From Candidatus Dormiibacterota bacterium (GTDB lineage: Bacteria > Vulcanimicrobiota > Vulcanimicrobiia > Vulcanimicrobiales > Vulcanimicrobiaceae), in NCBI GenBank assembly GCA_035532835.1, contig DATKQG010000045.1, positions 1 through 43,225 on the forward strand: 43,225 bases of DNA, read 5' to 3'. Positions within the stretch are counted from its first letter, which is position 1; each line of letters starts with the position of its first letter. The position numbers were made by a program, and so were the translations under genes. The notes beneath the pieces are model-generated. The model ran no database searches. It was not told the DNA's origin and worked only from the letters and a program-made list of their open reading frames with translations. This document shows positions 1 to 43,225 of this stretch, one piece after another.

Positions 1-208
1 GATACCGTTCGATCGGCTCGTCAAAGTTGGTGCGGCCGCTGATCTGCGTGGCGGGCTTTCGGGCCCAAGGATGCGCACAGCGTGCCGACACCGTGTGGGG
101 GGCGTTCTACGCCCTCCACTTCACATCATATGAGGATGCGCGTCGACGAACGTTTCTCCACAGAGGGGACTACTGCAGCGTTCCGTCACCGCACGGACGA
201 CGAACGCC
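1..208. other. Left edge, no confident gene
   Basis: No reading frame here has a convincing start, ribosome site and family match. A minus-strand frame running off the left edge (residues such as ATQISGRTNFDEPIER) looks protein-like and could be the beginning of a gene truncated by the window edge, but this is weak. A short hairpin (GGGCG-TTCTA-CGCCC, near 102-116) lies downstream of the minus-strand gene that ends at 209. It could help terminate the long operon, though no T-run follows it. Confidence 0.3.
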
Positions 209-646
209 CTACGTCCGCAGCCGATCTAAATGCGAAAGATCCGCGAGGGCACGCGAGAGCGACTCCGGCTCGAGCGTAATCAAAAATTCGAGGCGGACGT
301 GCGATGTGCCGATGCTCTTGAGGAGCACCGCGCAAAGAACGGGGCCGCGGCGGCTCGGTGCAAAGGAGAGCTCCAGCAATCCGCCCGCAATCGAAAACGC
401 CCCGGGCGGCCCGTTGCCTGAATTGATCTCGGCCAGGTATGCGCGCAACTCGGCCAGCTCGCCCACGCGAATGGAATAGCCGAAGGTCGCATGCACGGGC
501 GGCGCGCTCGCATGGACGCGGCAGGCGAGCAGATCGAGGCCGTCCGGCTCGGCGACATCCGGATGCTCGTAATCCACCACTTCGAGCCGAAGATGCGGTT
601 TGCGCTCGTCGCTTCCTAGGAGTACATCGAACGATGCGGAGCTCAT
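209..646 (-). CDS. Hypothetical protein, possibly WapI-type immunity-like fold
   Basis: This 145-residue soluble protein has no signal peptide or membrane segment. I do not firmly recognise it. The pattern of alternating hydrophobic strands, a central LAELRAYLAEI helix and a late LEFLITLEPESLSRAL segment resembles the small beta-rich family annotated as WapI-type immunity or DUF6228-like proteins, but that is resemblance only. The ATG start lies 4 bases after the stop of the upstream kinase gene, so it is probably the last gene of the long minus-strand operon. No good Shine-Dalgarno sequence is visible, so translation may depend on coupling to the kinase gene. No toxin partner is present nearby. 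Confidence 0.6.
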   Translation of the reverse strand: MSSASFDVLLGSDERKPHLRLEVVDYEHPDVAEPDGLDLLACRVHASAPPVHATFGYSIRVGELAELRAYLAEINSGNGPPGAFSIAGGLLELSFAPSRRGPVLCAVLLKSIGTSHVRLEFLITLEPESLSRALADLSHLDRLRT

Positions 647-650
647 GGGG

Positions 651-1601
651 CTAGCCGTAAATGATCTTATGTTTTGGCGGCGCGAACTTCAACCGCGGAC
701 CATCCTCGGCGGTGGCCTTGAGCGCTTCGCTCTCCACGTTCGAGCGCTCGCAGAAGCGCATGGTTCGGTCGTCGTCGACCTGGTAACCCAGCGGATTCCA
801 CTTCGCGAGCGCGCCGATCGGATCGACCGTCGAGCCGCCGTACGGCGTCGTGTTGGCGACGGCTCGCGAACAGAGCGCGGTGGTCAAGAGCGTAGCCGCA
901 AACGGCGAGCCGCCGAGCGCACAGAACGCGCCGATGCCGGCCGCAAACACGTCGCCCGCGCCGTGGGCCTGATAGACCGGAAAGTATGGGCCCCAAATAC
1001 GGTAATAGCTATAACCGTTGGTGAAGAGCGTCTTCATCCGATGGCGTTCGGCATCGCGCTCGAATGAGGTGATGATGACGGCTTGCGGACCGAGATCGAA
1101 AATGCCGTTGAGGTAGGCGTGCTCGGACATCGCGCGATCGCCCGTTCCGAGGAGTACCTCGGCCTCGAAGCGATTCGGCGTGACGATCTGTGAGATCGGC
1201 AACAGCAATTCACGGATCGAACGAGCGGTCTCTTCGCTGACGTAGAGCCCTTTCTGATAATCGCCGATCACCGGGTCCAGCAAGACCACGCCTTTGTATT
1301 CGCGCAGCTCGGCTGCGACGATATCGACGTGCATCGGCTTGGGAAGATAGCCGATCACGATCACGCCCGGGCGCTGGCTTACGACGAATGCGACGTCTCG
1401 ACGAAATTGCTGCGGGTCGGCGATCGCGCTGGTGCGGCCCGCAATGCCTCCGCGCGCGCTTGCGAACATCGACTGCGCGTGAACGACGCGCGCGCCCAAG
1501 GCGTTGGCAACCGCAAAAACTGCTTGATTGCCTAAAAAGCCCATCGCAACGCTATTTTGAATGCTGCCGACTAGCGGATAATTTGGAACGTCGTCATTCA
1601 T
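651..1601 (-). CDS. PfkB-family / pyridoxal kinase-like protein
   Basis: This 316-residue protein is a ribokinase-fold small-molecule kinase, most like pyridoxal kinases (PdxY/PdxK), which phosphorylate vitamin B6 vitamers with ATP. The N-terminal SIQNSVAMGFLGNQAVFAVANALG region, the mid-protein LDPVIGDYQKGLYV stretch and the anion-hole/catalytic AHGAGDVFAAG motif near residue 225 fit this group. Substrate cannot be read from sequence; the family also includes hydroxymethylpyrimidine kinases. The start is the ATG at 1599-1601, which overlaps the thiL stop as ATGA, indicating translational coupling. The pairing with thiL is consistent with a role in cofactor (B1/B6) metabolism. In this frame the codons upstream of the ATG lie over thiL and are not protein. 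Confidence 0.8.
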   Translation of the reverse strand: MNDDVPNYPLVGSIQNSVAMGFLGNQAVFAVANALGARVVHAQSMFASARGGIAGRTSAIADPQQFRRDVAFVVSQRPGVIVIGYLPKPMHVDIVAAELREYKGVVLLDPVIGDYQKGLYVSEETARSIRELLLPISQIVTPNRFEAEVLLGTGDRAMSEHAYLNGIFDLGPQAVIITSFERDAERHRMKTLFTNGYSYYRIWGPYFPVYQAHGAGDVFAAGIGAFCALGGSPFAATLLTTALCSRAVANTTPYGGSTVDPIGALAKWNPLGYQVDDDRTMRFCERSNVESEALKATAEDGPRLKFAPPKHKIIYG

Positions 1602-2599
1602 GCTTCGAAGTGATCCCAACCGGAGCGAACGAGTGGTACGTGCTCTGCGCCCTTCAGCACCACCAGCCCCATTGCCTTGGTCAGCGTACCGATGCGGCGG
1701 AGCGGTCGCCCGAAATGTGCCGCGAACCGCATGGCCAAATGTGGGAATGCCCGCGGTGCGATCGCCACGAGCAGTTCGAAATCTTCCCCGCCACGCACGG
1801 CGGCATCGATCGGGTCTTCGCCCTGCATCGTCGCAAGCGCGAGCGCGGACGGCGCGACCGGCACCGCGTCCACGATAGCGCCCACGCGGCTGGCCGCACA
1901 GAGGCGATCGAGGTCGGTCGAGAGTCCGTCCGAGCAGTCCATCATCGCGTGCACGTGACGGCTGGCCGCAAGCCAGGCGCCCTCGCGCAGTCGCGGTAGC
2001 GGGTGACGGTGCGCGAGCAATGCGGCCTGCGCCACATCGTGCGGCAGCGTTACCGATCCTAGCGCGACCTGCAAACCGGCCGAGCTTGCGCCGAGCTCGC
2101 CGGTTACGGCGAGGACGTCGCCGGCATATCCGCCGGAGCGTAGCTTCAGATTGCTCGCGCGCACCTCGCCGACCGCCGTGATCGCGATCGTCAGCATCGG
2201 CGTCCGTACGAGGTCGCCGCCGGCGATCGCCATGCCGCTTGCGCGCGCGCAGTCCGCCATGCCGCGGTACAGAGCCAGGATATCGTCTCGCGTGCTCTGA
2301 GGACTGACCCCTAGCGAAACCGTCGCGAGCACCGGGCGCGCTCCCATTGCCGCAAGGTCGCTCGCGTTTGCCGCCATCGAGCGCCAGCCGGCATCCTCCA
2401 ACGTCATCGTTGCCCGCGTAAAGTGCACGCCTTCGATGCACGCGTCACTTGTGATAACGCTGCGATGCGAGCGCGACGGCTGCCACACCGCTGCGTCATC
2501 CCCGATGCCGACCAGTAGCCGCGCGTCCGCATTCGATGCGACGATCGATTCGATCGCGGCAACCAGGTCGTCTTCGCGCAGGCCGCGCAGGCCGCTCAC
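1598..2599 (-). CDS. thiL: Thiamine-monophosphate kinase
   Basis: ThiL phosphorylates thiamine monophosphate to thiamine diphosphate with ATP, the last step of B1 biosynthesis. The 333-residue protein carries the family hallmarks: GIGDDAAVW near the N terminus (metal/ATP binding), an AIAGGDLVRTP segment, MDCSDGLSTDLDRL and GGEDFELL. Length is normal for the family. I chose the GTG at 2597-2599, eight bases after the rpe stop. A TTG at 2618-2620 would add seven residues and overlap rpe by 14 bases, so both are possible. The 3' end overlaps the downstream kinase gene as ATGA. Transketolase, encoded at 23.4 kb in this window, needs the thiamine diphosphate made here. Confidence 0.93.
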   Translation of the reverse strand: MSGLRGLREDDLVAAIESIVASNADARLLVGIGDDAAVWQPSRSHRSVITSDACIEGVHFTRATMTLEDAGWRSMAANASDLAAMGARPVLATVSLGVSPQSTRDDILALYRGMADCARASGMAIAGGDLVRTPMLTIAITAVGEVRASNLKLRSGGYAGDVLAVTGELGASSAGLQVALGSVTLPHDVAQAALLAHRHPLPRLREGAWLAASRHVHAMMDCSDGLSTDLDRLCAASRVGAIVDAVPVAPSALALATMQGEDPIDAAVRGGEDFELLVAIAPRAFPHLAMRFAAHFGRPLRRIGTLTKAMGLVVLKGAEHVPLVRSGWDHFEA

Positions 2600-2606
2600 G
2601 CCGGGC

Positions 2607-3266
2607 TCAGGCCTGCGCAAGAATCGTCCGCATCGCCTCGAGCGCCGCGCCGGGATCGGGCGTATCGAAAATGCTCGAACCGATCACGAACGTATCGGCT
2701 CCGGCCGCGACGACGTCGCGCAAATTGGAGGCACCGATGCCGCCGTCTACTTCCAGCATGCAGCCCGGATTGCGCGCGTCGATCAGCGCGCGAGCTTGGC
2801 GAATTTTCTCGTACGATCGCGGGATGAAGCTCTGGCCGCCGAAGCCCGGATTGACGCTCATGATCAACACCAGGTCGCAATCTTCGATGATATCCTCGAG
2901 CATGGCGACGGGCGTCTGCGGACAGAGCGAGATGCCGGCCTTCGCACCGATCGAACGCAGATGTGCGAGCAGTCGCTGGGCGTGGTCGGTCGCTTCGTAA
3001 TGAAAAGTGATGATGTCGGCGCCGGCTTTGCGAAACGCGTCGACGTACCGTTCCGGCTCGACGATCATGAGGTGACAGTCGAACGGCAGCGGCGAGAGCT
3101 TGCGCAAGTCACCGATGATTTTTGGACCCCAGGTAAGGTTGGGAACGAATCGGCCGTCCATCACGTCCAGGTGCAGTTGATCCGCGCCGGCGGACTGGAC
3201 GGCCTGGATCTGCGCGCGGATGTCGGCAAAATCGGCCGACAGTAGCGATGGCGCTATGCGTAGCAT
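2607..3266 (-). CDS. rpe: Ribulose-phosphate 3-epimerase
   Basis: Rpe interconverts ribulose 5-phosphate and xylulose 5-phosphate, supplying transketolase in the pentose-phosphate and Calvin pathways. The 219-residue TIM barrel shows the classic features: APSLLSAD at the start, HLDVMDGRFVPNLTWGP (H32, D34, D37), FDCHLMI, MSVNPGFGGQSFI and the VDGGI loop with the second catalytic Asp, ending with a phosphate-binding GSSIF. The ATG at 3264-3266 has a good GGAGG site about eight bases upstream and overlaps the stop of the PASTA gene by one base (TGATG). It sits apart from the large pentose-phosphate operon at 23-32 kb. Confidence 0.96.
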   Translation of the reverse strand: MLRIAPSLLSADFADIRAQIQAVQSAGADQLHLDVMDGRFVPNLTWGPKIIGDLRKLSPLPFDCHLMIVEPERYVDAFRKAGADIITFHYEATDHAQRLLAHLRSIGAKAGISLCPQTPVAMLEDIIEDCDLVLIMSVNPGFGGQSFIPRSYEKIRQARALIDARNPGCMLEVDGGIGASNLRDVVAAGADTFVIGSSIFDTPDPGAALEAMRTILAQA

Positions 3267-4291
3267 CAGGGTCCTCCGGGCGACGGCGTAGGATGCGGTT
3301 TTTGATGGTAGATCACCGCAGGCTCGTTGCCGAGCCGCGTCTCGCCCACCAGCGCGCCGTCGACGAACAAATCGACGACCGACGTGCCGACGGCGGTAAC
3401 CGTGAAGTCGAGCTTCTGCCCGGGCTGCGCGTATGCCCGATAGGCGTCGTACGACCCCGTCGCATCGCGCACCATCAATCGGACGTTTACCGATGCGCCC
3501 GGCGCCAAGTTTTCCGGTACCGGAACCGACGCGAGCACGTGCACCTGACGGATGATGTACCCGGATTCGTTCGGGCCCGCGCTCACCTGCAGCGAAACCG
3601 GTTGGAACGAGCCGATCTTGCTTCCCGCCGCAGGCGTTTGCCGCGCAACCTTTCCATGCGCGGGCCCGTGCACGCCGAGCGGCGTCCAAACGATCTGCCC
3701 AAGCTTGATGCCGTTCTTCCCGGCAAGCGCTCGCGCTTGCTCGATCGACATCCCCACGAAATTCGGGACGGGCAGACTGCTCGCGCCGCCCTTGCTCACG
3801 ACGAGATTGACCGTATCGCCTTCGATGACGTTGGTGAGCGGCGCGGGGTCCTGTGAAATCACGTGCCCCTGCGGAATCACGTCGTTCTTTTCGTAGGTCA
3901 CTTTGCCGAGTTGCACGCGCGAGCGCGAAAGGTCGAGGGAGACCTCACGCATCGACTGATAACGCAGATCCGGCATTAAACGAGAAAAGACGCCGTCGCT
4001 GACGACGAACGACATCTGACGCCCCGGACGCACTTGCGTACCGGCGTCCGGACGTTGATTGATGATGACGCCCTTGGGATAGCGATCGCTGATCGCGCGA
4101 TCGATGACGCGCGCTCCGAGCTTGAGCCGGCGCGCCTCGGCATCTGCATCGCCCTGCGTTTGGCCCACAAACGACGGCACGGTAACGGTGTTAGCCGGCG
4201 GCAACAAGAAGTCGGCGATGGCGTGACCGAACCACACGAGCACGCCGACAAAGCAGGCGAGAACGATGGGGAACACCCAGTCGCGCGGCAC
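3266..4291 (-). CDS. PASTA-domain membrane protein without kinase domain
   Basis: This 341-residue protein is anchored by one N-terminal membrane helix (about residues 5-30, FPIVLACFVGVLVWFG). Three PASTA repeats follow, about 34-100, 101-168 and 169-239, each ending in a VSDG/VSKG/VSAG-type strand, and then a beta-rich C-terminal segment. PASTA domains normally sit outside the cell on PrkC/PknB-type kinases or penicillin-binding proteins and bind muropeptides or lipid II. Here neither a kinase nor a transpeptidase domain is present. The GTG start is uncertain. The frame stays open upstream to about 4333 and encodes a basic tail (LQRRDWRATLHEYV) that looks real, but only CTG codons are available there. 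The neighbours rpe and thiL recall the Firmicute prkC-rsgA-rpe-thiN order. Confidence 0.85.
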   Translation of the reverse strand: MPRDWVFPIVLACFVGVLVWFGHAIADFLLPPANTVTVPSFVGQTQGDADAEARRLKLGARVIDRAISDRYPKGVIINQRPDAGTQVRPGRQMSFVVSDGVFSRLMPDLRYQSMREVSLDLSRSRVQLGKVTYEKNDVIPQGHVISQDPAPLTNVIEGDTVNLVVSKGGASSLPVPNFVGMSIEQARALAGKNGIKLGQIVWTPLGVHGPAHGKVARQTPAAGSKIGSFQPVSLQVSAGPNESGYIIRQVHVLASVPVPENLAPGASVNVRLMVRDATGSYDAYRAYAQPGQKLDFTVTAVGTSVVDLFVDGALVGETRLGNEPAVIYHQKPHPTPSPGGP

Positions 4292-4332
4292 GTACTCGTG
4301 CAGCGTCGCGCGCCAATCCCGCCGTTGCAGGC

Positions 4333-5079
4333 TCAGGCGAGTGCCTCCATCGCAGCGTCGCTGACATCGAGATTGCTGAACACCCGCTGGACGTCGTCGT
4401 TGTCTTCAATCGCATCCAGAAATGCCAGCGCCGCCTCGAGCTCGGGGCCCTGCGGGCTCACGCGCTGCTTCGCGCGCATGCCTAAATACGCCGCCGAGAT
4501 TTTAAAGCCGCGCTCGCGCAATGCATCGCGCGTGGACGTTAGCGACGCGGATTCCGCGTAGATCGAGGCGATCGGCTCGCCGTATTCGAGATCGATCACT
4601 CCCTCGACCAGCGCATCTTCGGTGAGGCGATCTTCGGAGCGTCCGCGCGCGTCGACTTCGATAATGCCAACGGCGTCGAACATCCAGCCGACGCTCCCGG
4701 TTTCACCCAGAGTTCCGCCGTTCTTCATAAAGAGAAAACGCAATTCGCCCGCGGTCCGATTGCGATTGTCGGTGGCGGCGTCGACGACGACGGCCAAGCC
4801 GTCCGGGCCATATCCCTCGTAGCGAAGTTCCTCGATCTCTTTCTCGCCGCTACCGCCCGCCCCGCGCGCGATCGCGCGCTTGATGTTATCGGCCGGCATA
4901 TTGTTCTCTTTGGCCTTTTCGACCGCCATTTTAAGGCGGTAGTTGGCCTCCGGGTCGGGCGACCCGGATTTTGCCGCGAGAATGATTTCTTTGCTCAGTT
5001 TGGTAAAACGGGCGCCACGCTGCGCATCGACTTTGCCCTTGCGCAGCTTGATGTTGTGCCACTTCGAATGTCCAGACAT
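4333..5079 (-). CDS. yebC: YebC/PmpR-family translation or transcription regulator
   Basis: The protein has 248 residues, the usual length for the family. The invariant start MSGHSKWHNIKLRKGKVDAQR is followed by FTKLSKEIILAAKSG, the NMPADNIKRAI motif, EIEELRYEGYGPDG and NRTAGELRFLFMKNGG, and by the acidic C-terminal domain. YebC proteins are cytosolic and have been described both as DNA-binding regulators and, more recently, as factors easing ribosome stalling at proline-rich stretches. The second role could matter for the proline-rich secreted proteins encoded in this window, which is inference. A GAGGGT site precedes the ATG. The gene lies 16 bases downstream of the glycosyltransferase gene and 41 bases before the PASTA gene in the same operon. 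Confidence 0.97.
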   Translation of the reverse strand: MSGHSKWHNIKLRKGKVDAQRGARFTKLSKEIILAAKSGSPDPEANYRLKMAVEKAKENNMPADNIKRAIARGAGGSGEKEIEELRYEGYGPDGLAVVVDAATDNRNRTAGELRFLFMKNGGTLGETGSVGWMFDAVGIIEVDARGRSEDRLTEDALVEGVIDLEYGEPIASIYAESASLTSTRDALRERGFKISAAYLGMRAKQRVSPQGPELEAALAFLDAIEDNDDVQRVFSNLDVSDAAMEALA

Positions 5080-5095
5080 GGTTGTACCCTCTTCG

Positions 5096-8000
5096 CTACC
5101 CGGGCCCGACGATCCACTTGCTGAACCACATCCGCGCGTGCCAGGCGTTCCAGGTGATCGGCGAGGCCGCGAGGATGGGGTAGAAAAAGACGAATGCCCC
5201 GGCGATCAGCGCGACGTAGCCGCCGACCGCGATACCGCCCCACAATCGGCCGTTTTTGCCCCGGCTGGCGCCATACTGCCATACGCGCTGTAAAACGATC
5301 GCGTTACAGAGACAGATCAGCGGTATGTCGACATAAAAATGATAGGCGAACGTGATGCGCGGAGATTTCATCCACGGCAGCCACTGTAAGAGGTAGGTGA
5401 CGACGATCAGCGCGTACCCCTTATTGCGCTCTCGCCATGCCAGATACCCGACCAGCGGTACGCAGAGTAGCCCGAACCACATATTGAGCGGGTTGGGCAT
5501 CGAGGTAATCTCGGTCACGCAACAGGCCTTCGGGTCCTGCTGGTTCACGCGATGGTCCTGATAGTAGTAGGCGATCGGCACGTAATCCAACGGCCACTCC
5601 CACCACTTCGAGGAGTAGGGATGAGTCGCTTTGAGCGTGTCGTGATACTCGAACATCGAGTACTGACGGTAGACGACGTCGTTGAAATTTTGGATGTCGC
5701 CGGGCGCGTGACGCATGAGATCCGGCGTCCAGACCAGCGCGTAGACGCTCGCGCTGACGAAGAGAATCGCGATCAGCGCGCCGTCGAGACGAAATCCGCG
5801 CGGGTTACCCCAGAGCGTCGGACGCCCCTTAAATACGGTGCGTTGCAGCCAAATGCCGATCAACACCAAGAAGCTGACCCCAAAGCCCATGACGCCGTAC
5901 CATTTTGCGCTCACGAGCAGGCCGAGCGCGATGGTGAATAGCACCAGCCAGAGCCTGGCCGAACGGCCGCTCTCGCTTCCCACCGCCGACGTCGAACGAT
6001 TTTTCGCGTAGGTCGCTTCTCCGAACGGCGAGCGATACCCGACGCTGCCGTCGCGATGGTACTCAATGGAAAGGTCGCCGGACCCGTAAGCGAGCTCGCC
6101 GTTTCGTACCTGCGAGCGTTCTCCGCGCTGCGCGCTCTTCGTCGCGGTATCCAGCACGCCGCCGTCGGCCGCGTACATCGTCAGCGTTCGCTCGTCGCCC
6201 AACGCATACGAGCCCTCACCGAACGTCGACTCGATTTTTCCGTCACTGAAAAGCCGCGGGAATACGACGTAACGGACCAGCAAGTACGCGCCCAAGCTCA
6301 CGTAGCAAATCGTGATGATCGAAGTCGCAAAATCGGGTGACGCGACGTTCGGCGGTGGAACCAGGAGCTTCCACGCTCCGAGAAAGAGCCCGCCGAAAAC
6401 GAGCGAAGCGATCGCGCCTAGCGCAAAGGCGTATGGCGGTACCTCGACGTGGACGCGCTCGTTTGTCTGCGAGGCGATCCAGAACCGATAGAATGCGTAG
6501 ACGGCGAGCAACGAGAAAAATACGACGAAGCCTTCCGGCGTCGCAATACGCGATTGCACGAAGTGCATGCCGTCCAGGCTTAGCAGCACCGCTGCGATTG
6601 CCGCGAAAACCGTGGACCCCGTGATCCGTTTGGCGAACGCGTAGAGCAGCATGACGACCAACGCTCCGAAGACGACGTCCAGAAAACGCCAGCCGTAGGA
6701 GTTATCGCCGTTGGGCATGTGCCCGATGATCGCGTTCAGCCCGGTCCAGCCGCCGAGCCCGTGGCCGTGCGGCATACCGCCGAAGAGCATCACCGAAAGC
6801 GTCACCAGTAACTTGGAAAACGGCGGGTGCGTATTTTCGTAGATACGCAGGTTCTGCAAGTACTCTTCGGCCGCCCGAGCAAAGTAAATTTCGTCGAAAA
6901 TCTTTCCGCTCGGGTACGCGTAGTTTACGAACGACAGGATGAACGTTCCCACGCCGATCGCACCCATCACGATGTAATCGAGCGGAGCGCGCATCGCCCG
7001 CAATCCCTCACTGGGATCGAACCAGTCAGCGGGCCTCAACCAAGACGGCCACATTCTTCCGTACGCGGCGCTTTGCCCGTGCGGCATCCCCATACCCTCG
7101 CGCGCGGGGCCACCGAGAAAGAGATAGCCCAGCACGAAAAACGTCCCAACCGCAAGCAACGAGTACACCGACGTGATCGCTCCCCACACGTTGTGGGGGT
7201 CGATGCCCGGCGTATGCGCGTTCATCACGGTGAGGTAGTCCAACGAGTATTTGAGGTTCGCGTAAAGCACGACGGAGAGCAGGACGACCCCCCATAGGTA
7301 GCGCCTCGCAAGCGGGATGCAAGCGATCGCAAAGAGCAAGCCGTCAAACATATAACGCTCGTGCATGCGCGTCGCCAGGATAAAGAACGCGAGCAGCGAG
7401 ATCGCACAGGACTCCAGCATCGCCTGAGGAGTGCGATCGTAGATGTAGCGCCACACGATCAGTCCCAGCGCCGCGAGCACCAATCCGGTTCCCCAAATAA
7501 CCTGGGGCAATCCGAGAATCAACCGGCTGTCCGGGACCCAAAACGTGCCCTTGATCGCCCACAAATTGAACGCGTTGACCGAGTTATAGGAATAGACGCT
7601 CGAACCGAATTCGTATTGATGGAGCAGCCAGCTAAAGACCGCTATCGGGTTTCCGGAATGGAACGGCACGCTGAGCGCGTACGTCAACACGAACGCAGCG
7701 CCGATGCCGATGGCGGTCGCTGTGACGCGCGCCTTTCGGCGCGCCGGATTCACAAACGCGAACGCGATAAAGATCGGGATCAGGACCGCCGACTGGGGCT
7801 TGATCAATAGCGAATAGGCGAAGACCAGCCATGCGCCCACGATCCAGAGCGACGGGCGATTCGATTCGCCGTCCTCACTCTTGAGCAGAAAATACGCGGC
7901 CAAGAGCGCCAGCCCGCCGGCCAGCGAATCGATCTGCCCCCACAGCGCGGAGATAAAGATCGTCACCGGATTGAGAACGTAGATCGCGGCGGCTGCAAAG

Positions 8001-8398
8001 GCCCATCTCTGCGGCGCAAATCGGCAGCCTATTGCGTAGACGAGCCAACCCACCCCAAGATCCGCCAGGATCGCGGGCAACTTGACCATCGCGGCCAGCA
8101 CCGCATAGCCCCCGTCGTGCGCGCGGAAGAGCGCGTTCCAAATCGATCCGACGATCCCGAGCACGTAAAAATAACCCGGCGGATAATCGGCAAAGCTGGT
8201 CTTGGAGTAAAACGCGGCATATCCGTGATCGACGAGCGAAATCGCCCACGCTTCAAACGTGACGACATCGTTTCGAAATCCCTGATTTTGGATGTAGATC
8301 AGTCGGATCGCAAGGCCCGCGAGCAGCAAGATCGCCATCGCCGGCCTCGGAAGCGCCCGCTCTGGGACGGACATGCGAACGTTCGCCGTGGCTTTCAC
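5096..8398 (-). CDS. Double GT-C glycosyltransferase with PMT domain (1100 residues)
   Basis: This very large multipass membrane protein appears to be a fusion of two GT-C glycosyltransferases. Residues about 1-440 form an integral-membrane mannosyltransferase-like half with an early acidic loop (FRNDVVTFEAW, SFADYPPGYFY). Residues about 470-1100 form a protein-O-mannosyltransferase (PMT/ArnT-like) half with the catalytic loop KIFDEIYFARAAEEYL near residue 500 and THPPFSKLL near 523. PMT enzymes use polyprenyl-phosphate sugars to glycosylate secreted proteins outside the membrane. Between helices of the second half, about residues 720-795, is a hydrophilic Gly/Ser/Tyr-rich insert (GSYALGDERTLTMYAADGG and following). 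The GTG start at 8396-8398 has a GGAGG site upstream. The polyprenyl synthase gene immediately upstream could supply the lipid carrier. Confidence 0.88.
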   Translation of the reverse strand: MKATANVRMSVPERALPRPAMAILLLAGLAIRLIYIQNQGFRNDVVTFEAWAISLVDHGYAAFYSKTSFADYPPGYFYVLGIVGSIWNALFRAHDGGYAVLAAMVKLPAILADLGVGWLVYAIGCRFAPQRWAFAAAAIYVLNPVTIFISALWGQIDSLAGGLALLAAYFLLKSEDGESNRPSLWIVGAWLVFAYSLLIKPQSAVLIPIFIAFAFVNPARRKARVTATAIGIGAAFVLTYALSVPFHSGNPIAVFSWLLHQYEFGSSVYSYNSVNAFNLWAIKGTFWVPDSRLILGLPQVIWGTGLVLAALGLIVWRYIYDRTPQAMLESCAISLLAFFILATRMHERYMFDGLLFAIACIPLARRYLWGVVLLSVVLYANLKYSLDYLTVMNAHTPGIDPHNVWGAITSVYSLLAVGTFFVLGYLFLGGPAREGMGMPHGQSAAYGRMWPSWLRPADWFDPSEGLRAMRAPLDYIVMGAIGVGTFILSFVNYAYPSGKIFDEIYFARAAEEYLQNLRIYENTHPPFSKLLVTLSVMLFGGMPHGHGLGGWTGLNAIIGHMPNGDNSYGWRFLDVVFGALVVMLLYAFAKRITGSTVFAAIAAVLLSLDGMHFVQSRIATPEGFVVFFSLLAVYAFYRFWIASQTNERVHVEVPPYAFALGAIASLVFGGLFLGAWKLLVPPPNVASPDFATSIITICYVSLGAYLLVRYVVFPRLFSDGKIESTFGEGSYALGDERTLTMYAADGGVLDTATKSAQRGERSQVRNGELAYGSGDLSIEYHRDGSVGYRSPFGEATYAKNRSTSAVGSESGRSARLWLVLFTIALGLLVSAKWYGVMGFGVSFLVLIGIWLQRTVFKGRPTLWGNPRGFRLDGALIAILFVSASVYALVWTPDLMRHAPGDIQNFNDVVYRQYSMFEYHDTLKATHPYSSKWWEWPLDYVPIAYYYQDHRVNQQDPKACCVTEITSMPNPLNMWFGLLCVPLVGYLAWRERNKGYALIVVTYLLQWLPWMKSPRITFAYHFYVDIPLICLCNAIVLQRVWQYGASRGKNGRLWGGIAVGGYVALIAGAFVFFYPILAASPITWNAWHARMWFSKWIVGPG

Positions 8399-8419
8399 CT
8401 GGATGGGGCCCTCCTACTC

Positions 8420-9346
8420 TTACGCGGGGACGAGCGTCCCCAACAGATACGCGCGCAGGCCTTGCTCCGGGTGGCGCTCCACGACCGCCATAGGTTCTGC
8501 GACCGCCCGCCGCGCGGCCTCTCTGGCCCCCAGATCGTCGAGCGCGCCGACGACGCGTTCGACCTCGGAGGCGTCCAGCGCGCGGCCGGCCGCGTAGGCG
8601 GATGCAATGGCGTCACGAGCCGGCGATGCGGGCTGGGCCAGCGCCCAGACGACGGGGAACGTCCATTTGCGCCGCGCGATGTCGTTGCCGGCGGTCTTGC
8701 CGGTCGCATCGGCCGATCCCCATATTCCCTGGATGTCGTCCTGAATCTGAAAGGCGATGCCGTAGGCATGCCCGAGCCGCCGATAGGCGGCGATCGCATC
8801 CGGTTGCGCGCCGGCCGTGTGCGCGCCGAGCGCGCAGGAAGCCTCGAATAACGCCGCGGTCTTGCAAGCGATCATGCGATGGTATTCGCCGATGTCGACG
8901 TGGGTCGCCGATTCGAACCGTAAATCGAGCGATTGGCCGTCGCACATGATGCCGTGCGCTCCATGCAAATGCTCGATCATCGCGAGCACGCGCCCCGCCT
9001 CGTGAAGCCTGGCCGCACGGGCGAGGGTGAGAAAACTCAGGGCGCACATCGCATCGCCGGTATTGATCGCCTGCGCGATCCCGTCGCGAGCCCATAGCGT
9101 CCGCCGCCCGTGGCGCAACTCATCGCGATCTTCGATGTCGTCGTGAACCAGCGAATAGTTGTGCAGAATCTCCACCGCGCTCGCGGCATCGAGCGCCGCT
9201 TCGAGCTTGGCGCCCAGGGCGAGGGCCACGCGCAATACCATCTGCGGGCGCAGGCGTTTGCCGCGCCGCGCCGGGCCATACGAACCGTAGCCGAAGTGGT
9301 ACAAAAGCATATCGGAGATCACGTCCGATCCCCGATACTCGGTCAC
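8420..9346 (-). CDS. Polyprenyl diphosphate synthase (geranylgeranyl/long-chain type)
   Basis: This trans-isoprenyl diphosphate synthase (308 residues) condenses isopentenyl diphosphate onto allylic diphosphates. GKRLRP (29-34) binds IPP. The first aspartate-rich motif is DDIED (69-73) and the second is DDIQG (203-207) within FQIQDDIQGIWG. The second motif lacks the final Asp of DDxxD, a variant also familiar from actinobacterial IdsA-like enzymes. The first start is the GTG at 9344-9346, 37 bases after the ispH stop. The frame remains open further upstream and encodes plausible N-terminal residues (NPPDALDRFERHLEAC) but offers no ATG, GTG or TTG. Placement directly after ispH links it to supply of IPP and DMAPP. 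Chain length cannot be assigned by eye. Confidence 0.93.
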   Translation of the reverse strand: MTEYRGSDVISDMLLYHFGYGSYGPARRGKRLRPQMVLRVALALGAKLEAALDAASAVEILHNYSLVHDDIEDRDELRHGRRTLWARDGIAQAINTGDAMCALSFLTLARAARLHEAGRVLAMIEHLHGAHGIMCDGQSLDLRFESATHVDIGEYHRMIACKTAALFEASCALGAHTAGAQPDAIAAYRRLGHAYGIAFQIQDDIQGIWGSADATGKTAGNDIARRKWTFPVVWALAQPASPARDAIASAYAAGRALDASEVERVVGALDDLGAREAARRAVAEPMAVVERHPEQGLRAYLLGTLVPA

Positions 9347-9383
9347 GCAGGCTTCGAGATGTCGCTCGAACCGATCGAGCGCG

Positions 9384-10226
9384 TCAGGCGGGTTGACGGC
9401 TGAGTTCCTCCATGCGCGCCTGCACTTCGTCCACCAGCCATCCCGGCGTTGAAGCGCCCGACATCAGGCCTGCGACTTTCACCCCGTCGAACCACTGCGG
9501 CTGCAATTCCGAGGGGCCTTCGATGTGGAACGACCGGGCGCCGTGCGATTCGGAGAGTTCGGCAAGATGCTTGGTGTTCGCGGAGGTTTTGCCGCCGACC
9601 ACGATCATCACGTCCACTTCCTGCGCGAGACGCGAAGCCTCGCTCTGCCGATTATTCGTATCGGTACAAATCGTATTGACTGCCCGCACTTCGTAGTATT
9701 TCTCGGTGAGCGCTTTGACGATCTCCGTAAAGCGCGCGCGAGAGTACGTCGACTGGACGACCACGCCCACCCGGCTTCCGCGAGGAAGGGTGGCGACGTC
9801 TTCGACCGTCTCGATGCACCAAGCGCCGGGAACGTGGCTCAAGGTCCCTTTGACTTCGGGGTGATTCGGGTCGCCGACGACGATGATTTTGCAGCCGTCC
9901 GCTTTGAGTTTCTCGGCTTGCACGTGAATCTTGGTGACCATCGGGCAGGTCGCGTCGATCACGTCCAGGCCTTTGGCTTGCGCTTTTTCGAAGACCTCGA
10001 CCGGCAATCCGTGAGCGCGCACGAAGAGCGCGCCGCCCTCCACTTCGTCGACCGAATTCGCATTTTTCAAGCCGCGACGCCCGAGCGAGTCGACCATTTG
10101 CGGGTTGTGCACCACGTGGCCGAGCGTCGTCACGTCGTTGCGCGACCCGATCGCCTCTTCGGCCTTCTTGACCGTGATGGCAACGCCGAAACAGAATCCT
10201 TGAACTTTGGCCTTACGAATTTCCAC
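9384..10226 (-). CDS. ispH: 4-hydroxy-3-methylbut-2-enyl diphosphate reductase
   Basis: IspH (LytB) performs the last step of the MEP pathway, reducing HMBPP to IPP and DMAPP with a 4Fe-4S cluster. The three cluster cysteines are visible in GFCFGV (C12), DATCP and NTICTDT. The substrate motifs HVVHNPQMVD, VRAHGLP, GDPNHPEVKG, QSTYS and SGASTP are also present. At 280 residues the length is normal. The ATG start overlaps the plsC reading frame by 14 bases. The order cmk-plsC-ispH is a known bacterial arrangement, often followed by rpsA. Here a prenyl synthase follows instead. Use of the MEP pathway fits a bacterial, non-mevalonate lineage. Confidence 0.97.
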   Translation of the reverse strand: MEIRKAKVQGFCFGVAITVKKAEEAIGSRNDVTTLGHVVHNPQMVDSLGRRGLKNANSVDEVEGGALFVRAHGLPVEVFEKAQAKGLDVIDATCPMVTKIHVQAEKLKADGCKIIVVGDPNHPEVKGTLSHVPGAWCIETVEDVATLPRGSRVGVVVQSTYSRARFTEIVKALTEKYYEVRAVNTICTDTNNRQSEASRLAQEVDVMIVVGGKTSANTKHLAELSESHGARSFHIEGPSELQPQWFDGVKVAGLMSGASTPGWLVDEVQARMEELSRQPA

Positions 10227-10809
10227 CGATGTTCTCCGCGAGCGCGCGAATGGCGCTCATGACGTCGTCTGTGAACTTCGCCAAATCATCACGAGTTGCT
10301 TTCCGGTCCGATGGCAGCCGTAAAGGCGTTCCAAAAGCGACTTTGATCTTACCGAGCGACCGCGCGTGATTGCTACCGACGATGCAGGCCGGTACGACGG
10401 GCGCTTTGCCGAGCGACGCGAGCAAGGCAACGCCCTGACGGGCCTCGACGTCGCCCTCCAGATTGCGCGTGCCCTCCGGAAAGATGCCGATGCAGCCACC
10501 CGTCCGCAGCACCTCCACCGAGCGCTTGATCGCGGCGGTCGGGGTCCCCTCGCGGTCGACCGGATAGGCTCCTACCGCGCGGATCGCGGCTCCCAACACG
10601 GGAATATCGAAGAGTTGCTTCTTCGCCATGAAATGGATCTGGCGCGGGCAGAACGAGCCCATCACGGGCGGGTCTAGGTACGAAACGTGATTGCATGCGA
10701 CGATCAGCGGGCCGTCGAGCGGAACGTGCTCGACGCCGGTCGCCTGCGCTCGCCAGAGGATCCGACTGATGGCCCGAATCGTATGGCTCGCGCCCCAGTA
10801 CAGACTCAC
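10213..10809 (-). CDS. plsC: 1-acyl-sn-glycerol-3-phosphate acyltransferase
   Basis: PlsC acylates lysophosphatidic acid to phosphatidic acid at the inner membrane. The 198-residue protein carries the acyltransferase motif NHVSYLD (H41 and D46 of HX4D), AKKQLF, the substrate-binding FPEGTRN near residue 112 and a VPACIVG strand. A short amphipathic N terminus replaces a full membrane helix, as in many small PlsC proteins. The GTG start at 10807-10809 overlaps the cmk stop as GTGA, so translation is probably coupled. The 3' end overlaps ispH by 14 bases. Confidence 0.94.
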   Translation of the reverse strand: MSLYWGASHTIRAISRILWRAQATGVEHVPLDGPLIVACNHVSYLDPPVMGSFCPRQIHFMAKKQLFDIPVLGAAIRAVGAYPVDREGTPTAAIKRSVEVLRTGGCIGIFPEGTRNLEGDVEARQGVALLASLGKAPVVPACIVGSNHARSLGKIKVAFGTPLRLPSDRKATRDDLAKFTDDVMSAIRALAENIGGNS

Positions 10810-11495
10810 CGCGACCGCTCGACGATTGCGGCAATCTCTTCGAGGACGCGCTCGATCCCAATCGCACTCGAATCGACGATGTGCGCGTCGGGCGCCGGGA
10901 CTAGCGGCGAAACCGCGCGACTACGATCGAGCCGATCGCGTTCCTCGATCTCCTCGGCCAACCGGTGCTCGTTGACGTCCACGCCCGCTGCCTCCAACTG
11001 CACGCGGCGTCGCTCGACACGCGCGCCGACCGACGCGGTCAAGAAAATTTTCACCTGCGCGAGCGGCAGTACCACCGTTCCGATGTCTCGCCCCGCCATC
11101 ACGACCGGACCTTCTTGCGCGATGCGCCGCTGCGCGTGGACCATCGCTTCGCGGATCTTCGGATGCGCGGCGATCGTCGAAACGATAGCCGTCACTTCGT
11201 TCGACTGCAAGACCGCCTCGCCGAGTTCGCGATCGCCCGCGAAAATGCGAAATCCTAACGGCGCGGCTGCGTCGGAGCTTACGCGAATCTCGTGTTGCTC
11301 GAGCAGCCGCAACAACGCCCCCTCGTTGTCCGCTTCATTGCGCGTCTGCAGCGCTAAATACGCGAGCGCGCGATACATCGCACCCGTGTCGAGATAGAGG
11401 ATGCGAAGCTGGGATGCAAGGCGACGCGCGACCGTGGTCTTGCCCGATGCGGCGGGGCCGTCGATCGCGATCTGGAGGTGGGCCGGGATGCTCAT
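10806..11495 (-). CDS. cmk: Cytidylate kinase
   Basis: Cmk phosphorylates CMP and dCMP with ATP, recycling the CMP released by phospholipid synthesis. The 229-residue protein shows the Walker A loop DGPAASGKTT near residue 13, LDTGAMYRALA, the inserted CMP-binding domain, MAGRDIGTVV and the lid region EEIEERDRLDRSRAVSPL. The ATG at 11493-11495 is the best start. The frame stays open upstream but those residues are not family-like. The ribosome site is poor. It appears to be the first gene of the 11-gene minus-strand operon, about 75 bases downstream of the STAS gene, with which it may also be co-transcribed. Confidence 0.95.
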   Translation of the reverse strand: MSIPAHLQIAIDGPAASGKTTVARRLASQLRILYLDTGAMYRALAYLALQTRNEADNEGALLRLLEQHEIRVSSDAAAPLGFRIFAGDRELGEAVLQSNEVTAIVSTIAAHPKIREAMVHAQRRIAQEGPVVMAGRDIGTVVLPLAQVKIFLTASVGARVERRRVQLEAAGVDVNEHRLAEEIEERDRLDRSRAVSPLVPAPDAHIVDSSAIGIERVLEEIAAIVERSR

Positions 11496-11571
11496 CGCCG
11501 CCGCGCTTTCGCTTAGGGAAGCTCGCTGCCCCGCCACGCGGCGCAACCGTCCCGCGGCGGTCGCATCGGCG

Positions 11572-11982
11572 CTAGAAAAACACCCAGCGTCCGCCTTCGG
11601 GCCCTTCCTCCCGGTAGATCGCAATCGCCGAGGATGCGGACTCGGCGTCCAAGCCAGCAGGCGGCCCGACCGGCCGATCCAGCAATTCGTCGGGCTGCGC
11701 CGGCGGAAAGATCGTGTCCAGGCCGGTGATGTGCAATATCCGGGCAATCGCCTGCGTCGGCTCGAACAACAGGCGCGGCGCGGCGTCGCTCGTCCGCGCG
11801 CGGTCGCTGTGAAAGCGCGTGAAGCAGCGCAACACGGTTGAATCCATGTACGTCATGTAGCGCAGGTCGAGGATGGCCGTCCGCGCCCCCGCAATCGTGG
11901 TCAGAGCCGCATCGAGCCGATCCTGATCGGCGAGGTCAAACTCGCCGCGCAGATACGCCAAGCCGTAGTCGAAGGTAGACAT
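11572..11982 (-). CDS. STAS-domain protein (anti-sigma antagonist-like)
   Basis: This 136-residue cytosolic protein has a STAS fold at about residues 1-90. LRGEFDLADQDRLDAAL is followed by the strand AILDLRYMTYMDSTVLRCF, in which D47-S48 occupy the position of the phosphorylated serine in SpoIIAA/RsbV antagonists. The tail, about 100-136, is variable and proline-rich. I chose the ATG at 11980-11982, preceded by an AAAAGG site seven bases away. A GTG at 12000 would add six residues. No partner anti-sigma kinase lies nearby, so the partner and role are unknown. The gene diverges from radA. A second, shorter STAS gene occurs at 39847-40140. Confidence 0.75.
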   Translation of the reverse strand: MSTFDYGLAYLRGEFDLADQDRLDAALTTIAGARTAILDLRYMTYMDSTVLRCFTRFHSDRARTSDAAPRLLFEPTQAIARILHITGLDTIFPPAQPDELLDRPVGPPAGLDAESASSAIAIYREEGPEGGRWVFF

Positions 11983-12063
11983 GCATACGCCTTTTCTCAC
12001 GCATCGACCCTAGGGCGCGAAGCGAGGCACCTATCGTAGCATCCCGATGCGATAAAATGCGCC

Positions 12064-12109
12064 GCCTCCAGATTATTGGAGGCACCGCATGCAGAATCGA
12101 GGCGCCTAA
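12064..12109 (+). promoter_or_regulatory. radA leader: SD-sequestering hairpin and six-codon ORF
   Basis: GCCTCCA (12064-12070) and TGGAGGC (12077-12083) form a 7-bp stem with a GATTAT loop. The 3' arm contains a strong GGAGG ribosome site placed six bases before an ATG (12089) that opens a six-codon ORF, MQNRGA, ending with TAA at 12107-12109. The radA start at 12136 itself has no Shine-Dalgarno sequence. The hairpin could hide the only good ribosome site in the leader. Whether the mini-ORF is translated, and whether it couples to radA, is inference. A -10-like TAAAAT lies just upstream near 12053. Confidence 0.4.
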
Positions 12110-12135
12110 ACCCTCGACGCCTAACTAGCGTCGGT

Positions 12136-13479
12136 GTGGCCAAAACGCGCGCGGTATATTTTTGCAATGCCTGCGGTTTCGAAGCGCCGCGCTGGCTCGG
12201 GCGTTGCCCGCAGTGCGAAGCTTGGAACTCCTTCGACGAACGAGCCTTTTCGGTCGCGGCGCCGCGAGCGGGCCGCGCGGCTGCCGCACCGCGGCAAGCA
12301 GCGGTTGGCCCCATTCCGCTTCACCGAATCGACGGTGGGAAAATCGCCCGCATTCATACCGGTATGCCGGAGTTCGATGCAGTCGTCGGCGGCGGAATCG
12401 TCCCCGGAAGCCTGACCCTGGTAGGTGGGCCGCCGGGCGCCGGAAAGTCCACCCTGCTCCTGCAGATCGCCGGGCGGCTCGCGCAGGCGGGGACCGTCGT
12501 TTACGTCTGCGGCGAAGAATCCGCCGGCCAGGTCAAGCTCCGAGCCCAGCGACTCGGCGTAGCCCAAGGCGAAGCCGCCGGAGCCGACCGTTTGCTGGTG
12601 CATGCCGAGACCAATCTGCGGTCGGTCCTCGACCAACTCGAACGTATCGACCCGATCGCGGTCATCGTCGACTCGATTCAGACCGTCTGGTTGCCGGAGT
12701 CGGAGGCCTATGCGGGCAGCATCACCCAGGTTCGCGACTGCACGCAGGCGCTCATGGAGTTTTCGAAGCGCACCGGATGTGCGAGTTTTATCGTCGGACA
12801 CGTCACCAAAGACGGCGCGATCGCCGGCCCGCGCCTGCTCGAGCACTTGGTCGACACCGTCCTGTACTTCGAAGGCGAATCGACCGGAGAGTATCGGATC
12901 CTGCGCGCCTACAAGAACCGCTTCGGCTCGATCGACGAGATCTGCGTGCTCTCGATGCACGATAGCGGATTGCAGGAGGTTGCCAACCCGTCGGAACTCT
13001 TTCTTGCCGGACGAGACGCCCGCCCGAGCGGTTCGTGCGTCGTTGCATCGATCGTCGGCTCGCGGCCGGTGCTAATCGAGGTGCAAGCATTGGTCGGCGA
13101 AGCCAGTTACGGGACGCCTCGGCGCCTGGCCAACAATCTCGATCAACAGCGGCTCGCGATGATTCTCGCCGTTCTGGAACGGCGCGTCGGCCTGCATCTC
13201 GGCACGCACGACGTCTACGCATCGGTGGCAGGCGGATTGCGCGTAAGCGAGCCGGCGGCAGACCTGGGCATCGCTTTAGCGATCGCGTCCTCGTTTCGCA
13301 ACATTCCGCTCCCGGCCGATGCGGTGGCGTTCGGCGAACTCGGCTTATCCGGAGAAGTCCGCGCCGTGAACGCTGCGGACCGCCGCGAAGCCGAGGCTCG
13401 CAAACTCGGGTACACGACGGTCTTCTCGCCCGCGAACGCTCGCGATGTCTCCGGCGCTATTCGCAGCGCGCTCGGATAG
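12136..13479 (+). CDS. radA: DNA repair protein RadA (Sms)
   Basis: RadA is a RecA-related helicase that promotes branch migration during recombinational repair. The 447-residue protein begins with the typical AKTRAVYFCNACGFEAPRWLG. Zinc ligands C10, C13, C24 and C27 are intact. Walker A is GGPPGAGKS (about 97-105), the RadA-specific YKNRFGS motif follows the ATPase core, and the C-terminal Lon-like domain (ASVAGGLRVSEPAADLGIALA) is complete. I chose the GTG at 12136-12138 because it places the conserved N terminus correctly. A TTG at 12076 would add 20 unlikely residues. The stop is 9 bases before the formimidoyltransferase start, so the two are probably co-transcribed. Confidence 0.96.
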   Translation: MAKTRAVYFCNACGFEAPRWLGRCPQCEAWNSFDERAFSVAAPRAGRAAAAPRQAAVGPIPLHRIDGGKIARIHTGMPEFDAVVGGGIVPGSLTLVGGPPGAGKSTLLLQIAGRLAQAGTVVYVCGEESAGQVKLRAQRLGVAQGEAAGADRLLVHAETNLRSVLDQLERIDPIAVIVDSIQTVWLPESEAYAGSITQVRDCTQALMEFSKRTGCASFIVGHVTKDGAIAGPRLLEHLVDTVLYFEGESTGEYRILRAYKNRFGSIDEICVLSMHDSGLQEVANPSELFLAGRDARPSGSCVVASIVGSRPVLIEVQALVGEASYGTPRRLANNLDQQRLAMILAVLERRVGLHLGTHDVYASVAGGLRVSEPAADLGIALAIASSFRNIPLPADAVAFGELGLSGEVRAVNAADRREAEARKLGYTTVFSPANARDVSGAIRSALG

Positions 13480-13488
13480 CCCACCGTC

Positions 13489-14364
13489 TTGGCCACGTAC
13501 GAGATCGTTCCAAATCTCTCCGAAGGGCGCGATGCCGCAACGATCGACGCGGCGATTCACGCCGTCGAACACGCGGGAGCGCGGGTGTTGCACCGCACGA
13601 GCGACCCCGTGCATCATCGCAGCGTTCTCACGATCGCCGGATCCGCACCGGCGGTACTCGAGGCGGCGGTCGCGTTGGCGGGCGTAGCGGCGGAGCGCAT
13701 CGATCTGCGCGAACATCGCGGCGTGCACCCGCGCATCGGCGCGCTCGACGTGTTGCCGTTCGTTCCGCTGCAAGGCGGATCGATGGAAGAGGCGGTCTCG
13801 CTCGCGCACGCGGCCGGAACCCGAATCTGGGAGCGTTATCGTATTCCCAGCTTCTTCTATGCGCGTGCCGCGCGCTCGCCGGAGCGCACGTTACTGGCAA
13901 GCGTGCGGCGCGGCGAATTCGAAGGCCTCGAAGCGCGCTTTGCCGACCCGGCTTGGCTTCCCGATCGCGGCGATATCGCAGCCCACCCGAGCGCGGGAGC
14001 GATCGCCATCGGAGCGCGCCCGATCCTGATCGCGTTCAATATCGAATTGGCCGGCGGCGATCTGAGCATCGCGCGCGCGATCGCGAAGCAGCTGCGCGAA
14101 CGAGACGGCGGCCTGCGCACGCTGCGGGCGCTGGGCCTCCGGCTGCGGGACGACTTGGTCCAAATATCGCTCAACGTCACCGATTACCACGCCACGCCGC
14201 TCCACCGCATCGTCGAACTGGTTCGAGGACTCGCACGCGCCCACGGTACGCGCGTCGTACGGAGCGAATTGATCGGACTCATGCCCCGAGAGGCCGCGGC
14301 CGCGGCCGCACATTACTACCTCGGCGTATCCCCGCCGAAACCGGAGAGTATCAGCAACTCGTGA
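13489..14364 (+). CDS. ftcD: Glutamate formimidoyltransferase (FtcD N-terminal type)
   Basis: This 291-residue protein matches the formiminotransferase domain, which moves the formimino group of formiminoglutamate onto tetrahydrofolate in histidine degradation. Recognisable segments are PNLSEGRDAATIDA at the N terminus, DPVHHRSVLTIAG, LREHRGVHPRIGALDVLPFVPL (the family signature with its HPR), and ISLNVTDYHATPLHRIVELV. The cyclodeaminase domain of animal FTCD is absent, as in many bacteria. The start is TTG at 13489-13491, nine bases after radA. The stop overlaps the M16 peptidase start as GTGA. The window also ends in hutI and a HutF-like amidohydrolase, so two alternative fates for formiminoglutamate may exist. 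Confidence 0.9.
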   Translation: MATYEIVPNLSEGRDAATIDAAIHAVEHAGARVLHRTSDPVHHRSVLTIAGSAPAVLEAAVALAGVAAERIDLREHRGVHPRIGALDVLPFVPLQGGSMEEAVSLAHAAGTRIWERYRIPSFFYARAARSPERTLLASVRRGEFEGLEARFADPAWLPDRGDIAAHPSAGAIAIGARPILIAFNIELAGGDLSIARAIAKQLRERDGGLRTLRALGLRLRDDLVQISLNVTDYHATPLHRIVELVRGLARAHGTRVVRSELIGLMPREAAAAAAHYYLGVSPPKPESISNS

Positions 14365-17045
14365 AACGCATTTTCGTCCTCCTCGCCGCACTCTGCATCC
14401 TCACGCTCCAGGGCGCTGCGTCCGCCGCGACCGGCGGCCCCGGCGACGCCGGCATTTTCCAAACGACGCTCGCCAATGGGCTCAAGGTGGTGGTCGTCGA
14501 AGATCCGATCGCTCCGGTGGTGCAAACGGGGGTCTGGTATCGCTTCGGCTCGCTCGAGGAAACGCCGGGGAAAACCGGCCTCGCCCACGCGCTCGAACAC
14601 ATGATGTTTCGGGGAACGAGCCACATTTCGTCGGGCGGTCTCGACGATATCGTCACGCGCATGGGCGCGCAGATGAACGGCGAGACCAATTACGATTACA
14701 CACAGTTTTACTTCGAAATGCCGGCCGACAAGCTCGACGTCGCCCTCTACATCGAGTCCGACCGCATGCAGCACCTGCTCCTGCGAGAATCCGATTGGCG
14801 CATCGAGCGCGGGGCGGTGCTCAACGAACTCGAAGGCGATTCCGGTTCGCCGTTTTTCGATTTGCTCAAGCGCGTACGCGCCGCCGCATTCCCTAACCAG
14901 CCGGCCGGGCGCGTGCCGATCGGGCACAAAGCCGACGTGGAACGGGCCACCGCGAGCGACATTGCAACCTATTATCACGAGTGGTACGCGCCGAATAACG
15001 CCACGCTCGTCGTAGCGGGCGACGTCAAACACGAAGCCGTTTTCGCTAAAGCTCGCCAATATTTCGGAGCGATTCCTTCCCGCGCGCTGCCGAAACACGA
15101 AGACGCGCGGCCGGTGCCAAGCCACGGGGCGGTGGTGCAATCGACGCTCCCATTCCCGTTCGAAGTTCTCGATCTCGCATACGCCGTACCCGGGGACACC
15201 GAGCCCGGCGAGCCGGCGATCAGCACTCTGGCGACGCTGATCGAAAATCAGCGCGGCCCGTTCTACCAGGCGCTCGTCCAGACGAACGTCGCCCTCGCCG
15301 TGCAAGCCAACTCCGACACGCAGCTCAAGGGCGGCCTGCTCGACGTCTTCATCGTTCTCAACCCAGGGCACCACGGTGACGAAGCGCAGCGCATATTTCA
15401 GAATACGATGGACGCGCAGTTGCGCGACGGGTTTAGTCCGGATATCGTCAAAGCCGCGCAGCGCCTCACCATCGCCGAGCGTCTCTTTTCGGCCGACTCC
15501 GTCGACGGCATGGGCGATTTAGCCGGATATACCTATGGCATCGTAGGCGAAAAAATCCACGATGAGGACGAGCGCCTCGCGGCGCTCACGCCCGCGACGA
15601 TTCTCGCCGCGGCAAAGAAGTACTTGAGTACCCCCACCGTCGTAGGCCATCTCCTTTCCAACACCGGCCAGCCCTCGGGTTCGCAAAAGAGTACTTCGGC
15701 GGCGACCGACGATTTCTCAAAACGCGTTCCCAACGGGCCGATCATCGAACCCGCCTGGGTGCGCGCCGCCGTGCGCAAACCTACGACCGCGCAAAGCCAT
15801 CTGATGCCCACGGCGTTCACGCTGCCCAACGGCATCCATGTCATCGTGCAGCAAAAAGCCGACCGCCAGACGTTCACGCTCAGCGGCGAAATAGCCGCAT
15901 CGCCCGCGTTTGCGCCGGCTGGAAAGGTCGGGATCATTCGCCTCGCATCGGCGGTAGCCGATTACGGGAGCCAAGCCTACCCCTTTGCATTGCGCCACAA
16001 AACCACCGACGACTTGGGCGCATTCGTGACCACCGGCCAGAGCTTCAGCGCTCGTGGGCTGGCCGGCGATTTCGATACGATCGCGCGCGTCATCGCCGAT
16101 GGCGAGGAGCACCCGACCTTTGCGGAGCCCTGGTTCTCGCTCGAGCGCGAACAACTCGCGAACAGCCTGCAAAGCGAAGCGTCGATCTCCGGGGTGATGA
16201 TCGATCGCTCGTACGCGCGGCTTCTGGAAGCACCCGACGATCCGAGCCTGCGCGAAGCGACGCCCGCATCCGTCAACTCCATCACGCGCGACGATCTCCT
16301 TTCATTCACCAAAACGTACTGGCGCCCGGACCTCACCACGATTGCGGTGGTCGGAGACATTACTCCGGAGCGAGTTCGAGCGGTGCTCGGCGCGGCGTTC
16401 GCCGGCTGGCACGCGCAAGGCCCCACGCCGAACGTACACAGCAAACCGCTGCCGCCCGCGCAAGCCGGACACGACTACGTGGGGACCGACACAAATCAGG
16501 TCTACGTGCGCTTGGGCCAAGCCGCACTCTCGCGTACGAGTAAGGACTACGATACGTTCCTGGTGCTCAATCAGATACTCGGCGCAAACGGTGCGTTTGA
16601 ATCGCGACTCTGGCAGGGACTGCGCCAGAAACGCGGGCTCGTCTACAGCGTAGGCAGTTCGCTCTCCACCGATGCGGATCGCGGCGATTTCCGCATCGAG
16701 TTGAGCGCACCACCCGATCATGTGGTCGAAGCGGTCCGCTTCATTCGCGAGCAACTGCGGCTGCTGCAGACGCAGCCCGTAACCCAAACGGAACTCACCG
16801 AGGCCAAGGGGCGATTGGTAAGCGGCGCACTGCTCTCCGAAGCATCGGCCGACGGACAAGTCGAGCAACTGATGGATATCGCCACCAACGACTTACCGCT
16901 GGACTATTACCGCACGTTGAACGAACGCTTTGCGCAGATCACGGCAGCCGACGTGCAACGCGTTGCGAGAACGTACCTCGATCCCAATCGATTGATTCAA
17001 GTCTACGCAGGACCGCCCGGCGTGTGGGAGTCGCAGAGCCTGTAA
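14361..17045 (+). CDS. Secreted M16-family zinc metallopeptidase
   Basis: This 894-residue protein is a two-unit M16 (pitrilysin/PqqL-like) peptidase. A signal peptide covers about residues 1-23 (KRIFVLLAALCILTLQGAASA), so it acts outside the cytoplasm. The first unit carries the inverted zinc motif HALEH (residues 76-80) and the downstream IERGAVLNELEGD glutamate. The second unit, from about residue 480, lacks the motif, as usual, and provides the clamp (LGQAALSRTSKDYD, QGLRQKRGLVYSVGSSL). The GTG start at 14361 overlaps the ftcD stop as GTGA. The same frame remains open upstream back to 13035, but only because GC-rich DNA lacks stops there; that part lies over radA and ftcD. Confidence 0.94.
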   Translation: MKRIFVLLAALCILTLQGAASAATGGPGDAGIFQTTLANGLKVVVVEDPIAPVVQTGVWYRFGSLEETPGKTGLAHALEHMMFRGTSHISSGGLDDIVTRMGAQMNGETNYDYTQFYFEMPADKLDVALYIESDRMQHLLLRESDWRIERGAVLNELEGDSGSPFFDLLKRVRAAAFPNQPAGRVPIGHKADVERATASDIATYYHEWYAPNNATLVVAGDVKHEAVFAKARQYFGAIPSRALPKHEDARPVPSHGAVVQSTLPFPFEVLDLAYAVPGDTEPGEPAISTLATLIENQRGPFYQALVQTNVALAVQANSDTQLKGGLLDVFIVLNPGHHGDEAQRIFQNTMDAQLRDGFSPDIVKAAQRLTIAERLFSADSVDGMGDLAGYTYGIVGEKIHDEDERLAALTPATILAAAKKYLSTPTVVGHLLSNTGQPSGSQKSTSAATDDFSKRVPNGPIIEPAWVRAAVRKPTTAQSHLMPTAFTLPNGIHVIVQQKADRQTFTLSGEIAASPAFAPAGKVGIIRLASAVADYGSQAYPFALRHKTTDDLGAFVTTGQSFSARGLAGDFDTIARVIADGEEHPTFAEPWFSLEREQLANSLQSEASISGVMIDRSYARLLEAPDDPSLREATPASVNSITRDDLLSFTKTYWRPDLTTIAVVGDITPERVRAVLGAAFAGWHAQGPTPNVHSKPLPPAQAGHDYVGTDTNQVYVRLGQAALSRTSKDYDTFLVLNQILGANGAFESRLWQGLRQKRGLVYSVGSSLSTDADRGDFRIELSAPPDHVVEAVRFIREQLRLLQTQPVTQTELTEAKGRLVSGALLSEASADGQVEQLMDIATNDLPLDYYRTLNERFAQITAADVQRVARTYLDPNRLIQVYAGPPGVWESQSL

Positions 17046-17047
17046 TC

Positions 17048-18538
17048 GTGCCGGGGAAAGCCGTCGTTATCGCCAGCTTGGGCCTGCTGATCTGCGCGTC
17101 ATCGTGCGCCGGAGCGGTTAGCCCCGGCCCTCCGGGTGCCGTTCCGGTAAACGTTCCCGCAGGCGTCGCCGCGCGCGGCTATGTCGATCACGTGGTCGTA
17201 ATCGTGCAAGAGAATCGCACCTTCGACGATATCTTCGGCGGCTATCCGGGCGGCCCGACGCCCTTTGCCGGGGCCGACAGCACGATCTCCGGACCGATCG
17301 TGAACGATCTGCGCCAAGCCGGTTTCGATACCGCCGTTCCGGATAACGGCCAAGACCCGTTCCGTTGCCTGCAAGTCCACAATTTCGACGCACCAACCTG
17401 GGAAGCACTGGTCAACGGCGCTTGGCCGACGGCACCACCAGGCGGCCCCGCACCGTGTCCCACATCGGCGCCCGCAAGCAATCCGGATACGCCGTTTCGC
17501 CCGGATCGCGACGCACTCACCATTATCCGGCAAAGCGACAGGCTCGGATACTGGGGCATCGCACGGGCGTACGAACTGGGTGACGAGTTTTTTGCGGTAC
17601 AGAGTTCCAATTCGTTTCCGGGGCATCAGTATATCGTGGCGCTTAATTCGCAGAACGACCTCGCGCAGCAGATCGACGATGTCCCCAGCCCATCGCCTTC
17701 TCCCGGAGCGGCGAGCGCCCCGCCACCCAACTGCGGCTCGACGGTGCCCGTCGACAGCGTCGCGACGCCGGTTCTCGATCTCGTTACCGGCTTTACCGAT
17801 TGGCAACTCGAGGGTGAGACCGGCATTTGCTGGAGCGGCGTGACGTTCGCCGACCGCTTGAACGCGCGCGGCGTTAGTTGGCGGCACTACAGCACCGACT
17901 CGACGACGGGCGTCTTCGACGGCTTCATCAACTTCCGCGCGTGGTATCCGCTCACCAAAATCGTTCCCGGTTCTCCCTTCCGCATCGCGCGGACGGATCT
18001 CGAAACGGATATCCGGGGTAACGACCTGCCGCAATTCACGTGGGTCAAACCTCCGTGCATCTACTTCTCCGATCACCCCGGCACGTCGCAGAGTCCCGTC
18101 GGCGGGCAAGACTGGGTCAGCTCCGTCATCGATTGGATCGGCGAGAATCCGACGCTGTGGCCGCACACCGTTATCTTCGTCGTGTGGGACGATTGGGGCG
18201 GCTTCTACGATCACGTGACGCCGCCAAGCGCCATGCCCGGCACCATAACGCCCGGCATGCGCGAGCCGTTCTTGGTGATTTCCCCATACAATCGCGCGAA
18301 CGGAACGGTGATCCATTCGACGGCAACGTACGCATCGGTGTTAAAATTCGTCGAAGACTTGTACGGCATGCAGCCGCTCAATCAACTCGACGCCAACGCG
18401 CCGGATCTCGCACCCTATTTCGATTTCCGTCCGTCGAACTCGGCGTTCCGTCCCGTGCTGCCCATCAATCCTTCGTTCAACGCGCCACGCGACTGCGCGG
18501 TCAACCCGGGCATTCCGGCGAATCAGGTCGACCGCTAG
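17048..18538 (+). CDS. Secreted phosphoesterase (phospholipase C / acid phosphatase family)
   Basis: This 496-residue protein belongs to the alkaline-phosphatase-like Phosphoesterase family (PF04185), which includes bacterial phospholipases C and AcpA acid phosphatases. The signature HVVVIVQENRTFDDIFGGYPG lies near residue 50, followed by NSFPGHQYIVALNSQ, FVVWDDWGGFYDHV and REPFLVISPY, which together supply the metal and nucleophile sites. A signal peptide (AVVIASLGLLICASSCAGAVS) directs export. The Cys there is not in a canonical lipobox. A low-complexity SPSPSPGAASAPPP linker sits near residue 220. I chose the GTG at 17048, two bases after the M16 stop; a GTG at 17024 would overlap it. Substrate, phospholipid or phosphomonoester, is not readable. 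Confidence 0.92.
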   Translation: MPGKAVVIASLGLLICASSCAGAVSPGPPGAVPVNVPAGVAARGYVDHVVVIVQENRTFDDIFGGYPGGPTPFAGADSTISGPIVNDLRQAGFDTAVPDNGQDPFRCLQVHNFDAPTWEALVNGAWPTAPPGGPAPCPTSAPASNPDTPFRPDRDALTIIRQSDRLGYWGIARAYELGDEFFAVQSSNSFPGHQYIVALNSQNDLAQQIDDVPSPSPSPGAASAPPPNCGSTVPVDSVATPVLDLVTGFTDWQLEGETGICWSGVTFADRLNARGVSWRHYSTDSTTGVFDGFINFRAWYPLTKIVPGSPFRIARTDLETDIRGNDLPQFTWVKPPCIYFSDHPGTSQSPVGGQDWVSSVIDWIGENPTLWPHTVIFVVWDDWGGFYDHVTPPSAMPGTITPGMREPFLVISPYNRANGTVIHSTATYASVLKFVEDLYGMQPLNQLDANAPDLAPYFDFRPSNSAFRPVLPINPSFNAPRDCAVNPGIPANQVDR

Positions 18539-18686
18539 CACGCGCCAAAGGCCGTCGCGCGAGTGCTAATATTAATCGCGCAGTCCTGGACGATCGCCGG
18601 CCTGCTCGCGTTTTCGGGCCGAAACTCGCATTCCGCATCCTCGGCACTGGGACGCGCGTTGTAATCTCGTCCAGGGTGCAAGTAGC

Positions 18687-18712
18687 CCTACCCCAACAAT
18701 AGTTGGGGTAGG
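18687..18712. terminator. Strong hairpin between convergent genes
   Basis: CCTACCCCAAC (18687-18697) and GTTGGGGTAGG (18702-18712) form a perfect 11-bp stem with an AATA loop. It sits between the convergent phosphoesterase gene (stop 18538) and the anti-sigma-like gene (stop 18735), 22 bases past the latter. No T-run follows on either strand, so if it is a terminator it is of the non-canonical kind. The rest of 18539-18734 shows no gene, only a looser inverted repeat (CCTGGACGA at 18585, TCGTCCAGG at 18667) and an AT-rich patch near 18566. Confidence 0.55.
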
Positions 18713-18734
18713 CGGCGCGCCGGGGCCGGTCAGC

Positions 18735-19382
18735 TCAAAGCGTGTTTTCGCGAACGATCCGATCGGTCACCGTGGCCGGTAGTCCCTGTGGGAGCATCTC
18801 CATGATGACGTTCCCGTGCTTCCAGCGGCGCAGCGCAAGCGTCCACGTCTCACGATGCGTCCGCCCATCCTTTCCCTGACTAATCGCCTCAAAGTGAGTG
18901 ACGGGAGGGCCGCTGATTGCAGTCGTCTCCTTGATGAGGATCCGGTAATACCGTCCGGCGATTTGCGTTTGGTAGACCAGCGCAACGCGCGCAATCGGCT
19001 GTTCGCTGACCACGTGCGCATATTGAAAAATCGTGTGCGTCGGCAGCCCAACCGGCACGACGACCCTAAATGGCATGTGCTGCTGCGCCTGCGCGATGGT
19101 AAGCCGATCGGCGCGATGAATGAGTGGTGGTAACGGTTTCGAGGAACCCTGGTTGAAGAGATGCGCGTAGCCGGCGCGTAGCACGCCGGCGGCCTGAGTA
19201 GCGATGCCGGCACTTAGCAGAATAACGAGCACTGCGCATGCGTATGCGAAGCCACGCGACCGAGGACGCGGCGGGAGGGGCGCGGCCGTCGTCGGGGCCC
19301 ACGGGCCCTGAGGGCATTCGGGTACTGCCGCGCGCGCAAATCGCCGCTGCAGCGCCATTTCAATGATCTTGGGTTCATTCAT
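18735..19382 (-). CDS. Membrane anti-sigma-like protein
   Basis: This 215-residue protein has a short cytosolic N terminus (about 1-43, with a PLPPRPRS linker), one membrane helix (about 44-66, FAYACAVLVILLSAGIATQAA) and an extracytoplasmic domain. The segment FRVVVPVGLPTHTIFQYAHV in that domain resembles the DUF4367-type modules found in sigma-factor regulators. It has no recognised zinc-binding anti-sigma motif. Its ATG overlaps the stop of the ECF sigma gene as ATGA, the classic arrangement for a sigma/anti-sigma pair. Function is inferred from topology and context. Confidence 0.65.
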   Translation of the reverse strand: MNEPKIIEMALQRRFARAAVPECPQGPWAPTTAAPLPPRPRSRGFAYACAVLVILLSAGIATQAAGVLRAGYAHLFNQGSSKPLPPLIHRADRLTIAQAQQHMPFRVVVPVGLPTHTIFQYAHVVSEQPIARVALVYQTQIAGRYYRILIKETTAISGPPVTHFEAISQGKDGRTHRETWTLALRRWKHGNVIMEMLPQGLPATVTDRIVRENTL

Positions 19383-19941
19383 GATACAGTCTCCTGTGCC
19401 GTTGGCGGCACGGTCGAGTCGCCGAGAAGAGGTCGTAGGCGGTGGCGGGCAATCATCAGGCGGAAGCGCACGCTCGCTGCGGGTATCCCAAGTGCGACGC
19501 CGACCTCATTGCTTGTCAAACCGACGAAATAGTGGAGTTCGAGCGCGAGCCGCAGGGACTCGGGCAGCATGCCGATCGCGGCTTCGAGGTCAAGCCGAGC
19601 GCTAGGGTCGTCGCGCGTCGAGACGCCGCTCGCCGTTTCGTAGCCGAGCGTCTCTCGTCGCCGTAAACGAGATCTGCGCGAGCGTGATCGCGTGCGTGCG
19701 ACACGATGATCCGGTAGGACCAACCGGCGAAAGAGCGCACGTCGGAAAGGTTCTGAAGCTTTGCGCAGATCGCAGCGCAGGCATCTTGCGCGGCGTCTTC
19801 TGCAGCGCAGCTCTCGCCGAGGATCGACAGGGCAATTCGGTATGCGTTCGGCCACAGGGAGCGAACAAGCCCGTCGTAGGCCTCTTCATGCCCGTTCGAG
19901 GCCGCCCTCACCAAACCCAAGAGCCCTTCGCCATCCTTCAT
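19379..19941 (-). pseudogene. ECF sigma factor gene interrupted by a frameshift
   Basis: Two overlapping frames together make one ECF-type sigma factor. The first frame from the ATG at 19939-19941 encodes region 2 (SILGESCAAEDAAQDACAAI, then RSFAGWSYRIIVSHARDHAR). The second frame encodes region 4 (MLPESLRLALELHYFVGL, then TSNEVGVALGIPAASVRFRL) and ends at 19379. The break falls at the TCTCTC run (19651-19656; GAGAGA on the coding strand). Removing one AG there joins the halves as LVYGDETLGYETASG, giving a protein of about 186 residues. It may be a true 2-base slip, a phase-variable or programmed shift, or a sequencing error. The intact downstream anti-sigma gene argues that the loss is recent or artefactual. 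Confidence 0.8.
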
Positions 19942-20206
19942 ACTGTAAAAGACGCCGGCGGGCGCCTAAGTGTTTGCTCTAACTTCTTTTTCCGAGGCAG
20001 GCTCGGTCGATCGCCGGGCGACTCCGCTTAGCAACTTAAACAAAATTGCCCCACACCACCCGTAAGATGTGTATTTGGAGTACTCCACGCATCCCGAATC
20101 GGCCTTGCATCAGCGAATATGCCGAAAACCATAATAGGACGGTCGTTTGCGCTCGATCAGTCGTTTTGCAGGACCCCGCGCGACGGCCTTTGGACGCACC
20201 GCGAAA
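19942..20206. other. Intergenic region upstream of the sigma/anti-sigma pair
   Basis: The 265 bases between the sigma gene start and the aminotransferase stop hold no convincing gene. They are more AT-rich than their surroundings (AATTTTGTTTAAGTTG on the minus strand near 20035-20050) and contain a perfect 10-bp palindrome, GGAGTACTCC, at 20077-20086. The region presumably contains the promoter of the minus-strand sigma operon. I cannot assign -35 and -10 boxes with confidence. Confidence 0.4.
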
Positions 20207-21348
20207 TTACGAAACGAGTGCGTTGCTGCGGCAGTATTCGGCGATGCGGTCGATGCCTTCGGTGACGCGCTCGATCGGCGCGACCCAACTCAGGCGCAGC
20301 CATGCATCGAACATCGCTCCGAATGCGATGCCCGGGATGGCAACGACGTCGTACTCTTCCACCAATGCGATCGCGGCATCCAGCGACGGCACGCCGTCGG
20401 GTAAGCGTACGCACGCGTAGAAACTCCCCTCGGGTTCGATGAAGCGCAACTCGCTCTTGCGCAGTGCGTTGACGACCGCCGCTTGCTGGCGCCGATACCA
20501 CTCCACGTGCTCTCCCACGCCGCCGAGCGTCGTGAAGACGTGCAAGCCGACCTGTTGGGCGAATGTATCCGTGCACGACGTCACCCATGCATGCGCCTTG
20601 ATCGCCTGTTCGATAAACTCGTGGGGAGCGAGGATCCATCCCAGGCGCAACCCGGTGAGCGCATTACTCTTGCTCAGCGAATTCGTAACGATCGTATAGG
20701 GATAGCTGTCTGCAAGGTAGGCTTCGTTTTCGATATAGGTTTGCTCGCGATAGATTTCGTCGTGGATGATCCAGATAGGATCGCCCGAGCGCCGTTCGAG
20801 CGCTCGCACCAGGATGTCGGCTTGGTCGCGTGAGATCACGCGGCCGCTGGGATTATTCGGGGAGCAGATCACGATGGCGCGCGTGCGTTCGCCGATCGCC
20901 GCGATGATACGTTCGGCGTCGAACGCGAAATCGTGCGCTTCGTCCATAGCCACGCCGCGCGCGGTGATGCCTTCGAGAGCGGCCATCTTTGCGTAGGCCG
21001 GAAAGGCCGGCTCGACGATGAGCAGTTCATCGCACGACGGATCGAGCAAGGTCTTGATCGTCACGAACATCGCTTCTTGCGAGCCGGTCGTCACGCAGAC
21101 ATTTTCGACGCGGTGCATTTGCGGGTAGTGGTAGTGCCGGGCGATCGCTTCCCGCAGCGCGTGCTCGCCAGCGTTCTGCGTGTACTTCACGCCATGCTCG
21201 CGAACGTACGCCATGGCGTGTTCGAAGTGCGCCATGTTGGGCCTGAGCGAGGGCTCTCCTAAGCCGAGGTCGATCGAACTCGGTTGACGTTTGGCCGCGA
21301 TGCTGCGGATGAGCGAACCCGGAATCTCTAAGACGCGTGGATTGAACA

Positions 21349-21349
<1 letters not shown>
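20207..21349 (-). CDS. Class I/II aminotransferase, probable succinyl-DAP aminotransferase
   Basis: This 380-residue PLP enzyme has fold-type I features: GLGEPSLRPNM, YTQNAGEHALREAIARHY, VTTGSQEAMF, ICSPNNPSGR, IHDEIYREQTY and the PLP lysine in NSLSKSNALTGLRLGW near residue 228. The GTG start at 21347-21349 shares one base with the dapD stop (TAGTG), so the genes are coupled. Next to the succinyltransferase, the likely reaction is transamination of N-succinyl-2-amino-6-oxopimelate (DapC) in lysine and diaminopimelate synthesis. That assignment rests on context. From sequence alone it could be another aspartate-type aminotransferase. Confidence 0.87.
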
Positions 21350-22179
<830 letters not shown>

Positions 22180-22281
22180 AACGAGGCTATCGTTACGGCG
22201 CACCGTCTCGCTCTTCATCTTAACGCGGCCGATTGCCGCGGCGGCGCATGGTTCCCAGGCGGTCCCGTCGTAGTTTGTAGG

Positions 22282-23310
22282 ATGAAGGCGTATCGGCTGC
22301 TCGCGGACGGCCCGCGAATCGAAGACGTTCCAACTCCGGAGCCGGGCAACGGAGAGGTGCTGCTCAAGATCGCGGGAGCCGGGGCCTGCCACTCCGATCT
22401 CCACGTCGTCGCTGGCGTGGCCGCTGGAAAGTCGCCGTGGGCGCCGCCGTTTACCCTGGGGCATGAGAACACCGGATGGGTCGCCGCAATCGGCGCCGGC
22501 GTGAAAGGTGTGAGCGAAGGCGAAGCCTATGCCGTGTACGCTGCTTGGGCTTGCGGGCGGTGCGCCGCTTGCGCGGTATCGGCCGAGAATTATTGCCTCA
22601 ACCAGCGCGACATGCGCGGATGCGGCCTGGGAGAGGACGGCGGAATGGCCGAGTACATGATCGTTCCGGCGGCCCGCTACCTCGTGCCGTTGGGCGATCT
22701 GGAGCCGCGCGATGCCGCGCCCCTATCGGACGCGGGCCTCACCCCCTATCACGCGATCCAACGTTCGCTCCTTCTGCTTGCGCCGGATGCGACCGCGGTG
22801 GTCATCGGCGTCGGCGGGCTCGGCCACATGGCGGTCCAGATCCTGCGAGCGATGACCAGCGTCCGCATTATCGCGGTCGACATCTCGCTCGAACGCTTGG
22901 CGCTGGCGCGCTCTCTCGGCGCCGACGACATCGTTGTTTCCAACGAGGACGCGCTCGCGACCGTGCTGGAACTCTTGCGCGGCCAAGCTGACGTCGTGCT
23001 CGATTTCGTCGGCGTTCAGGCGACCGTCGATCTCGCTCGCAAGCTGGTACGGCCCAACGGCGATTGCACCATCGTCGGGCTCGGGGGCGGAACCCTGCCG
23101 GTCTCGCAGGGTAAAGTATCGTGGGGGGCACGCGTCTCGATGCCGCTCTACGGCTCGATCGCCGAGCTTCGCGAGGTGATCGCCTTGGCGCGGCGGGGCT
23201 ACATCCACGCGCACGTCAGTCGCTTTCCGCTCGAGCGCGCGCACGAAGCATACGCGCAGATGGAAGCGGGTACGTTCGAAGGGCGGGCGGTCATCCTTCC
23301 GAACGGCTAA
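22282..23310 (+). CDS. Zinc-dependent alcohol dehydrogenase (MDR family)
   Basis: This 342-residue medium-chain dehydrogenase has the catalytic-zinc residues in GACHSDLH and GHENTGWV. The structural-zinc cysteines are in CGRCAACAVSAENYC. The Rossmann motif is VVIGVGGLGHMAVQ, followed by IIAVDISLERL; the Asp after the second strand favours NAD+ over NADP+. The ATG at 22282 follows GTAG and lies about 100 bases from the divergent dapD start. The physiological substrate cannot be determined. The gene stands alone between dapD and the pentose-phosphate operon. Confidence 0.9.
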   Translation: MKAYRLLADGPRIEDVPTPEPGNGEVLLKIAGAGACHSDLHVVAGVAAGKSPWAPPFTLGHENTGWVAAIGAGVKGVSEGEAYAVYAAWACGRCAACAVSAENYCLNQRDMRGCGLGEDGGMAEYMIVPAARYLVPLGDLEPRDAAPLSDAGLTPYHAIQRSLLLLAPDATAVVIGVGGLGHMAVQILRAMTSVRIIAVDISLERLALARSLGADDIVVSNEDALATVLELLRGQADVVLDFVGVQATVDLARKLVRPNGDCTIVGLGGGTLPVSQGKVSWGARVSMPLYGSIAELREVIALARRGYIHAHVSRFPLERAHEAYAQMEAGTFEGRAVILPNG

Positions 23311-23439
23311 CGCGATCCGAGCAGCGATCTTTCGGCGTAGATCAGGGTAAGAGATAGGAAGCCAGCCGCGAATACGCCCCATCCCACGTTTTGCGGCAGA
23401 GGCTCGCATCCGCGCCCTGTATCTTTTGAAGGAGGTTCC

Positions 23440-25446
23440 GTGCCGAATTCGTCGCTCGATGAGCAACGCATCAACGCCATTCGCTTTCTCGCGGTCGATG
23501 CGATACAGAAAGCAAACTCCGGTCACCCCGGGTTGCCGCTCGGCGCGGCCGCGATCGCCTATACGCTCTGGACGCGGCATCTACGCTTCAACCCGCAGGA
23601 TCCGCACTGGTTCGATCGCGACCGCTTTATTCTCTCGGCGGGCCACGGTTCGATGCTCCTCTACGCGATGCTCTACCTGACCGGCTATGATCTCTCGCTC
23701 GACGATCTCAAGCATTTCCGCCAACTCGGCAGTAAGACTCCAGGCCATCCCGAAGTCGGGCACACGCCGGGCGTCGAGGCCACCACCGGTCCGCTCGGGC
23801 AGGGTATCGGGAATGCGGTGGGCCTTGCGATCGCCCAAGCGCATCTCGGTGCGGTGAATAATCGCGACGATGCACGGATCTGCGACCACTTCACCTACGC
23901 ACTCTGCGGCGACGGCGATTTGATGGAAGGGATCAGCCAAGAAGCGCTCTCCCTTGCGGGGCACCTCAAACTCGGGAAATTGATCGTGCTTTACGACGAC
24001 AACCGCGTCTCGCTCGCCGGACCGACCGACGTGACGTATACCGAAGACGCGATCGCGCGATTCGACGCGTCGGGCTGGCATACGCAAACCGTCGATGCCG
24101 CCCATTGCAACGATGCCGATGCGATCGATCGCGCAATCGCCATCGCTAAAAACGTTACGGACCGGCCGTCGCTGATCGCCGTGCGCACCCATATCGGGTA
24201 CGGATCGCCGCAGCAAGATACATCCAAGGCCCACGGCGAGCCGCTCGGCGCGGAGAATGTCGCCAAAACGAAAACCGAACTCGGCTGGCCGCTCGAACCC
24301 GCCTTCTACGTTCCCGACGAGGCCTTGGCGTTCTATCGCGAATGCGGGAGCAAAGGCGCCGGCCTGCAAGCCCAATGGAACGCGACGTTTGCGGAATGGA
24401 AAGCGGCGCACCCGGATCTGGCCGCGCCGCTCGAGCGCGCGCTGGAGGGCAAGCTTCCGGCGAACCTTCCCTGGCCGACGTTTACCAAAGAGAACGGCAG
24501 TATCGCAAGCCGCGATGCCGGCGGTATCGTGATGAACGCCATCGCGTCCGCGTTACCGGAGTTGGTCGGCGGTTCCGCCGATCTCGACCCGTCGACCAAG
24601 ACGTATCTCAACGGTCAAGGCGATTTTCAGCCCGACGATTATCTCGGCCGCAATATCCATTACGGCGTACGCGAGCACGTGATGGCGGCCGCGACGAACG
24701 GCATCGCCCTGCACGGCGGTTTGATGCCGTTTGCCGCGACGTTCTTCAATTTCGTCGACTATCTCAAGCCGAGTCTGCGCTTGAGCGCGCTGAGCCGGCT
24801 TCATGCGATCTACGTGTTCACCCACGACTCGGTCTTTCTCGGCGAGGACGGGCCCACCCATCAGCCGATCGAACAACTCGCCATGCTCCGCGCCATGCCG
24901 AACGTGCGCGTCGTGCGCCCTGCGGACGCACTCGAAACGATGGAAGCATGGAGACTCGCTATCGATCCGCAGAGCGGCTGCCCGTGGGCCCTCGTGCTCA
25001 CGCGCCAAAAACTCACATTCCTGGGCGAGCGAAACGCGCGCGTGGACCGCGGAGCTTATGTGATCGCAGACGCAGACGGAACGCCCGATCTCCTACTTCT
25101 TGCAACCGGTTCCGAAGTCGAGTTGGCGATTGCGGCCAAAGGGCTGCTCGAACGAAAAGGCGTGCGTACCCGGGTCGTCTCGATGCCGTGTTGGTCGCTC
25201 TTCGACGAGCAGCCACAATCCTATCGCGACGACGTGCTTCCGCCGGCCGTCACCGCCCGCATCTCGATCGAAGCTGCGTCAACCTTCGGTTGGTCGGCAT
25301 ACGTGGGACAGCGAGGAGTTTCGATCGGCATCGATCAGTACGGGCGCTCCGCTCCCGCAGCCGACATCGCCCGCACGCTCGGGTTAACCGCCGAGCATAT
25401 TACCGAGGTCGCGCTCGACTCGTTCGCTTTCGCAACTCACACGTAA
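23440..25446 (+). CDS. tkt: Transketolase
   Basis: Transketolase moves two-carbon units between sugar phosphates using thiamine diphosphate. The 668-residue protein is full length: [11 protein letters not shown] at the N terminus, [26 protein letters not shown], the ThDP motif [19 protein letters not shown] ending in a [24 protein letters not shown], and the pyrimidine-domain [20 protein letters not shown]. It starts with GTG at 23440 behind a perfect AAGGAGGT site and appears to be the first gene of the pentose-phosphate operon. The promoter is expected in the 129-base gap after the alcohol dehydrogenase. The transaldolase fusion follows after 21 bases. Confidence 0.97.
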
Positions 25447-25467
25447 CTGAGGTACTAGGAGAATCCC

Positions 25468-28308
<2,841 letters not shown>

Positions 28309-28317
28309 GGAACATCG

Positions 28318-29226
28318 ATGCAACTAGGAATGGTCGGGCTCGGAAAAATGGGCGCGAATATGACGACACGCCTTCTCGAGGGCGGCCACTCGGTCGCCGT
28401 CTACGACCGCAGCGCACAAGCCGTGGCGCAGTCCGTAGCGGGCGGAGCCACCGGTGCGCAGAGCTTGGCGGAACTCGTCGGCGCGCTGAAGGGCTCGCCG
28501 AAGGTCGTGTGGGTGATGGTCCCCTCCGGTGCCCCGACCGACGAAACCATCGATGCGCTGGCTGCGCTGCTCGGGCCGGGCGACATCATCGTCGACGGCG
28601 GCAATACCAACTACAAAGAGGGTCTTCTCGCATACGAACGCTGTAAGGCAAAGGGCGTGAGCCTCGTCGATGCCGGCACGAGCGGCGGCGTATGGGGTTT
28701 GAAGGAAGGCTACTGCTTGATGGTCGGTGGCGACGATCCGGCCGTCAAATCCTGCGAACCGATCTTCACCACGCTTGCGCCCGCCAACGGCTACGCACAC
28801 GTCGGGCGGGCGGGGGCCGGCCACTTCTCTAAAATGGTCCACAACGGGGTCGAGTACGGCATGTTGCAAGCGTACGGCGAAGGATTCGAGATTCTCGAAA
28901 AGTCGCCGTTCGATTTCGACCTCGAGCAGGTCGCGAACGTGTGGTGTTACGGGAGCGTCGTGCGATCGTGGCTCCTCGAACTCGCCGTACTCGCCTTCAA
29001 AGACGATCCGGGTCTAGCGAACATTCGCGGATATGTCGACGACACCGGCGAGGGCCGCTGGACGGTGCAGGCCGCCATCGATGAAAACGTCCCGGCGCCG
29101 ATCATCACCATGTCGCTCATGGCTCGTTTCGCTTCGCGACAGGACGAATCGTTCAGCGCGAAAGTCATCGCCGCGCTACGCAATCAATTCGGCGGGCATG
29201 CCGTCAAGAGCGAGACGCATGGCTAA
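28318..29226 (+). CDS. gnd: 6-phosphogluconate dehydrogenase, short (GndA-like) form
   Basis: Gnd oxidatively decarboxylates 6-phosphogluconate to ribulose 5-phosphate. At 302 residues it is the short form typical of GndA/YqeC-like enzymes rather than the 470-residue classical form. Visible are the Rossmann GLGKMG (7-12), DGGNTNYKE, DAGTSGGVWGLKEGYCLMVGG and the catalytic lysine in HFSKMVHNGVEYG. The residue after the second strand is Asp (YDRS), which suggests NAD+ use, unlike classical NADP+ enzymes; this is inference. The ATG at 28318 follows the transaldolase fusion by nine bases. The 3' end overlaps zwf by eight bases. Confidence 0.95.
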   Translation: MQLGMVGLGKMGANMTTRLLEGGHSVAVYDRSAQAVAQSVAGGATGAQSLAELVGALKGSPKVVWVMVPSGAPTDETIDALAALLGPGDIIVDGGNTNYKEGLLAYERCKAKGVSLVDAGTSGGVWGLKEGYCLMVGGDDPAVKSCEPIFTTLAPANGYAHVGRAGAGHFSKMVHNGVEYGMLQAYGEGFEILEKSPFDFDLEQVANVWCYGSVVRSWLLELAVLAFKDDPGLANIRGYVDDTGEGRWTVQAAIDENVPAPIITMSLMARFASRQDESFSAKVIAALRNQFGGHAVKSETHG

Positions 29227-30778
29227 AGCGACCGCGACGGTTACCGTCGATCCGCAGCACGACGGCAACCCGCTGCGCGACGGGTTACACCGCGACCGCG
29301 TCACCGATCCTTGCTCGATCGTCTTCTTCGGCGCCAGCGGCGACCTGTTCAAACGCATGCTGCTGCCGGCAGTATACGCCTTGCGCCTCAACGGCACGCT
29401 CTCCAACGATTTCGCTTTAGTGGGATATTCGCGCAGCAATTACACCGACGAGAGCTTTCGCGAATACTGCAAACAACAGCTCGACGAGTTCGCTCCCGCG
29501 GATCAAAAACCAAAAGGGGCGATCTGGGACGATTTCGAGCGCCGCATCAGCTACATGAGCGCCGATTTCGACGACGTGAAGTGCTACGAAGCACTCAAAA
29601 AACGTCTCGACGAAAATGACGCCCAACTCGGGACCGCGCACAATCGGCTCTTCTATCTGTCCACGCCGCCGTCGGTCTTTCCGGAAATTATCACGCACAT
29701 TAAGGCTGCCGGTATCGACCCGCGCACGCACGTCAAGGGCTGGACGCGGATCGTCGTGGAGAAGCCGTTCGGTACCGATCTGCTCTCGGCACGGGCGCTA
29801 CAACAGACGGTGGAGCGTGCTTTTGACGAGCGCAGCGTCTATCGCATCGATCACTACCTCGGCAAAGAACCGGTGCAAGACATCATGGCACTGCGGTTCG
29901 CCAATACGATTTTCGAGCCGGTATGGAATCGGAATTACGTGCAATCGGTACAGATTACCGCCGCCGAACAGCTCGGCGTCGAATTGCGCGGGGGCTACTA
30001 CGATAACGCGGGCGCGCTTCGCGACATGATTCAAAACCACGTCATGAATCTGTTGGCCTTGGTCGCGATGGAGCCGCCCGCAAGTTCGGATGCCGATGCG
30101 ATCCGTAACGAAAAATTCAAGGTACTCTCCGCCATCGCCCCGCCGACGCACGAGGACGTAGCGTCGATGTCCGCGCGCGGCCAGTACGGGGCCGGAAACA
30201 TCAACGGAAAACCGGTCATCGCCTACCGTTCCGAGCAAGACGTCGACCCGGAATCGAATACCGAAACCTTTGCGGCCGTACGGTTGCACGTCGATAGCTG
30301 GCGATGGGCCGGCGTGCCGTTCTATCTGCGTTCCGGTAAACGGCTCGCGCGTAAGGTCTCCGAGATCGCGGTAACGTTCAAGCCGATTCCGCACCGCCTC
30401 TACGGCGAATCCACCGATACGATCGAACCGAACGTACTCGTCATCAAGATCCAGCCCGAAGAGGGCGTCACGATGCGCTTCGAAGCCAAAGTTCCGGGCC
30501 CCAAGAGCCACATTCGCAGCGTGTTCATGGACTTCAATTACGGGTCCGGCTTCGGCGTGCAATCTCCGCCCGCATACGAACGGCTCATCGGCGATGCGAT
30601 TCGCGGCGACCAGACGCTCTTTACGCGATGGGATGCCGTCGAACGCGCCTGGGAGATCGTTACGCCCATCCTCGACGTTTGGGAGCACACCAAAGACTTC
30701 ACGTTTCCGAACTACCCCGCCGGTGGCCAGGGGCCCGAATCGGCCGCGAAGCTCTTTCCGGAGTGGCGCGCGCTTTGA
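29219..30778 (+). CDS. zwf: Glucose-6-phosphate 1-dehydrogenase
   Basis: Zwf oxidises glucose 6-phosphate to 6-phosphogluconolactone and is the entry point of the oxidative pathway. The 519-residue protein contains the nucleotide loop FFGASGDLFKRM (about 37-48), VVEKPFGTDL and the active-site RIDHYLGKEPVQDIM near residue 208. LRSGKRLARKVSEIAV and the C-terminal RWDAVERAWEIVTPI are also present. The ATG at 29219 overlaps gnd by eight bases. In the high-GC context the same frame is open further upstream over gnd, but those residues are not Zwf. The downstream opcA overlaps its stop. Confidence 0.97.
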   Translation: MAKATATVTVDPQHDGNPLRDGLHRDRVTDPCSIVFFGASGDLFKRMLLPAVYALRLNGTLSNDFALVGYSRSNYTDESFREYCKQQLDEFAPADQKPKGAIWDDFERRISYMSADFDDVKCYEALKKRLDENDAQLGTAHNRLFYLSTPPSVFPEIITHIKAAGIDPRTHVKGWTRIVVEKPFGTDLLSARALQQTVERAFDERSVYRIDHYLGKEPVQDIMALRFANTIFEPVWNRNYVQSVQITAAEQLGVELRGGYYDNAGALRDMIQNHVMNLLALVAMEPPASSDADAIRNEKFKVLSAIAPPTHEDVASMSARGQYGAGNINGKPVIAYRSEQDVDPESNTETFAAVRLHVDSWRWAGVPFYLRSGKRLARKVSEIAVTFKPIPHRLYGESTDTIEPNVLVIKIQPEEGVTMRFEAKVPGPKSHIRSVFMDFNYGSGFGVQSPPAYERLIGDAIRGDQTLFTRWDAVERAWEIVTPILDVWEHTKDFTFPNYPAGGQGPESAAKLFPEWRAL

Positions 30779-31764
30779 GCGCGCTCGATCTTCCTGCAGT
30801 CCTCGAAGAGTTGCGGGCGGCGCGAAGCAGCAGCGGTGAGCCGAATACCGCGACGATGACGCTTGCCGTATTCGTAGACGACGCGACCGTGGCGACGTGG
30901 GCGCGCGAGCGCGTCCGAGCGGTGGCCGACAAGCACCCATCCCGCGTCATCCTTCTTGACGCAACGATCTCGGAGGGAACCTATCACATCGGTCGGGCGA
31001 GCGCGCACGGCGACTGGCTGGAACTCGGCGTCGCCGGCACTACGCCCGATCATCTCGTGTCGATGCTCGAAACGGGATCGCTGCCGGAAGCGCCGATGCT
31101 GCTGATGTGGGGAGGCAGGCAGACCGCCTCCGATCAACGCTTCGAGCCGCTCGCGCGCCTGGCTCGAACCACCATCTGCAGCACGTCGATGATCGAGACG
31201 GACGCGGCCGCACTGCGCGATCTCGGCTTATTCGTAGAACGTCAACCGAACGTCACGATCGCCGATCTCGCGTACCTTCGGCTAGCCCCGTGGCAAGAAT
31301 GCATCGCCGGATTCTTCGACGATCCCGGCCAAGCCGCAGAACTCGCGCGGCTAGAAGAAATCGATATCGCCTGCGGCTCCGACGCCGAGAGCTACTATTT
31401 CGCGTGCTGGCTTGCAAGCCGCCTCGGATGGAGCATCGCGGGTCCTCGCACCTTCTCGTCCGAACGCGGTGGGCACGTTGCGCTATCCATCGAACGCTCC
31501 GGCGCCGCCCGGCGCATGCAGCGCGTGACGCTGCGTTCGAAAAACGGCCGTTTTGTCGCCGAAGTCGGCCACGACGATCCGGATGCCATCATTCTTGAAA
31601 GTAGCATCGGCAAGACGCAGCGCCATCGGTGCGGGCCGCTCGGCGGCGTCGATATCGCCTCGCTCGTCGAACGCGCGATCTTAGAAGGCGAGGGCGACCG
31701 CGTCTTTCGCGACACGCTCGCCGTCGCAACCGAATTGCTCACCTACGGAGCGGCGCGCTCGTGA
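30775..31764 (+). CDS. opcA: Glucose-6-phosphate dehydrogenase assembly protein OpcA
   Basis: OpcA proteins assist assembly and redox activation of Zwf in cyanobacteria and occur next to zwf in actinobacteria. The 329-residue protein fits by length, position between zwf and pgl, and pattern: an N-terminal domain with MTLAVFVDDATVATWARERV and HPSRVILLDA, a middle MWGGRQTASDQRF, and a C-terminal ACWLASRLGWSIAGPR domain. The TTG start at 30775 overlaps the zwf stop as TTGA with a GGAG about nine bases upstream; a GTG at 30763 is the alternative. Its presence supports a lineage close to Cyanobacteria, Actinobacteria or their neighbours. Confidence 0.88.
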   Translation: MSALDLPAVLEELRAARSSSGEPNTATMTLAVFVDDATVATWARERVRAVADKHPSRVILLDATISEGTYHIGRASAHGDWLELGVAGTTPDHLVSMLETGSLPEAPMLLMWGGRQTASDQRFEPLARLARTTICSTSMIETDAAALRDLGLFVERQPNVTIADLAYLRLAPWQECIAGFFDDPGQAAELARLEEIDIACGSDAESYYFACWLASRLGWSIAGPRTFSSERGGHVALSIERSGAARRMQRVTLRSKNGRFVAEVGHDDPDAIILESSIGKTQRHRCGPLGGVDIASLVERAILEGEGDRVFRDTLAVATELLTYGAARS

Positions 31765-32492
31765 GGTCCCCGGGCGAATTACGCGTCCTGCCCGATGCGA
31801 CCGCGGTCGCGGACGCGCTGGCGGAACTCGTCGCAGAGTCCGCACATTCGGCGATCGCGCAACGCGGACGCTTCGCGATATCGTTGGCCGGCGGAACGAC
31901 GCCGCGCGCGGCGTACGAGCGGCTCGCAGCCGAACCCTATCGTTCGGCGCTGCCGTGGGAAGACGTCCTCGCCTTCTTCGGCGACGAACGCTGCGTGCCG
32001 CCCGAAGACGCGCAGTCCAACTACCGCATGGCCCGCGAAGCGTTTCTGAATGCTGTAAACATTCCGGAGCGCAACGTCTATCGCATACGCGGCGAGGATC
32101 CGCCCGAACAAGCCGCCGCTTCGTATGCGGCCGATCTCAAGCGCGTTCTCGGCGATCGGCCGCGCTTCGATCTCGTGCTCTTGGGCATGGGGGCCGACGG
32201 CCACACCGCATCGCTCTTCCCCGGCACCGATCCGACGACCGATTCCGACCGGCTCGTACGCGCGGTCTATTCGGCCTCGGTCCAGATGTGGCGGATCACG
32301 CTGACGCCGAGCGTGCTGAATGCGGCTCGTTGCGTCACGTTCGCGGTGGAAGGCTCCGCAAAGAGCGCCGCACTCGCCGCCGTTCGCAACGGTGCCGACG
32401 ATCCGTCGACGTATCCCGCGCAAATCATCGCCCCAACGGACGGCCGGCTCATCTGGCTCGCCGACGCAGCCGCCGCCGCACGGACTCCCTAA
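31761..32492 (+). CDS. pgl: 6-phosphogluconolactonase
   Basis: Pgl hydrolyses 6-phosphogluconolactone, the product of Zwf. The 243-residue DevB-type protein has SLAGGTTPRAAYERLA near the N terminus, FFGDERCVPPEDAQSNYRMA and the active-site LGMGADGHTASLFPG near residue 145. WRITLTPSVLNAA and the final ADAAAA helix complete the family pattern. The GTG start at 31761 overlaps the opcA stop as GTGA. It is the last gene of the pentose-phosphate operon and its 3' end overlaps the convergent sigma factor gene by four bases, so no separate terminator separates them. Confidence 0.95.
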   Translation: MRSPGELRVLPDATAVADALAELVAESAHSAIAQRGRFAISLAGGTTPRAAYERLAAEPYRSALPWEDVLAFFGDERCVPPEDAQSNYRMAREAFLNAVNIPERNVYRIRGEDPPEQAAASYAADLKRVLGDRPRFDLVLLGMGADGHTASLFPGTDPTTDSDRLVRAVYSASVQMWRITLTPSVLNAARCVTFAVEGSAKSAALAAVRNGADDPSTYPAQIIAPTDGRLIWLADAAAAARTP

Positions 32493-33382
32493 CGCTCGAT
32501 GACCGATTGCGCGAGCGCGGCGCGATCTGCGATGAGATCGATCGCAGCGATTCGATCGCCCGTTATCTTGAAGCGGAACGCCACGCGCAGCTCCCCCGCA
32601 TGCATCCAAACCGCTCCCGGTTCGCCGTCGATTAGTACGGGCTGCGCGGCACGCGCGCGTGCGGAGAACGTCCGTGCAACGGCATCCGCGCCTTCGATAC
32701 CAGCCTCTAAACGATCGTTCTGCCAATACGCCGCTCCGCCCATCGCCATCACCGCCGCATCCGCCCTAAGCGTCGCTCCGGGATCGAGTAGCGCGAGCAG
32801 TGCGGAGAAATTTCCCGAGCGCGAGGCTTGGAGAAACGCGCGCACGAGTTCGTCGTGCCGCTGCGTCGCGGCATCACGGCCGGCGGATGCGCCGCGTACG
32901 CGGCGGCGCGCGCGGCTTGCGAGTTGCCGCGCCGCTTCCGGCGTCCTTCCCACGATCGCGGCGACGTCGTCGTATGGCACGTCGAACATGTCGTGCAACA
33001 CCAATGCAACGCGTTCTGCCGGCGGCAGCGCATCGAGCAGGATCAGCAGGGCCAAGCCGATCGAATCGGCGAGCATCGCTTCTTCCTCAGGCCGTTCGCC
33101 GGGAGCGATTGCGGCGATGTCGCGACGCGGATCATCCGGCATCAATTGCTCGCGCCGGCCGACGCGACGTTTCAGCGCGTCGAGGCAGACGCGCGCAACA
33201 ACGGTCGTGAGCCAGCCGTCGAGATTCGCAACGCGCGTAACGTCCGCGCGGCTTATGCGCAGCCAGCTTTCCTGCAGCGCGTCGTCGGATTCTACGGCCG
33301 ATCCCAGCATTCGCAGCGCGATCCGCCGCAAGCGCGGCCGAGCCGCCTCAAAGCGCTCCGCGAGCCGCTCCACGTCCTTCAT
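32489..33382 (-). CDS. ECF sigma factor with SnoaL-like C-terminal domain (ECF41/SigJ type)
   Basis: This 297-residue sigma factor has region 2 (RLRRIALRMLGSAVESDDALQ, then ESWLRISRA), region 4 (LPPAERVALVLHDMFDVPYDD, then VAAIVGRTPEAARQLASRARRRV) and a C-terminal NTF2/SnoaL-like extension from about residue 175. ECF41-type factors use this fused domain instead of a separate anti-sigma factor. The highly conserved DGGGR of that group is not intact here (AMGGAAYWQ sits in its place), so it may be a related subgroup. The ATG at 33382 has an AAGGGAG site. The neighbouring divergent VOC gene fits the usual pattern, in which such factors sit beside one small enzyme gene that they control. Confidence 0.88.
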   Translation of the reverse strand: MKDVERLAERFEAARPRLRRIALRMLGSAVESDDALQESWLRISRADVTRVANLDGWLTTVVARVCLDALKRRVGRREQLMPDDPRRDIAAIAPGERPEEEAMLADSIGLALLILLDALPPAERVALVLHDMFDVPYDDVAAIVGRTPEAARQLASRARRRVRGASAGRDAATQRHDELVRAFLQASRSGNFSALLALLDPGATLRADAAVMAMGGAAYWQNDRLEAGIEGADAVARTFSARARAAQPVLIDGEPGAVWMHAGELRVAFRFKITGDRIAAIDLIADRAALAQSVIER

Positions 33383-33404
33383 GAATCGTCTCCCTTGGGG
33401 CAGC

Positions 33405-33432
33405 CGTCACGTTTCACCGCGCTCGATCCGTC
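33405..33432 (+). promoter_or_regulatory. Candidate ECF-type promoter for the VOC gene
   Basis: CGTCACG at 33405-33411 and CGTC at 33429-33432 are separated by 17 bases. From memory, the target promoters described for ECF41 sigma factors are TGTCACA at -35 and CGTC at -10 with about 16 bases between. The match is five of seven plus four of four, on the strand reading into the VOC gene. A transcription start about 7 bases after CGTC leaves a short leader containing the GGAAGGAG ribosome site (33441-33448). This would place the VOC gene under the adjacent sigma factor; it is inference. Confidence 0.45.
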
Positions 33433-33457
33433 ATAGAGTTGGAAGGAGTATACAATC

Positions 33458-33802
33458 TTGAAGGACGTCTCCCTTATCGTCTATACCGTTGCCGAACTGG
33501 AAAAAGCCAAGCGATTCTTTTGCGAGCTCATCGGTGCCGACCCCTATGTCGATGGACCCGGGTACGTCGGATACAAGAGCGGAGACATGGAAATCGGACT
33601 CGTTCCGAACGGAGGCAAACGCGAACCGGGTGCGCTCGCCTACTGGACGGAGAGCGACATCGCGGCAAGCGTAAAAGCGCTCGTGGAGGCGGGCGGCACG
33701 GTCGTGCAAGAGATCACGGACGTCGGCTACGGAATGCTGGTCGCCAGCGTGAAGGATCCCAACGGCACGATCGTGGGATTACGACAGCCGCCCAAGGGTT
33801 AG
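33458..33802 (+). CDS. VOC-family (glyoxalase/bleomycin-resistance-like) protein
   Basis: This 114-residue cytosolic protein has the paired beta-alpha-beta-beta-beta modules of the vicinal oxygen chelate superfamily. The first module is SLIVYTVAELEKAKRFFCELIG and the second runs from DIAASVKALVEAGGTVVQE to ASVKDPNGTIVGLRQP. It starts with TTG at 33458 behind GGAAGGAG. Family members act as lyases, dioxygenases or drug-binding resistance proteins. The substrate cannot be inferred, and a metal-binding triad is not obvious. Its divergent position next to a SnoaL-tailed ECF sigma factor suggests it is that factor's target gene. Confidence 0.85.
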   Translation: MKDVSLIVYTVAELEKAKRFFCELIGADPYVDGPGYVGYKSGDMEIGLVPNGGKREPGALAYWTESDIAASVKALVEAGGTVVQEITDVGYGMLVASVKDPNGTIVGLRQPPKG

Positions 33803-33880
33803 CCGACCGTTCGAAGCGCTCATCCGCGAGGCCGTCGCGTTAAACGAGTCCTCAGCCCGCTAGCCCGCTCCCGCGACGCG

Positions 33881-34009
33881 CTACCCCCGGGCCCGGCGAT
33901 CGTTCCAGCGTTCGAGTTCGCGCGCGTAGAGCGTCGCACTTCGTTGCTGCAATTTCAGATACGTCTCCGGCGAGATGCGCATCGTCCGCCGCGGTGATGG
34001 AACGTTCAT
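33881..34009 (-). CDS. Possible 42-residue protein coupled to tolC
   Basis: An ATG at 34007-34009 overlaps the TolC stop as ATGA, with GGAGGAGG about 10 bases upstream, and opens a 42-residue frame ending at TAG. The product is basic and helical-looking (RRTMRISPETYLKLQQRSAT, then YARELERWNDRR), without signal peptide or membrane segment. About 30 of 41 third codon positions are G or C, similar to real genes here. The coupling, ribosome site and composition support it. I know no homologue and cannot assign a role. The alternative is chance read-through into the spacer. Confidence 0.45.
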   Translation of the reverse strand: MNVPSPRRTMRISPETYLKLQQRSATLYARELERWNDRRARG

Positions 34010-35745
34010 TTTGGAGCCCCTCCTCCGAGCGTGGAGAGATGTACATCGTTCGCGCCCAGGATCGATCCATCGACTCGCTGCAGTTCGACGACGGCTTTAT
34101 TGAGGGCGGTCTGCGCCGCGAGTTCGCGACCTTGTGCTTGCACGAGTTCGATTTGCCGCTGCAACACAAGGAACGTCGTGGACGCTCCGTTTCGGAATTT
34201 GCGTTGCTCGCTCGCGTAGACTTCGGCCGCGGTCGTGCGCGCTTGGGTTGCGGCATTCAAACGCGCGACCGCCGTTTGATACGCTTGGTATGCGTTGCGG
34301 ACCTCGAAGACGACCCGCTGCTGGATGCCGCGGCCTTGCAGTTGCGCTTGGAGTTCTTGTTCGCGCGCAGCCGCCAGATTCGCGCGGGCCGTCGTATTGC
34401 CGATGGGGAGATCGATCACAACGCCCACGGAGTACGTCGGGAATTTCCCGCTCCAGAGATTGCTATACGATTGCGCGGCGGATCCGACCATATACGGCGG
34501 GGGCGTCGCGGTTCCGAAGGTGCCACCGAGCGGCGAAAGCGCGTTACCGGCATAGCCGTTCGACTGATAGTTCATTTGCAGGTCTGCTTGCGGGAGAGCT
34601 TGATTCTTTGCATAGCGCAGATTGATGTCGGCTTGGCGCTGCGCGTCGGCGATCTGTCGAACTTCCGGGCGATTCTTGAGTGCTGAAGCCAGGAGCGCAT
34701 CGAAGCTCGGGATCTGCGGCGTTTGCAGCACGGGCGACGTCGGCACGAGATTGGCCCGCCAGATCGGATTCGCCGGATCGTCGACGAGCAGCCCCTTGAG
34801 GGTGTTCTGCACGGTTGAGACCTGCTGGAGATCTTCGAATACCCGGTCTTGGTAGGTCGAAACTTGCGTCGACGACTCGACCGCGTCGATCGGAGCGGCT
34901 TGGCCTTGCTTGGCCAATCGTACGTTGCTCGCTTGTTGGGCGACAGCCTGATGAAGCGCCTGTTCGTCGATCGCAACCGTACGCCACGCTGCGACCAAAC
35001 TCCAGTATTCGTTCTCGACGTTCGCGATGGTGGTCGAGGCGTCGGCGAGGGTCTGCGATTCCGATACGTCGGCATTGACCACCGATAGCAGGAGCGCTCG
35101 CTTCGCCGGATTGATCCCGGCGTTCTTGAGCAACGGCTGCGTCAGCGAGACGTTCAACGATGTCGGATAGTATGGATTGAACGCGTTGATATAGGTGTTG
35201 TCGTTCACTTTCGATTGCGAAAGGCTCACGCTATACTGTTGGCCGCTCGGCATCTGGCCTTTCAAACCGCCTTCGACCGTTTGCACGTTTTGCACGATCG
35301 GCTGAAAATCGTTTCCGCCGGCGAAAAACGCATTGGTCGCGGCCGAGGTGGAGTGCTTGACGGACGGTTCGAGCAAGAAGTGGACGTCGAAGGCGCCTTT
35401 GGCAGCCTGAATCTGGTAGGACGCGATCCGCGTGTTCGAGGCGGCAATCGAGAGATCCGGATTCTTGAGCAACGCCATTCCGATCGCATCGGAGAGCGTC
35501 AAACCGACGAACGGTTCTTGGGCCACGCCGACGATGTTCGCCGCGCTCGGTTGCGCTGCAGGGGGGCGATAGCCGCGAGCCACGCTCGGAATACGCGGGA
35601 ACACGGCCGTCGGCTGCGGCGTCGGGACTGCCGCGCGCGCCGGTAGCGGCGGGTGCGTGCCCTGCGCGGCCGCCGCACCGAACGGCATGCTCGCGGCCAT
35701 AGTGGCAGCGGATGCGACGACCAGCGATACGATTCGAGTGTTCAC
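34006..35745 (-). CDS. TolC-family outer-membrane efflux protein
   Basis: This 579-residue protein is the outer-membrane channel of the export system encoded here. It has a signal peptide (about 1-27), a proline-rich stretch (about 28-70, THPPLPARAAVPTPQPTAVF) and two outer-membrane-efflux repeats. The first repeat contains LTLSDAIGMALLKNPDLSIAA and the second PSFDALLASALKNRPEVRQIADAQRQ. The second is followed by long coiled-coil segments and the RKFRNGASTTFLVLQRQIELVQAQ motif. GTG start at 35745 with an AGGAG site. The transporter gene ends eight bases upstream. A TolC-type channel implies two membranes. Confidence 0.93.
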   Translation of the reverse strand: MNTRIVSLVVASAATMAASMPFGAAAAQGTHPPLPARAAVPTPQPTAVFPRIPSVARGYRPPAAQPSAANIVGVAQEPFVGLTLSDAIGMALLKNPDLSIAASNTRIASYQIQAAKGAFDVHFLLEPSVKHSTSAATNAFFAGGNDFQPIVQNVQTVEGGLKGQMPSGQQYSVSLSQSKVNDNTYINAFNPYYPTSLNVSLTQPLLKNAGINPAKRALLLSVVNADVSESQTLADASTTIANVENEYWSLVAAWRTVAIDEQALHQAVAQQASNVRLAKQGQAAPIDAVESSTQVSTYQDRVFEDLQQVSTVQNTLKGLLVDDPANPIWRANLVPTSPVLQTPQIPSFDALLASALKNRPEVRQIADAQRQADINLRYAKNQALPQADLQMNYQSNGYAGNALSPLGGTFGTATPPPYMVGSAAQSYSNLWSGKFPTYSVGVVIDLPIGNTTARANLAAAREQELQAQLQGRGIQQRVVFEVRNAYQAYQTAVARLNAATQARTTAAEVYASEQRKFRNGASTTFLVLQRQIELVQAQGRELAAQTALNKAVVELQRVDGSILGANDVHLSTLGGGAPK

Positions 35746-35753
35746 AGTAACTC

Positions 35754-37289
35754 CTATTCAGCCGGAATGGAACCGCCCAATCGCGGCTTATTGAGTAGCA
35801 AGACGAGTGGAGCGAGAAGGATGGTGATGATCGCGGTAATGCGCGAGGTGTCGGCGTACGATTGCACCTGCGCTTGACCGGCGATCATGCCTTCGAGATT
35901 GGCGAGCGCGGAGGTCGAGTGAGCACCCCCGTTTGCCGCAAGATACGATGCCGTCGCGGGGCTGGCGAGATTGATCGAAGCAGCCAGTTCCGTTTGATGG
36001 ACCGAGACGCCGCGTACCAGGAGCGTCACCAGCACCGCCGTAGCGATGCTGCCGCCGACTTGACGCGAAAGGTTGAAGAACGCCGAGGTTGCGGCTACGT
36101 CTTTATCCGGAACGCCGCCGATGACCGCGATCGAAAGCGGGACGAAGATCTGCGAGAGGCCTATACCGCTGATGACCAGCGATGCGATGAACGTGCCGAA
36201 GTCCGATTGCGGCGTCGTCACGTTCGCGAGCATCCAATTCGAGACCGCCAACAGCACGAAGCCGATGGCCGTGGAGATGCGTGGATCGATCACGCCCCGC
36301 CCCGCGAGTGCGGCGGTGATCGGCGTAAAAATCATCACCGCCGCCGCGCGTACGAGAATCGTCAGGCCGGAGAGCGTTGCCGTAAACCCCAGCGATCCTT
36401 GCAGATATTGCGGTAAGACCAAGATCGAGCCGTAGAGGCTCACGCCGAGCACTCCGCCCAGGATGCTGCCCGCCGCCACCTGTCGCAGACGCAGCACGCG
36501 CAGATCCACCACCGGGATTTTCGAGCGCAGGGTCCACACGACGAATCCGACCAGCGCGATGGCCGCGAGCGCGGTGAAGAGCCGGATGTTCGGATCGCTC
36601 AACCAATCGTAGGTCTGCCCTTGATCCAACACGTACTGCATCGAGCCCAAGCCCGCCGCCAGCAATCCCAAACCGATCCAATCGAGTCTCCGATACGTCG
36701 GCTTGAGCGGATTGCGCAGGTAGAACCAGACCAGTAACGCGGCCGCGATGCCAACCGGAATATTGATGTAAAACGCCCACCGCCAGGTGAGATTATCCGT
36801 AATCCATCCGCCTAGAACCGGCCCCAACGCCGGCCCGACGATAACGCCCATCGCGAAGATGCCCTGCGCCTTACCTTGTTCCTTGATGGTGTAGGTGTCG
36901 CGCAAGATCGCCTGAGCCGTCGAAATCAGCCCGCCGCCGCCGAGTCCTTGCACGATGCGCCAAAACACCAACTGCTCGAACGTTCCGGAGAGTCCGCACA
37001 TGAGCGAGGCGATGGTAAAGATGACGATCGATGCGAAGAAATACTGCCGCCGGCCAAAACGCGCCGCCAGCCATGGCGTGAGCGGAATAACGATAACGTT
37101 GGCGATGATGTACCCGGTTACCACCCAAGCGCCCTGATCGACCGCGACCCCGTAATTGCCTTGAATGTTCGGCAAGGCGACGTTGACGATCGTGGTGTCG
37201 ATAATCTCCAAGAGCGTCGCCGAGATCACGGCGAGGCTCACAATGATCCTGCGCCAGCCGAACTCGACCACGCTTCGTTGTTCCATCAT
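35754..37289 (-). CDS. emrB: EmrB/QacA-type MFS drug exporter (DHA2, 14 TM)
   Basis: This 511-residue proton-driven exporter belongs to the DHA2 family. Recognisable are the TM1 motif TLLEIIDTTIVNVALPNIQG, QGAWVVTGYIIANVIVIPL, motif A-like WLAARFGRRQ, the antiporter motif C GPALGPVLGGWITDNLTW and RWAFYINIPVGI. The 14-helix length is as expected. With the EmrA-type adaptor upstream and TolC downstream it should form a tripartite pump spanning both membranes. The substrate is unknown; homologues export hydrophobic drugs, uncouplers or siderophore-like molecules. The adaptor gene ends 21 bases upstream. Confidence 0.94.
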   Translation of the reverse strand: MMEQRSVVEFGWRRIIVSLAVISATLLEIIDTTIVNVALPNIQGNYGVAVDQGAWVVTGYIIANVIVIPLTPWLAARFGRRQYFFASIVIFTIASLMCGLSGTFEQLVFWRIVQGLGGGGLISTAQAILRDTYTIKEQGKAQGIFAMGVIVGPALGPVLGGWITDNLTWRWAFYINIPVGIAAALLVWFYLRNPLKPTYRRLDWIGLGLLAAGLGSMQYVLDQGQTYDWLSDPNIRLFTALAAIALVGFVVWTLRSKIPVVDLRVLRLRQVAAGSILGGVLGVSLYGSILVLPQYLQGSLGFTATLSGLTILVRAAAVMIFTPITAALAGRGVIDPRISTAIGFVLLAVSNWMLANVTTPQSDFGTFIASLVISGIGLSQIFVPLSIAVIGGVPDKDVAATSAFFNLSRQVGGSIATAVLVTLLVRGVSVHQTELAASINLASPATASYLAANGGAHSTSALANLEGMIAGQAQVQSYADTSRITAIITILLAPLVLLLNKPRLGGSIPAE

Positions 37290-37310
37290 TACGATATCCT
37301 GACGGTATCG

Positions 37311-38573
37311 CTACGAGCGAACTTTCACGTTGGCTTCGACGCTCATGCCGGGCCGCAACGGCATGCTCGCCTTCGGATCGTCGATCGAAATGCGCACGGG
37401 GATGCGTTGCGTAACCTTCACGAAGTTGCCGGTCGCATTCTGTGCGGGTACGAGCGCGTAGGTATTTTGCGAGGCCGGATTGATCGAAAGCACGTGGCCG
37501 TGGAACGTCGTTCCCTTATAAGCGTCGACCGTAATATCGGCAGGCTGTCCGACGCGCATGTCACCCATCTGCGTTTCTTTGAAATTCGCCGTGACGAAAA
37601 TCTTATTCGCGGGGATCAGCGTCATCAAGGTCATGCCGGCGCTAACCGTCTGGCCGACGTCGGCACTCTTCTCGCCGACAAAACCGTCGATCGGAGAAAC
37701 GATCCGCGTGTAGCCGAGATTGCGCTTGGCAATATCGAGTTGCGCCTTCGCGGCTTCGACCTGGCTCGGGTCGGAGGCTTGGAGCAGCTTGCCTTGCGCG
37801 GTCGTGGCACCGCCCTGGGCTGCGCCGACTTGCGCGACGGTTGCGCCGACGCGTTGCTGTGCGGCGTTGAGATTTGCCTGCGCGACGCTGATGTTGTCGC
37901 GGGCGCTCCGTAATTGCGCCGCCGCTGCGGCCTCTTGCGAGGTCGCGGCATCGAGTTGCGCCCTGGCCATATCGCCGGTTGCCACCAACGATTTGGTGCG
38001 ATTGTAATTAGCGAGGGCTTGCGCGTAGGCGGCCTGCGCTGCGGGCAACTGAGACTGCGAGGCACGGAGTTGCGCCTCGGCCTGCGCGACGCCGGCCTGC
38101 ACGACGGGGACCTGCGCTTGGGCGCTGGCGACGTTGCCTTGCGCTTGGGCGACGCCACCCTGGCCCTGCGTCGTGTTCGTGCGCTGATTGGCCGTCGCGA
38201 GATCGTAGTTCGCTTGCGCTTGCTCGAGTTGGGCCTGCTCGATCTGATTGTCGAGAACGATCAGAACTTGCCCCTTCTTGACGCTATCGTTGGTATCGAC
38301 GTTGATCGCGTCGATTTTCTCGTTAATTTTGCTGGTAACGGCGTACGCATCGCTATCCACGCGAGCGTCGTCGGTGCCCTCGTGCAAGCGCGCGTACATG
38401 AACCATTTGACGCCCCATATGATGAGCAGGATGCCCAGGATGCCCCCGACGATCCCGAAGATGACGCGTTTGCGCGGTCCGGTGCGCTCCGTGGAATCGC
38501 TGGAAGCCACACCCCTGCCGTTGGCTTGCGTGGGCGAACTGGTATGCTCTTGATTTGCCTCGCGCGTGTCCAT
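37311..38573 (-). CDS. emrA: EmrA/HlyD-type membrane fusion protein
   Basis: This 420-residue periplasmic adaptor has a cytosolic tail (1-36), one membrane helix (about 37-57, RVIFGIVGGILGILLIIWG) and the typical ARLHEGTDDARVDSDAYAV start of the beta-barrel. A lipoyl half-motif (DTNDSVKKGQVLIVLDN) leads into a very long Ala/Gln-rich coiled coil (about 110-290). The second lipoyl half (TRIVSPIDGFVGEK) and a C-terminal ITVDAYKGTTFHGHV barrel follow. The extended Gln-Ala repeats (GVAQAQGNVASAQAQ) suggest a long hairpin able to reach TolC. It begins six bases after the TetR gene stop in the same operon. Confidence 0.94.
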   Translation of the reverse strand: MDTREANQEHTSSPTQANGRGVASSDSTERTGPRKRVIFGIVGGILGILLIIWGVKWFMYARLHEGTDDARVDSDAYAVTSKINEKIDAINVDTNDSVKKGQVLIVLDNQIEQAQLEQAQANYDLATANQRTNTTQGQGGVAQAQGNVASAQAQVPVVQAGVAQAEAQLRASQSQLPAAQAAYAQALANYNRTKSLVATGDMARAQLDAATSQEAAAAAQLRSARDNISVAQANLNAAQQRVGATVAQVGAAQGGATTAQGKLLQASDPSQVEAAKAQLDIAKRNLGYTRIVSPIDGFVGEKSADVGQTVSAGMTLMTLIPANKIFVTANFKETQMGDMRVGQPADITVDAYKGTTFHGHVLSINPASQNTYALVPAQNATGNFVKVTQRIPVRISIDDPKASMPLRPGMSVEANVKVRS

Positions 38574-38579
38574 GTGCGT

Positions 38580-39194
38580 TTACTTGCTCCTTACGCCGTT
38601 GAGAAATACATCGATGAAATACTTGATGGCTCGATCCGGATCGGCATACAACGCCATCTCCGGAAATTTTTTCCGCGACATCACGTGCGCGAAGATCATT
38701 CCCATATAAAGTAGCGCCAATTCGCCGGGGTTGCCGACCAGATCGCCGGATGCGACGCGGCCCTGCATATACTCGTTTAACAGCGTGTGAATCGCTTCTT
38801 GCGGCCGCCACGTCGCTTTGGAAAAGATGCTCTGTTCGTAATCGTCCTCAACCAGCGACCAGCGGATCATATCGCGCAGCCGGGTCATGCGTTCGAGCAT
38901 GAGGCTGCCGATGGCAAAGAGATCGCCCTCGAGATCGCCGGGAAGCTGCGAGAGTACGCCGCGCAGTTCGAGCGCGCCACAGTAGTGTTGGGCGGTAGCG
39001 ACGATCAACGCTTCCTTGTTCCCGAAATGCCGGAAGAGCGTGGCTTCGTTCACGCCCGCCGTCTCGGCGATTTCGCGCGTGGTCGCGCCTCGTTTACCCT
39101 TGCGCGCCATAACCTCGCGCGCCGCGGCGAGAATCCGCTCGCGCGTCTCCTCCGGTGCGGTCTTGCCCGAATCGATGCCGTGTTCGTCGATCAT
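38580..39194 (-). CDS. TetR/AcrR-family transcriptional regulator
   Basis: This 204-residue regulator has an N-terminal DNA-binding domain (RERILAAAREVMARKG, then TTREIAETAGVNEATLFRHFG with the helix-turn-helix at about 38-58) and a helical ligand-binding domain. It overlaps the LolA-like gene stop as ATGA and precedes emrA by six bases, so it is part of the export operon it probably represses. The palindromes upstream of the operon at 40166-40183 and 40213-40230 are of the size TetR dimers bind and are its most likely operators. That link is inference. Confidence 0.92.
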   Translation of the reverse strand: MIDEHGIDSGKTAPEETRERILAAAREVMARKGKRGATTREIAETAGVNEATLFRHFGNKEALIVATAQHYCGALELRGVLSQLPGDLEGDLFAIGSLMLERMTRLRDMIRWSLVEDDYEQSIFSKATWRPQEAIHTLLNEYMQGRVASGDLVGNPGELALLYMGMIFAHVMSRKKFPEMALYADPDRAIKYFIDVFLNGVRSK

Positions 39195-39850
39195 GGCTGC
39201 GCGAACACCGCGCCGCTGACCGCGATATTGGTGCGGTACGTGGCGAAATACGAGTCGGCTACGGCACGAACGTGCGGGATGTCGATCGTTGCGTGTTGTG
39301 CCGAGATCACATCGTAACCGCCTTCCTTACGATAGGCTTGCGACATGGCGATGACGCCGCCGCTGGTGTAGTGCCACTCCATACGCACCAGTTCGTAATT
39401 CGAGGGATCGACGAATGCGGTGGTGTGATCGAGAATCGAGCTGTGAATTTTCTTGGTCATCGTCAGCACCAGCATGGGCCGTCCGCCGAGCACGGTCGTG
39501 CCCGAGTAGGTGACGTATTGATCCTTCTGCCAAGCCGCCGGATCGCCGACGTCGTTGAACAGCTTGGAGAAGCCCTTCGCATAGCTCGGGACGCGGTCGA
39601 AAACGACTTCGTAATTATCCGGGCGTTTGAAATAGGACGTTCCGTCGAGCTTGGGAGCCAAGAACGGGAAATTCTGCATGCGAATGTCCACGTGCACGCG
39701 CGCCCGGTACGACTCCAACGATGGGTTGAGCGAGAGCATCCGTTCGATGATCGTCGTCGCGGTTAGGGGTTCCGGCGTTCCGGCACGTACCGATACGCTC
39801 GCCAGCGTTAGGCTTGCGAAGACAACAGCCGCAAAGAAGCCGCGCATCAT
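39191..39850 (-). CDS. Secreted LolA-like (outer-membrane lipoprotein-sorting fold) protein
   Basis: This 219-residue protein has a signal peptide (about 1-23, RGFFAAVVFASLTLASVSVRA) and a predicted all-beta domain. The pattern is an early helix (TTIIERMLSLNPSLESYRAR), then strands with TSYFKRPDNYEVVFDRVP, VLGGRPMLVLTMTKK and a DPSNYELVRMEWHY return. This resembles LolA/LppX/RseB folds that bind lipids or lipoproteins in the periplasm. Being in the pump operon, it might carry or sense an exported lipid-like substrate; that is inference. The ATG overlaps the upstream STAS gene stop, and the stop overlaps the TetR start. Confidence 0.7.
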   Translation of the reverse strand: MMRGFFAAVVFASLTLASVSVRAGTPEPLTATTIIERMLSLNPSLESYRARVHVDIRMQNFPFLAPKLDGTSYFKRPDNYEVVFDRVPSYAKGFSKLFNDVGDPAAWQKDQYVTYSGTTVLGGRPMLVLTMTKKIHSSILDHTTAFVDPSNYELVRMEWHYTSGGVIAMSQAYRKEGGYDVISAQHATIDIPHVRAVADSYFATYRTNIAVSGAVFAQP

Positions 39851-40140
39851 GCTACCGCCTCCTTCGTCGTCATGGGAAAGAGGCGGTCGAGCGCCATCAC
39901 GCCGAGCGTTCGGCGGATTTCCGGTTTGGTAGCATGGAGCGCGAGCTCGATGCCGAGGGTGCGAGCGCGGCGCAAGAGCACGATCAGCCCGCGCACGCCT
40001 TCACTATCGAGGGTGTCGAGTACGTCGAGATCGAGTACGGCCTGGGGCAGCCCATCCTCGAAGGATGCGACGATGGCGGCCTCCATCTCGGGAAGCGCTT
40101 GCGGGTGGTAGGCGATGGGACGAAGTTCCATTGGCCTCAT
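39847..40140 (-). CDS. Small STAS-domain protein
   Basis: The protein has about 97 residues and consists only of a STAS domain: MEAAIVASFEDGLPQAVLDL, the LDTLDSEGVRGLIVLLRRA loop with D45-S46 at the phospho-acceptor position, and a LALHATKPEIRRTLGVMAL strand-helix. Such proteins are anti-sigma antagonists or MlaB-type partners of lipid transporters. The start is uncertain: the ATG at 40138-40140 is used here; 40131 (with TGAGG) and 40158 are alternatives. It is the first gene of the STAS, LolA-like, TetR, pump operon and its stop overlaps the next start as ATGA. No anti-sigma kinase is present nearby. Confidence 0.75.
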   Translation of the reverse strand: MRPMELRPIAYHPQALPEMEAAIVASFEDGLPQAVLDLDVLDTLDSEGVRGLIVLLRRARTLGIELALHATKPEIRRTLGVMALDRLFPMTTKEAVA

Positions 40141-40165
40141 TGTATGAAATAGCATCATTTTTATA

Positions 40166-40230
40166 TGCAAGTAGGTACTTGCACGCAGAGCATACCACAC
40201 CCTTTTTGTGCGTGCAAGTACCCACTTGCA
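40166..40230. promoter_or_regulatory. Paired palindromic operator in divergent promoter region
   Basis: Two 18-bp palindromes of the form TGCAAGT-N4-ACTTGCA lie at 40166-40183 and 40213-40230, centres 47 bp apart. Together with flanking GCACGCA they form a larger inverted repeat: arms 40166-40187 and 40209-40230, 21 of 22 positions complementary (mismatch 40173/40223), with a 21-base spacer. They sit between the minus-strand export operon and the plus-strand hydrolase. TATAAA on the minus strand (40160-40165) could be the -10 box, placing the first palindrome in the promoter spacer, a typical repressor site. A hairpin or repeat-element origin is the alternative. Confidence 0.7.
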
Positions 40231-40275
40231 GCCAGGGATAGCACCGGGGATGCGGGTAAACCGAGCCTCGTGCCG

Positions 40276-41070
40276 ATGCCGACGATGCTCCCTTCCGCAG
40301 AGATGCTCCGCTCCTGGGCGGCGGCCTCGCAGCTCGACGACCTCGCGCTGGTCCTTCAAACCGGCGACGAGTCGCGGCGCATCGATGCCGAACGCCCGCT
40401 CTATCCGGCCAGCATGATCAAGCTCCCCCTGGCGGCGGCCATCCTGTGCGAGGTGGAAGCCGGCCGCCTGCACCTAGACCAGCATATCCGGATCCAGCCT
40501 GGGAACATGACGGCGAACGATGCGCCCTCTCCCCTGGATCCCGGCTATTTCGCGACCTTGGACGAGCTGATTCACCGGGCCATTGCCTACTCGGACAACG
40601 TCGCCACGAACACCCTCTTCGACGTAGTCGGGCGCGACCGGGCCACCAGCATCGCTCGAGAGCGGCTACGCCTCCCCCACACGTCGTTCCGACGCAAGCT
40701 CTCGGGAAGCGACCCGCTCATCCACGATCCACTCTGGAACGGCCTCGATCTCAATACGCACCCTGCGGCCGATGCTGCGCGCCTGCTGAGCGCGATCTCA
40801 CGCGCCGAGGTTCCCGGCTCGGCCCGGCTCCGAAGCGCCCTAGGCGCCCAAATATGGAACGACAAGCTCAGCGCCGGCCTGTCGGCGGGCGATCGCTTCG
40901 AGCACAAGACCGGCGAGACCGACTCGGTCTGTCACGACGGCGGGATTCTCACCACGGCTTCCGGCCTGGAAGTGGTCGTCGTCCTCTATACGGGCGCGCC
41001 GAGCACGGACGAGCAGAGCGCTCGGCTCGCCGCGTTCATGCGTCGCCTGCGCCCGGCGCTCGCGCCGTAG
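40276..41070 (+). CDS. Class A beta-lactamase-like serine hydrolase
   Basis: This 264-residue protein has the penicillin-recognising active-site motifs: S46-x-x-K49 in YPASMIKLPLA, the SDN motif (106-108) in AYSDNVATNTLFD and KTG in EHKTGETDS. The omega-loop region before LNTHPAADAARLL has no glutamate at the place of Glu166, the general base for deacylation in class A enzymes. No signal peptide is visible, so it may be cytosolic unless the start lies elsewhere. It is therefore probably not an ordinary beta-lactamase. Starts at GTG 40270, ATG 40276 or ATG 40285 are all possible, with poor ribosome sites. It diverges from the export operon across the palindromes. Confidence 0.85.
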   Translation: MPTMLPSAEMLRSWAAASQLDDLALVLQTGDESRRIDAERPLYPASMIKLPLAAAILCEVEAGRLHLDQHIRIQPGNMTANDAPSPLDPGYFATLDELIHRAIAYSDNVATNTLFDVVGRDRATSIARERLRLPHTSFRRKLSGSDPLIHDPLWNGLDLNTHPAADAARLLSAISRAEVPGSARLRSALGAQIWNDKLSAGLSAGDRFEHKTGETDSVCHDGGILTTASGLEVVVVLYTGAPSTDEQSARLAAFMRRLRPALAP

Positions 41071-41074
41071 CGGC

Positions 41075-41515
41075 CTAGTTATTGCCGTCCGGGCTCTGCT
41101 CGGGTGCGCTTCCGTTCATGCCGTTCATGCCGTTCATGCCGTTCGATTGGTTCTTCGCGCGGCGCTTGCGCTGATGCATCGAGCCGGCCGCGTGATAACC
41201 CTGCGCCTGGGCCTGGGCCGGGCAGAGGTACTTGCCGTTCTTCGTGCGGCCGTAGTACGGATCGCCCGGCTCGTGGTACGCCTTGCTCCGGAGATTGACC
41301 CAGACCGGCTTAACCGCTCCGCAACCGAGCGTCGCGGGTACGGGCATTGCGGCGCTCTGGGGAAGGGCGGCAACCTCGCGCTGAGCTTCGGTCGTGGCTG
41401 CGGACATCGGCCCGGCAGCCTGCGTGGTCTGCGACGTCTTGCCGCCTCCGCAGGCCGCCAAACCGGCTAACAACAGGCTCGCGAGCAACGCGCTCGCTAT
41501 GGGACGCAGTTTCAT
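41075..41515 (-). CDS. Small lipoprotein with YHxPGDPYYG motif
   Basis: This 146-residue protein has a lipoprotein signal (LLLAGLAACGGG with lipobox LAAC, C22). A spacer leads to a C-terminal module, VWVNLRSKAYHEPGDPYYG followed by RTKNGKYLCPAQAQAQGYHAA. This short Trp/His/Tyr motif recurs at the ends of many secreted bacterial proteins of unknown function. The tail is basic (QRKRRAKNQS) and then Asn-Gly-Met repetitive. The ATG at 41513-41515 has a GGAG site seven bases upstream. It ends four bases from the convergent hydrolase stop. Role unknown. Confidence 0.8.
   Translation of the reverse strand: MKLRPIASALLASLLLAGLAACGGGKTSQTTQAAGPMSAATTEAQREVAALPQSAAMPVPATLGCGAVKPVWVNLRSKAYHEPGDPYYGRTKNGKYLCPAQAQAQGYHAAGSMHQRKRRAKNQSNGMNGMNGMNGSAPEQSPDGNN
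41112..41144. repeat. 9-bp tandem repeat inside the lipoprotein gene
   Basis: CCGTTCATG is repeated about 3.7 times in perfect tandem. It keeps frame and encodes (Asn-Gly-Met) repeats near the C terminus of the lipoprotein. The unit is a multiple of three, so copy-number change would lengthen or shorten the protein without breaking it. Confidence 0.9.
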
Positions 41516-41544
41516 CGGTCGCTCCAATTCGATCGTGCGGAATT

Positions 41545-42834
41545 TTACGGAAGCACCCTTTGCGCGATGCGCGTGAGTTCGGCTCGAGCCCGCACGGACA
41601 GCGGTGAAGGTTCGCCGGTAAAAACCCGGACCCCGCCGACGAACGCGGCTTGCACCCACGCATCCTGCGCGCGATAGACCAGCGCATTCACCGGCGGCGT
41701 CCACGGATCGATGGCATTCGCGTTGAGCACCACGTAATCGGCCGCACATCCGGCAATGAGGTCACCGCAGGTTACGCCCAGCGCTGCGGCACCTTCGCGC
41801 GTACCCATCGCGTAGGCGTCCACGGCGCCGAGTGCGCTCCCGTCGGTGCGCAGAATCTTCTGTAGATACGATGCCGCGCGCATCTCATCGATGAGCGAAG
41901 GCTTGACGTCGGCATCCGTCCCCAACCCGACGCGTACGCCGTACGAGCGCAGCGCCGTGACGTCGCAGATACCGTCACCCAAATACTGATTGGTCATCGG
42001 GTTATGAATCACGGCCGCGCCGCGCTCCCCGAGCAGTCGCCGTTCGTCTTCGCTGATGTAGATCGCGTGGATCGCAATCGTCCGCTCGTCGAGCGCATCG
42101 AGACGATCGAGCAACCCGATCGGGGTGACGCCATGCGCCTGCATCGTCTGCTCGCCTTCGTACGATGCTTCGGCGACGTGTACGTGCATCGTGCAGTTCT
42201 GCGACCGCGCGAAAGCGGCGGCGGCTCGAATCATGCCGGGCGAGGCGGCGTGCAGCGAATGAGGCGCCACGCACACGTTCGCCCACGGATAGCGCTCCTG
42301 CAAATCGAGCGTTCGTTCCGCGGCCAGATCGATGCTCTCGCGAAACTGCGGCGGAGCGTACTCCGCGTCCATCCACGTGCGGGCGAACACGATGCGGATA
42401 CCGGTCTCCTGGGCGGCCAGCAACGCCGCCTCGGCGTGAGCGTTGCCTGCGCCGTTGAGGTAGAAAAATTCCGCCACCGTGGTAATGCCGGCCGCGAGCA
42501 TTTCGGAGAACGCCACCACGAAAATCCAGTGCACGTCGTCGGGCGTGAGGTGCGGCACGACGCGATAGAGCGCTTCGCTGCGCCACTTCGCGAACGTCCA
42601 ATCGTCCGCCCAGCCGCGCAGAAGAATCTGATATGCGTGGCTATGGCCGTTGACGAATCCCGGAACCACTAAGCGATTGGCCGGATACGACCGCGCGGGA
42701 AGGTCGCCCGCCCACGAGCGCACCTCACCGAAATCTCCCGCCGCCGCGATCGACCCGTCCCGAACCACGAATGCGTAGTCTTCGCGCAAGGCCCCGCCGA
42801 CCAGCGCCCGCGCGCAGCGCACGAGTTCGTTCAC
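41545..42834 (-). CDS. Amidohydrolase, probable formimidoylglutamate deiminase (HutF-like)
   Basis: This 429-residue metal-dependent amidohydrolase has HSH metal ligands (64-66) in GFVNGHSHAYQ, a TTVAEFFYLNG strand, APHSLHAASP, HVHVAEASYEGE (metal His), IHAIYISEDE and a GLGTDADVKPSLIDEMR segment with the metal Asp. The GTG start overlaps the hutI stop as GTGA. HutF hydrolyses formiminoglutamate to formylglutamate in histidine degradation, and context plus HSHAYQ and YLGDGI fit it. The GTDAD segment (HutF usually has GSDSH) and the NPMTNQYL loop are closer to the SAH/MTA deaminase or ATZ/TRZ branch, so the substrate is not certain. Confidence 0.82.
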   Translation of the reverse strand: MNELVRCARALVGGALREDYAFVVRDGSIAAAGDFGEVRSWAGDLPARSYPANRLVVPGFVNGHSHAYQILLRGWADDWTFAKWRSEALYRVVPHLTPDDVHWIFVVAFSEMLAAGITTVAEFFYLNGAGNAHAEAALLAAQETGIRIVFARTWMDAEYAPPQFRESIDLAAERTLDLQERYPWANVCVAPHSLHAASPGMIRAAAAFARSQNCTMHVHVAEASYEGEQTMQAHGVTPIGLLDRLDALDERTIAIHAIYISEDERRLLGERGAAVIHNPMTNQYLGDGICDVTALRSYGVRVGLGTDADVKPSLIDEMRAASYLQKILRTDGSALGAVDAYAMGTREGAAALGVTCGDLIAGCAADYVVLNANAIDPWTPPVNALVYRAQDAWVQAAFVGGVRVFTGEPSPLSVRARAELTRIAQRVLP

Positions 42835-43225
42835 GCGGCCACCCGTCCGCCGCGCACGACGCATGCGGCGAGATTTCCGCCGTGCAGCCAACCGAATTCA
42901 TCCGGCGCGTCGAGTTGCAGCGCGACGAAGTCGGCCTGCCCTCCGACTCGCAAAGAACCTGCATCTACGCGCAGCGAACGAGCGGCGGCGCGCGTTACCG
43001 CATAGAGCGCTTCGGCGGCGGTCAGTCCGAAGAGCTTGCGCCCGAAATACGCGACGGTTTGCAGATTGAAACAGGGCGAGGTTCCGGGATTGAAATCGCT
43101 CGCCAGCGCGACGATGCCTCCACGATCGAGCAACGCGCGCACCGGTGCCCGTTTGCTCAGATCCAAATAGGCGATCGTCGCCGGACATGCCACCAATACG
43201 GTCTTGCTCTCCGCAATCGCGCGCA
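42831..43225 (-). CDS. hutI: Imidazolonepropionase, 5' part outside window
   Basis: Only the C-terminal 131 residues are in the window; the gene continues past the right edge. The remaining part is characteristic of HutI, which opens imidazolonepropionate to formiminoglutamate: VACPATIAYLDL, IVALASDFNPGTSP (with the metal Asp), NLQTVAYFGRKLFGLTAAEAL and GSLRVGGQADFVALQLDAPDEFGWLHG. The stop overlaps the next amidohydrolase start as GTGA, which supports a hut operon reading leftward on the minus strand. Confidence 0.92.
   Translation of the reverse strand, partial: RAIAESKTVLVACPATIAYLDLSKRAPVRALLDRGGIVALASDFNPGTSPCFNLQTVAYFGRKLFGLTAAEALYAVTRAAARSLRVDAGSLRVGGQADFVALQLDAPDEFGWLHGGNLAACVVRGGRVAA

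Follow-up and report, generated by a model that had tools for sequence, protein, structure and literature searches.

The DNA examined in this work, a stretch of 43,225 nucleotides referred to below as the window, carries two palindromic 18-mers of the same form in the gap between an efflux-type operon and a divergent gene. The locus raises the question of which protein reads these sites, and why there are two of them set so close together. Our answer is that both 18-mers are very probably operators of the TetR-family protein encoded in the operon itself, which would repress its own operon by binding on both sides of the promoter. The evidence computed here comprises the conservation of the sites, their exclusive linkage to the TetR gene, the geometry of the promoter and the conservation of the recognition helix. 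The host belongs to the Eremiobacterota-related bacteria, a little-studied group known mostly from metagenomes, and the analysis assigns a regulator, a predicted operator and a predicted promoter to an efflux-type operon in these organisms. An autoregulatory operator pair of this kind would represent ordinary TetR repression, a known type of control; as far as our searches go, it appears to be new for the group.

The paired 18-mers and their surroundings

The features of the locus are as follows.

34006..35745, (-) strand: TolC-type outer-membrane channel (OEP/TolC, PF02321)
35754..37289, (-) strand: EmrB-type DHA2 MFS permease (TIGR00711, E 1e-122)
37311..38573, (-) strand: EmrA-type periplasmic adaptor (HlyD/EmrA, profile match)
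38580..39194, (-) strand: TetR-family repressor, proposed binder of both sites (PF00440, E 1e-16; HTH TTREIAETAGVNEATLFRHF)
39191..39850, (-) strand: LolA-superfamily periplasmic protein (no Pfam hit; predicted fold matches 3buu and 9tp6)
39847..40140, (-) strand: STAS-domain protein, first gene of the operon (PF01740, E 7.5e-9)
40166..40183, (-) strand: predicted inner operator, TGCAAGTACCTACTTGCA in the operon sense, starting at the predicted transcription start
40189..40197, (-) strand: predicted extended -10, TGG-TATGCT (hexamer 40194-40189)
40212..40217, (-) strand: predicted -35 hexamer TTGCAC, inside or adjoining the outer operator, read from the sequence
40213..40230, (-) strand: predicted outer operator, TGCAAGTGGGTACTTGCA in the operon sense, its inner half holding the -35 region
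40270..41070, (+) strand: class A beta-lactamase-like protein (Beta-lactamase2, PF13354, E 3e-35)

The gene names proposed in the first-pass annotation agree with the profile matches (STAS, TetR_N, HlyD/EmrA, EmrB-type MFS, OEP/TolC and Beta-lactamase2) or, for the LolA-like protein, with the predicted structure, and the TetR gene lies on the (-) strand at the coordinates given there. The double palindrome built into a 22-bp inverted repeat, described in the same annotation, is likewise real and correctly placed. The two sites, TGCAAGTAGGTACTTGCA at 40166-40183 and TGCAAGTACCCACTTGCA at 40213-40230, both read TGCAAGT-N4-ACTTGCA, that is, two 7-bp half-sites around a 4-bp centre; they start 47 bp apart, with 29 bp between them edge to edge, and the 22-nt arms at 40166-40187 and 40209-40230 pair at 21 of 22 positions (95% complementary). 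Allowing up to three mismatches, the motif matches the window four times, two of them perfectly, against an average of 0.5 in shuffles of the window. Across orthologous loci it is the 18-mer that is conserved. The GCACGCA extensions, which had been counted as part of the repeat, hold up on one side: the inner site keeps TGC[G/A] before it, whereas the mirror flank of the outer site is not conserved.

Copy number and conservation

A pattern search through the whole 2.89 Mb genome found the pair in the window to be the only copies, even with two mismatches allowed. This bears on the thought, invited by the inverted-repeat form, that the palindromes are a dispersed repeat element or the end of a mobile element. 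A genome with two copies, held at a fixed position relative to one promoter in 33 genera, does not fit such an element, and the copy number practically excludes it; we give it next to no weight. Of the 117 genomes scanned in the class, 47 had exact copies, one or two per genome and all in the window's family, and a control with the reversed pattern matched in one genome. There were no exact copies in the four genomes of the sister family or in the 14 of a third family, where the TetR matches are weak only.

All exact copies examined sit just upstream of the orthologous TetR operon. A TetR ortholog was present in each of the 29 exact-match loci checked, and in the genomes searched for both motif and TetR the exact copies lie on the TetR contig. 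The palindrome upstream of the tetR operon is thus conserved together with this regulator and has no copies at other places in the genome, as expected of a local autorepressor, and the proposal that it is the operator of the operon's own TetR has gained considerably from the comparison.

For the wider comparison, 65 orthologous regions were fetched, and the pair was scored over 66 loci from 39 genera. With degenerate forms of the outer (TGCAAGTNNGTACTTGCA) and inner (TGCAAGTACNNACTTGCA) sites, a consensus derived from the very loci scored, both sites are kept in 52 of the 66 loci and in 33 of the 39 genera; 20 rounds of Markov-resampled controls produced no pair. Of the other 14 loci, L079 has no site that could be found, and the rest have a single site or a diverged one. 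The inner site alone is kept in three genera (g25, g22 and g5) and the outer alone in two (g34 and g15). Most core positions of the sites hold 1-2 bits of information and the bases outside them about 0 bits, at a whole-protein identity among the TetRs that falls to 34-40%, so neutral inheritance cannot explain the conservation. The two halves of each site are not kept equally: the half that faces the promoter is near perfect (mean 6.9 of 7 in the outer site and 6.7 in the inner), and the far half is weaker (5.8 and 6.0), often reading TGCGTGT. The distance from site to TetR gene depends on which gene comes first in the operon, from about 1000 bp with STAS and about 700 bp with LolA to 10-130 bp where TetR itself leads the operon or nearly does; the site therefore moves with the promoter.

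The sister family (L111, L114, L116 and L117) shows a different arrangement, in which a single variant site, TGTAAGYATNTRCTTACA, stands just before TetR and downstream of a perfect TTGACA; one copy ends in CTTGCT. In these loci the beta-lactamase-like gene is codirectional, with TetR directly after it. The variant is possibly a shift in the operator letters, one that could perhaps be related to changes in the HTH.

Promoter geometry and the proposed mechanism

The pair of sites brackets the predicted promoter of the operon. The promoter was predicted by consensus, and as a -35 its TTGCAn is weak. This element comes from the right end of the outer site (TTGCA plus one base), and the +1 is predicted near 40182, which is position 2 of the inner site. 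The outer site thus overlaps the predicted -35 and the inner one the predicted start. Between them lies the extended -10, TGNTANNNT, which matches at all five positions in 37 of the 52 loci with both sites, and at four or more, with a spacer of 17-18 bp, in 47 of the 52, compared with 1.7 in shuffled spacers.

It is in light of this geometry that the spacing of the two sites is best considered. The first-pass annotation took the 47 bp as a sign of looped or helically phased binding, in which the TetR bridges the two sites and so controls both divergent genes. The sites are both strong, divergent genes flank them, and the start-to-start spacing is indeed commonly repeated: 47 bp in 27 of the 52 loci and 48 bp in 14. 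The rest, however, fall within 41-49 bp (over all loci, values of 41, 43, 44, 45, 46, 47, 48 and 49 bp were seen), a range of more than half a helical turn, which counts against a phased loop, and several genera retain one site only. A DNA loop of 47 bp is also sterically costly, and at 4.5 turns the sites face opposite sides of the helix. What does stay nearly constant is the distance from the outer site to the -10 (18-19), and it is the distance from the -10 to the inner site that takes up the slack (1 to 7), as a promoter constraint predicts. The spacing is best explained by promoter geometry, and looped binding, which this part of the annotation had favoured, now seems unlikely.

The position of the inner site also allows a reading at the RNA level. 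The site would make up the first ~18 transcribed bases, in which a 7-bp stem is possible, and the operon mRNA might then carry a 5'-terminal hairpin that affects stability or translation. The substitution pattern argues otherwise: departures from the motif are one-sided (across the 52 loci, 124 one-sided cells, 84 being broken pairs), and of three double changes only one restores a pair. The outer site, moreover, is upstream of the transcript and equally conserved. We regard a role as RNA as very improbable.

With operators of the operon TetR as the preferred reading, we infer its binding, the repression, the release by ligand and the effect on the divergent gene along the following lines. Each 18-mer would probably take one TetR dimer; a model with two dimers per 18-mer was set aside by analogy with MtrR. 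The dimer on the outer site would cover the -35 region and the one on the inner site the transcription start and the first transcribed bases, leaving the extended -10 in between, and bound repressor would exclude RNA polymerase at both ends of the promoter. The 47-bp spacing would be dictated by the promoter and not by a DNA loop. Release would be brought about by a ligand, which is presumably one of the pump's substrates. The outer site being close to the beta-lactamase-like gene, that gene would probably be repressed as well.

The TetR and its recognition helix

The recognition helix of the operon TetR, AGVNEATLFRHF (GVNEATLFRHF), is near invariant. When 84,980 species genomes were searched for the exact pair, seven stretches matched: four belong to this group, one to Lachnospiraceae and two to Actinomycetota. 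The Lachnospiraceae match (L133:100-300) was rejected, as it is a tandem repeat, about 53 bp in size and including TGCAAGTCAAAACTTGCA, with no adjoining TetR. In the two Actinomycetota the same pair, spaced 41-42 bp apart, stands beside a TetR gene, and the motif has no other copies in either genome. Their TetRs carry NEVTLFRRF and NEATLFRRF, and resemble the window TetR in the HTH only (44-55% there).

These matches also speak to the identity of the binder. That it is the operon TetR is something we infer, and the motif could instead be used by another DNA-binding protein, although no particular alternative is indicated. Against such a protein, the motif tracks the TetR through rearrangements and through loss of the STAS, LolA or beta-lactamase gene, and it recurs in Actinomycetota beside TetRs that share the HTH alone; a different binder is, on this evidence, quite improbable. 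We are evenly divided over a broader reading, namely that TetRs with the helix (V/I)NE(A/V)TLFR(H/R)F share the operator TGCAAGT-N4-ACTTGCA across phyla and unrelated ligand domains and pair it around promoters, which would combine a portable specificity code with a promoter-bracketing design. The recurring match of HTH and operator offers a testable rule for predicting the targets of unstudied TetRs. Among the papers listed by literature searches for the half-site together with TetR, none described a match, and a search for two-operator TetR systems found none.

Comparison with known TetR-family systems

In the tet system of Tn10, tetO1 and tetO2 are two operators of one TetR, located in a divergent intergenic region and controlling an exporter. 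On our reading, the window would resemble it in all of these respects. The difference is that TetR and pump are divergent in Tn10, whereas the window repressor is encoded inside the pump operon and its predicted operators bracket one promoter.

The best PDB sequence match to the window TetR is MtrR, the efflux regulator of mtrCDE and rpoH in Neisseria, which binds as one dimer to an 18-bp site of the same 7-N4-7 build, MCRTRCR-N4-YGYAYGK (PMC8053128). The letters of the half-sites differ, however, and MtrR has several genomic targets, whereas the window regulator is apparently local only. Nor is the window protein an MtrR ortholog by sequence: the similarity is confined to the N-terminal HTH region, with a score of 36 bits against the NCBIfam MtrR cut-off of 280.

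Two other TetR-family arrangements are worth mentioning. QacR and CprB place two dimers on one shared operator of 22-28 bp (PMC4150764). The window, too, is predicted to take more than one dimer in its regulatory region, but on two separate 18-mers. A dimer of dimers of the QacR type would be compatible with the conserved TGC[G/A] next to the inner site; the constraint imposed by the start site explains this flank equally. SlmA is a TetR-fold protein whose half-site also starts with ACT, but it differs in function, and its site, GTGAGTACTCAC, has no spacer and occurs at many places on the chromosome (PMC3116907).

The divergent beta-lactamase-like gene

The beta-lactamase-like gene is divergent in 51 loci. 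Its start in the window could be at 40270, 40276 or 40285; we discarded a longer frame from the ATG at 40165, since both operators would then fall within the coding region and since the similarity among relatives begins near 40285. In most loci the start codon is 0-60 bp from the outer site, and in some it is a few bases away or possibly inside it (TTG). The joint control of this gene, suggested in the first-pass annotation, fits that geometry, but no conserved promoter was found for the gene: inspection by eye across the loci gave no consistent -10 in the beta-lactamase direction, and when the spacer was tested on its reverse strand, an extended -10 matched perfectly in one of 52 loci. Any promoter of the gene would probably overlap the operator region, which makes co-repression likely by position, and control by the TetR is plausible.

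The protein itself (40285-41070) has the SxxK (SMIK), SDN and KTG motifs and, by eye, no obvious ExxxN of the Glu166 type. Possibly it is not a true beta-lactamase but a related peptidase or hydrolase.

The operon and its variants

The core order, STAS, LolA-like, TetR, EmrA, (EmrB) and TolC with the divergent beta-lactamase-like gene, is widely kept. Among the 39 genera, TetR is present in 39 (by construction), EmrA in 39, TolC in 38, the beta-lactamase-like gene in 33, the LolA-like gene in 30, EmrB in 26 and STAS in 25. In 13 of the 39 genera, the search used found no EmrB permease between EmrA and TolC. The loci in question (L067, L068, L083, L094-L096, L098, L099, L105 and others) retain the regulator, the adaptor and the outer channel; L105 has an MFS gene with its own TetR after TolC, and L068 a 6-phosphogluconolactonase instead.

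The LolA-like protein has neither a Pfam match nor a sequence-level match in the PDB. Its AlphaFold2 model (pLDDT 90) matches structures of the LolA superfamily, and a LolA-fold carrier encoded with a STAS protein in one efflux operon is a hint of lipid-like cargo. Beyond the beta-lactamase-like gene, the window encodes at 41075-41749 a protein that gives no Pfam hit and has an NGMNGMNGMNG stretch close to its end; in relatives its gene often adjoins the amidohydrolase gene.
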